This document shows, in pieces, positions 1 to 64,000 of a stretch of 64,000 bases of DNA. Within the stretch, counting starts at the first letter, position 1. Every line of letters begins with the position of its first letter. The position numbers were made by a program, and so were the translations under genes. A model generated the notes under the pieces. The model saw only the letters and a list, made by a program, of their open reading frames with translations, was not told the origin of the DNA and did no database searches. The stretch comes from Nocardioides scoriae (GTDB taxonomy: Bacteria; Actinomycetota; Actinomycetes; Propionibacteriales; Nocardioidaceae), in contig NZ_LT629757.1 in the NCBI RefSeq assembly GCF_900104965.1, forward strand, positions 930,001 to 994,000, in the 5' to 3' direction.

Positions 1-975
1 GAGCCGGCGCGACCAGCTGCCGGACGGGGCGCCGACCCGGACCACGGGCTCGCCCGTCAGGTCGAGCTCGAGGGTGGTCGCGGGGTCGGGTCCGGGGCCG
101 CCGGCGAGGTCGTCGGCCTCCCCGAGGCGCAGCAGCCAGCCGCCGGCCAGCGGCTCGGCCACCGCGGCGCCCAGGGTCGGCAGCCAGAGCGGACCACCGC
201 TGAGGCCCTCCGGCAGCACCACCCGGTCGGGGCTGCGCGAGCCGATGGCGGCCGCGAGGTGGCCCCAGCGGTCGACCGCCAGCGCGTCGCCACCCGCCCC
301 GGCGAGGCCCGCCAGGACGGGCGCGGCGTGGGCCCGCAGCCGGTCGAGCTCGGCGCGGTGGCGCTCGGCGATCTCGAGGCTGGTCATCCGGGCGGCCAGC
401 TCGACCAGGGCCAGCTCGGCCGGGTGCATGCCGCGGGAGGGGCCGCTGACGTCGACCACGCCGAGGGTGCGGCCCGACCACGGGTCCTTGATGGGCGCGG
501 CGGCGCAGCCCCACCGGGTGTGGGCGTCGACGAAGTGCTCGGGGCCCTGGATGTGGACGCCCTCGTCGAGGACCAGGCAGGTGCCGATGGCGTTGGTCCC
601 GACGTTGCCCTCCGTCCAGGCCGACCCGCCGACGAACCCCAGGTCGTCGGCGGCGCGTCGTACGCCGCTCGAGCCGGCGCGCCACAGCACCCGGCCCTCG
701 GCGTCGGCCACCACGACCATCTGGCCCGAGTCCATGACCGAGGCGAGGGTGTGGGTCAGGCGGGGCACGAACTCGGCCAGGCCGCTGGCCGCCCGCCGCC
801 GCTCCAGCTCGGGCCCTGGCAACGGCGGCACCTCCGGGGTCGAGCCCGGCTCCAGGCCGCGGGCCGCGACCCGGCGCCACGACGCCGCGACCGGGTCGCG
901 CGGGCCGACGCCGGATCCGGACAGTGCGGACTCCCGCACGCGGTGCAGCGCGGTCTGGTCGGTCCGGTGGTCCAC
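1..975 (-). CDS. GAF-domain transcriptional regulator (AcoR-like), 3' end cut by the window edge
   Basis: The reverse strand is open from a GTG at 973-975 to the window edge (325 codons). A GAGAGG ribosome site lies 5 nt before the GTG. The translation begins VDHRTDQTALHRVRESAL and then contains DPVAASWRR, a motif typical of the N-terminus of AcoR/GAF activators. A GAF sensor fold covers roughly residues 75-200 and includes WTEGNVGTNAIGTCL, which matches the acetoin-regulator type. The C-terminal part, where a helix-turn-helix would be expected, lies beyond position 1. The gene diverges from the flavin monooxygenase at 1068, so it probably controls it in response to a small ligand bound by the GAF domain. 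Family assignment is firm; target and ligand are inference. Confidence 0.82.
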   Translation of the reverse strand, partial: MDHRTDQTALHRVRESALSGSGVGPRDPVAASWRRVAARGLEPGSTPEVPPLPGPELERRRAASGLAEFVPRLTHTLASVMDSGQMVVVADAEGRVLWRAGSSGVRRAADDLGFVGGSAWTEGNVGTNAIGTCLVLDEGVHIQGPEHFVDAHTRWGCAAAPIKDPWSGRTLGVVDVSGPSRGMHPAELALVELAARMTSLEIAERHRAELDRLRAHAAPVLAGLAGAGGDALAVDRWGHLAAAIGSRSPDRVVLPEGLSGGPLWLPTLGAAVAEPLAGGWLLRLGEADDLAGGPGPDPATTLELDLTGEPVVRVGAPSGSWSRRL

Positions 976-986
976 GGGTGCCTCTC

Positions 987-1004
987 GTTGCAACGTGCTG
1001 CAAC
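987..1004. promoter_or_regulatory. Inverted repeat in the divergent regulator/monooxygenase promoter
   Basis: GTTGCA (987-992), a 6-nt spacer, then TGCAAC (999-1004) form a perfect 6-bp inverted repeat. It sits in the 92-nt gap between the GAF regulator (start 975) and the monooxygenase (start 1068). The position fits an operator shared by both promoters. The regulator that binds it is not shown by the sequence. Confidence 0.5.
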
Positions 1005-1067
1005 CCTGTCGCCGCTCGCCGCGACGATGTGTGCTCGGTCACACCAGCCTAGGCGAAGGAGACCCAC

Positions 1068-2942
1068 ATGACCCAGGCCCCCGAGCGGGAGCACGCCGAG
1101 CAGACCTCGGACACCGGCACCACCTCCGACACCTCGACCCCCGGGCCCCAGCAGCGCACCGAGCGCTGGCTGGAGCGCTTCGAGGCCGCGCTGCGCGAGC
1201 GCGACGTCGAGGCCGCGGCCGGCCTGTTCGAGACCGACGGCTTCTGGCGCGACCTGGTGGCGTTCACGTGGAACCTGCACACCTCCGAGGGCCGCGAGCA
1301 GATCACCGCGATGCTGGGCGACGTGCTGGACGGTGTGGACCCCTCGGGCTTCCGCACCGAGGAGCCCGCCGACGAGGCCGACGGCGTGGTCACGGCCTGG
1401 ATCGCGTTCGAGACCGCCGTGGGCCGCGGTCGCGGACTGGTGCGGCTGCGCGCCGACGAGGCGGACGGGGAGGACCGCGCCTGGACGCTGCTCACGACCC
1501 TCCACGAGCTCAAGGGCCACGAGGAGCCGCGCCGCACGCAGCGGCCGATGGGCGCCGAGCACGGCGCCAACAAGCAGCGCACCACCTGGAAGGAGGCGCG
1601 CCAGCAGGAGGCCGAGAGCCTCGGCAGCACCACCCAGCCCCACGTCCTGGTGGTCGGCGGTGGCCAGGGCGGCATCGCGCTGGGTGCGCGTTTGCGCCAG
1701 CTCGGCGTCCCGGCGCTGGTGATCGACAAGCACCCGCGGCCCGGCGACCAGTGGCGCAACCGCTACAAGTCGCTGTGCCTGCACGACCCGGTCTGGTACG
1801 ACCACCTGCCCTACCTGAAGTTCCCCGACAACTGGCCGGTCTTCGCCCCCAAGGACAAGATCGGCGACTGGCTGGAGTCCTACGTCACGGTGATGGAGGT
1901 GCCCTACTGGTCGAGCACCGTCGCCACCAGTGCGACGTGGTCCGAGGCCAGCGGCGAGTGGACCGTCGAGGTCGAGCGCGAGGGCAAGCCGCTGACGCTG
2001 CGGCCCACCCAGCTGGTCTTCGCCACCGGCATGTCCGGCAAGGCCAACGTGCCGGAGATCCCGGGCACCGACGTCTTCCGCGGCGACGTGCACCACTCCT
2101 CGGCGCACCCCGGCCCCGACGCGTACGCCGGGAAGAAGGCGGTCGTCATCGGCAGCAACAACTCGGCCTTCGACATCTGCGGCGCCCTGTGGGAGCACGA
2201 CGTCGACGTGACGATGGTGCAGCGCTCCTCGACCCACATCGTCAAGAGCGACAGCCTGATGGAGCACGGGCTCGGCGACCTCTACTCCGAGCGGGCCCTG
2301 GACGCCGGGGTGACCACCGAGAAGGCCGACCTGATCTTCGCCTCGCTGCCCTACCGGATCATGCACCAGTTCCAGATCCCGGCCTACGAGGCGATGGCCG
2401 AGCAGGACAAGGACTTCTACGAGCGCCTGGAGAAGGCCGGCTTCTGGCACGACTGGGGCGACGACGGCTCCGGGCTGTTCATGAAGTACCTGCGCCGCGG
2501 CTCGGGCTACTACATCGACGTGGGTGCCGCCGAGCTGGTCGCCGACGGCGAGGTGAAGCTCGCCCACGGCCAGGTCACCCACCTGACCGAGGACGCCGTC
2601 GTGCTCGAGGACGGCACCGAGCTGCCCGCCGACCTGGTCGTGCTGGCGACCGGCTACGGCTCGATGAACGGCTGGGTCGCCGACCTCATCGACCCCGAGA
2701 CCGCCGACCGGCTCGGCAAGGTGTGGGGCCTGGGCTCCGACACCACCAAGGACCCCGGTCCGTGGGAGGGCGAGCAGCGCAACATGTGGAAGCCGACAGC
2801 GGTCGAGAACCTCTGGATGCACGGCGGCAACCTGCACCAGTCGCGCCACTACTCGCTCTACCTGGCGCTGCAGCTCAAGGCCCGCTACGAGGGCATCCCC
2901 ACCCCCGTCCACGGCCTCGCCGAGGTGCACCACACCGGCTGA
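1068..2942 (+). CDS. Flavin-containing monooxygenase with N-terminal SnoaL/NTF2-like domain
   Basis: The protein has 624 residues. Residues about 30-150 look like an NTF2/SnoaL-type small domain (RTERWLERFEAALRERDVEAA...). After it come the FAD Rossmann motif GGGQGG at 197-202 and a second, NADPH-type motif GSNNSA at 362-367. Between them, at 337-349, FRGDVHHSSAHPG corresponds to the FMO/Baeyer-Villiger fingerprint, with H in place of the usual W before the proline. It should oxygenate a ketone, amine or sulfide using FAD, NADPH and O2; the substrate is unknown. A GAAGGAG site precedes the ATG. The divergent GAF regulator suggests induction by the substrate or a related compound. Confidence 0.85.
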   Translation: MTQAPEREHAEQTSDTGTTSDTSTPGPQQRTERWLERFEAALRERDVEAAAGLFETDGFWRDLVAFTWNLHTSEGREQITAMLGDVLDGVDPSGFRTEEPADEADGVVTAWIAFETAVGRGRGLVRLRADEADGEDRAWTLLTTLHELKGHEEPRRTQRPMGAEHGANKQRTTWKEARQQEAESLGSTTQPHVLVVGGGQGGIALGARLRQLGVPALVIDKHPRPGDQWRNRYKSLCLHDPVWYDHLPYLKFPDNWPVFAPKDKIGDWLESYVTVMEVPYWSSTVATSATWSEASGEWTVEVEREGKPLTLRPTQLVFATGMSGKANVPEIPGTDVFRGDVHHSSAHPGPDAYAGKKAVVIGSNNSAFDICGALWEHDVDVTMVQRSSTHIVKSDSLMEHGLGDLYSERALDAGVTTEKADLIFASLPYRIMHQFQIPAYEAMAEQDKDFYERLEKAGFWHDWGDDGSGLFMKYLRRGSGYYIDVGAAELVADGEVKLAHGQVTHLTEDAVVLEDGTELPADLVVLATGYGSMNGWVADLIDPETADRLGKVWGLGSDTTKDPGPWEGEQRNMWKPTAVENLWMHGGNLHQSRHYSLYLALQLKARYEGIPTPVHGLAEVHHTG

Positions 2943-2948
2943 GCCGGC

Positions 2949-2986
2949 GGTGGCGGTCTCCCGAGCCGGCTCGGGAGGCCGCCACC
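2949..2986. terminator. Bidirectional terminator hairpin
   Basis: Arms at 2949-2967 and 2968-2986 pair over 8 + 10 bp with one T/G mismatch between them (GGTGGCGG/CCGCCACC outside, CTCCCGAGCC/GGCTCGGGAG inside). The hairpin lies between the convergent ends of the monooxygenase and topoisomerase genes and can serve both. Confidence 0.7.
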
Positions 2987-3000
2987 GGCCCTCCGGCCCC

Positions 3001-4002
3001 TCAGCGCAGCAGGTCGAGGACCGCCTGCTCCAGGCGGCGCTGCTGGGCGGCGGGGGAGCGGGAGGGGCGCAGCACGAGGTCGGGGTCGATGGTGGTGCCG
3101 TTCTCGTAGAGGTCGATCACGCGCGGGTCGATGTAGGAGTTCTTCGCGATCGTCGGGGTGTTGCCGAGGTACTCCGAGACCTCCAGCACCGCGGCCTTGA
3201 CCGCGCGCTGCCGCGACCGCTTGGTGTCGGCCGGCTCGTCGCTGGCGGCCAGGGAGGCGGCGGCGATGACGGTGGCGTGCCAGGTGCGGAAGTCCTTGGC
3301 CGTCAGGTCCTCGAGCAGGGTGCCGAGGTAGGTGTTGACGGCCGCGCCGTCGAGGTCCTTCCAGACGCGTTCGAGCTGGTACGCCAGCAGCCGCTCGGTG
3401 CCGCCCCGCCGCCGGCGCAGGCTGTCGAGGGCGCCGAGCACGTCGGGATCGTCGATCTCGATGCTGTGCTCCACGCCCGACTTGCCGGTGAAGCGGAAGT
3501 GCAGCACGTCGCCCTTGCGGCGCACGTGGCGCTTCTCCAGCGTCGTCAGGCCGAAGGAGCCGTTGGTGTCGGCGTAGATGTCGCTGCCGATCCGGAAGTA
3601 CCCCAGGTCCAGCAGCCGCACGGCGACCGCGTCGGCGCGCTCCAGCGGCATGCCCTCCAGCCCCAGGTCGCGCTTGATCGCCTTGCGGGCCTCCGGCAGC
3701 CGTTCGGCCGCCCGGAGCACGCGGTCGAACTTCAGCTTGTCGCGCTTGACCCGCCAGTCGGGGTGGTACTGGTACTGCCGCCGCCCCGCGTCGTCGGTGC
3801 CGACGGCCTGGATGTGGCCGTTGGGCCAGGGGCAGATCCACACGTCCTTCCAGGCCGGCGGGATCGCGAGCGCCTTGAGCCGGGCGACCTCCTCGGCGTC
3901 GGTGATGCGCAGCCCGGTGTGGTCGTAGAAGGTCCACCCCTTGCCGGCACGACGGCGCGTGCCGCCCTTGGTGCTGGGGTAGACGGTCCGCAGTCGTGGC
4001 AC
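3001..4002 (-). CDS. DNA topoisomerase IB
   Basis: The 333-residue protein matches the small poxvirus/Deinococcus-type topoisomerase IB. These enzymes relax supercoils by nicking one strand through a 3'-phosphotyrosyl link. Visible catalytic elements are FRIGSD around residue 137, KDFRTWH around 237-241 and NSYIDPR with the likely nucleophile Tyr290. The N-terminal DNA-clamp segment (PPAWKDVWICPWPNGHIQAVGTD) is present. The length is normal for the family and the gene looks intact. It stands 82 nt downstream of kamA on the same strand, but no functional tie to lysine degradation is apparent. Confidence 0.93.
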   Translation of the reverse strand: MPRLRTVYPSTKGGTRRRAGKGWTFYDHTGLRITDAEEVARLKALAIPPAWKDVWICPWPNGHIQAVGTDDAGRRQYQYHPDWRVKRDKLKFDRVLRAAERLPEARKAIKRDLGLEGMPLERADAVAVRLLDLGYFRIGSDIYADTNGSFGLTTLEKRHVRRKGDVLHFRFTGKSGVEHSIEIDDPDVLGALDSLRRRRGGTERLLAYQLERVWKDLDGAAVNTYLGTLLEDLTAKDFRTWHATVIAAASLAASDEPADTKRSRQRAVKAAVLEVSEYLGNTPTIAKNSYIDPRVIDLYENGTTIDPDLVLRPSRSPAAQQRRLEQAVLDLLR

Positions 4003-4084
4003 GTGCGCCTAGTTCCCCGCGGGCCGTGCCCTCATGCCGACGAGATCGCCCACCCGCGGCGCGGGGCGCGGGCGCCGGCCCCGG

Positions 4085-5503
4085 TCACGCCGAGGGGGCG
4101 GTGCCCTCCAGGCTCTCCTGGCGCGCCCACCACGCCTGGCCCTCGGCGGGCAGGGTGTGGATCGGGTCGTAGTACTCGTAGGTCCGCTCCAGCGCCTCCG
4201 GGTCGGCCGCCTCGATGGAGGTCCGGTAGTTCTTCGTCCACCCGGAGATGCCGCGCACCTGGTCGTACGTCGCGAGCTGGTGCACCCAGCGCTTGCCGAC
4301 GAAGGGCACGTCGCACACGATCCGCGGCGTCGCGAAGCCCGGCAGGTAGCCCATGATGTGGTGCTGCAGCTGCTGGGCGTCGCGCACCGAGACCCGCCAG
4401 TGCTCCGAGGCCGGGATCATGTCGCACATGTAGAAGTAGTAGGGGAGGATCTGCGCCCCGTCGAGCAGCCGGAAGCACAGGTCGAGCAGCGCGTGCGGGT
4501 CGGCGTTGACCCCGTCCAGCAGCACGCCCTGGTTGCGCACGTCGCGCACGCCGGCCTCGAACATCGCCCGGGCGGCGTCGGCCACCAGCGGGGTCACCGA
4601 GTTGGCGTGGTTGACGTGGGTGTGGATGGCCAGGGAGACGCCCCGGGCGCGGGCGGTGGTGGCCACGCGCTCCATGCCCCGGCGCACGTCGTCCTGCAGC
4701 CAGTGCTGCGGCAGCCCGGCCAGGGCCTTGGTCGCGAGCCGGATGTCGCGGACGTTGTCGATGTCCAGCACGGCGGTGAGGAACTCCTCCAGCCGGGCCC
4801 ACGGCATGTTGGCCACGTCGCCGCCCGAGACCACGACGTCGCGCACCGACGGCGTGCGGCGCAGGTAGTCGAGCATCTCGGCGTGGCGGTCGACCGGCTT
4901 GCCGAGGAACTTCAGCTTCTCGACCGCGGGGGTGGAGTTGCCCACGAGGTCCATCCGGGTGCAGTGGCCGCAGTACTGCGGGCACGTCGGCAGCAGCTCG
5001 GCGAGCACCTTGGTGGGGTAGCGGTGGGTGAGGCCCTCGGCCGCCCACATGTCGTGCTCGTGCAGCGAGTCGCGGCTGGCGTGGGGGTGCGAGGGCCAGT
5101 CGGTGCGGCGGTCGGAGAACACCGGGATCATGTAGTGGCGCATCGGGTCGGCGTAGAAGGCGTCGGTCAGCGAGCCGGGACCGGCGGGGTCCACCTGGGG
5201 CGCCATCGTGTTCATCATCTGCGGCGGCACGAGCATCGACATCGTGGCCCGCTCGGCCTGGTCGCGCTCGAGGTCGGCGTAGAACCGCTCGTCGACGAGG
5301 TCGCCGAGCAGCGCCTTGAGCTGGCGGACGTTCTTCACGCAGTGCGAGCGCTGCCACTGCGCGCTCTCCCACTGCTCCCGCGTGACGTCCTTCCAGCCCG
5401 GGAACCGCGTCCAGTCTGGCTCGACCAGCTCGACGCGCCGGTAGGGGTAGGGCTGGCCGGTCTGCTCCTCGACCAGGGAGGCGATGGACGTCTCGATGCT
5501 CAT
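4085..5503 (-). CDS. kamA: L-lysine 2,3-aminomutase
   Basis: This radical-SAM, PLP-dependent enzyme converts L-lysine to L-beta-lysine. The cluster motif CPQYCGHC gives Cys174, Cys178 and Cys181, counted from the chosen start. A lysine in PFVGKRW near the C-terminus is in the position of the PLP-binding lysine. I start it at the ATG at 5501-5503 (MSIETSIAS), giving 472 residues. An upstream in-frame ATG at 5545 would add 14 codons with A/T-rich third positions that do not fit local coding usage. The gene diverges from kdd-kamD-kamE-kal, which carry the next steps. A CATACT box 6 nt before the ATG suggests a very short leader. Confidence 0.92.
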   Translation of the reverse strand: MSIETSIASLVEEQTGQPYPYRRVELVEPDWTRFPGWKDVTREQWESAQWQRSHCVKNVRQLKALLGDLVDERFYADLERDQAERATMSMLVPPQMMNTMAPQVDPAGPGSLTDAFYADPMRHYMIPVFSDRRTDWPSHPHASRDSLHEHDMWAAEGLTHRYPTKVLAELLPTCPQYCGHCTRMDLVGNSTPAVEKLKFLGKPVDRHAEMLDYLRRTPSVRDVVVSGGDVANMPWARLEEFLTAVLDIDNVRDIRLATKALAGLPQHWLQDDVRRGMERVATTARARGVSLAIHTHVNHANSVTPLVADAARAMFEAGVRDVRNQGVLLDGVNADPHALLDLCFRLLDGAQILPYYFYMCDMIPASEHWRVSVRDAQQLQHHIMGYLPGFATPRIVCDVPFVGKRWVHQLATYDQVRGISGWTKNYRTSIEAADPEALERTYEYYDPIHTLPAEGQAWWARQESLEGTAPSA

Positions 5504-5521
5504 GGACCCAGTATGAACACG

Positions 5522-5556
5522 ATCCTTGCGGTGCTGCCAACACAACGCCGAAGGAT
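5522..5556. promoter_or_regulatory. Inverted repeat in the kamA/kdd divergent promoter
   Basis: ATCCTT (5522-5527) and AAGGAT (5551-5556) are inverted about 29 bp apart in the 95-nt divergent gap, which is A/T-rich for this genome. On the kamA side the repeats flank TTGGCA and CATACT, a plausible though widely spaced (19 nt) promoter. An operator for a lysine-responsive regulator is a reasonable reading. No regulator gene is adjacent. Confidence 0.4.
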
Positions 5557-5598
5557 TTACTGTGTCACCACTGATCTACGGGAAAGGCTTGTGACCAC

Positions 5599-6672
5599 AT
5601 GGGACGCATGACGGGAGATCCGGCGGGGCTCCACCGGGTGCTCGCGCCGGCGGGAGTGCTGCCGCAGGCCGCGGAGCGCCTGGACACCGACCCGGTGCTG
5701 CGCGACGACGAGGTGCGGGTGCGCGTGGAGCGGCTCAACCTCGACGCCGCGTCGTTCCGCCAGCTCTCGGACAAGCACGCCGGCGACGGCGCGGCGGTGC
5801 GCGCCGAGGTGCTCGACATCGTCCGCACCCGCGGCAAGATGCACAACCCCGTCACCGGCTCCGGCGGCATGCTCGTCGGCACCGTCGAGGAGGTGGGCGA
5901 CGCCTCGCCGCTCGGGCTCTCCGTGGGCGACCGGGTGGCGACGCTGGTCTCGCTGACCCTCACCCCCCTGGTCCTCGAGGACGGGCTGGCGCGCTGGGAC
6001 GGCCGCAGCGAGCAGGTGCCCGCCGACGGGTACGCCGTGCTCTTCGGCCGCAGCATCGCCGCACGGCTGCCCGAGGACCTCTCGCCCGAGCTGGCGCTGT
6101 CGGTCATGGACGTGTGCGGCGCGCCGGCGCTGGTCGAGCGGCAGGTGCGGCAGCGGGTCTCGACGGGCCCGACCGGCTCCTCGGGCGGGGAGGTGGGCGT
6201 GGTGGTCGTCGGCGGGGCCGGCAAGTCCGGCTCGCTGTGCCTGGCCGCCGCCCGACGGGCCGGGGCGAGCCGCACCGTCGCCGTGGTGCCGCACCGGGCC
6301 GAGGCCGAGCTGCTGGAGCCGGGAGGGATCGGCGCGGGGCTGGCCGACGCGGTCGTGGTCTGCGACGCGCGCGACCCGGTGGCGCTGCGCGACGCCGTGG
6401 CCGCGGCGGGCGGGCCGGGCGACGTCACCGTGGTCTGCGTCGACGTGCCCGGCTGCGAGGGCGGCGCCATCCTCGCGACTGCCGACGGCGGCACGGTGGT
6501 GTTCTTCTCCATGGCCACCTCCTTCAGCGCCGCGGCCCTCGGCGCTGAGGGCCTGGCCGCCGACGTGACGATGCTCGTCGGCAACGGCTACGTCCCCGGC
6601 CACGCCGACCTGGCGCTCGACCTGGTCCGCACCACGCCCGCGGTCCGGGCGCTCTTCGACAGGAGGCTCTGA
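5599..6672 (+). CDS. kdd: L-erythro-3,5-diaminohexanoate dehydrogenase
   Basis: The 357-residue zinc-less MDR-type dehydrogenase oxidises 3,5-diaminohexanoate to 3-keto-5-aminohexanoate with NAD+. Distinctive features are LDAASFRQL near the N-terminus, GKMHNPVTGSGGM around residue 83, and the nucleotide-binding stretch VVVVGGAGKSGSLCLAAAR around 201. GGGAAAGG lies 11 nt before the first ATG; an in-frame ATG 9 nt later is possible. Its TGA overlaps the kamD ATG (TGATG), so the two are translationally coupled. The assignment is strengthened by its place directly ahead of the lysine 5,6-aminomutase genes. Confidence 0.88.
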   Translation: MGRMTGDPAGLHRVLAPAGVLPQAAERLDTDPVLRDDEVRVRVERLNLDAASFRQLSDKHAGDGAAVRAEVLDIVRTRGKMHNPVTGSGGMLVGTVEEVGDASPLGLSVGDRVATLVSLTLTPLVLEDGLARWDGRSEQVPADGYAVLFGRSIAARLPEDLSPELALSVMDVCGAPALVERQVRQRVSTGPTGSSGGEVGVVVVGGAGKSGSLCLAAARRAGASRTVAVVPHRAEAELLEPGGIGAGLADAVVVCDARDPVALRDAVAAAGGPGDVTVVCVDVPGCEGGAILATADGGTVVFFSMATSFSAAALGAEGLAADVTMLVGNGYVPGHADLALDLVRTTPAVRALFDRRL

Positions 6673-8237
6673 TGGGCAAGCTCCACCTCGACCCCCGCAC
6701 GGTCGCACAGGCCCGGGAGCTCGCCGCCCGTGTCGGCCAGCCGATCGTCGACCTCGCCCGCCGCCACACCACCGTGTCGGTCGAGCGCGCCACCCTGCGT
6801 CTGGCCGGCCTGGCGGGCGCCGACCCCGACGGCACGCCCTGGGTCAACCGGCTCGCCGACGCGGTGCGCGCCGACGTCGACCTCGACCACGGCCTGGCCC
6901 TCCCGGTGTGGGACGCCCTGGCGCGCGGCGAGGCCGAGGACCTGCTGACCCTGGCCCAGAAGGCGGCCGCCGGGTCGGTCCGCTTCCGGCTGCCCGAGGG
7001 CGACGACGCGCGGACCGCACGAGCCGCCTCGCGGGCGGCCGTGGGGGAGGGCATCCGGCGGGTCGACGTACGACGCGAGGAGCGGGAGGGTCTGATCCGG
7101 GAGATCGGCGACGCGCCCCGGCAGCCGTGGATCTACCTGATCGTGGCCACCGGCGACATCTACGAGGACATCCCGCAGGCGCAGCAGGCCGCCCGCGAGG
7201 GGGCCGACGTGATCGCGGTGATCCGCTCCACCGGGCAGTCGCTGCTCGACTACGTGCCCGAGGGGGCCACCCGCGACGGGTTCGCGGGCACCTACGCCAC
7301 CCAGGAGAACTTCCGCCTGATGCGGGCAGCGCTCGACGAGACCGGCCGCGAGCTGGGGCGCTACGTCCGGCTGACCAACTACGCCTCCGGGCTGTGCATG
7401 CCGGAGATCGCGGCCCTGGCGGGGCTCGAGCGCCTCGACATGATGCTCAACGACTCGATGTACGGCATCCTCTTCCGCGACATCAACCCGGTGCGGACCT
7501 TCGTCGACCAGCGCTTCAGCCGCCAGGTCCACGCCCGCGCCGGCATCATCATCAACACCGGCGAGGACAACTACCTCACCACCGCGGACGCCGTCGAGGC
7601 CGCCCACACGGTCACCACCAGCCAGCTGCTCAACGAGTTCTTCGCCCACGAGGCGGGCCTCGAGGACTGGCAGCTGGGCCTGGGCCACGCCTTCGAGATC
7701 ACCCCCGAGATCCCCGACTCGTTCCGCCTGGAGCTGGCCCACGCCCTGCTGGCGCGCGAGCTGTTCCCCGACGCCCCGCTGAAGTGGATGCCGCCGACCC
7801 GCCACATGACCGGCGACGTCTTCCGGGGCTACCTGCTCGACGGCTTCTTCAACCTGGCCGGCGCGCTGACCGGCCAGGGGATCCTGCTCGTCGGGATGAT
7901 GACCGAGGCGGTGGTGACGCCGTGGCTCTCCGACCGCGACCTGGCCCTGCAGAACGTGCGCTACGTGCTCGACTCGGCCGGACGCCTGGCCGAGGACTTC
8001 CACCCGGCCCCGGACGGCGTCATCGCCGAGCGGGCCCGCCACGTGCTGGGGGAGTCGATCGACCTGCTGACCCGGATCACCGAGCGCGACCGCGGCCTGC
8101 TGGACGCCATCGCCGACGGCACCTTCGGGCTGATGAAGCGGCCCGCCGACGCCGGGCGCGGCCTGGAGGGCGTCGCGGTCACCAGCGAGGCCTACTACAA
8201 CCCGGCGAGCGAGATCCTCGCGGAGGGGGAGCGATGA
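6672..8237 (+). CDS. kamD: Lysine 5,6-aminomutase alpha subunit
   Basis: The 521-residue protein is the large, TIM-barrel subunit of the adenosylcobalamin- and PLP-dependent mutase that moves the terminal amino group of beta-lysine to carbon 5. It begins MGKLHLDPRTVAQARELA and contains MLNDSMYGILFRDIN and WMPPTRHMTGD, typical of this family. It overlaps kdd upstream and kamE downstream by a few nt, as expected for subunits made in equal amounts. It needs vitamin B12, so the organism must make or import cobalamin; no B12 genes are in the window. Confidence 0.93.
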   Translation: MGKLHLDPRTVAQARELAARVGQPIVDLARRHTTVSVERATLRLAGLAGADPDGTPWVNRLADAVRADVDLDHGLALPVWDALARGEAEDLLTLAQKAAAGSVRFRLPEGDDARTARAASRAAVGEGIRRVDVRREEREGLIREIGDAPRQPWIYLIVATGDIYEDIPQAQQAAREGADVIAVIRSTGQSLLDYVPEGATRDGFAGTYATQENFRLMRAALDETGRELGRYVRLTNYASGLCMPEIAALAGLERLDMMLNDSMYGILFRDINPVRTFVDQRFSRQVHARAGIIINTGEDNYLTTADAVEAAHTVTTSQLLNEFFAHEAGLEDWQLGLGHAFEITPEIPDSFRLELAHALLARELFPDAPLKWMPPTRHMTGDVFRGYLLDGFFNLAGALTGQGILLVGMMTEAVVTPWLSDRDLALQNVRYVLDSAGRLAEDFHPAPDGVIAERARHVLGESIDLLTRITERDRGLLDAIADGTFGLMKRPADAGRGLEGVAVTSEAYYNPASEILAEGER

Positions 8238-8995
8238 GCGACACCGAGGACAAGCGGCTGCTGCGGCCGTACGGCGACACCACCGGCGACGGGATGGTGC
8301 AGCTGTCGTTCACGCTGCCCATGCCGCACTCCAAGGTCGCCGAGGGCGCGGCCGAGCAGCTGGCCCACAAGATGGGCATGGACCCCGCGCTGGTGGTCCA
8401 CGCCAAGCCGATGGGGCCCGACTTCACCTTCTTCGTCGTCTACGGCCGGGTGCACCACCTCGTCGACCCCAGCATCGTGGAGGTCGTCGAGCGCGACTAC
8501 GAGCTGCTGACCCCGAAGGAGGTCAACGCGGCCGTCAAGGAGCGGCTGCGGCGCCGGCTCGTGGTCGTGGGCGCCTGCATCGGCACCGACGCCCACACGG
8601 TCGGCATCGACGCCATCCTCAACATCAAGGGCTTCGCCGGCGAGAAGGGCCTGGAGTACTACCGCGAGCTCAAGGTGGTCAACCTCGGCGCCCAGGTCTC
8701 GGTGCCGCAGCTGGTGGAGCGGGCGGTCGCCGAGAAAGCCGACGCCGTGCTCGTCTCCCAGGTCGTCACGCAGCGCGACGCCCACCTGCTCAACACCCGC
8801 GAGATGTCCGCGGCCTTCCGCGAGGCGTTCCCGCCCGCCCGACGGCCGCTGCTGGTGGTGGGCGGTCCCCGCTTCGACGAGAAGATGGCCGGGGAGCTCG
8901 GGGTGGATCGGGTCTTCTCCCGTGGCACCACCCCGGGCGAGGTGGCCAGCTTCCTCGTCCACCGGATCGCCACGGCCCCGGCGGTGGCCTCGTGA
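8234..8995 (+). CDS. kamE: Lysine 5,6-aminomutase beta subunit (cobalamin-binding)
   Basis: The 253-residue protein starts MSDTEDKRLLRPYG at an ATG that overlaps the kamD stop (ATGA). The base-off B12 motif DAHTVG is at 119-124, with His121 as the expected lower cobalt ligand, and VVVGACIGTD precedes it. The remainder is a Rossmann-like cobalamin domain (LVVGGPRFDEKMAGELGVD). Together with KamD it forms the active mutase. Its TGA overlaps the kal GTG. Confidence 0.93.
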   Translation: MSDTEDKRLLRPYGDTTGDGMVQLSFTLPMPHSKVAEGAAEQLAHKMGMDPALVVHAKPMGPDFTFFVVYGRVHHLVDPSIVEVVERDYELLTPKEVNAAVKERLRRRLVVVGACIGTDAHTVGIDAILNIKGFAGEKGLEYYRELKVVNLGAQVSVPQLVERAVAEKADAVLVSQVVTQRDAHLLNTREMSAAFREAFPPARRPLLVVGGPRFDEKMAGELGVDRVFSRGTTPGEVASFLVHRIATAPAVAS

Positions 8996-9417
8996 GCGCC
9001 GCGCAGGGGGCCCGGCAGGCCGACGAGCAGCCGCAGGACCCCCGGGTCGGCACCACCGTGGTCCACCGCCGCTACGTGTCGTACGCCGAGGCGCACTACG
9101 CCGGCGACCTGGTCGACGGGGCGTGGGGGCTGGCGCTGTTCGGTGACGTGGCCACCGAGATGTGCATCCGCACCGACGGCGACGAGGGGTTGTTCGCGTC
9201 GTACGCCGAGGTGCAGTTCCGCGGCCCGGTGCGCGCCGGTGACGTGGTCGAGGCCCGCGGCGTGCTGGTGGCCGTCGGCCGGCGGTCCCGTCGCATCGAC
9301 TTCGAGCTGCTGGTCGTGGCGCGCGGCGAGCAGGGCGCCAGCCGAGAGTCCGCGGCGCGGATGCTGGAGCAGCCGGTCGTGGCGACCTCGGCCACCGGCA
9401 CCGTGGTCGTCCCGTGA
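8992..9417 (+). CDS. kal: 3-aminobutyryl-CoA ammonia-lyase
   Basis: The 141-residue hotdog-fold protein starts at a GTG overlapping the kamE stop. It contains VVHRRYVSYAEAHYAGDLVDGAW and VQFRGPVRAGDVVEARG, as in MaoC/thioesterase-type hotdog enzymes. In lysine fermentation the last committed step, release of ammonia from 3-aminobutyryl-CoA to give crotonyl-CoA, is done by a small hotdog protein of this size. The specific name rests largely on its place as the last gene of the kdd-kamDE operon; a related acyl-CoA thioesterase is the alternative. Confidence 0.75.
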   Translation: MSAAQGARQADEQPQDPRVGTTVVHRRYVSYAEAHYAGDLVDGAWGLALFGDVATEMCIRTDGDEGLFASYAEVQFRGPVRAGDVVEARGVLVAVGRRSRRIDFELLVVARGEQGASRESAARMLEQPVVATSATGTVVVP

Positions 9418-9437
9418 CCCGAATTACTAGACCAGAT

Positions 9438-9461
9438 CGGCGTGTCCAGTGCGACACGCCG
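9438..9461 (+). terminator. Terminator hairpin after the lysine operon
   Basis: CGGCGTGTC (9438-9446), a 6-nt loop and GACACGCCG (9453-9461) form a perfect 9-bp stem, 20 nt after the kal stop. There is no long T run, which is common for actinobacterial terminators. Confidence 0.75.
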
Positions 9462-9834
9462 AGAAACTCGAGTATTTCGTGCAAACTTCCTCAGACGGGG
9501 TACGACTCGCTGACCTGCGGGTTTGTCGCGTCCGCACAGGTCAGGCGATGGTTGACACCCCCCGAGCGCCCCGGACAGGCTCCTACCAGTTTCTCCGGGC
9601 AGCACGTCCAGTCGTGCGACCGGCTGTTGCGATCTCGGGCCTCCTCGCCAAGGCGGACCCGGGTGCGCACTTGGCGGGTCGGTCGTCGCGGTGTGGACGG
9701 GAGGACGCGGGGGGGACGAGTCGACCAGTAGACAACGTTCGCGGCACTGGCATCCGGTCAGTGCGCGTGCGGTCCGAAGGTCCACGACGTTCCCCCCGTC
9801 CTGCCTCATCCGGCCAGGCGCTAGGTTGCGGGAC
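9462..9834 (+). other. Structured intergenic leader with a candidate promoter, no convincing gene
   Basis: This stretch before the mannose synthase gene has no open frame with normal codon use. It holds several inverted repeats. CTGACCTG (9510-9517) pairs with CAGGTCAG (9537-9544), extended by CGG/CCG after a 2-nt bulge. GCACG/CGTGC flank a short loop near 9602-9617. CGCCAAG (9646-9652) pairs with CTTGGCG (9670-9676). TTGACA at 9552-9557 with CAGGCT at 9576-9581 (18-nt spacing) is a good promoter. Transcription from it would give about a 245-nt leader, so a structured leader RNA or a small RNA is possible. I recognise no known RNA family. Confidence 0.4.
9552..9581 (+). promoter_or_regulatory. 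Candidate housekeeping promoter upstream of the mannose synthase gene
   Basis: A perfect TTGACA -35 box is followed after 18 nt by CAGGCT, which fits the loose actinobacterial -10 pattern (A at position 2, T at position 6). The expected transcript start near 9588 lies about 245 nt before the next start codon. Confidence 0.45.
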
Positions 9835-10674
9835 ATGAGCCCCGCCGACCCCCTCGGCCCGCACGACGGTCCCCACGGACTGGGTCGCGTCGTCGTGGTC
9901 GTCCCGACGTACAACGAGGCCCTCAACCTGGCCCCGCTGCTCGGGCGGCTCCGGGCCGCGCAGCCCGGGGTCGACGTCCTGGTCGTCGACGACGGCTCCC
10001 CGGACGGCACCGGCGGGATCGCCGACGACGTCGCCGCCGTCGACCCGGCCGTCACCGTGCTGCACCGCACCCGCAAGGAGGGTCTCGGGGCGGCGTACCT
10101 GCACGGCTTCCGGGTGGCGCTGGAGCGCGGCTACGACGTCGTGGGGGAGATGGACGCCGACGGCTCCCACCAGCCCGAGCAGCTGGAGCGGCTGCTGGCG
10201 GCCCTCGTGGACGCCGACCTGGTGATCGGGTCCCGCTGGGTCCCCGGCGGCAGCATCGTCAACTGGCCCAAGCACCGCGAGCTGCTCTCGCGGGGCGGCA
10301 ACCTCTACACCCGGCTGCTGCTGGGGATGCCCGTGCGCGACGCCACGGCCGGCTACCGGCTGTTCCGCCGCGCCACGCTGGAGCGGATCCACCTCGAGGA
10401 GATCGCCTCGCTCGGCTACGTCTTCCAGGCCGACCTGGCCTTCCGGACGGTCCGGGCCGGGCTGCGCGTGCGCGAGGTGCCGATCGAGTTCGTCGAGCGG
10501 GAGCGCGGGGAGTCCAAGATGAGCGGGGCGGTGGCGACCGAGTCGCTGCGCCGGATCACCCGCTGGGGCCTGGGGGAGCGGAGCCGCCAGCTCCGGGCCG
10601 CCGTGCGCCGCCGCCGCGCCAACGCCGGTCAGAGCGACCGGGTGGCGGAACAGCCGCGACGCGCGGCTCGTTGA
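9835..10674 (+). CDS. Polyprenol monophosphomannose synthase (GT2)
   Basis: The 279-residue glycosyltransferase is of the dolichol-phosphate mannose synthase type. It moves mannose from GDP-mannose to polyprenyl phosphate, supplying protein O-mannosylation and lipoglycan synthesis at the membrane. Visible motifs are VVVPTYNEALNL, VVDDGSPDGT, GEMDADGSHQP (DXD metal site), and VIGSRWVPGGSIVNWP with GYRLFRRATL. It lacks the C-terminal membrane segments of eukaryotic-like forms, and no Ppm2/Lnt-type partner is adjacent. I chose the ATG at 9835 (MSPADPLG) because upstream in-frame codons do not look coding. fxsA follows after 7 nt. Confidence 0.88.
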   Translation: MSPADPLGPHDGPHGLGRVVVVVPTYNEALNLAPLLGRLRAAQPGVDVLVVDDGSPDGTGGIADDVAAVDPAVTVLHRTRKEGLGAAYLHGFRVALERGYDVVGEMDADGSHQPEQLERLLAALVDADLVIGSRWVPGGSIVNWPKHRELLSRGGNLYTRLLLGMPVRDATAGYRLFRRATLERIHLEEIASLGYVFQADLAFRTVRAGLRVREVPIEFVERERGESKMSGAVATESLRRITRWGLGERSRQLRAAVRRRRANAGQSDRVAEQPRRAAR

Positions 10675-10681
10675 GCAGGGC

Positions 10682-11242
10682 ATGAGCGACCCCCTGCGTC
10701 CCACCCGCACCCGAGGCGCGCGCACGCGCCGGTTCCCCTGGTGGCTGCTGCTGGTGGCCTTCGTGGTGGTGCCGCTGGTGGAGATCTACGTCATCGTGCA
10801 GATCGGCCAGGTCATCGGCGCCTGGTGGACGATCCTGCTGCTGGTCGCCGACAGCCTGCTCGGCTCGTGGCTGGTCAAGCGGGAGGGCGGGCGCGCCTGG
10901 GAGGCGCTGCGCGTCGCGCTGCAGCAGGGCCGGATGCCGCACAAGGAGCTGGCCGACGGCATGCTCGTCCTGATCGGTGGCCTGCTGATGCTGACCCCGG
11001 GCTTCGTGCTCGACGTGGTCGGCCTGCTGGCGATCCTCCCGGTGACGCGGCCGCTGGGCCGCCGGGCGCTCGCCGGCGTGATCGCTCGTCGGCTCACCAG
11101 CAGCGGGGGGCCCGGGATGGGCTTTCCCGTCGCCGGGTTCGGTGGCTTCCCGGGCGGTGCTGCGGGTGGTCCCGCGTCGCAGGGCCGGGCACGACGAAGC
11201 CCGGGACCAGACGACGTGGTCCCGGGCGAGGTCGTGGACTGA
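10682..11242 (+). CDS. fxsA: FxsA family membrane protein
   Basis: The 186-residue protein has hydrophobic segments at about 17-38, 40-58 and 95-118 and carries the FxsA hallmarks VPLVEIYVIVQIG and GGLLMLTPGFVLDVVGLLAILP. FxsA-type proteins are cytoplasmic-membrane proteins; E. coli FxsA affects phage T7 exclusion by F plasmids, and the role in actinobacteria is unknown. The C-terminus is a Gly/Pro-rich cytoplasmic tail. It lies 7 nt after the mannose synthase gene and is probably cotranscribed. Confidence 0.85.
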   Translation: MSDPLRPTRTRGARTRRFPWWLLLVAFVVVPLVEIYVIVQIGQVIGAWWTILLLVADSLLGSWLVKREGGRAWEALRVALQQGRMPHKELADGMLVLIGGLLMLTPGFVLDVVGLLAILPVTRPLGRRALAGVIARRLTSSGGPGMGFPVAGFGGFPGGAAGGPASQGRARRSPGPDDVVPGEVVD

Positions 11243-11256
11243 GGTTCCACGCAGGG

Positions 11257-11273
11257 CCGCTGCCAGGCAGCGG
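11257..11273. terminator. Convergent terminator palindrome
   Basis: CCGCTGCC, one A, then GGCAGCGG form a perfect 17-nt palindrome between the convergent ends of fxsA (11242) and rbpA (11296). Folded as RNA it gives a 6-bp stem with a 5-nt loop. Confidence 0.55.
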
Positions 11274-11295
11274 TCGAGCGGGGCTCGGCCAGCGC

Positions 11296-11682
11296 TCAGA
11301 CGGAGGCGCGCTTCTTGCGGGCGCTGGGGCGGTGCAGGTGGGCCGGGCCGATCTCGCCGCTGCGCAGCAGGTCGAGACGCTCGGCCAGGATGTCCTCGAG
11401 CTCCTTCTCGGAGCGGCGCTCCAGGAGCATGTCCCAGTGGGTGCGGGCGGGCTTCTCGGCCTTGACCTCGGGCTCGATGCCGGAGGTGGCACGCGCCTCG
11501 GCGCCGCAGCGCGGGCACTCCCACAGCGCCGGGATGTCGGCCTCGACGGACATGGTGATCTCGAACCCGTGCCCCTGCGAGCACAGGTAGCCGACCTGCT
11601 GACGCGCGGCGAACTCGATGCCCCGCTCGTCCTCGAAGCTCTGTCCGCCGAGACGGGCTCCGCGAAGGGTGCGCTCTCCCAT
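11296..11682 (-). CDS. rbpA: RNA polymerase-binding protein RbpA
   Basis: This actinobacteria-specific factor binds the principal sigma factor and stabilises open complexes. The 128-residue protein begins MGERTLRGARLGGQSFEDERG, contains the zinc-ribbon-like core YLCSQGHGF...WECPRCGAEA, and continues with KPARTHWDMLLERRSEKELEDIL, the sigma-interaction part. GGAGG lies 6 nt before the ATG at 11680-11682. The C-terminal tail (RPSARKKRASV) is basic. The 268 nt upstream, to the MFS gene, holds its promoter region and small hairpins but no gene that I can see. Confidence 0.95.
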   Translation of the reverse strand: MGERTLRGARLGGQSFEDERGIEFAARQQVGYLCSQGHGFEITMSVEADIPALWECPRCGAEARATSGIEPEVKAEKPARTHWDMLLERRSEKELEDILAERLDLLRSGEIGPAHLHRPSARKKRASV

Positions 11683-11950
11683 GGGTTCCTCCAGTCCTCT
11701 GCACCGACCGGGTCGCGGTCGCTGACTAGGTAGATCGTGTCGTGCTCGGTGGCGCGACCCACGGATTGGGGATCGCGACTGCCCATCTGGGCTCCAGGTC
11801 TCACGTGGTCCCGACGCCGGGACCCGGGCGCCCGACACCAGACCAACGAACGGCCTCGGTCCAGCATTCCCCACCTGGCCCGGAATGACACATCGGGACG
11901 GGTCGGGCGGGGGGTGGTCGAGACCACTGGTACCTCGGCACCAGACCGGG

Positions 11951-13333
11951 TCAGAGCGAGGACGGCACCCGGTTGCCGGCCTCGCGGATGCCGCGGGCGG
12001 GGTCGAGGCGCAGCAGGAAGAACGCGCCCAGCACGAAGAAGACGACCAGGGCGAGGATCGCCGGACGGTAGGACCCCGTGACCTGGAACACCACCCCGAA
12101 GAGCAGGGTGCCGAACCACGACGTGCCGCGCTCGGCGGCGTTGTAGAGGCTGAAGTACGCCCCTTCGCGACCGCGGGGGATGAGCAGGCTGAAGAACGAG
12201 CGCGAGAGCGCCTGGGTGCCGCCCATGACGACGCCGATGGCCACCGCGACGAGCAGGAACAGCACGACGTCCTCCCGCGGCAGGAACAAGGCGGCCACCA
12301 CGATCAGCATCCAGGCGAAGGTGCCGCCCAGGATCATCCGGTAGGCCCCGTGGCGGGCGGCGAGCCGGCCGAAGAACAGGGCGCCGCCGAAGGCCACGAA
12401 CTGGATCAGCAGGATGGTGGCGATCAGCACCGAGGTCGGGAAGCCCAGCTGCTTCTGGCCGTAGGTCGAGGCGGCGTAGATCACCGTCTGGATGCCGTCG
12501 TTGTAGAACAGGTAGGCCAGCAGGAACGTCAGCGTCATCGGGTAGCGGCGCATGTCGCGGAAGGTGTCGGCGAGCTGGCCGAAGCTGCGGCGCAGCACCC
12601 CGCCCTCGACCGCCACCACGTCGACCGGCGCGTGGTTGCGCAGCCGCACGAACGGGATGATCGTGAAGCCCGCCCACCACACGGCCGCCGAGAGCAGCGA
12701 GAGCCGGACCGCCAGCTCGGTGTCGATGCCGAAGGTCCCGGGCAGCAGCACCAGCACCAGGTTGAGGAGCAGCAGCACGCCGCCCCCGAGGTAGCCGAAC
12801 GCCCAGCCCCGCGAGGACACGGCGTCGCGCTCCTCCTCGGTCGAGATGTCGGCGAGCATGGCGTAGTAGCTGACCATCGCGCAGCCGGCGAGCACGCTGC
12901 TCATCACGACCGCGACGGCCCCCAGCTGCCAGTTGTCGCCCTCCATGAAGAACAGCAGCGACGCGAAGGCGGCCCCGGCCCAGGCGAACGCCGCCATGTG
13001 GACCTTCTTGCGCCCGGAGCGGTCCACCCAGGCGCCCACGACCGGCAGCACGAACGCGCCCGCGATGGTGGCGAAGCTGGTGAGGTAGCTGGGCAGCGAC
13101 CCCGCCGCGAGGTGCAGGCCGAGGACGCTCACGGTGCGGCTGCAGGTCTCGTCGGCGTCGGTGCAGCCGGCGGCCCGGCCCGCCACCGTGATCATGTAGG
13201 GGCCGAACAGCACGCTGAGCACGGTCGTGTAGTAGGCCGAGTTGGCCCAGTCGTACCAGTTCCACGCCTTCTGCTGCCGGCGTCGGTCGAGGGGGGAGAG
13301 GTCGGCGATGCCGATCGGGGCGCGGGCGCTCAT
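11951..13333 (-). CDS. MFS transporter, UMF1/Atg22-like
   Basis: The 460-residue membrane protein has about 12 hydrophobic segments. It starts MSARAPIGIADLSPLDRR and continues with KAWNWYDWANSAYYTTVLSVL, the hallmark N-terminus of the UMF1 (vacuole effluxer Atg22-like) branch of the major facilitator superfamily. VGAWVDRSGRKK is the MFS loop 2-3 motif. Bacterial members are uncharacterised; yeast Atg22 exports amino acids. Its ATG overlaps the stop of the glycerophosphodiesterase gene (ATGA), so they are cotranscribed. Export or uptake of the diesterase's products is an attractive but untested idea. Confidence 0.88.
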   Translation of the reverse strand: MSARAPIGIADLSPLDRRRQQKAWNWYDWANSAYYTTVLSVLFGPYMITVAGRAAGCTDADETCSRTVSVLGLHLAAGSLPSYLTSFATIAGAFVLPVVGAWVDRSGRKKVHMAAFAWAGAAFASLLFFMEGDNWQLGAVAVVMSSVLAGCAMVSYYAMLADISTEEERDAVSSRGWAFGYLGGGVLLLLNLVLVLLPGTFGIDTELAVRLSLLSAAVWWAGFTIIPFVRLRNHAPVDVVAVEGGVLRRSFGQLADTFRDMRRYPMTLTFLLAYLFYNDGIQTVIYAASTYGQKQLGFPTSVLIATILLIQFVAFGGALFFGRLAARHGAYRMILGGTFAWMLIVVAALFLPREDVVLFLLVAVAIGVVMGGTQALSRSFFSLLIPRGREGAYFSLYNAAERGTSWFGTLLFGVVFQVTGSYRPAILALVVFFVLGAFFLLRLDPARGIREAGNRVPSSL

Positions 13334-14142
13334 GCGGGGTCCTTCCAGAGTCCTCGCCGGACCAGGACGTCCTTGAGGACGTCGGTCCGGTCGGTGATCA
13401 GGCCGTCCACCCCGAGGTCGACCAGCTCCTCCATCTCGTCGGGCTCGTCGACGGTCCACACGTGCACCTGGGCGCGGGCGGCGTGGGCGCGACGCACGAG
13501 CGCGGCGGTGACGACGGGCACCGGCCCGCGGCGGTGGGGCACCTGGAGGGCCGCCACCTTCCCGCGGGTCAGCAGCCGGCTGACGCGGCCCGAGGGCGAG
13601 CCAACGAACAGCGCGACCTCCTGCGGCGAGGCCGAGGTGGCGACGCGCCCGCGGCTGAGCCGGCGGAAGCGGTCGAGCCGGGACTGGGAGAACGAGCCGA
13701 TGCACACCCGGTCGTGGCTGGCGGTGCGGTCGACGAGCGCGGCCAGGGGCGCGACCGACGCGGCCGACTTGAGGTCGATGTTGAAGCGGGCCTCGGGCAG
13801 CTCCTCGAGCAGCTCGGCCATGGTGGGCACGGCGTGCGCCCCGGCGATCCGGGCCAGGGCGACGTCCTGGGCGCTGAGCAGCGAGAGCCGGCCCTGCCGG
13901 TCGGTGACGCGGTCGAGGACGGCGTCGTGGAAGGCCAGCAGGGTGCCGTCGGTGGTGGCGTGCACGTCGGTCTCGAGGTAGCGGTAGCCGAGGGCGGCCG
14001 CGTGGCGGAACGCGTGCAGCGTGTTCTCGGCACCCGGCAGCTCGGGATGGCGGGCACCGCCCCGGTGGGCCATGGCGATGAGGGAGCCACCGGCCCGGCC
14101 CTCGTCGAGGTAGGCGAAGCCCGTGCGCGGCGCGGCGGTCAC
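13330..14142 (-). CDS. Glycerophosphodiester phosphodiesterase
   Basis: The enzyme hydrolyses glycerophosphodiesters to an alcohol and glycerol-3-phosphate. It has the GDPD signatures MAHRGGARHPELPGAENT, YLETDVHATTDGTLLAFHD and the C-terminal VWTVDEPDEMEELVDLGVDG, and no signal peptide, so it is cytoplasmic. I start at the GTG at 14140-14142 (VTAAPRTGFAYLDEG). Codons between an upstream ATG at 14199 and this GTG are rich in A/T third bases unlike the gene, and a CATACT box lies 5-6 nt before the GTG, suggesting a leaderless transcript. Starting at 14199 would add 19 residues. It overlaps the MFS gene by 4 nt. Confidence 0.85.
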   Translation of the reverse strand: MTAAPRTGFAYLDEGRAGGSLIAMAHRGGARHPELPGAENTLHAFRHAAALGYRYLETDVHATTDGTLLAFHDAVLDRVTDRQGRLSLLSAQDVALARIAGAHAVPTMAELLEELPEARFNIDLKSAASVAPLAALVDRTASHDRVCIGSFSQSRLDRFRRLSRGRVATSASPQEVALFVGSPSGRVSRLLTRGKVAALQVPHRRGPVPVVTAALVRRAHAARAQVHVWTVDEPDEMEELVDLGVDGLITDRTDVLKDVLVRRGLWKDPA

Positions 14143-14211
14143 AGGGGAAGTATGGGGCGGCACCCCGCCATCGTCCTCCCGACCCGCGGGTGCGGACATC
14201 CGCCGGCGTAC

Positions 14212-15855
<1,644 letters not shown>

Positions 15856-15980
15856 CGGGTGAGCGTAGGGCGGGGGTGGGGGTGCGTGGGTGGTGGGGCG
15901 CCGTGGGGCCGAGGTCGCGATGGGGCGCGGTCGTGGTGGGGCCGGCGTGCCGGGGGCGGGTGGGCGGCGGCGGGTGGGAC

Positions 15981-16445
15981 GTCGTGCGAGGTGGTCGCGC
16001 TGGCGGCCGGGCCGGATGACGTCCCGGTGGGTGTCGTACGAGGTGGCTGCTCTGGCGGCTGGTCCGCATGACGTCCTGGTGGGGGTCGAACGAGGTGATC
16101 GCCCTGGTCGTGGCTGGGCGGCTTGTCGTGTGGGTTCCGCGTCAGCCCGTGGCTCGGATCCCACACGACGCCGGGGTGAGGATCGGGGAGCTGTCGATCA
16201 CCTGGGGCGGGACGTCGTACGACGTGGCCGTCCTGGCAACCAGGTCGCATGACGTCCCGGTGGGTGTCGTGCAAGGTGGTTGCCCTGGCGGCTGGTCCGC
16301 ATGACGTCCCGGCGGGTGTCGTACGAGGTTGCTGCTCTGGCGGCCGGTCCGCATGACGTCCTGGTGGGTGTCGTGCGAGGTGGTCGCTCTAGCGGCCGGG
16401 CCAGATGACGTCCCGGCGGGTGTCGTACGACGTGGTCGCCCTGGT
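15981..16445. repeat. 52-bp tandem repeat array (six full, two truncated units)
   Basis: Units begin at 15981, 16033, 16214, 16266, 16318 and 16370, each exactly 52 nt. Truncated units begin at 16085 and 16422, and a hairpin element follows each truncated unit. Every unit opens with GTCGTRCGAG or a close variant (a perfect 10-bp palindrome GTCGTACGAC in two), has CTGGCGGC-like sequence in the middle, and contains ATGACGTCC near its end. Divergence between units is about 10-20 percent. Fifty-two is not a multiple of 3, so this is not a protein repeat, although the G/C-rich sequence leaves frames open on both strands. Function unknown. Confidence 0.85.
16125..16169. repeat. Long hairpin element, copy 1
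   Basis: Arms 16125-16139 and 16155-16169 are 15 nt with a single mismatch (outer 10 bp GTCGTGTGGG/CCCACACGAC perfect). The 15-nt loop itself contains AGCC/GGCT. The element interrupts a truncated 52-bp unit. An identical 45-nt copy is at 16471. Confidence 0.8.
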
Positions 16446-16470
16446 CGCCCTGGTGGTGGCCGGGCGGCAC

Positions 16471-16515
16471 GTCGTGTGGGTTCCGCGTCAGCCCGTGGCT
16501 CGGATCCCACACGAC
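16471..16515. repeat. Long hairpin element, copy 2
   Basis: This is the second copy of the 45-nt hairpin, identical over its arms and loop to that at 16125. It again follows a truncated 52-bp unit, and the G-rich sequence after each copy (around GGGGAG) is related. The pair shows that a block of [52-bp units + hairpin + tail] was duplicated. Confidence 0.8.
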
Positions 16516-16533
16516 GAGGCCGAGGTGGGGATT

Positions 16534-16572
16534 GGGGAGTCCTGCTGTCACCAGGTGGCAGCAGGACTCCCC
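16534..16572. terminator. Very strong hairpin, 14-bp perfect stem
   Basis: GGGGAGTCCTGCTG (16534-16547) pairs with CAGCAGGACTCCCC (16559-16572). Inside, CACC/GGTG extend the stem almost to closure, so the whole 39 nt is nearly palindromic. It lies 58 nt beyond the stop of the decayed kinase gene on the minus strand and could be its old terminator, or the boundary of the repeat block. Confidence 0.6.
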
Positions 16573-16629
16573 GTTGACGTGTGCTCGACCCAGCGTGGTC
16601 CGACGCCGTACGACGTCCCGGCGGGGTCG

Positions 16630-16920
16630 TCACCACCCGATCCGGCGCAGCACCTCCCGGGCGGTGTCAGTCGCCGCCTCGTCGGCGTGCCGGGCTACGA
16701 GGCGGGTACGCACGACATCGGGGGCGACGACCAGGCGACACGTCACCAGGGGCATCCCCACCGCGGCCGTGACCTGTCGCAGCTCGGCGTGCGTCTCCAC
16801 GACGCCGGAGAGGACGAGCCGGTGAGCACCCGCCCGGACGAAGCTCGCAGCCAGCGGCGCGAGGTTCTCGACCGTGAGCCGGGAGCCGGACGGGTCGTCG
16901 GGCGGCGGCCGCCGTGGACC
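16630..16920 (-). pseudogene. Remnant of a P-loop (AAA/kinase-like) protein gene
   Basis: Reading the minus strand to a TGA at 16630-16632 gives sequence with normal coding bias: PPPDDPSGSRLTVENLA, then FVRAGAHRLVLSGVVE, RLVVAPDVVRTRLVARH, and finally DTAREVLRRIGW. This matches, from memory of the family, the middle and C-terminus of actinobacterial P-loop kinase-like ATPases that carry a PPPDDP...RL...NLA stretch and end in EVLR..GW. The N-terminal P-loop segment is missing, since murA ends at 16994. About 45 residues between RLVARH and ADEAATDTAREV are also lost. No plausible start codon remains. It lies beside the repeat array, in line with local rearrangement. Confidence 0.6.
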
Positions 16921-16993
16921 TGCCTGCGCCCACGGCGCCGTCTCGGAGCAGGGCGCGGGGCCGGTGCCGGTGCCGGTGCCGGTGCGCGACGCC

Positions 16994-18529
16994 TCAGAAG
17001 TCGGAGAAGACCTCGATCGAGGCGCCGAGCTCGTTGAGGCGCTCGGCGAGGCCTTCGTACCCCCGGTGGATGACGTACGTCGACCGCAGCACCGAGGTGC
17101 CCTTCGAGGCGAGCATGGCCAGCAGGATGACCACGGCCGGTCGCAGCGCGGGGGGACAGACGACCTCGGTGCCCGACCAGCGGGTCGGGCCCTCGATCAT
17201 CACGCGGTGGGGGTCCATGAGGGTGACCTTGCCGCCGAGCTTGTTGAGCTCGGTGAGGTAGATGGCGCGGTTCTCGTAGACCCAGTCGTGCAGCATCGTC
17301 TGGCCCTGCGCGACGGCCGCGATGACGGCGAAGAACGGCAGGTTGTCGATGTTGAGGCCGGGGAACGGCATCGGGTGGATCTTGTCCAGCGGCGCGTGCA
17401 GGACCGAGTGCAGCGTGGTGAGGTCGGCCAGGCGGGTGCGGCCGTTGGCCGCGACGTACTCCTCGGAGAGGGAGTAGCGGAAGCCCATCTCCTCCAGCAC
17501 GGACAGCTCGATCTCGAGGAACTCGATCGGCACCCGCTTCACGGTGATCTCGGAGTCGGTGACGATCGCGGCCGCGAGCAGCGACATCGCCTCGATCGGG
17601 TCCTCGCTGGGGGAGTAGTCGACGTCGACGTCGATCTCGGTGCAGCCGGTGACGCTCAGCGTGGTGGTGCCGATGCCCTCGATGCGGACGCCGAGCTTCT
17701 GCAGGTAGAAGCACAGGTCCTGGACCATGTAGTTGGAGCTGGCGTTGCGGATGATCGTCGTGGAGTCGCACAGCGCGGCGGCCATGAGGGCGTTCTCGGT
17801 GACGGTGTCGCCACGCTCGGTCAGCACGATCGGGCGCCGCGGGGTGATGCCGGGGGAGACGTTGGCGTGGTAGCTGCCCTCGGTGGCCTTCACCTGCAGG
17901 CCGAAGGGCCGCAGCGCGGTCATGTGCGGCTCCACGGTGCGGGTGCCGAGGGAGCAGCCGCCGGCGTACGGCAGCTCGAAGTCGCTCATCCGGTGCATCA
18001 GCGGGCCGAGGAACATGATGATCGAGCGGGTACGCCGCGCGGCGACCTCGTCGATCGACTCCAGGCTCAGGGTGGCCGGCGGCACGATCTCGAGGTCGTT
18101 GTCCTCGTTGAGCCAGCGGGTCTTCACGCCGAGGCTGTCGAGCACCTCGAGCAGGCGGTTGACCTCCTCGATGCGGGCCACGCGGCGCAGGGTGGTGCGA
18201 CCACGGTTGAGCAGCGACGCGCACAGCAGCGCGACACCGGCGTTCTTGGAGGTCTTGACCTCGATGGAGCCGCTCAGCGTGGTCGGGCCCTGCACGCGCA
18301 GGTGGGTGGGGCCCTGGCCCAGGCTCATCAGCGGCTGGTCGAGGGCCTCGCCGATGCGGGCCAGCATGTCGAGGGTGAGGTTCTGGTGTCCTCGCTCGAT
18401 GCGGTTGACCGCGCTCTGGCTGGTGCCGAGCTCCGCGGCCAGCTGCTGCTGCGTCCAGCCGCGGTGCTTGCGCGCGTCGCGGATGAGAGTGCCGATGCGT
18501 CCCAGGTAGTCCTCAGTCACGACCGGCAC
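16994..18529 (-). CDS. MurA-like enolpyruvyl transferase fused to an N-terminal XRE helix-turn-helix
   Basis: Residues about 8-68 form an XRE/Cro-type DNA-binding domain (IRDARKHRGWTQQQLAAELGTSQSAVNRIERG). Residues 72-511 are an EPSP-synthase-fold domain of the MurA type, which in the classic enzyme adds enolpyruvate to UDP-GlcNAc in peptidoglycan synthesis. Lys95 (TSKNAG) and Cys192 (GGCSLGTR) align with MurA Lys22 and Cys115. The usual TDMQAQ active-site loop reads FPGLNIDNLPFF here, so activity may be altered. A perfect palindrome lies 1 nt upstream of the GTG at 18527-18529; a second GTG at 18518-18520 is possible. It could be a second MurA, a regulator that senses wall precursors, or both. 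Confidence 0.88.
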   Translation of the reverse strand: MPVVTEDYLGRIGTLIRDARKHRGWTQQQLAAELGTSQSAVNRIERGHQNLTLDMLARIGEALDQPLMSLGQGPTHLRVQGPTTLSGSIEVKTSKNAGVALLCASLLNRGRTTLRRVARIEEVNRLLEVLDSLGVKTRWLNEDNDLEIVPPATLSLESIDEVAARRTRSIIMFLGPLMHRMSDFELPYAGGCSLGTRTVEPHMTALRPFGLQVKATEGSYHANVSPGITPRRPIVLTERGDTVTENALMAAALCDSTTIIRNASSNYMVQDLCFYLQKLGVRIEGIGTTTLSVTGCTEIDVDVDYSPSEDPIEAMSLLAAAIVTDSEITVKRVPIEFLEIELSVLEEMGFRYSLSEEYVAANGRTRLADLTTLHSVLHAPLDKIHPMPFPGLNIDNLPFFAVIAAVAQGQTMLHDWVYENRAIYLTELNKLGGKVTLMDPHRVMIEGPTRWSGTEVVCPPALRPAVVILLAMLASKGTSVLRSTYVIHRGYEGLAERLNELGASIEVFSDF

Positions 18530-18530
18530 G

Positions 18531-18550
18531 CTATCTCAGATATGAGATAG
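18531..18550 (-). promoter_or_regulatory. Palindromic operator at the MurA-HTH start
   Basis: CTATCTCA (18531-18538), spacer GATA, TGAGATAG (18543-18550): perfect 8-bp arms, ending 1 nt before the start codon. On the minus strand it includes TATCTG/ATATCT at the distance of a -10 box for a leaderless transcript. Binding by the protein's own XRE domain would block its promoter, so autorepression is the simplest reading. Confidence 0.65.
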
Positions 18551-18625
18551 GACCCGCACGCCACGACCGTGCGTGTCGTCCGGATCACGACGCAACCGCC
18601 ACGAAGTGGACTGCGGCAACGACAT

Positions 18626-18655
18626 GTGACACGTCAACCACCTCGCCCCTAGAAT
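18626..18655 (+). promoter_or_regulatory. terC promoter
   Basis: GTGACA (18626-18631) and TAGAAT (18650-18655) are separated by 18 nt and match the housekeeping consensus closely. The predicted start, near 18661, falls exactly at the beginning of the riboswitch. Confidence 0.65.
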
Positions 18656-18660
18656 CGTCG

Positions 18661-18761
18661 ATGAGGGGAGTACCTCACCAAGTCGCACCCGGTCAGTACG
18701 GGGTCCCACGACCCCCCGGCTGCGAGCCCGGCCCCACGGGGGCGGGTGAGGGAGACCTCAG
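18661..18761 (+). promoter_or_regulatory. yybP-ykoY (manganese) riboswitch
   Basis: The leader has the family's conserved GGGGAGUA (18665-18672) and GGGAGACC (18750-18757) strands. TGAGG (18662-18666) pairs with CCTCA (18756-18760) as the closing stem, and CCTCACC (18673-18679) pairs with GGTGAGG (18745-18751) as the next. These elements form the Mn2+ site in known members, which often precede TerC/Alx-type transporter genes, as here. Mn2+ binding should raise terC expression, by antitermination or by freeing the ribosome site (GACGGAGACC before the ATG at 18796). A covariance-model search would settle it. Confidence 0.85.
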
Positions 18762-18795
18762 GCCATGTCACACCTGACCTGACGGAGACCCCTCC

Positions 18796-19860
18796 ATGCT
18801 GCTCCCGCACGCTGCTGCCACCTCCGGTGGCGGCCTCGAGACCATCGGCACCCCCACCCTGTGGGCGGTCACCCTCGGTGCCGTCGTGGCGCTCCTCGCG
18901 CTCGACTTCGTCCTCACCCGCAAGCCCCACGCCGTCTCCATGAAGGAGGCGGTCGGCTGGTCGGTGTTCTACGTCGCGCTGCCACTCACCTTCGGCGCCT
19001 GGATCTGGTCGCAGTACGGCCAGGGCACGGGCGTGGAGTACCTCACCGGCTACCTCGTCGAGAAGTCGCTCAGCGTCGACAACCTGTTCGTCTTCATGCT
19101 GCTGCTGACCGCCTTCGCGGTGCCCAAGGAGCTCCAGCAGCGGGTGCTGCTCTACGGCATCATCGGCGCGCTCGTGCTGCGCGGCATCTTCATCGCGCTC
19201 GGAGCCGCCGCCCTCAACAGCTTCGACGCGGCCTTCCTCGTCTTCGGCGCCATCCTGCTGATCACCGGCATCAAGCTGCTCAAGGACGCGCTGTCCGACG
19301 AGGAGCACGAGATGGACGTCGACCAGATCAAGAGCGTCAGGTTCGTGCGCCGCTTCATGCCGGTGACCAAGGACTACGAGGGTCCGAGGATGTTCGGCCG
19401 CATCGACGGCAAGCGCGCGCTGACGCCCTTCGCGCTGGTGACCATCGCGGTGCTCGCCACCGACATCGTCTTCGCGGTCGACTCGGTGCCGGCGGTCTAC
19501 GGCATCACCGGCGACCCCTACCTCGTCTTCGCCACCAACGCCTTCGCGCTGCTGGGCCTGCGGGCGCTCTACTTCGTCCTCGAGGCGGCGCTGAGCAAGC
19601 TGGTCCACCTGTCCTTCGGCCTCGCGGCGATCCTGTTCTTCATCGGCGCCAAGCTGGTCCTGCACTGGGGCCACCTCACCTGGCCGTCCGTCCCGGAGAT
19701 CCCGACCGTCGCCTCGCTGGTCGTCATCGTCGGCATCCTGGCGCTGACCACCGCCACCAGCCTGGTCGCCTCCAAGCGGGCCGAGGAGCGCGCCGCCCAG
19801 GACGAGGCCGCCGGGTCGGGGTCCTCCGAGGGGCGTCGCGACGACGCCCCGGTCGCCTGA
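18796..19860 (+). CDS. terC: TerC family membrane protein (Alx/YkoY-like, probable Mn2+ exporter)
   Basis: The 354-residue integral membrane protein has about nine hydrophobic segments. Diagnostic acidic motifs inside the membrane are EKSLSVDNLFVF near residue 90 and ATDIVFAVDSVPAV near 222. A cytoplasmic loop with SDEEHEMDVDQIK and a charged C-terminal tail are also present. TerC/Alx proteins are linked to tellurite resistance and to Mn2+ efflux, sometimes to metalate exported enzymes. The upstream yybP-ykoY element argues for manganese here. The gene has its own promoter and terminator. Confidence 0.93.
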   Translation: MLLPHAAATSGGGLETIGTPTLWAVTLGAVVALLALDFVLTRKPHAVSMKEAVGWSVFYVALPLTFGAWIWSQYGQGTGVEYLTGYLVEKSLSVDNLFVFMLLLTAFAVPKELQQRVLLYGIIGALVLRGIFIALGAAALNSFDAAFLVFGAILLITGIKLLKDALSDEEHEMDVDQIKSVRFVRRFMPVTKDYEGPRMFGRIDGKRALTPFALVTIAVLATDIVFAVDSVPAVYGITGDPYLVFATNAFALLGLRALYFVLEAALSKLVHLSFGLAAILFFIGAKLVLHWGHLTWPSVPEIPTVASLVVIVGILALTTATSLVASKRAEERAAQDEAAGSGSSEGRRDDAPVA

Positions 19861-19886
19861 CCAGCAGCCGGGCCCAGCCGTCCGCG

Positions 19887-19910
19887 TCCCCCGGGCAACC
19901 GCCCGGGGGA
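19887..19910 (+). terminator. terC terminator
   Basis: TCCCCCGGGC (19887-19896), loop AACC, GCCCGGGGGA (19901-19910): a perfect 10-bp stem starting 26 nt after the terC stop and ending 12 nt before the next gene's ATG. Confidence 0.8.
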
Positions 19911-19922
19911 CAGGATGTGCCC

Positions 19923-21710
19923 ATGGATCCTGGGGAGGACGCGGCCGGGCTGGTGCTCGGTCCGCTGCTGAGGCACGTCGACCACACCGAGGCCGCCCTG
20001 TGGGTGGAGACCGACCGTGCCTGCACGGTACGGGTCCGCTCGGGCGGCGGGGCGTGGGAGGCGGCGACCTTCGGCGTGCACGGCCACCACTACGCGCTGG
20101 TGGAGGTCACCGACCTCGAGCCCGGCACCGTCACGGCGTACGACGTGGAGCTGGTCGTCGGCGAGGCGGTCACCCGCGTGTGGCCGCCCGAGCGCCACGC
20201 CGCCACCGGGCCGAGCGAGACCTCCGACGACGCCGAGCAGGACCTCGACCTGCCGCCCTCGGTGATCAGCACCCTCAAGCCGGGCAAGCCACCGCGGATC
20301 GCCTTCGGGTCCTGCCGCACCAGCGTGAGCCACGACCACGAGGGCAACGACACCCACGGCGTCGACTCCATGCGCGCCTACGCGCTGGCCATGGCCGGGC
20401 TGACCTCCGGCGAGCGGCTGCCGTGGCCCGACCTGGTCGTCTTCCTCGGCGACCAGGTGTACGCCGACGAGACGACCGAGGCGATGCGGGAGTTCATCTC
20501 CGCGCGGCGCGACATCGACGAGCCGCCGGGCGCCGAGCTGAAGGACTTCGAGGAGTACGCCCACCTCTACCGGCTGGCCTGGAGCGACCCCGCCAACCGC
20601 TGGCTGCTCTCGACTCTGCCGAGCCAGATGATCTTCGACGACCACGACGTCCGCGACGACTGGAACACCTCCCACGCCTGGCGCCGGCAGATGGAGGCCA
20701 CCGAGTGGTGGCACGGCCGCATCGTCGCCGGGCTCGCGTCGTACTGGGTCTACCAGCACGTCGGCAACCTCTCCCGCTCCGAGCGGGCCGACGACGAGAT
20801 CTGGCGCCGGGTCGCCGCGCACGACGGCCCCGGGGAGCTCGACCTGACCGAGACCCTCGACGCCTTCGCCGACCGCGTCGACCAGCAGCCGCAGACCTAC
20901 CGCTGGAGCTACGCCCGCGAGATCGGCGGCAGCCGGCTGGTCGTGGTCGACTCGCGCGCCGCGCGGGTGCTCGAGGCCGACGACCGCCAGCTGCTCGACG
21001 AGTCCGAGATGGCCTGGCTCGACGCGCAGCTGACCGGCGACGTCGACCACCTGTTCATCGGCACCTCGCTGCCCTACCTGCTGCCGCCCGGCCTGCAGCA
21101 CCTCGAGGCCTTCAGCGAGGCACTGGCCGGCGGTGCGTGGGGCGAGCGCGGCGCCCGCGGTGGCGAGAAGATCCGCCAGGTCGTCGACCTCGAGCACTGG
21201 GGAGCCTTCCAGGAGTCCTTCCGACGGGTCGCCGAGATGGTCGTCCAGGTCGCCTCGGGGCAGCGGGGGAGGGCGCCGCACTCGGTGACCTTCCTGTCCG
21301 GCGACGTGCACCACAGCTACGTCTCCGAGGTCACCCGGCTCCACCGCAGCGACGCCCGCCAGCTCCAGAGCCGGGTGCTGCAGCTGGTCTGCTCGCCGAT
21401 CCGCAACCCGCTGCCGCGCTCGATGCGCTACGCCACCGCCGTGCTGTCGTACGGCGTGGCCGGCGTCCTCGGCCGGATCGCCGCTCGCTCGGCCCACGTG
21501 CACTCGCCGCCGTTCCGGTGGGAGCGGCTGCGCGGCCCCTGGTTCGACAACAACCTCGCCACGGCCGAGGTGACGCAGGACGGGCTGTTCCTGTGGTGGG
21601 CCAAGGGCGAGGTCCGCGACGGGCAGGAGCACCTGCCGGTGCTGACGCGGGTCTGCGAGGTGACCCTGGAGGCGGGCGCACCCGCCGAGCGGCGTACCCC
21701 CGTCGGCTAG
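19923..21710 (+). CDS. PhoD-like metallophosphoesterase
   Basis: The 595-residue protein resembles the alkaline phosphatase D family. It has an N-terminal beta-rich domain (residues about 1-100) and a metallophosphatase domain with FGSCRTS, LGDQVYADE, FDDHDVRDDW and FLSGDVHHSY as metal-binding motifs. There is no Tat or Sec signal, unlike secreted PhoD, so it is probably cytoplasmic. This subgroup is common in actinobacteria and its substrate is unproven. The start at 19923 (MDPGEDAAG) lies just after the terC terminator. Confidence 0.85.
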   Translation: MDPGEDAAGLVLGPLLRHVDHTEAALWVETDRACTVRVRSGGGAWEAATFGVHGHHYALVEVTDLEPGTVTAYDVELVVGEAVTRVWPPERHAATGPSETSDDAEQDLDLPPSVISTLKPGKPPRIAFGSCRTSVSHDHEGNDTHGVDSMRAYALAMAGLTSGERLPWPDLVVFLGDQVYADETTEAMREFISARRDIDEPPGAELKDFEEYAHLYRLAWSDPANRWLLSTLPSQMIFDDHDVRDDWNTSHAWRRQMEATEWWHGRIVAGLASYWVYQHVGNLSRSERADDEIWRRVAAHDGPGELDLTETLDAFADRVDQQPQTYRWSYAREIGGSRLVVVDSRAARVLEADDRQLLDESEMAWLDAQLTGDVDHLFIGTSLPYLLPPGLQHLEAFSEALAGGAWGERGARGGEKIRQVVDLEHWGAFQESFRRVAEMVVQVASGQRGRAPHSVTFLSGDVHHSYVSEVTRLHRSDARQLQSRVLQLVCSPIRNPLPRSMRYATAVLSYGVAGVLGRIAARSAHVHSPPFRWERLRGPWFDNNLATAEVTQDGLFLWWAKGEVRDGQEHLPVLTRVCEVTLEAGAPAERRTPVG

Positions 21711-21720
21711 GTTCGCAGGC

Positions 21721-22110
21721 ATGAGTGGCATGAGTGAGGACCAGCTGCAGCCCGAGGACAGCCTCGACGACCGCGGCACCGAGGACGTGCTCGACGAGGG
21801 CTACAGCCCGCCCGAGCGCGAGACCGACCACCTCAAGCACCCGGAGGGTGGCGAGACGCTCGAGGAGCGCCTCGACGACGAGGAGCCCGAGGTCTGGGAG
21901 ACCGCCGAGGCCGAGGCCCAGGCGGGTCCCGACGACGTGCTCGACGGCGACGTCGGCGGGGAGATCGGCGCCGAGCGCACCGGTCGCCTGGTGGCGCCCG
22001 ACGAGGGTGCCCACGAGGACGTCGACCAGGAGATGTTCGCCGAGGACGAGGGCATCGACGGCGCCGGCGCCAGCGCCGAGGAAGCCGCGATGCACACCAT
22101 CGACGACTGA
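21721..22110 (+). CDS. DUF5709 domain protein
   Basis: The 129-residue, extremely acidic protein (many Glu/Asp, almost no Lys) contains EDVLDEGYSPPERE and ETLEERLDDEEPEVW, the signature of actinobacterial DUF5709. It is probably disordered and cytoplasmic. Its function is unknown. It begins 10 nt after the PhoD-like gene and a strong hairpin follows it. Confidence 0.85.
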   Translation: MSGMSEDQLQPEDSLDDRGTEDVLDEGYSPPERETDHLKHPEGGETLEERLDDEEPEVWETAEAEAQAGPDDVLDGDVGGEIGAERTGRLVAPDEGAHEDVDQEMFAEDEGIDGAGASAEEAAMHTIDD

Positions 22111-22129
22111 GCACGAGCAGCACCACCCC

Positions 22130-22167
22130 GCGCGCGGGTACTCAGGTCCACCTGGGTACCCGCGCGC
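22130..22167 (+). terminator. Strong terminator hairpin
   Basis: GCGCGCGGGTAC (22130-22141) pairs with GTACCCGCGCGC (22156-22167), and inside them CAGG/CCTG extend the stem past one T/G wobble. It closes the PhoD-like/DUF5709 unit. Confidence 0.8.
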
Positions 22168-22202
22168 TGCACGTCCGGGCCGCCTCCGACCAGGCTGGAC
22201 CC

Positions 22203-22493
22203 ATGACCCGCACCGTGAGCACCCCCTCGACCACGACCGCCTTCCACGCCCAGGCCGGCATCGCCTTCGCCGTCGCCCTGGCCGCCGTCACCCTCGGCAT
22301 CTGGAACCTCCCCGTCGGCGCCTGGGAGCGGGCGTTCCTGGCGCTCGGCACGATGTTCCTGGTGACCTCGACCTTCACCCTGGCCAAGTGCGTGCGCGAC
22401 GCTCAGGAGACCTCGCAGGTGGTCCACCGCCTCGACCAGGCGCGGGTCGACAAGATCCTTGCCGAGCACGACCCCTTCGCCTCGCCCGTCTGA
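22203..22493 (+). CDS. YiaA/YiaB family small membrane protein
   Basis: The 96-residue protein has two hydrophobic segments (about 16-36 and 43-60), with WERAFLALGTMFLVTSTFTLAKCVRD matching the YiaA/B two-helix fold. The C-terminal 30 residues are charged and cytoplasmic. Its function is unknown; homologues are widespread small inner-membrane proteins. Confidence 0.8.
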   Translation: MTRTVSTPSTTTAFHAQAGIAFAVALAAVTLGIWNLPVGAWERAFLALGTMFLVTSTFTLAKCVRDAQETSQVVHRLDQARVDKILAEHDPFASPV

Positions 22494-22531
22494 GGCGTTT
22501 CCGCGCCCCGGCCCGGGGAACAGGACCCGGC

Positions 22532-23413
22532 GTGAAGACACGAGAGATCGGCAACGACACCGTCGGACGCGTCGAGGTGGGGGCCGTCGGGCTCGGCCTG
22601 ATGACCTTCGACCAGGACGGGGCCCACCCGCGCCAGCAGCTGCTCGACACCGTCACGGCGGCCCTCGACGCCGGCGTCACCCTGTTCGACACCGCCGACG
22701 CCTACGGCTTCGGCGACGACGGGGCCGACGCCATGGGCCAGAACGAGCGCCTCGTGGCCGGCCTGCTCGACGAGCTCGGCGTGCGCGACCGGGTGGTGCT
22801 GGCCACCAAGGCCGGCCACGTCCGCACCGAGGGCGGCGGCTGGGGCCTGGACGGCTCGCGCGAGCACCTCGTCTCCGCCGTCGACGCCAGCCTCGCGCGC
22901 CTCGGCGTCGACCAGATCGCGCTGTGGCAGCACCACCGCCCCGACCCCGACGTGCCCTACGAGCAGGTGCTGGAGTCGCTGCGCGAGGTCCACGAGTCCG
23001 GCAAGGTGCGCATGGTCGGGCTCTCCAACGCCGACCCGGCGCAGATCCGGCTGGCCCACTCGGTGCTGGGGGATGCGCTGGTCAGCGTGCAGAACCAGTT
23101 CAGCCCCGCCTTCCGCTCCAGCCGGCCCGAGATCGACGTGTGCGAGGAGCTCGGCCTGGCGTTCCTGCCGTGGAGCCCGCTGGGCGGCCTCGGCGACGCG
23201 AAGAGCCTGGCCGAGAAGCACCCCGCCTTCGCCGAGATCGCCGAGGCCCGGGGCGCCAGCGCCCAGCAGGTCGCGCTGGCCTGGGAGCTGGCGCAGTCGC
23301 CCGTCGTGATCCCCATCCCCGGGGCCAAGCGGCCCACCTCGATCACCGACTCGGCCGCGGCCGCCGACCTCGAGCTCACGCCCGAGGAGCTCGCGCGGCT
23401 CGACGCCGACTGA
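22532..23413 (+). CDS. Aldo/keto reductase
   Basis: The 293-residue TIM-barrel NADPH reductase has FDTADAYGFG (catalytic Asp and Tyr), the lysine in LATKAGH, the histidine in LWQHHRPDPDV, and IPGAKRPTSI for cofactor binding. It resembles the oxidoreductases in the AKR11/13 group. The substrate is unknown. The GTG at 22532-22534 gives the family length, and no better start lies upstream. Confidence 0.88.
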   Translation: MKTREIGNDTVGRVEVGAVGLGLMTFDQDGAHPRQQLLDTVTAALDAGVTLFDTADAYGFGDDGADAMGQNERLVAGLLDELGVRDRVVLATKAGHVRTEGGGWGLDGSREHLVSAVDASLARLGVDQIALWQHHRPDPDVPYEQVLESLREVHESGKVRMVGLSNADPAQIRLAHSVLGDALVSVQNQFSPAFRSSRPEIDVCEELGLAFLPWSPLGGLGDAKSLAEKHPAFAEIAEARGASAQQVALAWELAQSPVVIPIPGAKRPTSITDSAAAADLELTPEELARLDAD

Positions 23414-23422
23414 GCCGGGGGA

Positions 23423-24457
23423 TCAGCCCCGACCGAACAGCTGCACCCAGTAGGTGCGGTAGGGGCTGCCCGGCACCTCGGCCAGGCCGACGCCGAGGTC
23501 GCGGGCTCCGGCGGCCATGATGTTGCGGCAGTGCCCGTCCGAGTCGAGCCAGCCCTGCACCACGTCGGCCGGGGTGCGGTAGCCCGCGGCGATGTTCTCG
23601 CCACTCGCCGTCGTGTAGCCGGCTGCGCGGGCACGGTCCCAGGGAGAGCGTCCGTCGAGCGAGGTGTGCGAGAAGTAGGCCTGCTCGCCCATGTCGCGGG
23701 CGTGGTCGCGGCTGGCCAGGGTGAGGCGCGGCTCGGCCCGCAGGGCCCCCACCGCGGGGTACGCCGTGCCGCCGCACTGCCGCGCCACCGAGCGGGCCTC
23801 GTTGACCAGGCGCAGGACCTCGGCCTCGGGGGCGCTCATGGTGCCGTCGGGCGCGGGGGCCGCCGTCGGGCTGGCCGTCGGGCTGGGCGTCGGGCTGGGG
23901 GTTGGGCTGGGGGTCGGGGTCGGCGTCGGGGCGGGCGCTCCCGCCCCGGGGGGCACCGGGGTGGGGCTCGGGAACGGGCTGGGCGTCGGGCTGGTCGTCG
24001 GGCTGGGCGTCGGGCTGGGGACCGGCGTCGTCGCGGTGACGCTGACGACGAACGGTCGCGGTGCGGTGGTCGTCCAGCGGGCACGCCGGGTCGGGCGGAC
24101 CACGACGCGCAGCGAGCCCTCGGTGGGCTCGGCGGTCGGCACGTCGAGGGCCACCGCGCCGCTGCGGCTGCTGGTGGCCCGGTCGACGGTGGTCCAGGAG
24201 GCGCTGCCCTCGCGGGACTGCAGCGCGACCAGCCGCCCGGCGCGCGCGGAGCCGCGCAGCGACAGCCGGAGCGCGTGGTCCACGTCCTGGGCCAGGTCGA
24301 GACGGTCGGTGCTCCACCCCGACACCGTGGTGCGGACCTGCCCGCCGGCCTCGGCCGGCGCCGCGACCAGGGTGAGGCTGGTCGCGGCGCCGGTGCCCGC
24401 GAGGGCCAGGGCCGACAGCGTGAGTCCGAGGTGGCGGCGGCGGGGGAGAGCGCTCAT
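23423..24457 (-). CDS. Secreted CAP-domain (SCP/YkwD-like) protein
   Basis: The 344-residue exported protein starts with a Sec signal (RRRHLGLTLSALALAG...APAEA, cleavage near residue 38). Residues about 40-150 form a beta-rich domain. A long Pro/Ser/Thr linker at about 150-200 is built of PSPTPSPT-type repeats. The C-terminal CAP domain has LRLVNEARSVA, YFSHTSLDGRSPWDRARAAGY, GENIAAGY and WLDSDGHCRNIM, including the conserved His/Glu residues. CAP proteins are secreted and of varied or unknown activity. The linker is a likely site of O-mannosylation. Confidence 0.87.
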   Translation of the reverse strand: MSALPRRRHLGLTLSALALAGTGAATSLTLVAAPAEAGGQVRTTVSGWSTDRLDLAQDVDHALRLSLRGSARAGRLVALQSREGSASWTTVDRATSSRSGAVALDVPTAEPTEGSLRVVVRPTRRARWTTTAPRPFVVSVTATTPVPSPTPSPTTSPTPSPFPSPTPVPPGAGAPAPTPTPTPSPTPSPTPSPTASPTAAPAPDGTMSAPEAEVLRLVNEARSVARQCGGTAYPAVGALRAEPRLTLASRDHARDMGEQAYFSHTSLDGRSPWDRARAAGYTTASGENIAAGYRTPADVVQGWLDSDGHCRNIMAAGARDLGVGLAEVPGSPYRTYWVQLFGRG

Positions 24458-24515
24458 GCCTCCGAGGATGCCAGGAATCCCCCCAAAACGGACAAGAACC
24501 CGGGGGGAGCGGTGT

Positions 24516-25598
24516 CTAGGACACGTCGGTCTCGAGCAGCTCGCGCAGGTGCTGGTCGACCTCGTCGAGGTAGGTCTGCTCGAAGCCGAAGAGGCCGAAG
24601 TGGCCGGCGATGCTGTGCAGCACCCGCAGCTCGGCCCCGGGTGTCAGCTGCTGCTCGGCCTCGCAGTCGCGGGGCGGGAAGAACATGTCCTCGTCGATCG
24701 GCATCACGAACACCTTGGCGGTGACCCGGCCCAGGGCGGCGGCGAGGTCGCCGTCGGTGTGGCGGGCCACGTCGCCGCGCTGCCACTTCCAGCCCATCGA
24801 GAGCAGGGCGTTGGGGTCCATCATCCCGAACAGCAGCCGGGTGAAGTGCTGCTGGAACTCCTCGAAGGTCGTCCACCCGAGGCCCTCGACGACCGGCGGG
24901 ATGCCCTTCCAGAACCCGCTGCGCCAGAACTCCGTCGACAGGCCCATGATCGCCCAGATGTCGGCGTGTCGGGCGAGGCCGGCGGCCACGTCGGTGTGCG
25001 CGGCGTACTCCCCGCCGTTCCAGCCCGGGTCGGAGGTGATCGCGTCCATCAGGGTCTGGGTGAACAGGAAGTCGTGCGGCGTGTTCTGGGCGGTGCCCGC
25101 GATCGGGGCGGCGCGCAGCACCCGGTCGGGGTAGCGCACGGCCCACTCCCAGGTCTGCTGGGCGCCCATGGACCCGCCGACGACGAGCGCGAGCCGCTCG
25201 ATCCCGAAGTGCTCGCGCAGCAGCTGCTCCTGGGCGCGGACGTCGTCGCCGATGCGCACCTGGGGGAACCGCGACATCGCGATGCTGGTGTCGGTGGTGG
25301 TGTGCGGCGAGGTGGAGAGCCCGTTGCCGATCTGGTTGACCACGACGATGAAGTACCGCTCGGGGTCCAGCGCGCGGCCGGGTCCGAGGTAGACCTGCCA
25401 CCAGGTCGCGTGGGTGCCGGAGAACCAGGTGGGGACCAGGATCGCGTTGTCCTTGGCCTCGCTCAGGGTGCCGTACGTCGCCACGGCGAGCTCCAGGTCC
25501 TCGATCACCCCGCCCTCCTCCAGCTCGAAGCGACCGAGGGAGACCAGGTCGTAGGCGCCCTGCATCTCGGCGGAGTAGAACGGGTTCTCGAGCGGCAC
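24516..25598 (-). CDS. Alpha/beta-fold hydrolase, homoserine O-acetyltransferase (MetX)-like
   Basis: The protein has about 360 residues. The nucleophile elbow is GGSMGAQQTWEW, the acid is probably Asp in PIDEDMFFPP, and the histidine is in AGHFGLFG. NQIGNGLSTSPHTT corresponds to the NxxGxxxGSTGP region of MetX but departs from it, and SMGAQ replaces SMGGM. It may therefore be a MetX-like hydrolase rather than a true acetyltransferase, and metY is not adjacent. I prefer the GTG at 25596-25598 (VPLENPFYS), which has GGAGG 5 nt ahead, over a GTG 39 nt upstream with a poor ribosome site. Confidence 0.75.
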   Translation of the reverse strand: MPLENPFYSAEMQGAYDLVSLGRFELEEGGVIEDLELAVATYGTLSEAKDNAILVPTWFSGTHATWWQVYLGPGRALDPERYFIVVVNQIGNGLSTSPHTTTDTSIAMSRFPQVRIGDDVRAQEQLLREHFGIERLALVVGGSMGAQQTWEWAVRYPDRVLRAAPIAGTAQNTPHDFLFTQTLMDAITSDPGWNGGEYAAHTDVAAGLARHADIWAIMGLSTEFWRSGFWKGIPPVVEGLGWTTFEEFQQHFTRLLFGMMDPNALLSMGWKWQRGDVARHTDGDLAAALGRVTAKVFVMPIDEDMFFPPRDCEAEQQLTPGAELRVLHSIAGHFGLFGFEQTYLDEVDQHLRELLETDVS

Positions 25599-25699
25599 GA
25601 CGTCCTCCGGCGGATCGTGGTGTGACCCGCGCCACACCTGGCGCCGAGACTAGCCGCGCGGCCTCGCCCGCACGAGGCCCCGCCTGCGACGCTGGCGCC

Positions 25700-26125
25700 A
25701 TGAGCGACCCCCGCGCCGCCGACCACGCCGACGCCCTGACCAGGGCCGCCCTGGGAGTGCCGCTGGCACGCCACCTCGGGGCCGAGCTGGTCGACCCCGA
25801 CGACCCGGCGGCCGGCGTGCGCTGGACCGTGGGGGAGAACGCCGACAACCTCATCGGCAGCGCCCACGCGGCGGCGGTGTACGCCGTCGCGGAGCTGGCC
25901 GGCTTCGTGGCCGTCGCCCAGCACCTGGCTCCCGACGAGCACGCCGTCACGGTGGCGCAGTCGGCGCAGCTGGTCCGCGCCGCGCCGGTCGGCGCGACGG
26001 TGGTGGCGGTGGCGACGCTGGTGCGTCGTGGGCGGCGCACGGCGCACCTGACCGTCGAGGTCACGCTGGACGACGACGTGGTGGCGACGTACCAGCTGAC
26101 CAAGGCCGTGCTGGGGCCTCGCTGA
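25700..26125 (+). CDS. Hotdog-fold thioesterase-like protein (PaaI/DUF4442 type)
   Basis: The 141-residue protein starts MSDPRAADHADALTRAALG. The hotdog features are ENADNLIGSAHAAAVYAVAELAG (helix region) and LVRAAPVGATVVAVATLVRRGRRTAHLTVEV. It is probably an acyl-CoA thioesterase or a small-molecule binding relative; the substrate is unknown. It diverges from the MetX-like gene with about 100 nt between them. Confidence 0.75.
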   Translation: MSDPRAADHADALTRAALGVPLARHLGAELVDPDDPAAGVRWTVGENADNLIGSAHAAAVYAVAELAGFVAVAQHLAPDEHAVTVAQSAQLVRAAPVGATVVAVATLVRRGRRTAHLTVEVTLDDDVVATYQLTKAVLGPR

Positions 26126-26128
26126 CCG

Positions 26129-26317
26129 GCGCGGGACACCGCGTCGAGGGGCCCCCAGGGGTCGAGGCGCGGCCGTCGGGTCGCGGCGCAGCAGCAGCTG
26201 AAGATCGCCCAGTGGGCGATCCCGGCCATCACCGGCGTGCTCGTCGTCATGGGCGCCGTCCAGGGCGAGCAGCAGCGTCCCTCGCAGCAGCTCGTCGGTC
26301 GCCTGCGCCGCAGCTGA
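26129..26317 (+). pseudogene. Probable gene remnant with one membrane segment
   Basis: After the thioesterase stop one frame stays open to a TGA at 26315-26317 and reads QQQLKIAQWAIPAITGVL, then VVMGAVQGEQQRPSQQL and GRLRRS. It has good codon bias and one hydrophobic helix. There is no ATG, GTG or TTG before the conserved-looking part, so this looks like the 3' end of a small membrane-protein gene whose start has been lost. I do not recognise the family. It could instead use an unusual start such as CTG. Confidence 0.4.
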
Positions 26318-26411
26318 CCGACCCGGCGGTCGACGTGGCACCCACGTCGTCGTCCACCGAGGCGTCACCATGGTCGGGACCCGGTCGTGGTGGCGCCTCG
26401 CATCGTGCACG

Positions 26412-26447
26412 TGTCGCCGATAAGCGACATTATGTCAACTTGTGTCG
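26412..26447. repeat. A/T-rich inverted-repeat patch, possible insertion-element end
   Basis: TGTCGC (26412-26417) and GCGACA (26424-26429) are inverted, followed directly by the palindrome GACATTATGTC (26426-26436) and a further TGTGTCG. Composition is clearly lower in GC than its surroundings. Repeated TGTCG/GACA motifs resemble, to my eye, the ends of IS21-type elements. The stop codon of the neighbouring gene lies inside it. No transposase is present. Confidence 0.3.
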
Positions 26448-27098
26448 ATCGGGGGTGCCCGAACTCCTCCCTCGCTCGTCGGACCGCGCCTGGCGCACCG
26501 GCTGCCGCAGGATGGTCCGCCGCCTCGCAGGTGGGGTGCGCCGCACGTCGCTGAGGTAGACCTCGTGGTGGCGACCCGTCAGCCGCAGGCCGTGGCGCGG
26601 GACGAACTCGTGGTGCAGCTGCGCCAGCACGTCGGCCTCGTCGTCGAACGACCCGACGTGCAGCGTCTGGACGCAGCGTCCCTCGGACAGCGTCCGGTGC
26701 TCGAGGTCGTCGAGCCGCGACGGGCGCGCCCGGTGGGCCACCCGGGCCATGGCCTGGTCCACGTCGCTGGCGCCGAGCCAGTCCGGGACCATCAGCAGCA
26801 GCGTCCAGCTCCACTGGGACTTGTCGCGACGGCTGGTGAACGCCTCCATGTCCTCGGCCCACCACAGGCCCTCCAGTGGCGGGACCACGTAGTCGCGACC
26901 CCGCCCCTTGCTGGCGAGCTTCAGGGCGTACGCCACCGGGTAGGGCGCCAAGAGCGCCTCGGCGAAGGCCTCCCCGGCGGGGTCGCCGTGCCCGTCGAGC
27001 GCCAGGTAGGACAGGTCGGGCACGTCGAGCAGCCGGAGCTCGCCCACCCGGGCCCGGAACGGGTCCAGGGTCCGCTTCAGGTCCACCTTGTCGTTCAC
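26430..27098 (-). CDS. GyrI-like small-molecule-binding domain protein
   Basis: The 222-residue protein starts at a GTG overlapping the gntR stop (VNDKVDLKRTLDPFRARVGE). LRLLDVPDLSYLALDGHGDP, KGRGRDYVVPPLEGLWWAED and the C-terminal GRHHEVYLSDVRRTPPARRRTILRQPV match the stand-alone GyrI-like proteins of actinobacteria. These have a GyrI/SHV-fold that binds or hydrolyses small toxic molecules. The last residues (after RQPVRQARS) run into the A/T-rich patch at 26412-26447, where the TAA occurs. The original C-terminus may therefore have been replaced by an insertion. Confidence 0.78.
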   Translation of the reverse strand: MNDKVDLKRTLDPFRARVGELRLLDVPDLSYLALDGHGDPAGEAFAEALLAPYPVAYALKLASKGRGRDYVVPPLEGLWWAEDMEAFTSRRDKSQWSWTLLLMVPDWLGASDVDQAMARVAHRARPSRLDDLEHRTLSEGRCVQTLHVGSFDDEADVLAQLHHEFVPRHGLRLTGRHHEVYLSDVRRTPPARRRTILRQPVRQARSDERGRSSGTPDRHKLT

Positions 27099-27730
27099 GC
27101 CCGGTCCCCCTCCCGTGCGGCCAGGATCAGCCGCGTCGAGTGCTCGAGGTGGCGGCGCACGGCCGGCTCCCCCTCGACCTGCACCTGCGCCAGGTAGTCG
27201 TCGTGCTCGGCGACCAGCCGCGCCACGTCGTACGCCGGGCGCACGTGGACCAGCAGGAGCAGCATCTCGGCGTGCAGCCGGTCGTGGGCCTCGGTGACCC
27301 GCGGGCTGCCGGCCGCCGCGACCAGGGCGGCGTGGACGGCCGCGTGGGCCGCCGCCACCGCCGGCCAGTCGTCGGCCGGCTCCCCCGCCATCGCCGCGAC
27401 GGCCGCCCGCGCCGGCGCCAGCACCCGATCGGGCCAGCGGGTGCCGTGCTGCACGCGGAGCAGCCGCACGGCCTCGACCTCGAGGGCGCCGCGGAGCTGC
27501 TGCAGCGCCACCACGTCGGCGTCGGCGAAGCTGGTGACGCGGACCCCGCGGAAGGCCTCGGCGACGGCGAGCCGCTCGGCCACCAGGCCCGCCAGCGCGG
27601 CGCGGACGGTGTGGCGCGAGTGGCCGGTGCGCGCCGCCAGGTCCTCCTCGCGCAGCGGCGCCCCGGGAGCGAGCTCGCCGCGCAGCACCTCCACCCGCAG
27701 CGCCGCGGTCAGCCCCGCCGCCGCGCTCAC
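27095..27730 (-). CDS. GntR family regulator (FCD type)
   Basis: The 211-residue repressor or activator has an N-terminal winged helix (residues about 5-70, with LREEDLAARTGHSRHTVRAAL as the recognition region) and an all-helical FCD ligand domain with the usual Asp/His metal-site pattern (LRGALEVEAVRL, AHAAVHAALVAAA, HDDYLAQVQVEG). It overlaps the DMT transporter and GyrI-like genes by 4 nt each. A palindrome of FadR/GntR type lies just upstream of the transporter gene, so the operon is probably autoregulated. Confidence 0.85.
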   Translation of the reverse strand: MSAAAGLTAALRVEVLRGELAPGAPLREEDLAARTGHSRHTVRAALAGLVAERLAVAEAFRGVRVTSFADADVVALQQLRGALEVEAVRLLRVQHGTRWPDRVLAPARAAVAAMAGEPADDWPAVAAAHAAVHAALVAAAGSPRVTEAHDRLHAEMLLLLVHVRPAYDVARLVAEHDDYLAQVQVEGEPAVRRHLEHSTRLILAAREGDRA

Positions 27731-28695
27731 GTGCGGCTCCCCGTCGTGGGGGTGAGAGGGCGCTCGGGCGCCCCCTGGCCCTCACGACCCCGACCGGTGA
27801 GCACGGCCAGGCCCGCCGCCAGCACCAGCAGTCCCAGCCCGGTCGCGACCCCCAGCCGCTCCCCCAGCACGCCGACGCCGAGCAGGGTGGCGCACAGCGG
27901 CTCGGCCAGGGTCAGCGTCGCCACGGTCGTGGCCGGCAGCCGGGCCAGGCCCCAGCCGAAGAGCAGGTAGGCGACCGTCGTGGTCACCACGCCGAGCCAC
28001 AGCACGAGCAGCAGGCCGTCGCGCCCGAGCAGCCAGGTCGGCCCCGTGGCCAGCAGCAGCGGCAGCGCGACGACGGCCGCGAGCCCGAACATCGCCCCCA
28101 TGGTGGCCCCGGAGGCCCAGCCCCGGTCGAGCAGCTCCTTGCCGGTCAGCGCGTAGACGGCGTACGACGCGCCGGCGCCGACCGACCACAGCACCCCCGC
28201 CCCGGCGACGTCGCCACCGCTGCCGAGCGCCCCGCCCGCGCCGCCGACGAGGGCGACCCCGACCAGGGCCAGCGCGGTGGCCAGCAGCCACTGCGACCCG
28301 GGCACGCGGCGTCGCAGCAGCGCGTCGCCCAGTCCGGTGACGACGGGCGCCGAGCCCAGCGCCACGACCGTGCCGACGGCGACGCCGTTGTCGGCCGTGC
28401 CGGCGAAGAACGTCGGCTGGTAGGCCAGCACGCCCAGTGCGCCGACACCCACCAGCGCGGTGGTCGGCACGCGTGCGAGCGCACCGCGGGTGGGCTCCTC
28501 CCCCGCGCCCGACGGCGGCCCCGTGGTGGTCGACCGGGGACCGAGCCGCCACCAGCCGGCGAGCAGGGCGCCCCCCAGCAGCACCCGCGCGAGCCCGACG
28601 GCCAGCGGCGAGGCGCCGACGTCCGCCAGCTCCTGGGCGGTGCCGGTCGTGGCGAAGCACAGGGCCGCCAGCAGGACGGCGAGGACGGCACGCAC
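27727..28695 (-). CDS. EamA/DMT-family transporter
   Basis: The protein of about 322 residues has ten predicted helices in two EamA repeats, e.g. ALCFATTGTAQELA at the start and WSVGAGASYAVYALTGKEL beginning the second half. These transporters move metabolites or drugs across the membrane. I prefer the GTG at 28693-28695 (VRAVLAVLLAAL); a TTG at 28713 lies inside the operator. It is first in the transporter-gntR-GyrI-like run, so efflux of a compound sensed by GntR is a reasonable guess. Confidence 0.83.
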   Translation of the reverse strand: MRAVLAVLLAALCFATTGTAQELADVGASPLAVGLARVLLGGALLAGWWRLGPRSTTTGPPSGAGEEPTRGALARVPTTALVGVGALGVLAYQPTFFAGTADNGVAVGTVVALGSAPVVTGLGDALLRRRVPGSQWLLATALALVGVALVGGAGGALGSGGDVAGAGVLWSVGAGASYAVYALTGKELLDRGWASGATMGAMFGLAAVVALPLLLATGPTWLLGRDGLLLVLWLGVVTTTVAYLLFGWGLARLPATTVATLTLAEPLCATLLGVGVLGERLGVATGLGLLVLAAGLAVLTGRGREGQGAPERPLTPTTGSRT

Positions 28696-28699
28696 CCCT

Positions 28700-28716
28700 G
28701 GATTGTTGCACAATCC
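28700..28716 (-). promoter_or_regulatory. GntR/FadR-type operator palindrome
   Basis: GGATTGT (28700-28706), 3-nt centre, ACAATCC (28710-28716). The core TTGTNNNACAA is the usual spacing for FCD-type GntR proteins. It sits in the 27-nt gap between the DinB-like stop and the transporter start, so binding there would control the transporter-gntR-GyrI unit. Confidence 0.65.
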
Positions 28717-28722
28717 GAGGAG

Positions 28723-29262
28723 CTACTCCCCGACCTGGCCGTCGATCGACTCGCGGACCAGGTCGGCGTGGCCGTTGTGCCGGCAGTACTCCTCGACCAG
28801 GTGGACCACGATCCAGCGCAGCCGGAGCCCCTCGAGCCGACCGGGCCGGGCGGCCGGCGCGTCGAGGCCGTCGGGGCCCGCGAGGGCGTCGGCGACCACC
28901 TGGCGGGAGCGGGCCACGGCGGCGTCGAGCAGGGCCTCCACCGCGGCCGGGCCGTCGTCGGCCGCGCTGTGCCAGTCCCAGTCGGGGTCGGCGTCCCAGT
29001 CGGCCGACGCCCACGGCTCGGGCGCGTCGCGTCCGGCGAAGACCTGGGTCGTCCACCAGTCCTCGACGTAGGCCAGGTGCTTGGCCATCCCGCCCAGCGT
29101 GATCCCGGACGGCGCCAGCCGCTGGTCGCGCTGGGCCGCGGTGAGCCCCGCCGTCTTCATCCGGAAGATCGTCCGGTGGAACTCCAGGAAGCCGAGCAGC
29201 ACCTCGGCCTCGGACCCGCCCGCGGGCGGGTCGGTGCGCGGGTCCGGCACGTCGGCGGTCAC
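28723..29262 (-). CDS. DinB/DUF664 family protein (mycothiol-transferase type)
   Basis: The 179-residue four-helix protein belongs to the DinB superfamily. GGMAKHLAYVEDWW supplies the first conserved His, and IVVHLVEEYCRHNGHADLVRESIDGQVGE supplies the HxxxH pair of the metal site. In actinobacteria DUF664 proteins include mycothiol S-transferases. The GTG start at 29262 overlaps the DUF2695 stop by 4 nt. Confidence 0.83.
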   Translation of the reverse strand: MTADVPDPRTDPPAGGSEAEVLLGFLEFHRTIFRMKTAGLTAAQRDQRLAPSGITLGGMAKHLAYVEDWWTTQVFAGRDAPEPWASADWDADPDWDWHSAADDGPAAVEALLDAAVARSRQVVADALAGPDGLDAPAARPGRLEGLRLRWIVVHLVEEYCRHNGHADLVRESIDGQVGE

Positions 29263-29699
29263 CCTCCGACCCCGGTCGTCGCCCGGCGTGGGGCCGGCAC
29301 CCGCTCCCAGTGGCGGCACGGCCTGGCCGAGGTGCGGCGCACGCCGGCACACGTCGGCCAGCGGTCGGGCGGGCCGAGCTCGTCGGTGTGGACGTCGCGG
29401 ACCAGCTGGTCGCGCACGAGCGTGAAGGAGGTGGTCACCACCCCACAGTCGCAGTCCGCCCCCGTCGTGGCCAGGCGTCGGACCAGCGCGGTGGCGGGCG
29501 GCACCCGGACCTCGACGAAGCGCCCGGCCCACCGCAGGGTGCCGTCGCACCCGAGCTCGTCGACCGCGCGGGCCACGAAGCACAGCGCGCACTCCCCCTC
29601 CTGCGGGTCGAGGCCGGGCCCCGCCGCGGGCCCCGCCGCGGGCCCCGCCGCGGGGTCGGTCGTGGGGCCTGTTGTGGGGCCCGTGGTCGGGTCGGTCAC
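29259..29699 (-). CDS. DUF2695 domain protein with repetitive N-terminus
   Basis: The 146-residue protein has an N-terminal stretch of TTGP/AAGP repeats encoded by a 12-bp DNA repeat. A small domain follows with ALCFVARAVDELGCDGTLR and TTGADCDCGVVTTSF, matching DUF2695, whose function is unknown. The Cys residues (ECALC, CDC) could bind metal. The C-terminal 40 residues are basic. GTGA overlaps join it to DUF1697 and DinB. Confidence 0.6.
   Translation of the reverse strand: MTDPTTGPTTGPTTDPAAGPAAGPAAGPGLDPQEGECALCFVARAVDELGCDGTLRWAGRFVEVRVPPATALVRRLATTGADCDCGVVTTSFTLVRDQLVRDVHTDELGPPDRWPTCAGVRRTSARPCRHWERVPAPRRATTGVGG
29616..29687. repeat. 12-bp in-frame tandem repeat (six units)
   Basis: Three perfect copies of GGGCCCCGCCGC at 29616-29651 are followed by three degenerate ones to 29687. 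They encode the (T/A)(T/A)GP repeats at the start of the DUF2695 protein. Because the unit is 12 bp, slippage would change the protein by whole four-residue steps. Confidence 0.85.
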
Positions 29700-30238
29700 C
29701 GCAGGCCCAGCCGCTCGGCGAGCGCCAGCGTGGTGCGCCAGTTGCGCAGCGTCAGCGACCCGTAGACCGGCGTGCCGATGACCTGGCCCACCCGGCTGCG
29801 GGTGGCCAGGGCCGAGACCCGCCGGTGGTAGAAGGCGTGCTGCCCGTAGGTCACGACGTCGACGTCGGGGTGCTCGGGCACGCAGGGCCGCACGTCGTCG
29901 GCGCCGACGCCCATGTAGAACCCGACCAGGTAGCGGTAGGTGTCGTCGTCCTCGCCGAACCCCGCCGGCGCCTCGTCGAGCACCGCGGCACACGTCGTCG
30001 GGTCGAGCGCGAGCGCCCGGACCACCGCGGAGTCGAGGGAGAACACGGTCGGCAGCAGCTCCTCGACCACCGCCTCCACCTCGCTCGCCGGCAGGGGCGA
30101 CTCCAGCACCACGTTGCCCGAGGCGATGTAGGTGCTGACCTGCTCGAAGTGCGCGGACAGGTGGTGGCGCAGGTCGGCCATGGGGACCTTGTTGCGGCCC
30201 CCGACGTTGATGCCGCGGAGCAGCACGGCGTAGCGCAT
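29696..30238 (-). CDS. DUF1697 protein
   Basis: The 180-residue cytoplasmic protein starts MRYAVLLRGINVGGRNKVPMADLR, the hallmark of DUF1697, with YIASGNVVLES following. Its function is unknown; homologues are widespread single-domain proteins. It is the first gene of the reverse-strand run DUF1697-DUF2695-DinB. Confidence 0.9.
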   Translation of the reverse strand: MRYAVLLRGINVGGRNKVPMADLRHHLSAHFEQVSTYIASGNVVLESPLPASEVEAVVEELLPTVFSLDSAVVRALALDPTTCAAVLDEAPAGFGEDDDTYRYLVGFYMGVGADDVRPCVPEHPDVDVVTYGQHAFYHRRVSALATRSRVGQVIGTPVYGSLTLRNWRTTLALAERLGLR

Positions 30239-30343
30239 GGCCGCAGGCTAGACCCGGCCACCGACAGCCGCCCGGACGTGCCGCGGACGTGGCCCTGATC
30301 ACCACCGTGCCCCGGCGCCGTGGTGCGGAGCCGGCCCGCGAGT

Positions 30344-30373
30344 GGGTACGTGTCGACGTGCCTTCCCGTACCC
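30344..30373 (+). promoter_or_regulatory. Inverted repeat before the carotenoid operon
   Basis: GGGTACG (30344-30350) and CGTACCC (30367-30373) are inverted with a 16-nt spacer, ending 16 nt before the operon's GTG. It could be an operator or a leader hairpin. GGGTAC also resembles the -10 element of actinobacterial SigB/SigF-type promoters, but I see no good GTTT upstream. Confidence 0.4.
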
Positions 30374-30389
30374 GCCTCGTGCCGCCCCG

Positions 30390-31238
30390 GTGAGCCGGGC
30401 CTGGACCGGTGAGGTCCGAGCCGTGGTCCAGGGCGTGCGCCGCACCCTGGGCGGTCGTGACCTGGCCGCTGCCGCGGCGACCACGACCTACTTCGCCGGC
30501 ATCGCCGTCGTGCCGTGGCTGCTGCTCGGCGCCTGGACCCTGACCTGGTGGTCGGGCCCCGAGGCCGCCCTCGACCGGCTGCTCGCGCTGCGGGTGCTGG
30601 TGCCCGACGACATGGGTGCCCGACCGGCGTACGACGTGCTGGTGCGGGCCGGCGCGGGCGTCGGCCCGCTCGGCGCGCTGGTGCTGCTCTTCCCTGCGTC
30701 GTTCTACGGCGAGGGGCTGCGCCGGGCCTGCCTGGCGCTCGCGCCGCAGGACGACCGCTGGACCGGGTGGCGGGCCCGGGTCGCGATGACGCTGACCGCG
30801 GTCGCGGTGCCGGCGCTCGCCGCGGCGTACGTCGGGGTGGGCGGGTGGCTGCGCCCCCTGTCCCCCGGCGGCGGCGGTGGCGGCGCGGCCGACCTGCTGG
30901 TGAGGGTGCTGGTCGGCTTCACCACCACCTGGCTGGTGCTCTCCGTCGTGCTGACGTGGCTGTTCCTGACCGTCGCGCCCGGTCGCCCGCGCTGGTGGGT
31001 GGCCGTCGTCGGTGGCCTGGCCACGGGCTCGTTCCTGGCCGGCTTCCTGCAGGGCTTCTGGCTCTTCCTGTCGCTGCCGGTCGACGTCGGCCTGCCGTTC
31101 GCCGGCATCGGCGTGGTGGGCGGGGTGGTCGCGGTGGGGCTGTGGCTCTACGTGCTCCACGTCTTCCTGCTGGTGGGCTGGGCGGCGACGCGCTCCCTGC
31201 ACGACCGGGTCGAGGCCCACCGGGTGGGGGTCGCGTGA
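30390..31238 (+). CDS. YihY/BrkB-family membrane protein
   Basis: The 282-residue protein has about six hydrophobic segments. VVQGVRRTLGGRDLAAAAATTTYFAGIAVVPW is the typical YihY/BrkB opening, and FPASFYGEGLRRA and LHVFLLVGWAATRSL are also conserved positions. The family's function is undefined. It starts at GTG 30390-30392 (VSRAWTGEVRA) and heads a run of five genes overlapping by 4 nt each. That links a BrkB-type protein to carotenoid modification, perhaps in envelope placement of the pigment (inference). Confidence 0.82.
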   Translation: MSRAWTGEVRAVVQGVRRTLGGRDLAAAAATTTYFAGIAVVPWLLLGAWTLTWWSGPEAALDRLLALRVLVPDDMGARPAYDVLVRAGAGVGPLGALVLLFPASFYGEGLRRACLALAPQDDRWTGWRARVAMTLTAVAVPALAAAYVGVGGWLRPLSPGGGGGGAADLLVRVLVGFTTTWLVLSVVLTWLFLTVAPGRPRWWVAVVGGLATGSFLAGFLQGFWLFLSLPVDVGLPFAGIGVVGGVVAVGLWLYVLHVFLLVGWAATRSLHDRVEAHRVGVA

Positions 31239-31918
31239 GCACCGTCGAGCTCCGGGTGTGGGGCGTGCCGCGCACCGGGCCGGCGCTGCTGCGGATGGCG
31301 AGCGGCCGGCGCGGGCTGCGCGGCCTGCCGGGCCTGCGCTTCGCCAAGCTGCTCGGCACCGGCCGCGGCCGGACCTTCACCCCCGGCGACGCCGACCCCC
31401 ACCACTGGGCGCTGCTCACCGTGTGGGACGACGACGCGGCGCTGGACCGCCGGTCCCACGGGCCCGTCGTGGACGCCTGGACGGGGGCCAGCGACGAGGA
31501 GCTCGTGGTCCGGATGCGACCGCTGGCCATCCGGGGCCTGTGGTCCGGACGCCGGCCGTTCGACGGCCTCGAGGTCGCCGGGCCGGGCCACGACGGCCCG
31601 GTCGCGGTGCTCACCCGCGCCCGGCTCCGGCCGACCCGGGCGCTGTCGTTCTGGAGGGCGGTGCCGCCCGTGGTGCCCGACCTGCACGACGCCCGCGGGC
31701 TGCGCCTGGCCCTCGGCGTCGGCGAGGCCCCGGTGGCGCTGCAGGGCACCTTCTCGCTGTGGGACTCGGCGGACGACGTCGTCGCCTTCGCCCACGGCAG
31801 CGCCGCCCACCGCGAGGTGGTGCGGCGCACCCGCCCCGAGCGGTGGTACGCCGAGGAGCTCTTCGCCCGGCTGGCCGTCGACTCGGTCGCGGGCACCCAC
31901 CGCGGGGTGGCGCCGTGA
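31235..31918 (+). CDS. Spheroidene monooxygenase (CrtA)-like protein
   Basis: The 227-residue protein resembles CrtA, the acyclic carotenoid 2-ketolase. Features are LRFAKLLGTGRGRTFTPGDA near residue 32, HHWALLTVWDD, LSFWRAVPP and YAEELFARLAV at the C-terminus. CrtA oxidises C-2 of spheroidene-type carotenoids. The actinobacterial relatives are little studied and could act on another position. The GTG start overlaps the BrkB stop. Placement with cruF and crtI supports a pigment role. Confidence 0.75.
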   Translation: MSTVELRVWGVPRTGPALLRMASGRRGLRGLPGLRFAKLLGTGRGRTFTPGDADPHHWALLTVWDDDAALDRRSHGPVVDAWTGASDEELVVRMRPLAIRGLWSGRRPFDGLEVAGPGHDGPVAVLTRARLRPTRALSFWRAVPPVVPDLHDARGLRLALGVGEAPVALQGTFSLWDSADDVVAFAHGSAAHREVVRRTRPERWYAEELFARLAVDSVAGTHRGVAP

Positions 31919-32796
31919 GCGTGGTGAGGATCGCCGGTGGCGTGACCACCGCGGCGCCGCAGCGCTCGGTGCTGCTCGCGTGGCTGCTCGCGGGCGCGGG
32001 CATCCTGAGCCAGGTCATGTTCCCGCTCACCGGCGGCGGCACGCTGCCGCTGACCGTGGCGGCCGTGGTGCTGCTGGCCGGGGCCTCGGTGGCCCACGCC
32101 TGGGTCTCCCGCGGGGCGGCGACGGCGCTCGCGCTGGTCGGGGTGGCCGGGGGCCTGGGACTGGTCGCCGAGGCGGTCGGGGTCGCGACGGGGTTCCCGT
32201 TCGGCGGCTACGACTACACCGGCACCCTCGGTCCGGAGGTGCTCGGCGTGCCCGTCCTGGTGCCGCTGGCCTGGACGATGATGGCCTGGCCCGCGCTGCT
32301 CGTCGCCCGGGTGCTGGTGCGCGGCCTGGTCCGGGAGCCGGGAGGCTGGCGCGCCCGCGCCGCGACCACCGCGGTGGCGGCCTGGGCGCTGACGGCCTGG
32401 GACGTCTTCCTCGACCCCCAGATGGTCGACGCCGGCCACTGGGCCTGGGACACGCCCGCTCCCCACCTGCCCGGCGTGGAGGGCATCCCGCTGACCAACT
32501 TCGCCGGCTGGCTGGCCGTGGCCGCGCTCCTCACCGGCGTGCTCGACCTGGTCGTGGACTGCCTCGTCGACCCGGACCTGGCCCGCCACCGGCCCTCCCT
32601 GCCCGAGGTGCTGCAGCGCGACTCCGTGCCGGTGACGGTCTACCTGTGGACCTACGCCTCCTCCGTCATGGCCAACGCCGTGTTCTTCGGCCGCCCGAGC
32701 GTGGCCCTCGTGGGTGCGCTGGTCATGGGCGTGGTCGCGGTGCCGCTGGCCCGCCGGGCCTGGCTCGCCCGGCGCGACCTCGGGGCGGGCTGGTGA
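31915..32796 (+). CDS. cruF: Carotenoid hydratase CruF-like membrane protein
   Basis: The 293-residue membrane protein has about seven hydrophobic segments and the CruF/DUF422 motifs FPFGGYDYTGTLGP, VPLAWTMMAWPAL and WDVFLDPQMVDAGHWAW. CruF/CrtC-like bisanhydrobacterioruberin hydratases add water across the terminal double bond to give 1-hydroxy carotenoids, which can then be glycosylated. The GTG start overlaps the CrtA-like stop (GTGA). Confidence 0.85.
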   Translation: MSVVRIAGGVTTAAPQRSVLLAWLLAGAGILSQVMFPLTGGGTLPLTVAAVVLLAGASVAHAWVSRGAATALALVGVAGGLGLVAEAVGVATGFPFGGYDYTGTLGPEVLGVPVLVPLAWTMMAWPALLVARVLVRGLVREPGGWRARAATTAVAAWALTAWDVFLDPQMVDAGHWAWDTPAPHLPGVEGIPLTNFAGWLAVAALLTGVLDLVVDCLVDPDLARHRPSLPEVLQRDSVPVTVYLWTYASSVMANAVFFGRPSVALVGALVMGVVAVPLARRAWLARRDLGAGW

Positions 32797-33956
32797 GGCC
32801 CGCCACCGCGCTGGTCCGCGGCGGCACCGGGCTCGCCCTGGCGTCGCTGGCGCTGACGCTGGTCAACCTGGCGCGGCTGCGCGTGCCCGCCCCCGCCACC
32901 GTGCCCGGGGCGGCGACACCGGCGGAGCCGCTCGTCGTGCTGCTCCCGGTCCGCGACGAGGTCGACGTGGTCGAGGACTGCGTCGACCACCTCGTCGCCG
33001 CGATCCGGCGCTGGCCCGGACCCGCCCGGCTGCTGGTCCTCGACGACGGCTCCACCGACGGCACCGCCGCGGCCCTGGACGTCCTCGCGCAGCGCCACGA
33101 CCTCGTGGAGGTGCTGCTCGGCAGCCCTCCGCCCCCGGGCTGGCTGGGCAAGCCCTGGGCCTGCCGCCAGCTCGCGCTGCACGCCGGCGACGCGTCGGTC
33201 CTGGCCTTCGTCGACGCCGACGTCCGCGTGGCCCCCGACGGGCTGGTCGCCTCGGTGGCGCTGCTGCGGGCGGCCGGGCTCGACCTGGTCTCGCCCTACC
33301 CCCGCCAGGAGGCGCACACCGCGGCCGAGCGGCTGGTGCAGCCGCTGCTGCAGTGGTCGTGGCTGGCCACGCTGCCCCTCGACGTCGCCGAGCGCTCGGC
33401 CCGGCCGTCCACCGCGGTGGGCAACGGCCAGCTGCTGGTGGTCGACGCGGGCGCCTACGCCCGCTGCGGCGGGCACGGTGCCGTGCGCGGCGAGGTGCTG
33501 GAGGACCTCGCCCTGGTGCGGTCGCTCAAGCGCGCCGGTGGCCGCGGCACCGTCGTCGACGGCACCCACGTCGCCCGCTGCCGGATGTACGACGGGTGGC
33601 CCGACCTGCGCGCCGGCTACGGCAAGTCGCTGTGGGCGGCCTTCGGCTCCCCCGCCGGCGCCGCGGCGGCCCACGGCCTGCTGCTCACGGCCTACGTCGT
33701 CCCGGCGGTCGCGGCGCTGGGCGGCTCGCGCACCGGCCTGCTGGGGTACGCCGCCGGCGTCGCCGCCCGGGCCGCCGTGGCCCGTCGCACCGGTGGTCGC
33801 GCCTGGCCGGACCCGCTCGCCCACCCCGTCTCGGTGCTGGCGCTGGCCGGCCTGACGGTCGACTCGTTCCGCGGCCGCCGCGCCGGCACGCTGCGCTGGA
33901 AGGGCCGCCCCGTCGAGGCGCCGGCGGTGCACCCGTCCGGGCGGGACGCCTGGTGA
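32793..33956 (+). CDS. Carotenoid glycosyltransferase, GT2 (CruG-like)
   Basis: The 387-residue protein has an N-terminal hydrophobic segment, a GT2 domain (VVLLPVRDEVDVVEDCV, VLDDGSTDGT, AFVDADVRVAP) and C-terminal hydrophobic stretches. In cyanobacteria and Deinococcus, CruG with CruF makes 2'- or 1-O-glycosylated myxol/deinoxanthin-type carotenoids. Its position between cruF and crtI makes carotenoid glycosylation the best guess. Sugar and position are unknown. Confidence 0.8.
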   Translation: MRPATALVRGGTGLALASLALTLVNLARLRVPAPATVPGAATPAEPLVVLLPVRDEVDVVEDCVDHLVAAIRRWPGPARLLVLDDGSTDGTAAALDVLAQRHDLVEVLLGSPPPPGWLGKPWACRQLALHAGDASVLAFVDADVRVAPDGLVASVALLRAAGLDLVSPYPRQEAHTAAERLVQPLLQWSWLATLPLDVAERSARPSTAVGNGQLLVVDAGAYARCGGHGAVRGEVLEDLALVRSLKRAGGRGTVVDGTHVARCRMYDGWPDLRAGYGKSLWAAFGSPAGAAAAHGLLLTAYVVPAVAALGGSRTGLLGYAAGVAARAAVARRTGGRAWPDPLAHPVSVLALAGLTVDSFRGRRAGTLRWKGRPVEAPAVHPSGRDAW

Positions 33957-35500
33957 GCCGCGTCGTGGTCGTCGGGGCCGGCGTCGGGGGCCTGGCCGCC
34001 GCGGCCCGGTTGGCCGCGCTGGGCCACCGGGTGAGCGTGCTCGAGCAGGCCGAGGCGGTGGGCGGCAAGCTCGGCACCGAGCGCCACGAGGGCTTCGTCT
34101 TCGACACCGGGCCCTCGCTGCTGACGATGCCGCACGTGCTCGAGGAGCTCTTCGCGGCCACCGGCGCCCCGCTGGCCGACGTGCTGGCGCTGGAGCGGCT
34201 GGAGGTGGCCTGCCGCTACCGCTTCCCCGACGGCACGGTGCTCGACCTGCCCGGCGACCCGCAGCTGGTCCCCGCCGCCCTCGACGCCGCGCTCGGCCAG
34301 GGCCGGGGCGCCCAGTGGTCGGCGCTGAGCCGGCGCGCGAGCGCGATCTGGGACCTGACCCACGGACCCTTCCTGGAGTCGCCGGTCGGGCCGCGCGACC
34401 TGGTGCGGCTGGCCCGCGACCCGCGCGACGTCGCCACGGTCGCGCCGTGGCGCACCCTGCGCGGCCTCGGCGCGGCGTACCTCTCCGACCCGCGGCTGCG
34501 GCTGCTGCTCGACCGCTACGCGACCTACACGGGCTCCGACCCGCGTCGTGCCCCCGCCGCCCTGCTCACCGTGCCGTGGGCCGAGCAGGCGTTCGGCTCG
34601 TGGTACGTCCCCGGGCGCCTGGGCCGCATCGCCACCGCGCTGACCGACCGGCTCGACGAGCTCGGCGTCGAGGTCCGGACGGGTGCCCGCGTCGAGGAGG
34701 TGCTGGTCGAGGGCGGCCGGGCCACCGGCGTCCGGCTGGTCGGCGGCGAGGTGGTGCTGGCCGACGTGGTGGTCGCCAACGCCGACGCCACCCGGCTGTA
34801 CGCCGACCTGCTCCCCGGCCGCGCCGGCCGCCCGGGGCGACGGCGACTGGCGCGCACCACGCCGTCGCTCGCGGGGTTCGCGCTGCTGCTGGGCCTCGAC
34901 GAGGCGCCGCCGGACCAGCCGCACCACGAGGTGCTCTTCGCCGAGGACTACGACGCGGAGTTCGACGCCGTCTTCGGCCGTCGCGGCCCGGCCCGTCCGG
35001 CGGAGCGGCCCACGGTCTACGTCAGCGCGCCGCAGGACCCCGCCGTCGTGCCGCACCCGGGCGCCGGCGCGTGGTTCGTGCTGGTCAACGCACCCCGGCA
35101 CGACCCCTCCTCCGGGCCGAGCGGGGGCGTGGACTGGGACGCGCCCGGTCTCGCCACGGCGTACGCCGACCGGGTGCTGGAGCTGATGGCCGAGCGCGGC
35201 CTCGAGGTGCGCGACCGGGTGGTGCACCGCACGGTGCTGACCCCGGCCGACCTGGAGCGGCGCACGCTGACCGCGGGCGGGTCGATCTACGGCACCTCCA
35301 GCAACGGCCCCCGCGCGGCCTTCCTGCGCCCGGCCAACCGCTCCCCCGTGCCCGGGCTGCTCCTGGTCGGGGGGTCCTCGCACCCTGGCGGCGGGCTGCC
35401 CCTGGTGCTGCTCTCGGCCCGGATCGTGGCCGGCCTGGTCGGTCCGGCCGAGGGCGGGCTCAGCCGGGGAGGGCGCGGCGCACGGCGACGACGAGGCTGA
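33953..35500 (+). CDS. CrtI/CrtD-family carotenoid desaturase
   Basis: The 515-residue FAD enzyme has the Rossmann start VVVVGAGVGGLAAAARLA, FDTGPSLLTMP, and the C-terminal GGSSHPGGGLPLVLLSARIV, diagnostic of the CrtI family. It may be phytoene desaturase, but beside CruF and CrtA-like genes a CrtD-type 3,4-desaturase of hydroxy-carotenoids is at least as likely. crtB and crtE are absent from the window. Its 3' end overlaps the convergent phosphatidyltransferase gene by 41 bp. Confidence 0.85.
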   Translation: MSRVVVVGAGVGGLAAAARLAALGHRVSVLEQAEAVGGKLGTERHEGFVFDTGPSLLTMPHVLEELFAATGAPLADVLALERLEVACRYRFPDGTVLDLPGDPQLVPAALDAALGQGRGAQWSALSRRASAIWDLTHGPFLESPVGPRDLVRLARDPRDVATVAPWRTLRGLGAAYLSDPRLRLLLDRYATYTGSDPRRAPAALLTVPWAEQAFGSWYVPGRLGRIATALTDRLDELGVEVRTGARVEEVLVEGGRATGVRLVGGEVVLADVVVANADATRLYADLLPGRAGRPGRRRLARTTPSLAGFALLLGLDEAPPDQPHHEVLFAEDYDAEFDAVFGRRGPARPAERPTVYVSAPQDPAVVPHPGAGAWFVLVNAPRHDPSSGPSGGVDWDAPGLATAYADRVLELMAERGLEVRDRVVHRTVLTPADLERRTLTAGGSIYGTSSNGPRAAFLRPANRSPVPGLLLVGGSSHPGGGLPLVLLSARIVAGLVGPAEGGLSRGGRGARRRRG

Positions 35501-36194
35501 CCAGCCCCGCTCCGGCCAGGAGGGCGGCCACGACCGCCAGGGCCGTCACCAGCCCCGGTCCGTCGACGCGGGGCAGGACGGCGACGCCGAGCCCGCGGGC
35601 CGCGAGCTCGGCGAGGTGCATCAGCACCGCCAGCACCGCCACGATGACGCGCGCGGGCCGCTCCCAGACCGTGATCGCCCCGGGGCCGTGCAGGCCCGCC
35701 ACCTGGGCGTGGGCGCGCACCGACTCCAGCAGCAGCGTCGCGACCACCACCAGCCCCACCAGCCACCACGGCGCCCCCAGCACGAGCAGGACCAGCAGCA
35801 GCAGGACGTCGGAGCAGCGGTCGGCGAGCGGGTCCAGGACCCGGCCCCAGGCCGTGGCCCGGCCGGTCCGGGCGGCCAGGGCGCCGTCGACGCCGTCGAG
35901 CACGGCCGCGGCCAGCACGGCCACCACCGCCAGCAGCGGCCACCCGGCGGGCAGCGTCGCCAGCACGGGTGCGGTGCCCGCGACCAGCACGCCGACCAGC
36001 GTCACCGTGTCGGGTCGCACCCCGCGCCCCGCCAGCGGACGGGCGCAGCGGTGCACCAGCCGGACCCACCCGGCGACCCAGACCGACCCGCGGGGGTCGA
36101 CGCCCTCGTGGAGCCCTGCCCACAGGTCGTAGGCCCGCTCGGACGGGTCCGACGGGTCGGCACCGCCGACGGGGCCGCTCACGGGGCCGCTCAC
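35460..36194 (-). CDS. CDP-alcohol phosphatidyltransferase
   Basis: The 244-residue membrane enzyme has the family motif [10 protein letters not shown]...[10 protein letters not shown] (D-G-x2-A-R-x8-G-x3-D-x3-D) around residue 100-125 and about six hydrophobic segments. It transfers a phosphatidyl group from CDP-diacylglycerol to an alcohol; the acceptor (glycerol phosphate, inositol phosphate or other) is not evident. The GTG at 36194 overlaps the rraA stop. A second in-frame GTG lies 12 nt later. Confidence 0.83.
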
Positions 36195-36676
36195 GGGCTC
36201 GGGAGCACCACGATGCCGTCGTCGTCGCTGACCAGCCGGGCGCCGGGGGCGAACTCCACGCCGCCGAAGGCGACGACCACGTCGCGCTCGCCCACGCCGT
36301 CCTTGCTGCTCTTGCGGGGGTTGGAGCCGAGCGCCTTGACGCCCAGGTCGAGCCCGCGGAGCACGGCGACGTCGCGCACGGCGCCGTGGATGACGACCCC
36401 GGCCCAGCCGTTCGCGACGCCGGCGGCGGCGATCAGGTCCCCCATCAGGGCGGTGTGCAGCGAGCCGCCGCCGTCGACGACCAGCACGCGGCCCTCGGCC
36501 GGCTCGTTGAGGGTGGCCTTGACCAGGGCGTTGTCCTGGTGGCAGCGGATGGTGGTGATGGTGCCGGCGAACGCCGCGCGGCCGCCGTACTGCCCCAGCT
36601 GCAGGTCGCAGGACTGCAGCGCCTCGCCGTGCTCGTCCACCAGGTCCGCCGTCGCCGTCACGTCGTGCTCGCTCAT
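36191..36676 (-). CDS. rraA: RraA family protein
   Basis: The 161-residue protein starts [17 protein letters not shown] and contains [24 protein letters not shown], the core of the RraA fold. E. coli RraA inhibits RNase E; other members are 4-hydroxy-4-methyl-2-oxoglutarate/oxaloacetate aldolases. The aldolase-type Arg-Asp pair (GAVRD) is present. Which activity applies is undecided. Confidence 0.88.
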
Positions 36677-36707
36677 GGTGCTCGTCCCCGTTGCCTAGTC
36701 TCGTCGC

Positions 36708-37169
36708 GTGGTCCAGGACAGCATGCCCGGTGCCGGGTCGCGCGTGGTGGCCCTGCACGTCGCGAGCGCCCGCCGGGCCCCGATGCAGGCGGTGACCGAG
36801 GTGCTCGCCGAGGCTGGGGCGGGGATCGTGGGCGACCGCTACCACGGCAGCCGCCACCGCCACGTGAGCCTGCAGTCGGCCGAGGAGCTGGCGGCGGCGG
36901 CGCGGGAGCTGGGCCGCGAGGTGCCGCCGGAGGGCACCCGTCGCACGGTGACCATCTCCCACGGCGCGGTGCCCACCGAGCCGGGCCACCGCGTGGTGGT
37001 GGGCGAGGTGGTGCTCGAGGTGGTGCGGGTCGCCGCGCCCTGCCGGGTGATGGAGGAGACCCTGGGCGAGGGCGGCCGGACGGCGCTGCGGCGTCGCGGC
37101 GGCGCGGTGCTGCGGGTGCTGGTGGGCGGCGCGATCCGGCTGGGCGACCCCGTCATGCTGGACCCGTGA
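36708..37169 (+). CDS. MOSC domain protein
   Basis: The 153-residue stand-alone MOSC domain has GDRYHGSRHRHVSLQS near the N-terminus and CRVMEETLGEGGRTALRRRGG with the conserved Cys. MOSC proteins handle sulfur from molybdenum-cofactor sulfurases or bind the cofactor. It starts at a GTG, and its stop overlaps the next gene's GTG. The divergent rraA start is 31 nt away. Confidence 0.85.
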   Translation: MVQDSMPGAGSRVVALHVASARRAPMQAVTEVLAEAGAGIVGDRYHGSRHRHVSLQSAEELAAAARELGREVPPEGTRRTVTISHGAVPTEPGHRVVVGEVVLEVVRVAAPCRVMEETLGEGGRTALRRRGGAVLRVLVGGAIRLGDPVMLDP

Positions 37170-38251
37170 CCGACTCCCCCGCCGACGCTGCCGCCGACCC
37201 CGCCCCCGACCGCACCGCCGCGCTCGCCGGGCGGCTGCTCGACGCCCAGGTCGCCTGGGTCCTCGACCAGCTCGACGGCGAGCGGTTCGCCGAGGCCGTG
37301 GCCGGCGACGTCGGCACGGTGCTCGACCTCGCCTCTGGCCTGCGGCTCGCCGAGGTGGTCGACGTGGCCGACGTGCAGGCGGTCGCGCGCCGCGTGGTCC
37401 GCGACGTGACGGGCAGCCCGACGGTCGAGCGGCTGGCCGGCCCCGGCGCCGCGGCGGTCCACTCCGTCCTCGTCGCGGAGGAGGCGCCGCTGGGCGAGGT
37501 GGTGGCGCGCGAGGACGTCGACGCCCTGGTCACCCACGCCGTGGCGCTGCACGACGTCCGCGACCGCGTCCTGGACCGGCTCGCCGACAGCCCCGCCACC
37601 GTCGCCCTCACGTCCGGGTTCGTCTCGCGCGTGGTCACCGACGTGCTGACCCAGAACCGCGCCCGCGCCGAGAAGGTGCCGGGCGTCTCCTCGTTGCTGT
37701 CGCTGGGCAGCGGTGCCGTCTCCAAGGTGGGCCGGGTCAGCGTCGGCGGCAGCCAGCTCGACCGGCTGCTGGGCGACGCGATGGGTGCGGGCGCGCAGTT
37801 CACGATGCGCCGCACCACCGCGATCGTGCGCGAGCTGGTGACCGACGCGACGCTCCACGAGGTCGCGATGGAGCTGTGGGACCTGGCCGCCGAGCAGCCG
37901 GTCGGCTCGCTGGTCTCCGTGCTCGACGAGGACGAGGTCGTCGACCTGGCCGAGCGGCTGCGGGTGCTGGTCGCGGGCGTGCTGGCCGGAGGCGTCGACG
38001 ACGGCCTGGTGGCGCGCGTGGTCGACGCGTGCGTGGCGGCCTTCTTCGAGCAGCACGCCGAGCACGACCTGGCCTCGCTGCTGCCCGCGATCGGCCTCGA
38101 CCGCGACGACCTGGTGGCCGACGTGCGCCGCCTGGCGCCGCCGGTGCTCGACGCGCTGCGGGCCGACGGCCGTCTCGAGCGGGCGGTGCGGGAGCGGCTC
38201 GCGCCCTTCTGGACGTCCGAGGACGTCCGCTCCCTGCTGGCCCCCTCCTAG
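37166..38251 (+). CDS. Conserved hypothetical, mostly helical protein
   Basis: The 361-residue protein starts at a GTG overlapping the MOSC stop. It is rich in Ala, Val, Leu, Arg and Asp, largely alpha-helical, and without clear transmembrane segments or catalytic motifs. A short Gly/Ser-rich section (VPGVSSLLSLGSGAVSKVGRVSVGGSQLD) near residue 170-200 divides two helical halves. I do not recognise the family. Codon bias is normal, and cinA follows 9 nt later. Confidence 0.75.
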   Translation: MTDSPADAAADPAPDRTAALAGRLLDAQVAWVLDQLDGERFAEAVAGDVGTVLDLASGLRLAEVVDVADVQAVARRVVRDVTGSPTVERLAGPGAAAVHSVLVAEEAPLGEVVAREDVDALVTHAVALHDVRDRVLDRLADSPATVALTSGFVSRVVTDVLTQNRARAEKVPGVSSLLSLGSGAVSKVGRVSVGGSQLDRLLGDAMGAGAQFTMRRTTAIVRELVTDATLHEVAMELWDLAAEQPVGSLVSVLDEDEVVDLAERLRVLVAGVLAGGVDDGLVARVVDACVAAFFEQHAEHDLASLLPAIGLDRDDLVADVRRLAPPVLDALRADGRLERAVRERLAPFWTSEDVRSLLAPS

Positions 38252-38260
38252 GATCGGGGC

Positions 38261-39532
38261 ATGGTCGCGCGGGCAGGGATCGTCGTCACCGGCACCGAGG
38301 TGCTGACCGGACGGGTGGTCGACCGCAACGGCCCCTGGCTGGCCGAGGAGCTGCGCCGCCTCGGCGTCGACGTCGGGCAGGTCGTGGTGGTGGGCGACCG
38401 GCCCGACGACCTCCGCTCGGCGCTGGTCCTGCTGCTCGCCCACCACGACCTGGTGCTGACGACCGGTGGTCTCGGCCCCACCGCCGACGACCTGACCGCC
38501 GAGGTCGTGGCCGACGTCCAGGGCCGGCCCTCCCGCCTGGACCCCGACCTCGAGGGCGAGATCGCCGCCGTCGTGGAGCGGCTCTCGGCCGGCAAGGGCT
38601 GGCGCCGCGACCCGGAGGCGACGGCAGCCGGCGTGCGCAAGCAGGCGATGGTGCCCGAGGGGGCCCACGTGCTGGCCCCCACCGGCACCGCGCCCGGCCT
38701 GGTGGTGCCGCCCGCCGAGGGCACCTCCGGTCCCCCGGTCGTGGTGCTGCCCGGGCCCCCGCCGGAGCTGCAGGGCATGTGGGGCGACGTCCTCGCCGAC
38801 CCGTTCGTGCAGCGCGCGATCGCCGCGCGCGAGGAGCTGCGCCAGTCGACGATGCGGCTGTGGGGCACCCCCGAGTCGGAGCTGGCGGCCACCCTGCGCC
38901 GCCACGACGCCGAGCTCGACGGCCTCGAGATCACCACCTGCCTGCGCGAGGGCGAGCTGGAGGTGGTCACGCGCTACGCCCCCGCCGCCGCCCCGGCGTA
39001 CGCCGCCCTCGAGGCCGCGCTGCGCGGCGACTTCGCCGACACCCTCTTCTCGCCCACCGGCGAGACCGTCGACGAGCTGGTCGCCACCGCCCTGCTCGAC
39101 CGCGGCGCGACGATCGCCACCGCCGAGTCGTGCACCGCCGGGCTGCTGGCCGGGCGGATCGCGGACCGGCCGGGCTCCTCGGCGTACCTGCTGGGCGGGC
39201 TGGTGACCTACGCCAACGAGGCCAAGCGCGACCTCCTCGGCGTGCCCCAGGACCTGCTCGACACCGTCGGTGCGGTCAGCCCCGAGGTCGCGCGCGACAT
39301 GGCCGACGGCGCCCGCCGGGTCGTCGGCACCGACGTCGGCGTCGGCATCACCGGCGTCGCCGGCCCGGGTGGTGGCACGCCCGACAAGCCCGTCGGCCTG
39401 GTCCACCTGTGCGTCACCTCCGCCGACCACGTCGTCGCCCGCGAGTTCCGCCTCGGCGGCGACCGCGCCGGGATCCGCCAGCGCTCCGTCGTGGTGGCCC
39501 TGCACCTGGTCCGCGAGCTGCTGGCGCGGTAG
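38261..39532 (+). CDS. cinA: CinA: competence/damage-inducible protein, NMN amidohydrolase
   Basis: The 423-residue protein has both CinA domains. The N-terminal MoCF-like half has AGIVVTGTEVLTGRVVDRNG and LTTGGLGPTADDLT. The C-terminal deamidase half has ATAESCTAGLLAGRI and GVGITGVAGPGGGTPDKPVG. The C-terminal domain deamidates nicotinamide mononucleotide; the N-terminal half is an ADP-ribose pyrophosphatase-like fold. The length is typical. The gene is followed by a large inverted repeat. Confidence 0.93.
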   Translation: MVARAGIVVTGTEVLTGRVVDRNGPWLAEELRRLGVDVGQVVVVGDRPDDLRSALVLLLAHHDLVLTTGGLGPTADDLTAEVVADVQGRPSRLDPDLEGEIAAVVERLSAGKGWRRDPEATAAGVRKQAMVPEGAHVLAPTGTAPGLVVPPAEGTSGPPVVVLPGPPPELQGMWGDVLADPFVQRAIAAREELRQSTMRLWGTPESELAATLRRHDAELDGLEITTCLREGELEVVTRYAPAAAPAYAALEAALRGDFADTLFSPTGETVDELVATALLDRGATIATAESCTAGLLAGRIADRPGSSAYLLGGLVTYANEAKRDLLGVPQDLLDTVGAVSPEVARDMADGARRVVGTDVGVGITGVAGPGGGTPDKPVGLVHLCVTSADHVVAREFRLGGDRAGIRQRSVVVALHLVRELLAR

Positions 39533-39567
39533 CGCCGGACCGGCGCAGACGACCGACGCCCAGACCG

Positions 39568-39657
39568 GCGCAGACGCGCGGACACAAGTCCGCTCGAGTG
39601 CCCGGTCTGTCCCGGTTCGTCACGGCTCCGCGACAACTTGTGTCCGCGCGTCTGCGC
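39568..39657. repeat. 22-bp perfect inverted repeat with 46-nt loop
   Basis: Arms 39568-39589 and 39636-39657 match perfectly over 22 bp (the outer end reads GCGCAGACG, the inner GGACACAAGT). The segment GACCGGCGCAGACG also occurs twice as a direct repeat at 39538-39551 and 39563-39576. It lies in the convergent gap between cinA and the DksA/TraR gene. It may be a bidirectional terminator or a small mobile (MITE-like) element. Confidence 0.8.
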
Positions 39658-39710
39658 GGATCGAGCGGGCGGAAGCGGGGCCGGGGCCGGGCGGGGCCGG
39701 GCCGGGAGGC

Positions 39711-40040
39711 TCAGGCGTGGGCGATGCAGGTGCGGGCGGTGGGGCGGGCGTCGAGGCGGCCGGGCGGGACGGGCTCGCCGCAGACCTCGCAGCGGCCGTA
39801 GCTGCCGTCGGCGACGCGGGCCAGGGCGGCGTCGACCTCGTGGAGGTGCCGCCGGGCCTGGTGGGCCAGGGCGGCGGTCTGGGAGCGCTCGAAGGCGATC
39901 GTCTGGCCCTCGGGGTCGTGCTCGTCGTCGGCGTTGCTGTCGCGGCTGGCGGCGACCACGCCGGCGTGGTCCTCGAGCAGCGCGGCCAGCCGCGCCTGCG
40001 TCTCGGCGCGGTCGGCCTCGAGGCGCTCGCGGGGATCCAT
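39711..40040 (-). CDS. DksA/TraR-type zinc-finger protein
   Basis: The 109-residue protein has a helical coiled coil (ERLEADRAETQARLAALLEDH) and a C-terminal finger CEVCGEPVPPGRLDARPTARTC. The final ligand position is His (CIAH) instead of the second Cys of C-x2-C, so zinc binding is C3H or lost. DksA-like proteins enter the RNA polymerase secondary channel. This short actinobacterial form has TRSQTAAL-type linkers and an unknown effect. Confidence 0.87.
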   Translation of the reverse strand: MDPRERLEADRAETQARLAALLEDHAGVVAASRDSNADDEHDPEGQTIAFERSQTAALAHQARRHLHEVDAALARVADGSYGRCEVCGEPVPPGRLDARPTARTCIAHA

Positions 40041-40090
40041 CGGGCGAGCCTACGGATCCCCGCGAGCGACGACGGGAGGTGCGGAGCGGG

Positions 40091-41302
40091 TCAGGCGACC
40101 ATGCCGTGCGGGTCGATGACGTACTTCTTCGCCGAGCCGGCGTCGAACTCCTGGTAGCCGCGCGGGGCGTCGTCGAGGCCGATCGTGGTGGCGTTGACCG
40201 CCTTCGCGATGTGGGCCTTGTCGGCCAGGATGAGGTTCATCAGCTGCCGGTTGTACTTCTTGACCGGGCACTGGCCGGTGACGAAGGCGTGCGACTTGGC
40301 CCACCCGAGCCCGAGCTTGACCCCGATCTGGCCCTCCTTGGCCGCGTCGTCGACCGCCCCCGGGTCGCCGGTGACGTAGAGCCCCGGGATGCCCAGCGAG
40401 GCCCCGGCCCGCGAGATGGTCATGATGTCGTTGAGCACGGTCGCGGGTGCCTCGGCGGCCCCCTCGCCGTGGCCGCGGGCCTCGAAGCCCACGGCGTCGA
40501 CGGCGGCGTCGACCTCGGGCTCGCCGAGCAGCTGCTCGATGAGGTCGGGCAGCGCGTCGCCCGAGCTCAGGTCGACGGTCTCGCAGCCGAAGCTCTGCGC
40601 CTGCTGCAGCCGGTCGGCGTTCATGTCGCCGACCACGACGACCGAGGCGCCGAGCAGCTGGGCCGCGTGGGCGGCGGCGAGGCCGACCGGCCCGGCGCCC
40701 GCGACGTACACGGTCGACCCGGTGGTGACCCCTGCGGTGTAGGCGCCGTGGTAGCCCGTCGGGAAGATGTCGGAGAGCATCGTCAGGTCGAGGATCTTCT
40801 CCAGGGCCTGGTCGCGGTCGGGGAACCGCAGCAGGTTGAAGTCGGCGTACGGGATCAGCACGTACTCCGCCTGACCACCGACCCAGCCACCCATGTCGAC
40901 GTAGCCGTACGCCGCACCGGCGCGCGCCGGGTTGACGTTGAGGCAGATGCCGGTCTTGCCCTCGAAGCACATCCGGCAGCGGCCGCAGGCGATGTTGAAC
41001 GGCACCGAGCAGATGTCGCCCTCCTTGACGAAGAGCACGTCGTCGCCGACCTCGACCACCTCGCCGGTGATCTCGTGCCCGAGCGACTGACCGACGGGGG
41101 CGGTGGTGCGACCACGGACCATGTGCTGGTCGGACCCGCAGATGTTGGTCGTGACGAGCTTGAGGATGACGGCGTGCGGAGCGGCCTGCTTGATGCCGAA
41201 GTGGTCCGCCACCTCCTTCGGGATCTCCAGCTTGGGGTAGTCGACCGTCTCGACGGCGACCTCCCCCGGGCCCTTGTAGACGACCACGCGGTTTCCGGAC
41301 AT
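40091..41302 (-). CDS. fdhA: Glutathione-independent formaldehyde dehydrogenase
   Basis: The 403-residue zinc MDR dehydrogenase oxidises formaldehyde to formate without glutathione. CGSDQHMVRG and the structural-zinc cysteines CGRCRMCFEGKTGIC are visible, as are GHEITGEV (catalytic His/Glu) and VAGAGPVGLAAAHAAQLLG for NAD. The long C-terminal insert (GWAKSHAFVTGQCPVKKYN) is typical of the Pseudomonas putida-type enzyme. GGAGGAGAGG precedes the ATG at 41300-41302, with a 7-bp hairpin just above it. Formate made here could meet a formate dehydrogenase whose accessory FdhD is at 52.8 kb. Confidence 0.92.
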   Translation of the reverse strand: MSGNRVVVYKGPGEVAVETVDYPKLEIPKEVADHFGIKQAAPHAVILKLVTTNICGSDQHMVRGRTTAPVGQSLGHEITGEVVEVGDDVLFVKEGDICSVPFNIACGRCRMCFEGKTGICLNVNPARAGAAYGYVDMGGWVGGQAEYVLIPYADFNLLRFPDRDQALEKILDLTMLSDIFPTGYHGAYTAGVTTGSTVYVAGAGPVGLAAAHAAQLLGASVVVVGDMNADRLQQAQSFGCETVDLSSGDALPDLIEQLLGEPEVDAAVDAVGFEARGHGEGAAEAPATVLNDIMTISRAGASLGIPGLYVTGDPGAVDDAAKEGQIGVKLGLGWAKSHAFVTGQCPVKKYNRQLMNLILADKAHIAKAVNATTIGLDDAPRGYQEFDAGSAKKYVIDPHGMVA

Positions 41303-41391
41303 GAGCACGTCCTCTCCTCCCCCGCGGACGGCGGGGGCTGACGTTCGACGAGCCGACGTGACGAGCGTCACCCGGCCCCACCACACAAGCA

Positions 41392-41420
41392 CCCACCCCC
41401 TGGGGCGACAAGGGGGTGGG
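41392..41420 (-). terminator. Terminator of the PAS-ANTAR gene
   Basis: CCCACCCCC (41392-41400) and GGGGGTGGG (41412-41420) form a perfect 9-bp stem with an 11-nt loop, just downstream (minus strand) of the stop at 41426. Confidence 0.75.
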
Positions 41421-41425
41421 GCCGG

Positions 41426-42088
41426 CTAGCGGGCGGCCGTCCCGTCGCCGGCCTCGTCCTGCCGGGCGCGGCGCAGCCGGCGACCGACCGCCTCGAGCAG
41501 CTCCATCATGGGCGCGGCCTGCTCCTGGGGGCGCGCGACGCCTGCGCCCATCGCCCGGCTGACGTGCTCGGCGAGGTCGTTGATCTTCACGTTGTGCTCG
41601 TTGGACTGCTTGCGCAGGATCGCGAAGGCCGTCACCTCGTCGATGCGGTAGGTGACCATCAGGGCGCCCTTCACCTGCTCGATGGCCCGGCGGTGGCGGG
41701 TGGCCGCGTCCACGGCGCTGCGGGTCGCGACCCGCACCTCGTCGGTGACGTCGAGCGACCAGCCCTCGAGGGTGCGGGGCTCGCCCTGCTCGTCGGGCAC
41801 GACCTCGCCGACGAAGCTGAACACCCGCTCGCCGCGGGAGTCGGTGAGCAGCCGGCCCTGGCCGGCCAGGGTGGAGCGCTCGGCGACGGCGTGCTCGAGC
41901 GACCGCGTGATCCCCTCGACGTCGTCGGGGTGCAGGCGCGGGAGCACCGCGTCGATGCCGCAGCCCTCGGGGAGGGGGATGTCCCACAGCCGCACGACCT
42001 CGTCGGAGAACCACCAGGCCCCGGTCGCGAAGTCGTGCCCCCACTGTCCGAAGACAGGGAGGGCTGAGGTGTCGTTCGTCGGGCTCAC
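41426..42088 (-). CDS. PAS-ANTAR RNA-binding antiterminator
   Basis: The 220-residue protein has a PAS-like fold at about 10-120 (FGQWGHDFATGAWWFSDEVVRLW, WSLDVTDEVR) and an ANTAR domain at about 135-195 (AIEQVKGALMVTYRIDEVTAFAILRKQS). ANTAR binds paired hairpins in leader RNAs to prevent termination; the PAS part senses a ligand or redox state. This arrangement is common in actinobacteria. The GTG at 42086-42088 has GGAAAGG ahead. The 261 nt up to the divergent gene at 42350 holds the promoters; I see no gene in it. Confidence 0.87.
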   Translation of the reverse strand: MSPTNDTSALPVFGQWGHDFATGAWWFSDEVVRLWDIPLPEGCGIDAVLPRLHPDDVEGITRSLEHAVAERSTLAGQGRLLTDSRGERVFSFVGEVVPDEQGEPRTLEGWSLDVTDEVRVATRSAVDAATRHRRAIEQVKGALMVTYRIDEVTAFAILRKQSNEHNVKINDLAEHVSRAMGAGVARPQEQAAPMMELLEAVGRRLRRARQDEAGDGTAAR

Positions 42089-42349
42089 GCGCGCCTTTCC
42101 GGGTGCTCTGGGTCGCGGGAGGCCACGCTTCCGGACCGTTGCACCGGCACCGGAAACGTCCCGAGCGACGGCTACCCGGCAACATCTTGCACCGCCGGTC
42201 CCCCCGAGGGGAAGTCGCGGGCACGCGTGTTGCCTTACGTCGTACGCCGCCCCGTCCCGCGGCCCGCTCCGAGAAGCGCTCCCGGACCCTGCGGACGTGC
42301 TGGTCCTCACACCCGGAATCCCCTCCCACCACCCGGCGTTGGCCCGGAC

Positions 42350-43039
42350 ATGACGACACTGGGACTCATCGGCAGCGGCAACATCGGCGGCACCCTCGCG
42401 AAGCTGGCGGTCGACGCCGGGCACGACGTGGTGCTCAGCAACAGCCGCGGGCCCGAGACGCTGCAGGACCTGGTCGCCGAGCTGGGCCCGCACGCCCGGG
42501 CCGCGACCGCCGCCGAGGCCGCCGAGGCGGGCGACGTCGTGGTGGTGACGGTGCCCCTGAAGAACTACCGCCAGGTGCCGGTCGAGCCGCTCGCGGGCAA
42601 GGTCGTCATCGACACGAACAACTACTACCCCGAGCGCGACGGCCAGGTCGCCGAGCTCGACGACGAGTCGACGACGACCAGCGAGCTGCTCCAGGAGCAC
42701 CTGCCCACCTCGCGCGTCGTCAAGGCGTTCAACAACATCTACTTCGGTCACCTGGCCTCGCTCGCCCGGCCCGCGGGCGACCCGGCCCGCTCGGTGATCG
42801 CGATCGCCGGCGACGACGCGTCGGCCAAGCAGACCGTGACCGCGCTGCTCGACGACCTCGGCTACGAGGCCCACGACGCCGGGGCGCTCGCCGAGGGCTG
42901 GCGCTTCCAGCGCGACACCGCGGCGTACGGCGCGCCGTACGTCGTGCCGGGCGAGGAGTTCCCCGGCACCGGCAAGGCCGCCACCCACCAGGAGATGGCC
43001 GACGCGCTGGCCGCGGCCAAGCGCTACTCCGAGGTCTGA
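42350..43039 (+). CDS. F420H2:NADP oxidoreductase-like protein
   Basis: The 229-residue Rossmann protein starts MTTLGLIGSGNIGGTLAKLAVDAGHDVVLSNSRGPETL, with the NADP-type GSGNIG and the downstream SNSR recognising the 2'-phosphate. VVIDTNNYYPERDG and VKAFNNIYFGHL match the NADPH-dependent F420 reductase family. It may reduce F420 or act as a general NADP oxidoreductase. No other F420 gene is nearby. Confidence 0.8.
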   Translation: MTTLGLIGSGNIGGTLAKLAVDAGHDVVLSNSRGPETLQDLVAELGPHARAATAAEAAEAGDVVVVTVPLKNYRQVPVEPLAGKVVIDTNNYYPERDGQVAELDDESTTTSELLQEHLPTSRVVKAFNNIYFGHLASLARPAGDPARSVIAIAGDDASAKQTVTALLDDLGYEAHDAGALAEGWRFQRDTAAYGAPYVVPGEEFPGTGKAATHQEMADALAAAKRYSEV

Positions 43040-43063
43040 GCCCCGACGCGCCGGGCCGTCCCC

Positions 43064-43462
43064 TCAGCCGAGGGGGTGGCCCAGCGCGGTCGCCAGGCCG
43101 GGGACGTCGGCCACCGTGAGCGTCACGCCGGGGTGCCTGAGGGTGCGGGTGGGGTCGATGCCCGGCACGGGCTCGCGCAGGTCCAGGCACAGCGCCCGGT
43201 CGCCGTTGGTGGCGAACGAGATGCCGCGGTCGGAGAACGACAGGTGCGGCGGCCCGGCCGTCTTGAGCAGCGCGAACCCGCCGGTGTCCTGCACGCCCAC
43301 GACGTTGTCGAGGCGCGTCCGCAGCGACCACGGCCCGAACCGCACCCGCAGCTCGCCGTCGTCGACCACCACGCGCGCGGTGCGGGGCGTCACCCCGAAC
43401 GGCAGGCCGAGGACCCGGTAGGCGGGCGCGAACGCGAACTCGAAGACCTGGTCACCACTCAC
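43064..43462 (-). CDS. Conserved hypothetical actinobacterial protein
   Basis: The 132-residue protein starts at GTG 43460-43462 (VSGDQVFEFAFAPAYRVLG). It has no membrane segments or catalytic motifs; FGPWSLRTRLDNVVGVQDTGGF and GPPHLSFSDRGISFATNGDRALCLDL suggest a PH-like beta fold. Codon bias is normal. The function is unknown. It is convergent with the oxidoreductase gene. Confidence 0.7.
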   Translation of the reverse strand: MSGDQVFEFAFAPAYRVLGLPFGVTPRTARVVVDDGELRVRFGPWSLRTRLDNVVGVQDTGGFALLKTAGPPHLSFSDRGISFATNGDRALCLDLREPVPGIDPTRTLRHPGVTLTVADVPGLATALGHPLG

Positions 43463-43516
43463 CACCCCACCCTGGCAGGTGGTCCCTGGTGGGGACGCGG
43501 CCGATAGGTTCGCGCC

Positions 43517-43882
43517 ATGCGCTACTCCAAGCTCCTGTCCTCCCTGACCGCGGCCTACGGCGCCTTCGCGCTCGTCAAGCCCCGCCACCTGGCCGACGGC
43601 ATCGAGGCGCCGGCGGTGCAGGCCCCGGCGTACGACCGGATGGCCTACACCTACGCCGGCCGCGACCTGTCCATCTCGGGCCTGGCCCTGGCCTCCTCCA
43701 ACCCCTCGGTCGTCACCGCCGCCATGGTGCTGCGGATCGTCGGCGACGTCGCGGACGCCACCATCCTCGCCACCGGCACCCAGGACTCGAAGGTGCGCGG
43801 CAAGGTGCTGGGCGTGACGCTCGGGTGGGCCGCCCTCAACACGCTGGCGCTGGTCGCCGACCGGCGGGCGCTGCGCTCCTAG
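43517..43882 (+). CDS. Small membrane protein of unknown function
   Basis: The 121-residue protein has hydrophobic segments near 5-20, 55-75 and 95-113. The start MRYSKLLSSLTAAYGAFALVKP and the YTYAGRDLSISGLAL stretch resemble DUF4267-like proteins, but I am not certain of the family. A strong hairpin follows. Confidence 0.65.
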   Translation: MRYSKLLSSLTAAYGAFALVKPRHLADGIEAPAVQAPAYDRMAYTYAGRDLSISGLALASSNPSVVTAAMVLRIVGDVADATILATGTQDSKVRGKVLGVTLGWAALNTLALVADRRALRS

Positions 43883-43925
43883 CCACGGTCCGGGCACACG
43901 CGCCCGCAGCCGGGCGCTCGACACC

Positions 43926-43969
43926 CGAGGCCCCGGTGCCACCCCTAGCGGGGCGGCACCGGGGCCTCG
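43926..43969. terminator. Bidirectional terminator, 15-bp stem
   Basis: CGAGGCCCCGGTGCC (43926-43940) pairs perfectly with GGCACCGGGGCCTCG (43955-43969). CCCC/GGGG in the 14-nt loop can extend it. It lies between convergent genes ending at 43882 and 43978. Confidence 0.85.
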
Positions 43970-43977
43970 TCGCGTCC

Positions 43978-44880
43978 TCAGGCCTGCGGCGTGGGCGTGC
44001 CCGCGGCGGGCGCGTCGGCCGGGGGCTTGGCGGGACCCGTGCCCGCGCCCGGGCCCTTGCCCGGGGTGGGCGGGGCGGGCGGGGTGGGTGCGCCGGAGTC
44101 GGAGGAGCCGGGGGCGGCCGGGGCCGTCGGGGCGGTGGGCGCCGAGCCGTCGGCCGCCGGACCGCAGCCGGGGGCCGGCGGGGCCGGGGGCTTCGGGGTG
44201 CCCTCGCCGGCGGCCGGCGGGGTGGGCGGCTTCGGGGCGTCCTCGCCCGTGGGCGGCGTGGGCTTCTCGCCGCTGGGCGGCTTGGGGGCGTCGCCGCCGG
44301 TCGGGGGCTTCGGGGCGTCCTCGCCCGTGGGCGGCGTGGGCTTCTCGCCGCTGGGCGGCTTGGGGGCGTCGCCGCCGGTCGGGGGCTTCGGGGCGTCGTC
44401 GCCCGTGGGCGGCTTCGGGGCCCCGGCGGGCGGTGCCGGCACGGCGCAGTCCCGGGCGGCGGACCCGTCCTGGTCCGCGTCCGCCCCCGACCCCGTGGAC
44501 CCGTCCGAGGTGCCGGAGCTCCCCGTGCCGCCGGCAGCGGAGCCGGAGCCGCCCGCAGTGACGGCGGCGTCCGAGAGGGCGCTGGTCGAGGCCGTGGGCG
44601 TGGTGGCGGCGGTGCCGCCCGCGATGGCGGGCACGGCGTAGGCGACGCCCACGGCGGCCACCCCCGCGACGGCCAGCGCGGCGAGCGGCGCCCGCCGGGG
44701 AGCGCGTCGCCGGGGAGCCGCGTCGGCCCCGATCGGCGAGGCGGCGACGGACTCGCGGTAGGCCGGGATCGGCTGGGTGTCGTCGTGCGCGGCGTACGCC
44801 GCCCGCTGCGCCTCCTGGTGCTGCTGGGCACGGCGGCGCGCGCGGAGGGCACGGAGCTGGTCGATCGGGTTCTGCGACAT
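43978..44880 (-). CDS. Membrane-anchored Pro/Lys/Gly-rich repeat protein
   Basis: The 300-residue protein begins MSQNPIDQLRALRARRRAQQHQ with a basic cytoplasmic head. One transmembrane helix (LAALAVAGVAAVGVAYAVP) lies near residue 68-86. A long low-complexity outer part follows, holding a 26-residue repeat (blocks of APKPPTGGD, APKPPSGEK, PTPPTGED) present twice. Two Cys (RDCAVP, APGCGP) flank the repeats. It looks like a wall-spanning stalk. It lies downstream of a small membrane protein on the same strand, divergent from the two-component system at 45373, which probably controls it. Confidence 0.75.
   Translation of the reverse strand: MSQNPIDQLRALRARRRAQQHQEAQRAAYAAHDDTQPIPAYRESVAASPIGADAAPRRRAPRRAPLAALAVAGVAAVGVAYAVPAIAGGTAATTPTASTSALSDAAVTAGGSGSAAGGTGSSGTSDGSTGSGADADQDGSAARDCAVPAPPAGAPKPPTGDDAPKPPTGGDAPKPPSGEKPTPPTGEDAPKPPTGGDAPKPPSGEKPTPPTGEDAPKPPTPPAAGEGTPKPPAPPAPGCGPAADGSAPTAPTAPAAPGSSDSGAPTPPAPPTPGKGPGAGTGPAKPPADAPAAGTPTPQA
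44228..44383. repeat. 78-bp direct repeat, two copies
   Basis: Bases 44228-44305 and 44306-44383 are near-identical tandem copies, with a partial third following. The unit is in frame (26 codons) and makes the Pro/Lys-rich repeats of the stalk protein, so copy number can change its length. Confidence 0.85.
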
Positions 44881-44951
44881 CAGGTTCTCCTCGGGTGGTG
44901 CGGATGGGTCCGGGTGGGTGGGTTCGGGTGGGTCGGTTCGGGTGGGGCCGG

Positions 44952-45230
44952 TCAGGAACGGGACGCGAGCATCCGGCCGACGGCCTCGACCGCGCCCCGG
45001 GGCGACGGCACCAGGTCGAGCAGCCGGCTGTCGCGCACGACGTCGGCCACGCCCGGTGGGGCGACGGCGACGACCGCGGCCGCCACCAGCCACAGCCCGA
45101 GCGTGGTGGTGAGACCGGCGACGAGACTTGCGAGCACGCCGCGTCCCCGGGCCAGCGCACCGGCCACGGCCGCGAGCACCAGCACCACGGCGACGAGGTC
45201 GACCAGCGGCCGGTCGAGCAGATCGTTCAT
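44952..45230 (-). CDS. Small two-helix membrane protein
   Basis: The 92-residue protein begins MNDLLDRPLVDLVAVVLVLAA. Two hydrophobic segments (about 10-27 and 33-55) are followed by a short soluble tail. AGGAGG precedes the ATG at 45228-45230. I do not recognise the family. It is first in the unit that faces the two-component system, with the stalk protein downstream. Confidence 0.7.
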   Translation of the reverse strand: MNDLLDRPLVDLVAVVLVLAAVAGALARGRGVLASLVAGLTTTLGLWLVAAAVVAVAPPGVADVVRDSRLLDLVPSPRGAVEAVGRMLASRS

Positions 45231-45294
45231 CGGGTCCTCCTGGGGTCGGTCCCGGCGGTCTGCCGGGGCACGAGGAGGACGCTGCCGGGGCCAC

Positions 45295-45349
45295 CTGAAG
45301 ACGACCTCAAGAACGGCGCCCTCCCGCTCGTTCTTGAGGTGGTCTTCAG
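45295..45349. promoter_or_regulatory. Large inverted operator between the two-component system and envelope genes
   Basis: Arms 45295-45315 and 45329-45349 are 21 nt with one mismatch. Each arm also contains a direct repeat: ACCTGAAG-N3-ACCTCAAG on the left and its mirror on the right. Direct repeats spaced by 11 bp are how OmpR-type response regulators bind. The operator lies between the divergent starts at 45230 and 45373. Confidence 0.75.
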
Positions 45350-45372
45350 CCTCGGCGCGGCAGACTGAGCCC

Positions 45373-46104
45373 GTGACCAGCACCTCCGGCGACCTCTCCC
45401 GACCCGCGGGTCGGCCCTCCCCGGGCTCTCGCGCGCGAGTCCTGCTGGTGGAGGACGACCTCACGATCCGGGAGAGCCTGCGCGGCTCCCTGTCCGCCGC
45501 CGGCCTCGAGGTCCGGGCCCTGGCCGACGGCCTCGACCTCGAGGCCGAGCTGCACTCCTTCCGCCCCGACCTGGTGGTGCTCGACTGGATGCTCCCGGGC
45601 CGCGACGGCCCCGAGCTGGTCCGCGTGGTGCGTCGCACCACGGCCGCGGGGGTGGTGATGCTGACGGCGCGCGAGGGCGTGGCCGACCGGCTGCGGGGCT
45701 TCGACGTGGGGGTCGACGACTACGTCGCCAAGCCGTTCGTCACCGAGGAGCTGGTCGCGCGGATCCGCGCCGTGCTGCGGCGCACCGGGGCGGTCTCCAG
45801 CACTGTGGTCGTGGACGACCTGGTCATCGACGAGGGCGCCGCGCTGGTGGAGCGGGCAGGCACGCGGATCGCGCTGACCGCCACCGAGCTGCGGCTGCTG
45901 TCCTACCTGGCGACCAACCGCGACCGCGTGATGTCGTCGGCCCAGATCCTCACCCAGGTCTGGGGCTACGAGCAGTACGCCGACAACCTCGTCCAGGTCC
46001 ACGTCTCGGCCGTGCGCCGCAAGCTGGAGGCTCACGGCCCGCGGCTGATCCACACCGAGCGGGGCCTCGGCTACGTGCTGCGCGCCCCCCGTCCCCCGTC
46101 GTGA
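45373..46104 (+). CDS. OmpR/PhoB-family response regulator
   Basis: The 243-residue protein has a receiver domain (LLVEDDLTIRESL, phosphoacceptor Asp in VVLDWMLPGRDG, Thr in LTAREG, Lys in VAKPF) and a winged-helix DNA-binding domain (LTATELRLLSYLATNRDRVMSSAQIL, VHVSAVRRKLE, RGLGYVLR). It starts at GTG 45373-45375. Its stop overlaps the kinase start. It probably binds the inverted operator at 45295-45349 and controls itself and the divergent envelope genes. Confidence 0.92.
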   Translation: MTSTSGDLSRPAGRPSPGSRARVLLVEDDLTIRESLRGSLSAAGLEVRALADGLDLEAELHSFRPDLVVLDWMLPGRDGPELVRVVRRTTAAGVVMLTAREGVADRLRGFDVGVDDYVAKPFVTEELVARIRAVLRRTGAVSSTVVVDDLVIDEGAALVERAGTRIALTATELRLLSYLATNRDRVMSSAQILTQVWGYEQYADNLVQVHVSAVRRKLEAHGPRLIHTERGLGYVLRAPRPPS

Positions 46105-47603
46105 GCGCGTCCCGCACCGGCCTGCACACGCCGTCGCTGCGCCGGCGGGTCACGCTGGTGGTCCTGGTGCTGCTCGCCGCGATGCTGCTGGCCGTGTCCG
46201 TGGTGACCGACACCGTGCTGGCCAACCGGCTCGACGCCCAGCTGCGCCAGCGGCTCGCCGACCGGGCGACCGTGGCGGCCGCGCTCGTCGACCAGGTGGA
46301 GCCGCGCGACCTGGCCCGTCGCCTGGAGGGCGACGGCGTCTCGGCCGTCGTGACCGTGGGCGACGAGGTCTACGCCGAGGGCCAGCTCGGCGGCGGGGCC
46401 ACCGCCGGCACGCCCGGTGCGGCCTCCGAGCCCCCGGCGCCCGGCCCCGGCGAGGGACCCGCGGGCGGTCCCCCCACCCCCGCCGGACCCGCGGGGGCGG
46501 CCGACCGCGCCTCCACGCCCGAGGAGGTCGACCAGTCGGGCGAGCTCCTCTCGCTCGACCGCGACCTCGGCGACGACACCTCGGTGCGGCTGCTCGCCTC
46601 GACCTCGGACATCGCAGCGACCCTCGACCAGCTGCGGCTCGCGCTGGCCCTGGCCGCGGCCCTGGTCCTGCTGCTGGCCGGCGCGGTGGTGCCGCTCGTG
46701 GTCGACCGCGCGCTGCGCCCGCTCGGGCGCATCACCGCCGCGGCCCGCGAGATCGGGCGCGGCGACCGCCAGCGACGCCTGTCCCCCGACACCCCGGCCT
46801 CGGAGCTCGGCCGGACGGCCACCGCCTTCGACGAGATGCTCGACGAGATCACCGGCGCCGAGGACCGTGCGGTCGTCTCCGAGGAGCGGGTGCGCCGCTT
46901 CCTCTCCGACGCCGCCCACGACCTGCGCACGCCCCTGACCGGCGTCCAGGCCGCGGCCGAGCGGGTGCTGCGCGACGACCCGCCGCGCGACGAGCGCGAG
47001 CAGGTGCTCCTGACGCTCGTGCGGGAGTCGCGCCGCGCGGGCCGGATGGTCGACGACATGCTGCTGATGTCGCGCATCGACGGCGGCCTGCCGCTGCAGC
47101 GCTCCCCGGCCGACCTGCTCGGGCTGGCCCGCGAGGTCGTCGACGCCCAGCAGCTCACCAGCCCCGGGGCGGACCTGCGCGCCGCCGGGGCGCCCGTCGT
47201 GGTCGCGGTCGACCGCGACCGGGTGCTGCAGGTGCTGGCCAACCTGGTCCGCAACGCGGCGCAGGCGGGTGCCCGGACCGTGGTGGTGAGCACGGGCACG
47301 ACCGGCGCCCACGGCTCCGGTGACGCCGAGGTGCGGGTGGACGACGACGGGCCCGGCGTCCCGGTCGCGGAGCGCGAGCACGTCTTCGACCGGATGGTCC
47401 GGCTCGACACGACGCGGTCCTCGGGAGGACCGGCCGGATCCGGACTCGGCCTGGCGATCGCGCGTGGCCTGGCGCGGGCCCACGGCGGCGACCTGCGCTG
47501 CGAGGACTCCGAGCTCGGCGGCGCCCGCTTCGTGCTGACGCTGCCGCTCGCGGGGCCGGGGTCGGGTCCGACGCCCGACGGCGCCGGACCCGCTCGGGGC
47601 TAG
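46101..47603 (+). CDS. Sensor histidine kinase
   Basis: The 500-residue protein has a first transmembrane helix at about 15-38, an extracytoplasmic region with a Pro/Gly/Ala-rich insert (about 95-140), and a second helix at about 175-200. A HAMP linker follows, then the H-box SDAAHDLRTPLTGVQ near 275, and the ATPase boxes NLVRNAAQAG, DDDGPGVP and GSGLGLAIARGL. The GTG overlaps the regulator stop. The sensed signal is unknown; an envelope cue is likely given the genes it faces. Confidence 0.92.
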   Translation: MSASRTGLHTPSLRRRVTLVVLVLLAAMLLAVSVVTDTVLANRLDAQLRQRLADRATVAAALVDQVEPRDLARRLEGDGVSAVVTVGDEVYAEGQLGGGATAGTPGAASEPPAPGPGEGPAGGPPTPAGPAGAADRASTPEEVDQSGELLSLDRDLGDDTSVRLLASTSDIAATLDQLRLALALAAALVLLLAGAVVPLVVDRALRPLGRITAAAREIGRGDRQRRLSPDTPASELGRTATAFDEMLDEITGAEDRAVVSEERVRRFLSDAAHDLRTPLTGVQAAAERVLRDDPPRDEREQVLLTLVRESRRAGRMVDDMLLMSRIDGGLPLQRSPADLLGLAREVVDAQQLTSPGADLRAAGAPVVVAVDRDRVLQVLANLVRNAAQAGARTVVVSTGTTGAHGSGDAEVRVDDDGPGVPVAEREHVFDRMVRLDTTRSSGGPAGSGLGLAIARGLARAHGGDLRCEDSELGGARFVLTLPLAGPGSGPTPDGAGPARG

Positions 47604-47680
47604 CCCTTGCGGGCCAGCAGGGTCCGCACCAGGAACAGCACGACCAGGACGACGACGATGATGAGCAGGATCTTTCCCAT
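47600..47680 (-). CDS. Single-helix microprotein, 26 residues
   Basis: A small reverse-strand frame reads MGKILLIIVVVLVVLFLV then RTLLARKG and a TAG. GAGGA precedes the ATG at 47678-47680 by 7 nt. It is one hydrophobic helix with a basic tail. Its stop overlaps, on the other strand, the stop of the kinase gene. Small single-span proteins of this type recur in actinobacteria and are often unannotated; the function is unknown. Confidence 0.6.
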   Translation of the reverse strand: MGKILLIIVVVLVVLFLVRTLLARKG

Positions 47681-47766
47681 GGGCATTCCTCGCTGTGGTG
47701 ACCCCGAGGGGTCGGCGTGACGGCCACGCGTGGGGCGATCGTAGGGCCGCGGCCTAACGTGCGGTC

Positions 47767-48627
47767 ATGAGTTCTCCCCAGCCCGGCTCCGTCCCCCGCA
47801 CCGCCCTGGTCACCGGCGCCTCGTCGGGCATCGGGCTCGCGACCGCCCGTGCGCTCCTCGAGGAGGGGTACGCCGTCATCGGCACCAGCCGCGACCCCGC
47901 CCGCATCCCCGAGGCCGACCGCGTCGAGGGCGTGTCCTACCGCGCGCTCGACCTCGACGACCTGGGCTCGCTGCCCGGGTTCTGCGCCGCCCTGCGTGCC
48001 GAGGGCCACCACGTCGACGTGCTGGTGAACAACGCCGGCGAGTCGCAGAGCGGTCCCCTGGAGGAGCTCCCCCTCGGCGCCCTGGAGCGGCTGTTCCGCG
48101 TCAACGTGCTGGGCCCCGTCCGGCTCACCCAGCTGCTGCTGCCAGCGATGCGCGAGCGCGGCGGCGGCCGCGTGGTGATGGTGGGCTCGATGCTGGCGAG
48201 CTTCCCGCTCGCCTACCGCTCGTCCTACGTCGCCTCCAAGGCCGCCCTCAAGGGCTTCGCCACGGCCGCCCGCCTGGAGATGGCACCCCACGGCGTGTGG
48301 CTCACCACCGTCGAGCCGGGGTCGATCAGCACCGGCATCAGCCAGCGCCGCACGACGTACGTCGACGACGGCTCGCCGCACGCCGAGCGCTTCGCCCGGA
48401 TGCTGCAGCGGCTCGACCGGGCCGAGCGCCACGGCACCAGCGCCGAGCGGGTCGCCCGGACGGTCGTCGAGGCCGTCTCGGCAGCCGAGCCCGCGCCGCT
48501 GTACGCCGTCGGCAGCAACGCGCCCGCGGCCTTCGCCCTGCGGCGGCTGCTGCCCCGGGCCACCGTCGAGCGGGTGGTCTCGCGCCGCTTCGGACAGAGC
48601 AGCCGGCCCGAGCGGGCGACCTCGTGA
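47767..48627 (+). CDS. Short-chain dehydrogenase/reductase
   Basis: The 286-residue SDR has the cofactor motif TGASSGIG, NNAG at the mid-sheet, and the catalytic YVASK with upstream Ser (VGSML). VEPGSISTGI is the usual loop. TSRDPAR after the second strand suggests NADP. The substrate is unknown. It overlaps the methyltransferase start by 4 nt. Confidence 0.9.
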   Translation: MSSPQPGSVPRTALVTGASSGIGLATARALLEEGYAVIGTSRDPARIPEADRVEGVSYRALDLDDLGSLPGFCAALRAEGHHVDVLVNNAGESQSGPLEELPLGALERLFRVNVLGPVRLTQLLLPAMRERGGGRVVMVGSMLASFPLAYRSSYVASKAALKGFATAARLEMAPHGVWLTTVEPGSISTGISQRRTTYVDDGSPHAERFARMLQRLDRAERHGTSAERVARTVVEAVSAAEPAPLYAVGSNAPAAFALRRLLPRATVERVVSRRFGQSSRPERATS

Positions 48628-49415
48628 GCACCCGCGCAGCCGCGCCGCTGCCGGCGCTGTGGGAGGACCTGACCTTCCTCAGCCCGCTCTCGGAGCAGCG
48701 CGCCGACGCCCAGGCCGCGTGGCTGGCCGAGGGCCTGGGACCCGGCACCGTGCTCGACGTCGGGTGCGGGTGGGGCGAGCTGCTCCTGCGCGTCCTGGAG
48801 CGGGCCCCCTCCGCCAGGGCCGTCGGCGTGGACGTCGAGCCGCTGCGCGTCCAGGAGGCCGGTCGCCGTGCCGCGGCCCGCGGCCTGGGCGGGCGGGCCC
48901 GCTTCGTCACCGGCGACGCGTCCGGCGAGGTCCGCGACCGGCTCCCGCCGGTGGTCGACGCCCTGGTCGTCTCCGGGTCGAGCCAGGTCTGGGGCCCGCC
49001 GGTCGAGGAGGGTCGCCCGCTCGACTACGGCGCCGCGCTCGCCGCGGTGCGGGCGCACGTGCGTCGAGGCGCCCGGGTGCTCTACGCCGACGCGATCTGG
49101 TCGCGCCCGCCCACCCCTGCCGCCGTCGCGCCGCTGTCGGGTCGCGACGACGAGTTCGTCACGCTCCACGAGCTCGTCGAGCTGGCGGTCGGGCACGGCT
49201 TCGCCGTCGTGGCCTTCGGCGAGTCGAGCCTCGAGGAGTGGGACGCCTTCGAGTCCGGCTTCGGCGCCGGGGTGGCGCGCTGGCTGGACCGGCACGGCGC
49301 CGCGCACCCGGAGGCCGGCGCGGTCGCGGCCCGGGCGGCGGACCAGCGGGCGGCGTACCTCCAGGGCTACCGGGGCGTGCTCGGGTACGCCCACCTCCAG
49401 CTGCTCGCGGTCTGA
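48624..49415 (+). CDS. SAM-dependent methyltransferase
   Basis: The 263-residue class I methyltransferase has VLDVGCGWGELLLRVLE (motif I), VGVDVEPLRVQEA and RFVTGDASGEV. It starts at GTG 48624-48626, overlapping the SDR stop. The substrate is unknown; the shared operon suggests that it works with the SDR on the same small molecule. Confidence 0.83.
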   Translation: MSTRAAAPLPALWEDLTFLSPLSEQRADAQAAWLAEGLGPGTVLDVGCGWGELLLRVLERAPSARAVGVDVEPLRVQEAGRRAAARGLGGRARFVTGDASGEVRDRLPPVVDALVVSGSSQVWGPPVEEGRPLDYGAALAAVRAHVRRGARVLYADAIWSRPPTPAAVAPLSGRDDEFVTLHELVELAVGHGFAVVAFGESSLEEWDAFESGFGAGVARWLDRHGAAHPEAGAVAARAADQRAAYLQGYRGVLGYAHLQLLAV

Positions 49416-49437
49416 CGACGGTCCCGCGCGGGCGGGG

Positions 49438-49986
49438 CTACGGGCCGCGGTACTCCACCAGGGCCACGGCCCGGCCGGTGCCGAAGTCGTGCTCGCGCCG
49501 GCGACCGGTCGCCGTCCAGCCCCGGCGCTCGTAGAAGGCGCGGGCGCGCGCGGCCCCCTCCAGGGTCCACAGCACCGGTGACGTCCCGGCGGGCGTCGGC
49601 AGCGCGGCCAGGGTCGCCTCCCACAGCACCTGCGCCGCCCCGGTGCCCCACCACCGCGGGTGGACGTAGCAGGCGTGCACCTCGGGTGCGGGCGCGCCGG
49701 CGGGTCCCGGGCCGCCGTGGGTGAAGCCGACGACCCGGTCGTCCGCCACGACCACCAGCAAGGTCGACCCGTCGCGCAGCCGGGGCTCGTGGTCGGCGAC
49801 CAGCTGCGCGGTCAGGGTCCGGCCCGTGCCGCGTCGCTGCGCCACGGCGAGCGCCAGCGCCCCGGCCCCGAACACCCCGGCGTACGCCGCGCGCCACGCC
49901 TCGGCGTGCACCTCCCCGATCGCCGCGGCGTCGGCCACCGCCGCTCCGCGCACGTGTGGTGCCGGCGCCGGCTCGTGACCGCTCAT
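49438..49986 (-). CDS. GNAT-family N-acetyltransferase
   Basis: The 182-residue protein has the GNAT pattern: IGEVHAEAWRAAYAGVFG at the N-terminal helix, VVGFTHGG in strand 4, CYVHPRWWGTGAAQVLWEA (acetyl-CoA loop, with RxxGxA-like WWGTGA) and ARAFYERRGWTATGRR at the end. I take the second ATG, at 49984-49986, because AGGA is 8 nt ahead; another ATG is 9 nt upstream. The substrate is unknown. Confidence 0.83.
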   Translation of the reverse strand: MSGHEPAPAPHVRGAAVADAAAIGEVHAEAWRAAYAGVFGAGALALAVAQRRGTGRTLTAQLVADHEPRLRDGSTLLVVVADDRVVGFTHGGPGPAGAPAPEVHACYVHPRWWGTGAAQVLWEATLAALPTPAGTSPVLWTLEGAARARAFYERRGWTATGRRREHDFGTGRAVALVEYRGP

Positions 49987-50058
49987 GCCCCGCATCCTGC
50001 CGGAGCGGCTGCGGGCCCCGGGGTCGGCTCTCAGGTGGGCTGGCTACGATCCGCGGCG

Positions 50059-50775
50059 ATGACTTCCCCACGACGCCTCCTGGTCGCCCTGTCCGCCTCC
50101 CTCGTGGCGGTCGCCGCCCTCAGCGGGTGCGGCAGCAGCGACGACGCCACCACGACGCCGAGCACGGCCGGCTCCGGGCAGTGCTCCTACCCGGTTGCCC
50201 AGTCGCCGGTGGAGACCAAGAAGGTCGACCGGCCGCCGGCGGACCCGCCCGCCGACGAGCCCGCGGCGGTGACGATCGCCACCGACCGCGGCGACGTCAA
50301 GGTCAGCCTCGACGCCGAGAAGGCGCCCTGCACCGTCAACTCGTTCCTCTCCCTGGCCCGGCAGGGCTACTTCGACGGCACCACCTGCCACCGGCTGACC
50401 TCGGGGCGCCTCAACGTGCTCCAGTGCGGCGACCCCTCGGCCACCGGCACCGGCGGTCCGGGCTACTCCTTCGCCGACGAGCTGCAGCAGGACGACCCCC
50501 GGCTGCAGCCGTGCCTGGGCCAGGTCGACCAGAGCACCGGCAACGAGGTCTGCACCTACCCCGCGGGCACCCTCGCGATGGCCAACGCCGGCCCGGACAC
50601 CAACGGCTCGCAGTTCTTCCTGGTGTACGCCGACAGCCCGCTGCCCGCGTCGTACACCGTCTTCGGCCGGATGAGCGCCGCCGGCGTGGCGGTCGTCAAG
50701 GAGGTCGCCGCGCAGGGCAACGGCCCCGACGGCATCGCTCCCGAGGAGAAGGTGACCATCGAGTCCGTGAAGTGA
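50059..50775 (+). CDS. Lipoprotein peptidyl-prolyl isomerase (cyclophilin type)
   Basis: The 238-residue protein has a lipoprotein signal (RRLLVALSASLVAVAALSGC, lipid on Cys), a Ser/Thr/Pro linker, and a cyclophilin domain from about residue 70: GDVKVSLDAEKAPCTVNSFL, FDGTTCHRL and GTLAMANAGPDTNGSQFFLVY with the FFLV core. It should speed proline isomerisation of secreted proteins at the outer face of the membrane. FHRL of typical cyclophilins reads CHRL here, and extra Cys residues could form disulfides. Confidence 0.9.
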   Translation: MTSPRRLLVALSASLVAVAALSGCGSSDDATTTPSTAGSGQCSYPVAQSPVETKKVDRPPADPPADEPAAVTIATDRGDVKVSLDAEKAPCTVNSFLSLARQGYFDGTTCHRLTSGRLNVLQCGDPSATGTGGPGYSFADELQQDDPRLQPCLGQVDQSTGNEVCTYPAGTLAMANAGPDTNGSQFFLVYADSPLPASYTVFGRMSAAGVAVVKEVAAQGNGPDGIAPEEKVTIESVK

Positions 50776-50805
50776 GGCCATCGGCGCGGTCGTAGGGTCG
50801 AGGAC

Positions 50806-51819
50806 ATGGAATTCCGCTACCTCGGCAACTCGGGTCTCAAGATCTCCGAGATCACCTACGGCAACTGGCTCACCCACGGCTCCCAGGTCGAGAACGACGT
50901 CGCGACGCAGTGCGTCCGCGCCGCGCTCGACGAGGGCATCAGCACGTTCGACACCGCCGACGTCTACGCCAACACCAAGGCGGAGACCGTGCTCGGCGAG
51001 GCCCTCAAGGGCGAGCGGCGCGAGTCGCTGGAGATCTTCACCAAGGTCTACTGGCCCACCGGCCCCGGCGGCAAGAACGACACCGGCCTGTCGCGCAAGC
51101 ACGTCATGGAGTCGATCAACGGCTCGCTGCAGCGGCTGCAGACCGACTACGTCGACCTCTACCAGGCGCACCGCTTCGACACCGAGACCCCGCTCGAGGA
51201 GACGATGCAGGCGTTCGCCGACGTCGTGCGCCAGGGCAAGGCGCTCTACATCGGCGTCAGCGAGTGGACCGCCGACCAGATCCGCCAGGGCGTCGCGCTC
51301 TCGAAGGAGCTCGGGTTCCAGCTGATCTCGAGCCAGCCGCAGTACTCCATGCTCTGGCGCGTCATCGAGGAGGAGGTCGTCCCCACCTCCCGCGAGCTCG
51401 GCGTCTCCCAGATCGTGTGGTCCCCGATCGCGCAGGGCGTGCTGACCGGCAAGTACAAGCCCGGCCAGGAGCTGCCCGCCGGCTCGCGCGCCACCGACGA
51501 GAAGGGTGGCGGCGCCAAGATGATCAGCCGCTTCATGAACGACGACACCCTCGCCCGGGTGCAGGACCTGCAGCCGGTGGCCGACGAGGTCGGGCTGAGC
51601 ATGGCCCAGCTCGCCGTGGCCTGGGTGCTGCAGAACGACAACGTGGCCGCCGCGCTGGTGGGTGCGTCGCGCCCCGAGCAGGTCAGCGAGAACGTCAAGG
51701 CCGCCGGGGTCACGATCCCCGCCGAGCTGATGGCCAAGATCGACGACGTGCTGGGCGACCTGCCCGTGACCGACCCCGGCAAGACGGCCGAGGGCGCGCC
51801 GAAGCAGCGCGTCGCCTGA
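50806..51819 (+). CDS. Aldo/keto reductase, potassium-channel beta-subunit type
   Basis: The 337-residue reductase starts MEFRYLGNSGLKISEITYGNW. It has FDTADVYANTKAE (catalytic Asp/Tyr), FTKVYWPTG (Lys), YQAHRFDTETPLEE (His) and LVGASRPEQV, as in the Kv-beta/YghZ branch. It uses NADPH to reduce aldehydes, often methylglyoxal-like ones. It is the second AKR in the window and from a different branch than that at 22.5 kb. Confidence 0.9.
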   Translation: MEFRYLGNSGLKISEITYGNWLTHGSQVENDVATQCVRAALDEGISTFDTADVYANTKAETVLGEALKGERRESLEIFTKVYWPTGPGGKNDTGLSRKHVMESINGSLQRLQTDYVDLYQAHRFDTETPLEETMQAFADVVRQGKALYIGVSEWTADQIRQGVALSKELGFQLISSQPQYSMLWRVIEEEVVPTSRELGVSQIVWSPIAQGVLTGKYKPGQELPAGSRATDEKGGGAKMISRFMNDDTLARVQDLQPVADEVGLSMAQLAVAWVLQNDNVAAALVGASRPEQVSENVKAAGVTIPAELMAKIDDVLGDLPVTDPGKTAEGAPKQRVA

Positions 51820-51835
51820 CCCGTCCCGACCAGTC

Positions 51836-51884
51836 CGAGGGCTGTCGTACGCCGACCCGCGAGGGTCAGCCGCGGCAGCCCTCG
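51836..51884. terminator. Nested hairpins between convergent genes
   Basis: CGAGGGCTG (51836-51844) pairs with CAGCCCTCG (51876-51884), and inside it GACCC (51854-51858) pairs with GGGTC (51863-51867). The outer right arm runs into the end of the lipoprotein gene. A shared terminator is likely. Confidence 0.6.
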
Positions 51885-52696
51885 AGCACGTCCGGGCCGA
51901 GCAGGTCGGGGAACCGCCGCCCCAGCTGGGCGGGCAGCACGTTGTCGGCCGTCTTCTCGGTCGGGCCGGCCACCGCCTCCCCGTCGCGCACGGCGTACGT
52001 CGTGCGCCGCACGTCGTAGGCCATCACGACGCCGGCCGGCTCATGGGCGACCGCCTCGGTGACCACGATCGCCCCGTCGGCGCAGCGGGCCGAGACGCCG
52101 CCCGTCGGCGCGTCGAGGGCCACGAAGGGCAGCAGCGGCTGGTCCGTCGCGCCCCCGCCGTCGCGCACGAGCTCGACGAGCCGGCCGTCCTCCTCGGCGT
52201 ACAGCCGCAGCTGGAGACCGCCCCGCGGGTGCGACTGGCGGGTGGCCAGCAGGGCCCCGTCGACCCCCGGCACCACCACGGCCTGCGCTGCGTCGACCGG
52301 CGGCTCCCCCGGCGTGGCCGGGGCGACCGCGAACCCGTCGCCGACCGGCACGAAGACCCGGTCGGGGCAGCGGCCCGAGGACCCGGTCACCCTGACCGGC
52401 ACCGGGGTGCCGTCGCCGGACAGGTCGACCCGCGCCAGGGTGCGGGCCCCGCGGACGGCGGCGCTGCCGGCGTCGCAGTCCCCCACCGTCGCGGTCCCTG
52501 CGCCGGCAGCGGCGTCCCCCGACGCGGAGGAGCCCGGGGACGAGCCCGGGGACGAGCCCTGCGACCCGCTGGACGAGCCCGTCGGCGAGGGCTCCTGCGA
52601 GCCGCAACCGGCGACGAGCAGGGCCAGCGCGGCGGCGACCGCGGCGGCGGTGGTCGGGCGGGGGCGACGGCGGACCGGTGGGGTGTCCATGGTCAT
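51866..52696 (-). CDS. Putative lipoprotein of unknown function
   Basis: The 276-residue protein has a lipobox (ALALLVAGCGSQ, lipid on Cys near residue 31), a Ser/Gly-rich linker, and a globular part with four Cys (VGDCD, GRCPDR, ARCADG, EGCRG) that could form two disulfides. No enzyme motif is visible and I do not recognise a family. An in-frame ATG two codons later is an equally good start. Confidence 0.75.
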   Translation of the reverse strand: MTMDTPPVRRRPRPTTAAAVAAALALLVAGCGSQEPSPTGSSSGSQGSSPGSSPGSSASGDAAAGAGTATVGDCDAGSAAVRGARTLARVDLSGDGTPVPVRVTGSSGRCPDRVFVPVGDGFAVAPATPGEPPVDAAQAVVVPGVDGALLATRQSHPRGGLQLRLYAEEDGRLVELVRDGGGATDQPLLPFVALDAPTGGVSARCADGAIVVTEAVAHEPAGVVMAYDVRRTTYAVRDGEAVAGPTEKTADNVLPAQLGRRFPDLLGPDVLEGCRG

Positions 52697-52812
52697 CGGA
52701 CGCGACCGGCGGGCGACTGGTTCCGCATGGGCTCACCGTAGGCCCACCGGGGCACGTCGCCGCGGACCCCCGAGCGTGCTGCGGGGTGGACCGGTCGGCC
52801 TACAGTCGTGGG

Positions 52813-53649
52813 GTGAGCACCATCGGAGAGCGCCGCCGCCGTCCCGGCCCCACGGTGCGCGACCGCGTGACCGAGTTCCGCGACGGCGCCCGGCTCGAGC
52901 GCGAGGACCGCGTCATCACCGAGGAGCCGCTCGAGCTGCGCGTGGGGTGGCCGGGCCGACCCGCGGAGCGGGTGGCGGTGACGATGCGGACCCCCGGTCA
53001 CGACTTCGAGCTGGCCGCCGGGTGGATGGTCCACGAGGGCATCACCACGCCCCGCGACGTCCGTGCGGTGCGCTACTGCACCGACGAGACCCTCGGCGAG
53101 CTGGAGGAGTTCAACGTCGTCACGGTCGACCTCGCCGGTCCGCCGCTGACCCTGCCCGCGGCCCGCCTGGTCAGCTCGGCGTGCGGCGTCTGCGGCACCG
53201 ACACCGTCCAGGACGTGCTCGCCCGCGCCGAGGCGACCGACCCGGTGACCCTGTCGGTCGCGACGGTGCTGGCGCTGCCCGACCGGCTGCGCGAGCAGCA
53301 GCCCGGCTTCGGCCGCACGGGCGGGGTCCACGCCGCCGGTCTGTTCGAGGCCGACGGCACCCGCGTCGTGGTCCGCGAGGACGTCGGGCGCCACAACGCC
53401 GTCGACAAGGTCGTCGGGTCGCGGATCCTCACGGCGCAGCGGATGCCGCCCGTGCTGGTGCTCAGCGGCCGCATCGGCTTCGAGCTGGTGCAGAAGGCCG
53501 TCGTGTCCGGGCTGGGCGCGCTCGTCGCCGTCGGCGCACCGACCTCGCTGGCGGTCTCGCTGGCGCGCGAGGCCGGCGTGGTGATGGTGGGCTTCGACCG
53601 CGGCGGCCGCTTCGTGGCGTACGCCGGGGCCGAGCGCCTGCGCGACTGA
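52813..53649 (+). CDS. fdhD: FdhD: sulfurtransferase for formate dehydrogenase
   Basis: The 278-residue protein transfers sulfur to the molybdenum cofactor of formate dehydrogenase. SSACGVCGTDTV holds the CxxC active cysteines. LELRVGWPGRPAERVAVTMRTPGHDFELAAGWM and VREDVGRHNAVDKVVG are conserved family stretches. It starts at GTG 52813-52815 (VSTIGERRR). No formate dehydrogenase is in the window, but FdhA at 40-41 kb would make formate. Confidence 0.92.
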   Translation: MSTIGERRRRPGPTVRDRVTEFRDGARLEREDRVITEEPLELRVGWPGRPAERVAVTMRTPGHDFELAAGWMVHEGITTPRDVRAVRYCTDETLGELEEFNVVTVDLAGPPLTLPAARLVSSACGVCGTDTVQDVLARAEATDPVTLSVATVLALPDRLREQQPGFGRTGGVHAAGLFEADGTRVVVREDVGRHNAVDKVVGSRILTAQRMPPVLVLSGRIGFELVQKAVVSGLGALVAVGAPTSLAVSLAREAGVVMVGFDRGGRFVAYAGAERLRD

Positions 53650-53709
53650 GCCCGGCCCCCGCGGCGTGGGTGCCGGGGACTGTCGGTGCCGCCTCCTAGC
53701 GTGTCCGGC

Positions 53710-54900
53710 ATGCGGCTGCTGCACACCTCCGACTGGCACCTGGGCCGGTCCTTCCACGGGGAGGACCTCCTCGGGGCGCAGGCCGCGTTCGTCGACCACC
53801 TCGTGGAGACGGTGACCCGCGAGCAGGTCGACGCGGTGCTCGTGGCCGGTGACGTCTACGACCGCGCCCTGCCCCCGGTCGACGCCGTCGCGCTGGCCGA
53901 CGAGGCGTTCCACCGGCTGGCCGCCACCCGGGCCCGGGTGGTGGTGACCAGCGGCAACCACGACTCGGCCCGCCGGCTGGGCTTCAACGCCCGCCTGGTC
54001 GACCTCGCCGGGGTCCACCTGCGCACCGAGCTGTCCCGGGTGGGCGAGCCGGTGCTGCTCGAGGACGCCCACGGCCAGGTCGCCGTCCACGGGCTGCCCT
54101 ACCTCGACCCCGACGTCGCCCGGGTGGCGTGGGACCTGCCCACCCGGTCCCACCACACCGCCCTGGCCCACGCCGTCGGCCTGGTCCGCGCCGACCTCGC
54201 GACCCGCCCGGCCGGCACCCGCTCGGTGGTGCTGGCCCACGCGTTCGTGACCGGCGGCCAGCCCAGCGACAGCGAGCGCGACATCGCCGTCGGCGGCGTC
54301 TCGGCCGTGCCGACCGAGCTCTTCGAGCCCTTCGACTACACCGCCCTGGGCCACCTGCACGGCCGGGCCACGCTCACGCCCACGGTGCGCTACTGCGGGT
54401 CCCCGGTCGCCTACTCCTTCTCCGAGGCCCACCACGTCAAGGGCAGCTGGCTGGTCGACCTCGGACCCCGCGGCACGACGCAGGCCCAGTTCGTCGAGGC
54501 GCCCGTGACCCGTCGGCTCGCCGTCCTCGAGGGCGAGCTGGAGCAGCTCCTCGCCGACCCGGCCCTGGCCCGCCACGAGACGGCCTGGGTGCAGGCGACG
54601 CTGACCGACGCCTCCCGCCCCGACCAGGCGATGGAGCGGCTCCGCCGGCGCTTCCCCCACGCCCTGGCGCTGCGCTTCGCCCCGGTGGGTGGCGCGCCCT
54701 CGACGCGACGCCACCTCGTCGCCGGCCGCTCCGCCCACGACGTCACCCTCGACTTCGTCGAGCACGTCCGCGGCCGGGCTGCCACCGACGCCGAGTCGGC
54801 CCTGCTCGCCGAGGCGCTGGCGTGCTGCTCCGAGGACCGCGAGCTCGACCTCGAGCGCGTCGGTGCTGCTGCCGGCGCCGCCCCGGACGCCGGCCGGTGA
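53710..54900 (+). CDS. sbcD: SbcD nuclease subunit
   Basis: The 396-residue Mre11-type phosphoesterase has MRLLHTSDWHLG, AGDVYDRA, TSGNHDSARR, VVLAHAFVTGG and YTALGHLHG, the full set of metal-binding motifs. With SbcC it cuts DNA ends, hairpins and cruciforms. It starts at ATG 53710. sbcC follows 7 nt after the stop. Confidence 0.95.
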   Translation: MRLLHTSDWHLGRSFHGEDLLGAQAAFVDHLVETVTREQVDAVLVAGDVYDRALPPVDAVALADEAFHRLAATRARVVVTSGNHDSARRLGFNARLVDLAGVHLRTELSRVGEPVLLEDAHGQVAVHGLPYLDPDVARVAWDLPTRSHHTALAHAVGLVRADLATRPAGTRSVVLAHAFVTGGQPSDSERDIAVGGVSAVPTELFEPFDYTALGHLHGRATLTPTVRYCGSPVAYSFSEAHHVKGSWLVDLGPRGTTQAQFVEAPVTRRLAVLEGELEQLLADPALARHETAWVQATLTDASRPDQAMERLRRRFPHALALRFAPVGGAPSTRRHLVAGRSAHDVTLDFVEHVRGRAATDAESALLAEALACCSEDRELDLERVGAAAGAAPDAGR

Positions 54901-54907
54901 GCGCCCG

Positions 54908-57904
54908 GTGAGGCTCCACCACCTGGAGGTGACCGCGTTCGGTCCCTTCGTCGACACGGTCGCGGTCGACTTCGACGCCCTCGCCGCCGGTGGCCTGTTC
55001 CTGCTGACCGGCGCGACGGGGGCCGGCAAGACCAGCGTCCTGGACGCGGTGTGCTTCGGGCTCTACGGCGAGGTGCCCGGCGAGCGACACGCCGCCCGCC
55101 AGCTGCGCAGCGACCACGCCCCCGCCGACGCCGAGCCGCGGGTGGTGCTCCGGGCGAGCGTGGGCAGCCGCAGCTTCCGCTTCACCCGCAGCCCCGCGTG
55201 GGACCGGCCCAAGCGCCGCGGCGAGGGCACCCGACGGATCCAGGCCGGCGTGCTCGTCGAGGAGCACCGCGACGGCGCCTGGGAGCCGCTGACGACCCGT
55301 CTCGACGAGGCCGGGCACCTCGTCGGCGAGCTGCTGGGCATGACGGTCACTCAGTTCACGCAGGTGGCGATGCTGCCCCAGGGTCGCTTCCAGTCGTTCC
55401 TGCGCGCCTCCTCCGCCGAGCGCCACCAGGTCCTGCAGCGGCTGTTCCGCACCCGCCGCTACGAGGACGTCGAGCGCTGGCTCGCCGAGCGCCGCACCGC
55501 GCTGCGCCGCGACTCGCTGCGGGGCCACGACCGGTGCCGGGAGCTGCTCAGCCGGCTCCAGGAGGCCGGCGCGACGCCGGTCCCCGACGCCTGGCAGCCC
55601 GACGACCTCGACGGCCTGGGTGCGCTCGTCGACGACGGCGACCTCGCCGCGTGGACCGCGCGCCTGGTCGACGACGCGGCGACCGAGCTCGAGCGGCGCA
55701 CCACCAGCCTGGCCGGGGTGACCGAGACCCTGCGGCTGACCCGCGACCTGGCCGTGGCCGAGCGCGAGCGCCACCGTGCCCGCCAGCGGGGCGCGCGAGC
55801 CCGGACGGTCCTCGCCGAGCTCGACCGCACCACGACCGCGGCCACCGAGGCCGCCCGTCGTCTCGACGCCCACGTGCGCGCCGTCCCGCTGGTGCCGCAC
55901 GCCCGTCGCGTCGAGGCCGCCCGCCTCGCCGCGGAGCAGGCGGCCACCGCCCTGGCGACCGAGCTGCGCGACGCCCGGGTGCCCCCCGACCCCGACGAGC
56001 TCCACGCGCTGGCCGCGGCCGCGGCCGACGAGCGCGCCACCGCGCGGGCGTGGCTGCCGCGCGAGCGGGAGCTGGAGGCGGCCCGACAGCGCGCGGACGA
56101 GCTCGACGCCGAGGCGGCGCGACTGGGCCGACGCGTGGAGCTGGCCGAGGAGCAGGCCGCGGCCACCGACGTCGCCGCCTCCACCCTGGCCGCCCGGGTC
56201 GAGAGCGCCCGGACCGGTGCTGCCGAGCACGGCGGTGACCTGGCCGCCGAGCAGTCGGCACGCAGCGGACTGGCCGCCGCCCGCGACGCCGAGGAGGTCG
56301 CCGGCACCCTCGTGACCGCCCGCGCGCGCCTGACCGCGGGCGTGCAGCAGGTCCAGGACCTCCGCGAGGTCTACCTCGACCTGCGCGAGCAGCGCATCTC
56401 CGGCATGGCGGCCGAGCTGGCCACGGGCCTGGCTGCCGGGTGCTCGTGCCCGGTGTGCGGCAGCGCCGAGCACCCCGCCCCCGCGGTCGCCGCCGGCCGG
56501 GTGGGCCGCGCCGAGGAGGACGCCGCCCGGCAGCAGGTGGAGGACGCCGACTTCGAGCGCCAGGCCGTCGCCGAGCAGGTCCGCGTCCTCGAGGCCCAGC
56601 TGGCCTCGGCCCGGGCCCGCGCCGAGGACCTGGCGGTGACCGAGTGGCAGCAGCGGGTGGCCACGGCCGGCCGCCGGCTGCAGCGCTCCGCCGAGGCGGT
56701 CCGCCTGCTCGCCGAGGTGGAGCTGGAGCTGGGCCGGGGTCGCGACCGCGCCGCGCGGGCCCGCACCGAGCTCGCCGCGCTGACCGCGACGGCGGCCGAG
56801 CGCGGTCGCGAGGCCGCCACGACGCGGGACGGCGCCGACACGCTCGCCCGGGAGCTGGCCGCCCTGCTGGAGCCGCACGCCGCGCCCACGGTGTCGGCCC
56901 TGGTCGCCCGGCTCCAGGAGACCGAGCGTGTGCTCGCCGGCGTGCTCGCCGCGCTCGAGGTCGGCCGTCGCGCCGACGTCGAGCTCGCGGCGGCGCTCGG
57001 CGCCGCCCACCACGCGCTGGGGACGTCGGGCCACCCGGCGCTGGAGGACGCCGTGGCGGCCGTGCTGCCGCACGCCGAGGCCACGGCCCTCGAGACGCTG
57101 CTGGAGGGCCGCCGGGTGGACCGGGCCGACGCGCTGCGGGTGCTGGCCGAGCCCGACGTGCTCGCGGCGGAGGAGCAGCCACCGGCCGACCTGGAGACGC
57201 TGGAGCACGACCTGCGGCGCTCCGAGACGGCCCGCGACCACGCCCTGGGCGCTCACCGCCACGCCACGGCCCGGGCCACCCGGGTCCGGGCGCTGGCCGA
57301 CGAGCTCGACGCGGCCCTGGCTGCCTGGGCACCCGTGCGCCACCGCCACCTCGAGGCCGCCCGGCTCGGGTCGCTGGTCGAGGGCACCTCGAGCGACAAC
57401 CGGCTGCGGATGCGGCTCTCGGCCTACGTCCTGTCCGAGCGGCTGCGCCAGGTGGTGGCGGCGGCCAACGAGCGGCTGGCGGCGATGACCGACGAGCGCT
57501 TCACCCTCGAGCAGGTCGACGAGAAGGGGGCGGGCGAGCAGCGCGGCGGGCTGAGCCTGCGCGTGCGCGACGAGTGGAGCGGCACCCGCCGCGACCCGGC
57601 CACCCTCTCCGGCGGGGAGACCTTCGTGGTGTCCCTGGCCCTGGCGCTGGGGCTGGCCGACACCGTCAGCCACGAGGCGGGCGGCACCACCCTCGACACG
57701 CTGTTCATCGACGAGGGCTTCGGCGCGCTCGACGCCGCGACGCTCGACGGCGTCATGGACACCCTCGACTCGCTGCGCGACGGGGGCCGGGTGGTCGGCC
57801 TGGTCAGCCACGTCACCGAGCTGCGCAGCCGGGTGACCTCGCAGCTGGAGGTCCACAAGGACCGCCGCGGCTCGACGGTCGCGGCCGTGCTGGCGAGCGG
57901 ATGA
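54908..57904 (+). CDS. sbcC: SbcC ATPase subunit
   Basis: The 998-residue Rad50-type SMC-like ATPase has an N-terminal Walker A (GATGAGKTS, about 35-43) and the Q-loop region QFTQVAMLPQGRF. Two long coiled-coil arms rich in Ala, Glu and Arg meet at the zinc hook CSCPVCG near residue 515. The C-terminal signature TLSGGETF and Walker B LFIDEGFGALD complete the ATPase. It starts at GTG 54908-54910 (VRLHHLEVTAFGPF). Its role is repair and removal of hairpin DNA. Confidence 0.95.
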   Translation: MRLHHLEVTAFGPFVDTVAVDFDALAAGGLFLLTGATGAGKTSVLDAVCFGLYGEVPGERHAARQLRSDHAPADAEPRVVLRASVGSRSFRFTRSPAWDRPKRRGEGTRRIQAGVLVEEHRDGAWEPLTTRLDEAGHLVGELLGMTVTQFTQVAMLPQGRFQSFLRASSAERHQVLQRLFRTRRYEDVERWLAERRTALRRDSLRGHDRCRELLSRLQEAGATPVPDAWQPDDLDGLGALVDDGDLAAWTARLVDDAATELERRTTSLAGVTETLRLTRDLAVAERERHRARQRGARARTVLAELDRTTTAATEAARRLDAHVRAVPLVPHARRVEAARLAAEQAATALATELRDARVPPDPDELHALAAAAADERATARAWLPRERELEAARQRADELDAEAARLGRRVELAEEQAAATDVAASTLAARVESARTGAAEHGGDLAAEQSARSGLAAARDAEEVAGTLVTARARLTAGVQQVQDLREVYLDLREQRISGMAAELATGLAAGCSCPVCGSAEHPAPAVAAGRVGRAEEDAARQQVEDADFERQAVAEQVRVLEAQLASARARAEDLAVTEWQQRVATAGRRLQRSAEAVRLLAEVELELGRGRDRAARARTELAALTATAAERGREAATTRDGADTLARELAALLEPHAAPTVSALVARLQETERVLAGVLAALEVGRRADVELAAALGAAHHALGTSGHPALEDAVAAVLPHAEATALETLLEGRRVDRADALRVLAEPDVLAAEEQPPADLETLEHDLRRSETARDHALGAHRHATARATRVRALADELDAALAAWAPVRHRHLEAARLGSLVEGTSSDNRLRMRLSAYVLSERLRQVVAAANERLAAMTDERFTLEQVDEKGAGEQRGGLSLRVRDEWSGTRRDPATLSGGETFVVSLALALGLADTVSHEAGGTTLDTLFIDEGFGALDAATLDGVMDTLDSLRDGGRVVGLVSHVTELRSRVTSQLEVHKDRRGSTVAAVLASG

Positions 57905-57964
57905 GCCGGGGGCGCGCCCTCCCGGTCGGCCTCCCCGTGGAGCAGGCCCACTAGGGTCGAGCAC

Positions 57965-59488
57965 ATGCCTGGCGCCTCCGTGGATCCCACCTTCCTCGCG
58001 CTCCCCCTGCAGCGGCTCGCCGACGTCGCGCTCGGACGGGCCCGGGACTTCGGCGTCACGCACGCCGACTTCCGGCTCGAGCGCAACCGCTACCAGCACC
58101 TGTCGGTGCGCGACGGCCAGCTCGAGGGCGCCCAGGACGCCGAGGACCTCGGGTTCGCCGTCCGGGTGCTGCTCGACGGCGCCTGGGGCTTCGCCTCCGG
58201 CGTCGAGCTGAGCGACTCCGAGGCCGTGCGCGTCGCCGAGACCGCCATCACCGTGGCCCGCGTCGCCGCCAAGATGACCAGCACGCCGGTCGAGCTCGCA
58301 CCCGAGCCGGTGCACCGCGACGTCACCTGGGTCTCGCCGTACGTCGTGAACCCGCTCGAGGTCCCGCTCGCCGAGAAGGTCGCGCTGCTCTCGGGCTGGA
58401 CCCGCGAGCTCACCGGCCCCGGCGGCGTCGACCACGCGAGCGGCAGCCTCCAGCAGGTCCAGGAGAACAAGTTCTACGCCGACCTCGCCGGGTCCTCGAT
58501 CACCCAGCAGCGGGTGCGCCTGGAGCCGATGCTCGAGGCCCACGCCACCGACCCGGCCACGGGCGCCTTCGACTCGATGGCGACCCTCTGCCCGCCGTTC
58601 GGGCGCGGCTGGGAGGTGTTCTCCGACGGCTCCTTCGACTTCGACGCCGAGCGGGCCGAGCTGCCCGACCTGCTGCGTGCCAAGCTCGCGGCGCCCAGCG
58701 TCGAGCCGGGGCGCTACGACCTGGTCATCGACCCCAACAACCTGATGCTGACGATCCACGAGTCGGTCGGCCACGCCACCGAGCTCGACCGGGCCCTGGG
58801 CTACGAGGCCAACTACGCCGGCACGTCGTTCGCCACGCTCGACCAGCTCGGCACGCTCCACTACGGCTCGCCGGCGATGCACGTCGTGGGCGACCGCACC
58901 GCGCCGGGTGGCCTGGCCACCGTCGGCTACGACGACGAGGGCGTCCGGACCCAGGCGTGGGACATCGTCCGCGACGGGACCCTGGTGGGCTACCAGCTCG
59001 ACCGCTCGATGGCCCACACCTACGGCGCGGAGCTCAACGGCGGCCGCTCCAACGGCTGTGCCTTCGCCGACTCGCCCGGCCACATCCCGATCCAGCGGAT
59101 GGCCAACGTGTCGCTGCAGCCCGACCCCGACGGGCCCGACACGGCCGGGCTGATCAGCCGCGTCGAGCGCGGCATCCACGTCGTGGGCCACAAGTCGTGG
59201 TCGATCGACATGCAGCGCTACAACTTCCAGTTCACCGGCCAGCGGTTCTACCGGATCGAGGACGGCGAGCTGAAGGGCCAGCTGCGCGACGTCGCCTACC
59301 AGGCGACCACCACCGACTTCTGGCGCTCGATGGAGGCCGTCGGCGGCCCCCAGACCTACGTCCTGGGCGGCGCCTTCAACTGCGGCAAGGCCCAGCCGGG
59401 CCAGGTGGCGCCGGTGAGCCACGGCACGCCGTCCGCCCTGTTCCGCGACGTCAACGTCCTCAACACCTCCGAGGAGGGCACGGCCTGA
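57965..59488 (+). CDS. tldD: TldD-type metallopeptidase subunit
   Basis: The 507-residue protein carries the zinc motif HESVGHATELDR (HExxxH) near residue 264 and the C-terminal GGAFNCGKAQPGQVAPVSHG typical of TldD. TldD and TldE form a heterodimeric protease that degrades unfolded peptides and processes some modified peptides such as microcin B17 and CcdA. TGATG links it to the next gene. Confidence 0.93.
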   Translation: MPGASVDPTFLALPLQRLADVALGRARDFGVTHADFRLERNRYQHLSVRDGQLEGAQDAEDLGFAVRVLLDGAWGFASGVELSDSEAVRVAETAITVARVAAKMTSTPVELAPEPVHRDVTWVSPYVVNPLEVPLAEKVALLSGWTRELTGPGGVDHASGSLQQVQENKFYADLAGSSITQQRVRLEPMLEAHATDPATGAFDSMATLCPPFGRGWEVFSDGSFDFDAERAELPDLLRAKLAAPSVEPGRYDLVIDPNNLMLTIHESVGHATELDRALGYEANYAGTSFATLDQLGTLHYGSPAMHVVGDRTAPGGLATVGYDDEGVRTQAWDIVRDGTLVGYQLDRSMAHTYGAELNGGRSNGCAFADSPGHIPIQRMANVSLQPDPDGPDTAGLISRVERGIHVVGHKSWSIDMQRYNFQFTGQRFYRIEDGELKGQLRDVAYQATTTDFWRSMEAVGGPQTYVLGGAFNCGKAQPGQVAPVSHGTPSALFRDVNVLNTSEEGTA

Positions 59489-60864
59489 TGACCGTCCGAC
59501 CCCAGCAGCTCGTCGAGCACGCCCTGGAGGCCAGCACCAGCGACGCCTGCGTCGTGCTGGTCGAGGACTCGACCTCCGCCAACCTGCGGTGGGCCAACAA
59601 CACGCTCACCACCAACGGCGTGATGCGCTCGACCGAGGTCACGGTGATCGCCTTCGCCGGCGCCGGCAACGCCTCGGTCAGCGGCAGTGCCGCCACCCCG
59701 GAGCAGGTGACGGCCCTCGTCGAGGCGGCCGACCGCGCCGCCGCCCTGGCCGAGGCCGCCGAGGACCGGGCCGACCTGGTCGCCGGTGACGCCGTCGCCG
59801 ACTGGGACGACGCCCCGGCCGAGACCTCGATCGAGGTCTTCGACCGCTTCGCGGGCGAGCTCGGCGAGGAGTTCACCCGCGCCGAGGCCGAGTCGCGCAT
59901 CCTCTACGGCTTCGTGTTCCACGAGGTGACCACCACCTACCTGGGGTCCTCGACCGGGCTGCGCCGCCGCCACGTGCAGCCCACCGGCCACTACGGCTGC
60001 ACCGGCAAGGACACCGGGCTGACCACCAGCGCCTGGGTCGGCGGCGCCACCCGCGACTTCGCCGACGTGTCCGCGACCCGGATGGCCTCCGACCTGGCCA
60101 CCCGCATCGGCTGGGGCGCCCGTCGCCTCGACCTGCCCGCGGGTCGCTACGACACCGTGCTGCCCCCGACCGCGGTCGCCGACCTGATGGTCGATGCCTA
60201 CTGGAGCCTCGGCGCCCGCACGGCCGCCGACGGGCAGAGCGTGTTCTCCCGCCCCGGCGGCGGCACCCGGATCGGCGAGCCCGTGGTCGCCCCCGGCGTC
60301 CAGCTCTTCTCCGACCCCGCCTACCCCGCGCTCGAGGCCGCGCCCTTCGTGCTGGCCGCGGGGTCCTCGGACCGCAGCAGCGTCTACGACAACGGCCTCC
60401 CGCTCGGTCGCACCTCGTGGATCGAGGACGGCCGGCTGGCGGCGCTGCAGCAGACCCGCCACACCGCCCGTCTCACCGGGCAGCCGACGACGACGGCCAT
60501 CGACAACGTGGTGCTGTCGGTCGACGGCGGCCGGGGCACCGACCTCGACCTCGCCGCGGGCCTCGACGACGGCCTGCTGCTGACCTGCCTGTGGTACATC
60601 CGCGAGGTCGACCCCCAGACCATGCTGCTGACCGGGCTGACCCGCGACGGCGTCTACAAGGTCGAGGGCGGGGAGATCGTCGGGGCGGTCAACAACTTCC
60701 GCTACAACGAGAGCCCGGTCGACCTGCTCAAGCGGTTCAGCCACGCCGGCGAGACGGTCCCGAGCTTCTCGCGCGAGTGGGGCGAGGACTTCTTCTCCCG
60801 CACCGCCACGCCTGCGCTGCGGGTGCCGGACTTCAACATGAGCTCGGTGTCCCAGGCGCTGTGA
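59488..60864 (+). CDS. tldE: TldE/PmbA-type subunit
   Basis: The 458-residue partner of TldD lacks the HExxxH motif, as expected for TldE/PmbA. It starts MTVRPQQLVEHALEASTSDACVVLV. Conserved parts are YLGSSTGLRRRHVQPTGHY and VDPQTMLLTGLTRDGVYKVEGGE. Overlapping start and stop codons with tldD suit the obligate dimer. Confidence 0.92.
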   Translation: MTVRPQQLVEHALEASTSDACVVLVEDSTSANLRWANNTLTTNGVMRSTEVTVIAFAGAGNASVSGSAATPEQVTALVEAADRAAALAEAAEDRADLVAGDAVADWDDAPAETSIEVFDRFAGELGEEFTRAEAESRILYGFVFHEVTTTYLGSSTGLRRRHVQPTGHYGCTGKDTGLTTSAWVGGATRDFADVSATRMASDLATRIGWGARRLDLPAGRYDTVLPPTAVADLMVDAYWSLGARTAADGQSVFSRPGGGTRIGEPVVAPGVQLFSDPAYPALEAAPFVLAAGSSDRSSVYDNGLPLGRTSWIEDGRLAALQQTRHTARLTGQPTTTAIDNVVLSVDGGRGTDLDLAAGLDDGLLLTCLWYIREVDPQTMLLTGLTRDGVYKVEGGEIVGAVNNFRYNESPVDLLKRFSHAGETVPSFSREWGEDFFSRTATPALRVPDFNMSSVSQAL

Positions 60865-60880
60865 GCCGCGGCGGTCCGCC

Positions 60881-61339
60881 TCAGCTGCCCCACCGGGTCG
60901 GCGGACCGGCCGCGAGCAGGCCGGTGAACACCACGGCCAGCATCGCCAGCACGACGACCCCGGCGAGGACGGGACGCCGCAGGCCACCGGCGACGAGCCG
61001 CTCGACGGGCCCCGAGGCCGTCGGCTCCCCCGCCAGGCGCCAGTGCTCCGGCAGCAGGCCGGCCCGCTCGGTCGACCGCTCGAACGGCACGGTCGCGTAG
61101 GGCACCACAGCGGAGACCAGCCCGAGCAGGGTGCGGCCCGCCGACCAGCGGGCGTCGACGGCGAGCAGGACCACCGTCGCGGCGTACGCCAGGAAGGCGA
61201 AGCCGTGCAGCCCGCCGCCGACGCGGACCAGGAGGTCGGTGGTCCCCGTGCCGTGCTCGAGCACCATGCCGAGCAGCAGCAGCGTCCAGGTCACCACCTC
61301 GGTAAGGGCGAGGGCGCGGAACAGGCGGCGGGGGGTCAT
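60881..61339 (-). CDS. DUF3817 membrane protein
   Basis: The 152-residue protein has four hydrophobic segments and the DUF3817 core LTEVVTWTLLLLGMVLEH and GGLHGFAFLAYAATVVLLA, ending with a further helix. Its function is unknown. The ATG at 61337-61339 overlaps the stop of the serine hydrolase gene (ATGA). Confidence 0.85.
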   Translation of the reverse strand: MTPRRLFRALALTEVVTWTLLLLGMVLEHGTGTTDLLVRVGGGLHGFAFLAYAATVVLLAVDARWSAGRTLLGLVSAVVPYATVPFERSTERAGLLPEHWRLAGEPTASGPVERLVAGGLRRPVLAGVVVLAMLAVVFTGLLAAGPPTRWGS

Positions 61340-62664
61340 CGGGCGGTCTCCTCGGTCGGCGAGTGGTCGGCGTCGTCGCGGTAGGGCTCGCGGGTGTAGA
61401 CGAAGGTCGCGCACTCGAGCCGGAGCACCGAGCCGTCCTCGCGGCGCACCACGTGCAGGGTCTCGCCGTGGTGGTAGCCGGCCTCGCCGACGATCCGGCC
61501 GTCGGGCGCCCGGGTGAACTGCTCGGCGATCGCCAGGCCCCGGGCGAGGTCGCGCCACTCCAGCCGGTCGGCGTGCCAGCGCACCTCGTAGGCCGAGCTG
61601 CCCCAGTGCCAGGTGCCGAGCAGCTCCAGTGCCCACGCGGGCACCTGCCGGGCCGGCACCCACGGGTCGAGGCGGCCGGGCGTGCGCGGACCGAGCAGCG
61701 CGCCGGCCAGCTCGGTGCCCGAGAAGCCGGTGGTGGCGTTGGTCAGCGCGACCACGCCGGTGCGGCGGACCGGGTCGACGAGCAGGGCCGACTGGAAGCC
61801 CGGCATCGAGCCGGTGTGGCCCACCAGCAGCCCGGCGGCGTACGGCGCGACGCGGACGCCGAGGCCGTACTCCGTCGCCGGGGCCACCGGCTGGCGCATC
61901 TCGCGCAGCGTGGGGGCGTCCAGCACGTCCGGGTGACCGTCGAGCAGGAAGCCGCCGAACCGGGCGAGGTCCTCGACGGTGCTCCACAGCTGGCCGGCCG
62001 GGGCCATGGCACCGGTGTCGTGGGCGGGCTCGGGCACGAGGGTGCCGGCCAGGTGGTGGACCGACCAGCCGGTCGCGGCCGGCGCCTCGGCGGCGTACGA
62101 CGTGCGCCGCAGGCCGAGCGGCTCCAGCACCCGCGTGGACACGAGCGTGCGCCAGGACGCGCCCCGCACCCGGGCGACGACCTCGCCGAGCAGGCCGTAG
62201 CCCAGGTTGGAGTAGTGGTGGTGCGTCCCGGGCTCGAAGACCGCCCCGGAGCCGTCGTTGGCCGCGAGCAGCTGCGCGACCGTGCCGCCGGGCGAGCGCT
62301 CCCACCACGGCCCGGCCGGCTCGCTCTGCATCCCCGCGGTGTGGGACAGCAGACCGCGGACGGTGGCGGCGGCGTACCTCCCGGCCTCGGGGACGAAGCG
62401 GCCCAGCGGGTCGTCGAGCGAGAGCAGCCCCTCGTCGCGGCACTGGAGCACCAGCACGGCCGTGAGGGTCTTGGTGATCGAGCCGATGCGGAACTGGGTG
62501 TCGGACGTCGCCGGGGACCCGGCGGCTCCGGTCCACCCGAGCCCCGAGGGCAGCCCGGGGTCGAGCAGCCCCGTCACCAGCGAGGGCAGCCGGCGCTCGG
62601 CCTGGTAGCGGTCGGTGACGGCCTGCAGGTGCTCGGCCCGTGGGGCCGGACCCGGCTGGGTCAC
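61336..62664 (-). CDS. Class C beta-lactamase-like serine hydrolase
   Basis: The 442-residue protein of the penicillin-binding/beta-lactamase class C fold has [10 protein letters not shown] (SxxK with the nucleophile Ser), [11 protein letters not shown] (YxN) and GHTGSMPGF (HTG, replacing KTG). HTG and the extra C-terminal domain suggest an esterase or D-aminopeptidase rather than a lactamase. No signal peptide is seen, so it is probably cytoplasmic. The GTG at 62662-62664 overlaps the gcvP stop. Confidence 0.85.
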
Positions 62665-64000
62665 TCGAAGGCCTCTAGCGGCGGGCACGAGCACTGCAGG
62701 TTGCGGTCGCCGTAGGCCTGGTCGATGCGGCCGACCGGGGGCCAGTACTTGTCCGGGTCCGGACCGGCCGGGTACGCCGCGAGCGCGGCCGGGTAGGCCC
62801 GCTCGCCGCCCTCGAGCAGCGAGGCCGCGGTGTGCGGGGCGCCCCGCAGCGGGGACTCCTCGGGGCTCCACTCCCCCGCCTCGACCCGGGCGATCTCGGC
62901 GCGGATGGCGATCATGGCCTCGCAGAAGCGGTCCAGCTCGTCGAGGTCCTCGCTCTCGGTCGGCTCGACCATGAGGGTGCCGGCGACGGGGAAGCTCATC
63001 GTCGGCGCGTGGAAGCCGTGGTCGACCAGCCGCTTGGCGACGTCGTCGACCGTCACGCCGCTCGCCTTGGCCAGCGGCCTCAGGTCGAGGATGCACTCGT
63101 GGGCGACGTGGTCCTGGTGGCCGCGGTAGAGCACCGGGAAGTGGTCCTCGAGCCGCGAGGCGACGTAGTTGGCCGCGAGCACCGCGACCGCCGTGGCCTG
63201 GGTGAGGCCCTCGGCGCCCATCATCCGCACGTAGGCCCACGAGATCGGCAGGATCCCCGCCGAGCCGTACGGCGCCGCGCTGATCGGGCCGATGCCCTCG
63301 CGACGGGCCTCGACCGGGTGGTCCGGGTGGCTGGGCAGGTACGGCGCCAGGTGGGCGCGCACGCCGACCGGACCGACGCCGGGGCCACCGCCGCCGTGCG
63401 GGATGCAGAACGTCTTGTGCAGGTTGAGGTGCGAGACGTCCCCGCCGAACTCGCCGGGCTTGGCGTAGCCGAGCAGCGCGTTGAGGTTGGCCCCGTCGAC
63501 GTAGACCTGGCCGCCGGCCTCGTGCACCACCTCGCACAGCTCGGAGATGGTGTCCTCGTAGGCCCCGTGGGTGGAGGGGTAGGTGACCATGATCGCGGCG
63601 AGGTCGTCGCGGTGGGTCTCGCACTGCGCCCGCAGGTCGTCCATGTCGACCGAGCCGTCCTCGGAGGACTTCACCACGACCACCTTCATGCCGGCCATCA
63701 CGGCCGAGGCGGCGTTGGTGCCGTGGGCCGACGACGGGATCAGGCACACCGTGCGCTGGTCGTCGCCGTTGGCCCGGTGGTAGCCGCGGATCGCCAGCAG
63801 GCCGGCCAGCTCGCCCTGCGACCCGGCGTTGGGCTGGATCGAGACCTCGTCGTACCCCGTGACGACGGCCAGCCAGGACTCGAGCTGGCCGATGAGGCGG
63901 TGGTAGCCGCGGGCGTCCTCGGCCGGCGCGAACGGGTGCAGGTCGGCGAAGCCGGGCAGGCTGACCGGCTCCATCTCGGTGGTGGCGTTGAGCTTCATGG
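62661..64000 (-). CDS. gcvP: Glycine dehydrogenase (GcvP), C-terminal part; 5' end beyond the window
   Basis: The last 446 or so residues of the P-protein of the glycine cleavage system are present. It decarboxylates glycine using PLP and passes the aminomethyl group to Gcv[19 protein letters not shown] holds the PLP lysine. [39 protein letters not shown] and [13 protein letters not shown] are family hallmarks. The first Met in the window (MKLNATTEM) is internal: full-length GcvP is about 950 residues, so roughly half lies past 64000. The stop overlaps the hydrolase GTG. Confidence 0.95.

Follow-up and report, generated by a model that had tools for sequence, protein, structure and literature searches.

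A 52-bp repeat array of Nocardioides scoriae is a local pile-up of a dispersed REP/BIME-like palindrome and may serve as a two-footed duplex-DNA site

Introduction

In Nocardioides scoriae, a run of 52-bp repeats and long hairpins occupies the gap between an ABC-F-type ATPase gene and a murA-type gene, both of which point leftward. An initial annotation described this run as an array that fits no known repeat class and that might be a phased site for a DNA-binding protein. What is the repeated unit, does it occur elsewhere, and is it better understood as a site on duplex DNA, as a hairpin, or as a mobile repeat? To answer this, we analyzed the array within a stretch of 64,000 nucleotides (hereafter the window), which corresponds to positions 930,001–994,000 of a genome that consists of one contig of 4.06 Mb.

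Results

The array is built from imperfect 52-bp palindromes and two further hairpins

Tandem Repeats Finder (TRF; period 52 at 15973–16107 and 16206–16444), a repeat search, and a 52-position matrix agreed on 6 full and 2 truncated units in 2 blocks, confirming the composition that had been proposed. The array starts at 15975 and not at 15981 as annotated. Block 1 consists of 2 full abutting units on the + strand (15975–16026 and 16027–16078) and a truncated third unit that starts at 16079 and keeps the left arm and has lost the right one (16079..16117, +, right limit approximate). Block 2 contains 4 full abutting units (16208..16415, +), with starts at 16208, 16260, 16312, and 16364, and a truncated fifth unit, in which 9 bp are duplicated internally at 16433–16454 (16416..16467, +, right limit approximate). 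TGACGTC and GTCGTACGAC had been read as 2 motifs of each unit. Because the whole 52-bp unit forms an imperfect palindrome with the feet GTCRTRCG...CGYAYGAC, both motifs belong to the 2 feet of one palindrome. We refer to this palindrome as family A, and its consensus from 49 copies is nGGGACGTCGTGCGAGGTGGTCGCCCnGGCGACCGGnnCGCATGACGTCCCG.

In each block the truncated unit is followed by a hairpin of 45 nt (hairpin B; 16125..16169 and 16471..16515) and then by hairpin C, neither being assigned to a strand. The 2 copies of hairpin B are identical letter for letter, as annotated, and the DNA fold of copy 1 (−18.7 kcal/mol) was not matched in stability by any of 200 shuffled sequences. Hairpin C closes block 2 (16534..16572, 39 nt); its fold has 18 pairs around a loop of 3 nt, not the 14-bp stem described before, and again 0 of 200 shuffles were as stable. 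The 2 blocks had also been said to end in related G-rich tails. Alignment suggests that the tail of block 1 is a probable truncated hairpin C (16185..16205, limits approximate), so that apparently only block 2 has a complete hairpin C. Beyond the array, the repeat search detected an isolated right-foot remnant (16603..16620, no strand assigned), possibly the leftover of a doublet like the one found close to the murA stop in relatives. The decayed gene noted at the end of the array (16630..16989, −) retains part of an AAA_33-like P-loop domain, a weak match at 16.6 bits (cut-off 27). The flanking genes are the ABC-F-type gene (14212..15855, −), recognized by 2 stretches of ABC_tran, and the murA-type gene (16994..18529, −, start not certain), recognized by an EPSP_synthase domain.

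The blocks align as a duplicated A-A-A'-B-C composite in which block 2 has 2 extra units, which supports the composite duplication that had been proposed. The best unit-to-unit identities (0.94 between 16027 and 16312, and 0.87 between 15975 and 16364), however, run in the order opposite to the block alignment, which probably means more than one duplication step. The composite may have been duplicated through unequal recombination or slippage, and hairpins B and C would be separate REP-like families captured into it. Elsewhere in the window, we observed a 78-bp tandem repeat of 2.5 copies with 97% match (44221–44413) and a degenerate 12-bp tandem repeat of 13 copies (23864–24019).

The palindrome is dispersed in the genome and mostly lies between genes

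Querying the genome with the array gave 45 matches. Two degenerate unit patterns matched 27 and 36 times with 0 matches for the reversed controls, and the 27 matches against 0 argue that the pattern is not due to chance. A covariance model built from 49 copies produced 131 strand-wise matches at E≤1, which may be a lower bound because 150 of 19,854 first-look candidates were scored, and which were merged by hand into 55 positions; the matrix scan of the fetched loci found 53 palindromes in 25 runs. Family A is thereby located at 22 places, 20 of them intergenic and 2 inside called genes (1,048,114, weak, and 3,273,486), gene calls for context being those of a codon-usage caller. The palindromes mostly occur as abutting pairs. 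The array is thus a local pile-up of a dispersed palindrome and not unique, and this palindrome is a short, imperfect one with many dispersed, mostly extragenic copies, that is, a REP/BIME in the broad sense. The statement that it fits no repeat class is therefore not supported. The initial annotation was right that the array is neither a CRISPR nor a coding repeat: the units abut without unique spacers and their copies are dispersed genome-wide, and 52 is not a multiple of 3.

The 20 intergenic clusters fall in 10 convergent, 8 co-directional, and 2 divergent gaps (the call at 463.6 kb is uncertain), and 18 adjoin at least one gene 3' end. As reference we used the 62 gene boundaries of the window with the array gap left out (12 convergent, 38 co-directional, 12 divergent). 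Convergent gaps were in excess (10/20 versus 12/62, p 0.002; p 0.054 when weighted by gap length), and divergent gaps were fewer than in the window (p 0.23 by boundary count, 0.015 length-weighted).

When as many as 3 mismatches are allowed, this genome has 3 copies of hairpin B and 9 of hairpin C. The 23 other genus genomes yielded a single place for C in each of 2 genomes and a single place for B in 1 genome, all with 3 mismatches. Hairpin C forms a separate family of nine 39-bp palindromes, located at 16534–16572 of the window and at 188980, 497399, 673375, 1803444, 1804486, 1986281, 3294370, and 3625408 of the contig, with at least 2 arm types (TCCTG-like and GAYCR-like) in different combinations. 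At 497.3–497.5 kb, single copies of hairpin B, hairpin C, and family A occur together, with B and C 17 bases apart versus 18 in block 2. Eight of the 9 copies of hairpin C were examined for context: 4 lie in convergent and 4 in co-directional gaps, none in a divergent one, and 6 lie no more than 30 bp from the 3' end of a called gene, one of them overlapping that end, the other 2 being more than 100 bp away. Hairpin C fits a 3'-end element.

A second palindrome class, with CGTCAT feet, the same length, and another interior (TCGTGGCC...GGCCACGA type), was observed at loci L117, L135, L138, L140, L146, L147, L157, L163, and L170, at several of them between family A doublets. The length from CGTCAT to ATGACG was 42 in all 21 rows (allowed range 40–46), of which at least 5 are ordinary family A units. 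At L117 (3058400–3063600 of the N. scoriae contig), L147, and L170, which represent 3 species, family A and a second-class palindrome lie downstream of a parB-like gene, a name that is a reading of the sequence (protein end, parS-like site nearby) and not the result of a family search.

Doublets look like the dispersed unit, and they differ from known REP systems

In N. scoriae, 18 clusters consist of exactly 2 units at 52 bp, block 1 included. Over 3 genomes, head-to-tail similarity of neighbors exceeded head-to-head similarity in 47 of 57 decided pairs, with 2 ties. Left and right doublet units are in register between loci (identity 0.741 versus 0.725 when swapped; 0 of 500 permutations reached this value), which suggests that in this genome the element is dispersed as a doublet. 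Among 20 stretches from 6 other genomes, picked among the best matches, 5 had a close pair (four at 52 and one at 63) and 15 had none. Identity within doublets compared with identity between loci was 0.740 versus 0.727 in N. scoriae, 0.780 versus 0.692 in its relative G009, and 0.784 versus 0.707 in its relative G002. Fresh duplication as the source of doublets is accordingly unsupported in N. scoriae and possible in the 2 relatives.

The initial annotation had considered that the unit might be a known REP end; it is REP-like, but no published family matched it. The closest parallels are the CGTC-tagged REPs, which, according to Di Nocera et al. 2013 (PMC3733652), occur mostly in Proteobacteria and whose function and spread are described as open questions. 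Like family A, they are dispersed intergenic palindromes located mostly between co-directional and convergent genes, with CGTC followed by complementary AT residues where family A has [A/G]T, and they form dimers, also hetero-armed ones, with no dedicated transposase known. They differ in that their tag is unpaired at one end, whereas family A has CGTC paired at both ends: GTC (columns 7–9) pairs with GAC in 0.92–1.00 of the copies in each of 4 sets, and the leading C pairs in 0.78–0.97. CGTC-tagged REPs also have an 8–9 bp stem with a 4–5 nt loop, whereas half units of family A do not fold as such a stem-loop (mean of 96 half units from N. scoriae −4.5 versus −5.6 for shuffles), and their head-tail dimers are negligible, whereas family A doublets are head-to-tail with a length of mostly 52. 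Enterobacterial BIMEs (PMC2817692) resemble family A in forming doublets and tandem clusters that are mostly intergenic; the same paper reports binding of gyrase and IHF. BIME units alternate in orientation, however, and in family A the same-strand similarity was higher in 47 of 59 pairs and the opposite-strand similarity in 10, with 2 ties. A further trait of BIMEs as a class is that they bind gyrase, IHF, or Pol I. REPINs share the doublet as dispersed unit, and evenly spaced tandem arrays have also been described (PMC3116915); their doublets are inverted with a spacer and accompanied by a RAYT gene. The Y1 transposase family (RAYT; PF01797) gave 0 matches in the N. scoriae genome, the one genome searched, and the control was found in 5 of 14 named genomes; a RAYT-driven REPIN was rejected on this ground. 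Family A is thus a REP/BIME-like family by its anatomy and neither a CGTC-REP nor a REPIN on the features tested.

A plasmid or phage origin was rejected because plasmid and phage collections held no match and none of 3 half-site matches in viral contigs was at a palindrome, both being weak evidence. Known RNA families were rejected as well, with 4 matches that were all below the gathering score, and a search for them at 8 loci returned one tRNA only, in a neighboring locus. Between 15800 and 17000, no sigma-70 promoter or U-tract terminator was found. Among the matches listed from open-licence PMC literature, none dealt with repeats of this kind in Nocardioides or Marmoricola; the retrieved parts of PMC5526307 mention CRISPR predictions only, and those of PMC2267715 count stem-loop families in Mycobacterium and Corynebacterium.

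Two close relatives carry palindromes at some of the same positions

The initial annotation had allowed for the region being absent from all relatives. Instead, at E≤0.001 the family A model gave between 2 and 101 strand-wise matches in each of 15 out of 24 genus genomes and none in the remaining 9. Exact half-site matches were also found in 3 stretches, of Marmoricola endophyticus, a Marmoricola MAG, and Nocardioides guangzhouensis. In the 2 closest relatives, G009 and G002 (MurA 96% identical), the murA/ABC-F gap is occupied as well: one palindrome lies immediately upstream of the ABC-F gene, and a doublet lies close to the murA stop. This indicates that the array is local growth on an old, already occupied site. 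In G001 (MurA 92%), the 1.5 kb next to murA on this side contain no palindrome, and the gap has another content.

Of the 19 palindrome loci of G009, 13 are syntenic with a palindrome locus of G002, and 6 of the 21 N. scoriae loci (the window, L104, L113, L115, L116, and L117) are syntenic with loci of both relatives; because only palindrome-bearing loci were fetched, the remaining loci may be absent or empty in the other species. At shared positions the flanks mostly align at 87–96% identity between species. Overall identity was 85.0% inside palindromes and 87.7% in the 150-bp flanks, which include coding sequence. Counting as orthologues the palindromes with at most 3 gaps, no insertion, and 60% identity kept 19 of the 32 G009 palindromes in shared loci. 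The other 13 are lost or unalignable versus G002, which indicates substantial turnover.

Foot spacing and substitutions suit duplex DNA better than an RNA hairpin

The distance from foot to foot was exactly 40 nt in 122 occurrences (44 + 30 + 25 + 23), and among the other values between 28 and 51 nt only 43 was seen, once. Foot-like words also pair at 10 (19 matches), at 27 (16), and at some longer distances, which we read as other pairings of such words. The covariance model listed a few family A copies of 50, 51, 54, and 83 nt, and L168, one such off-length locus, had no match by the ungapped matrix; the palindrome length is therefore not absolute, and detection favors 52.

Between orthologues of G009 and G002, 14 of 341 foot positions had changed compared with 123 of 642 other positions (p 4e-12). 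Within the 7 clearest pairs alone the figures were 4 of 125 and 20 of 238 (p 0.07, not significant), and replacement by other family members could yield the same pattern of foot conservation. Only 3 of 17 two-sided pair changes went from Watson-Crick to Watson-Crick, and in 81 cases a single change created or abolished a pair. With orientation randomized, the arms paired less than in shuffled sequences in N. scoriae (15.90 versus 16.93; 200 of 200 shuffles as high), G009 (195 of 200), and G002 (193 of 200), and 25 palindromes of other genomes paired about as in shuffles (90 of 200 as high). This pairing below shuffles indicates a hetero-armed palindrome without covariation. As single-stranded DNA, units 16208 and 15975 were matched in stability by 1 and 2 of 200 shuffles and unit 16312 by 179 of 200, the latter arguing against hairpins and not against a duplex site. 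On these sequence comparisons, foot conservation, spacing, and the absence of covariation would suit a site on duplex DNA better than an RNA hairpin.

Spacing between neighboring palindromes was most often 52 (21, 12, and 7 times in N. scoriae, G009, and G002, respectively), followed by 62/63 (5, 3, and 2 times). Other values were 60 (2 in N. scoriae), 49/50 (2 in G009 and 4 in G002), 73 (2 in G009), 84 (1 in G009), and 79 (1 in G002), besides longer ones; 79 and 84 contain a half palindrome. Spacings of 52, 62/63, and 73 fit integral helical turns and those of 49/50, 60, and 79 do not. The 10–11 bp linkers between palindromes differ in sequence from locus to locus. Of 73 foot gaps between palindromes, which count orthologues and duplicated units repeatedly, 38 were at 20–21, 12 at 30–32, 6 at 41–43, and 17 elsewhere. 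A Rayleigh test with 8 linkers taken as independent gave R = 0.86 and p about 0.003, the linkers being chosen post hoc and the 49/50, 79, and 84 spacings left out. The gaps thus cluster near 20, 31, and 42 bp, with small, post hoc statistics. The phased site for a putative DNA-binding protein that had been suggested would fit these gaps together with the foot spacing, the foot conservation, and the absence of covariation.

Discussion

We propose, with about even confidence for and against, that the array arose by local expansion within a lineage-specific REP/BIME-like family whose unit works as a two-footed site on duplex DNA with feet at fixed spacing. Family A would be a 52-bp hetero-armed palindrome scattered mainly between genes, and the array its local tandem expansion. 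A putative dimeric or oligomeric protein would read both feet (GTCRTRCG and its mirror), which would lie 32 bp apart from center to center, about 3 helical turns. In abutting units the next foot would follow 20 bp on, about 2 turns, so that the feet of successive units would all point to the same side of the helix. Candidate proteins are a nucleoid or chromosome protein, or the recombinase responsible for the spread, and we favor a DNA-binding function that would have been taken on after an ancient spread.

The main rival is a plain REP/MITE-like parasite moved by a transposase that acts on single-stranded hairpins, with no host function and with the array as neutral, satellite-like growth, which we consider possible though doubtful. 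Its patchy occurrence (15 of 24 genomes), the local tandem growth, the palindrome identity not above that of the flanks, and the turnover between G009 and G002, where 13 of 32 palindromes are lost or cannot be aligned, all agree with a parasite. So do the second interior class of the same outer length, which fits a mobile family with subfamilies, and the arms that mispair at fixed positions, which fit hetero-dimers, proposed in PMC3733652 to escape hairpin-cleaving enzymes. Against it, the Y1 family was searched and not found in the N. scoriae genome, the plasmid, phage, and viral searches lent it no support (weak evidence), and positions are common to species with flanks mostly 87–96% identical. 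If the repeats acted at the RNA level instead, as transcription terminators or 3'-end protectors of mRNA between gene ends, the 18 of 20 intergenic clusters that adjoin a gene 3' end and the excess of convergent gaps would be expected, and for hairpin C, with 6 of 8 copies within 30 bp of a gene 3' end, this is a good reading. For family A we judge it improbable. The convergent excess weakens to p 0.054 with length weighting, covariation is absent, and an RNA hairpin does not need near-constant foot spacing. Furthermore, the 16 palindromes from 6 of the 8 co-directional clusters do not prefer G-U on the sense strand (32 G-T and 53 A-C, or 20 and 21 without the array), 5 of the 6 full array units fold worse on the strand that runs in the direction of the flanking genes, and 15800–17000 contains no U-tract terminator. 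An operator array specific to a regulator of the murA or ABC-F gene would explain the palindromes just upstream of the ABC-F start in N. scoriae, G009, and G002; it seems highly improbable, since the same palindromes occupy 19 other gaps, mostly downstream of genes, and G001 lacks them in the 1.5 kb next to murA on that side.

Returning to the two-footed duplex site, a more specific version is that a previously undescribed sequence-specific chromosome protein polymerizes along one face of the helix, with feet 3 turns apart and neighbors 2, 3, or 4 turns on, and that the approximately 20 intergenic clusters are bridging or insulating sites whose spread was originally REP-like. We regard this version as rather unlikely. 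If true, the clusters would be such sites, including the one downstream of a parB-like gene in 3 species.

Family A is an actinobacterial family, without a RAYT in the genome examined, that combines a near-constant length, a helix-like spacing, and positions common to species, and these features make the question of parasite or binding site directly testable. The singles, doublets, and six-unit array that occur naturally in a single genome provide graded doses for tests of binding and deletion.
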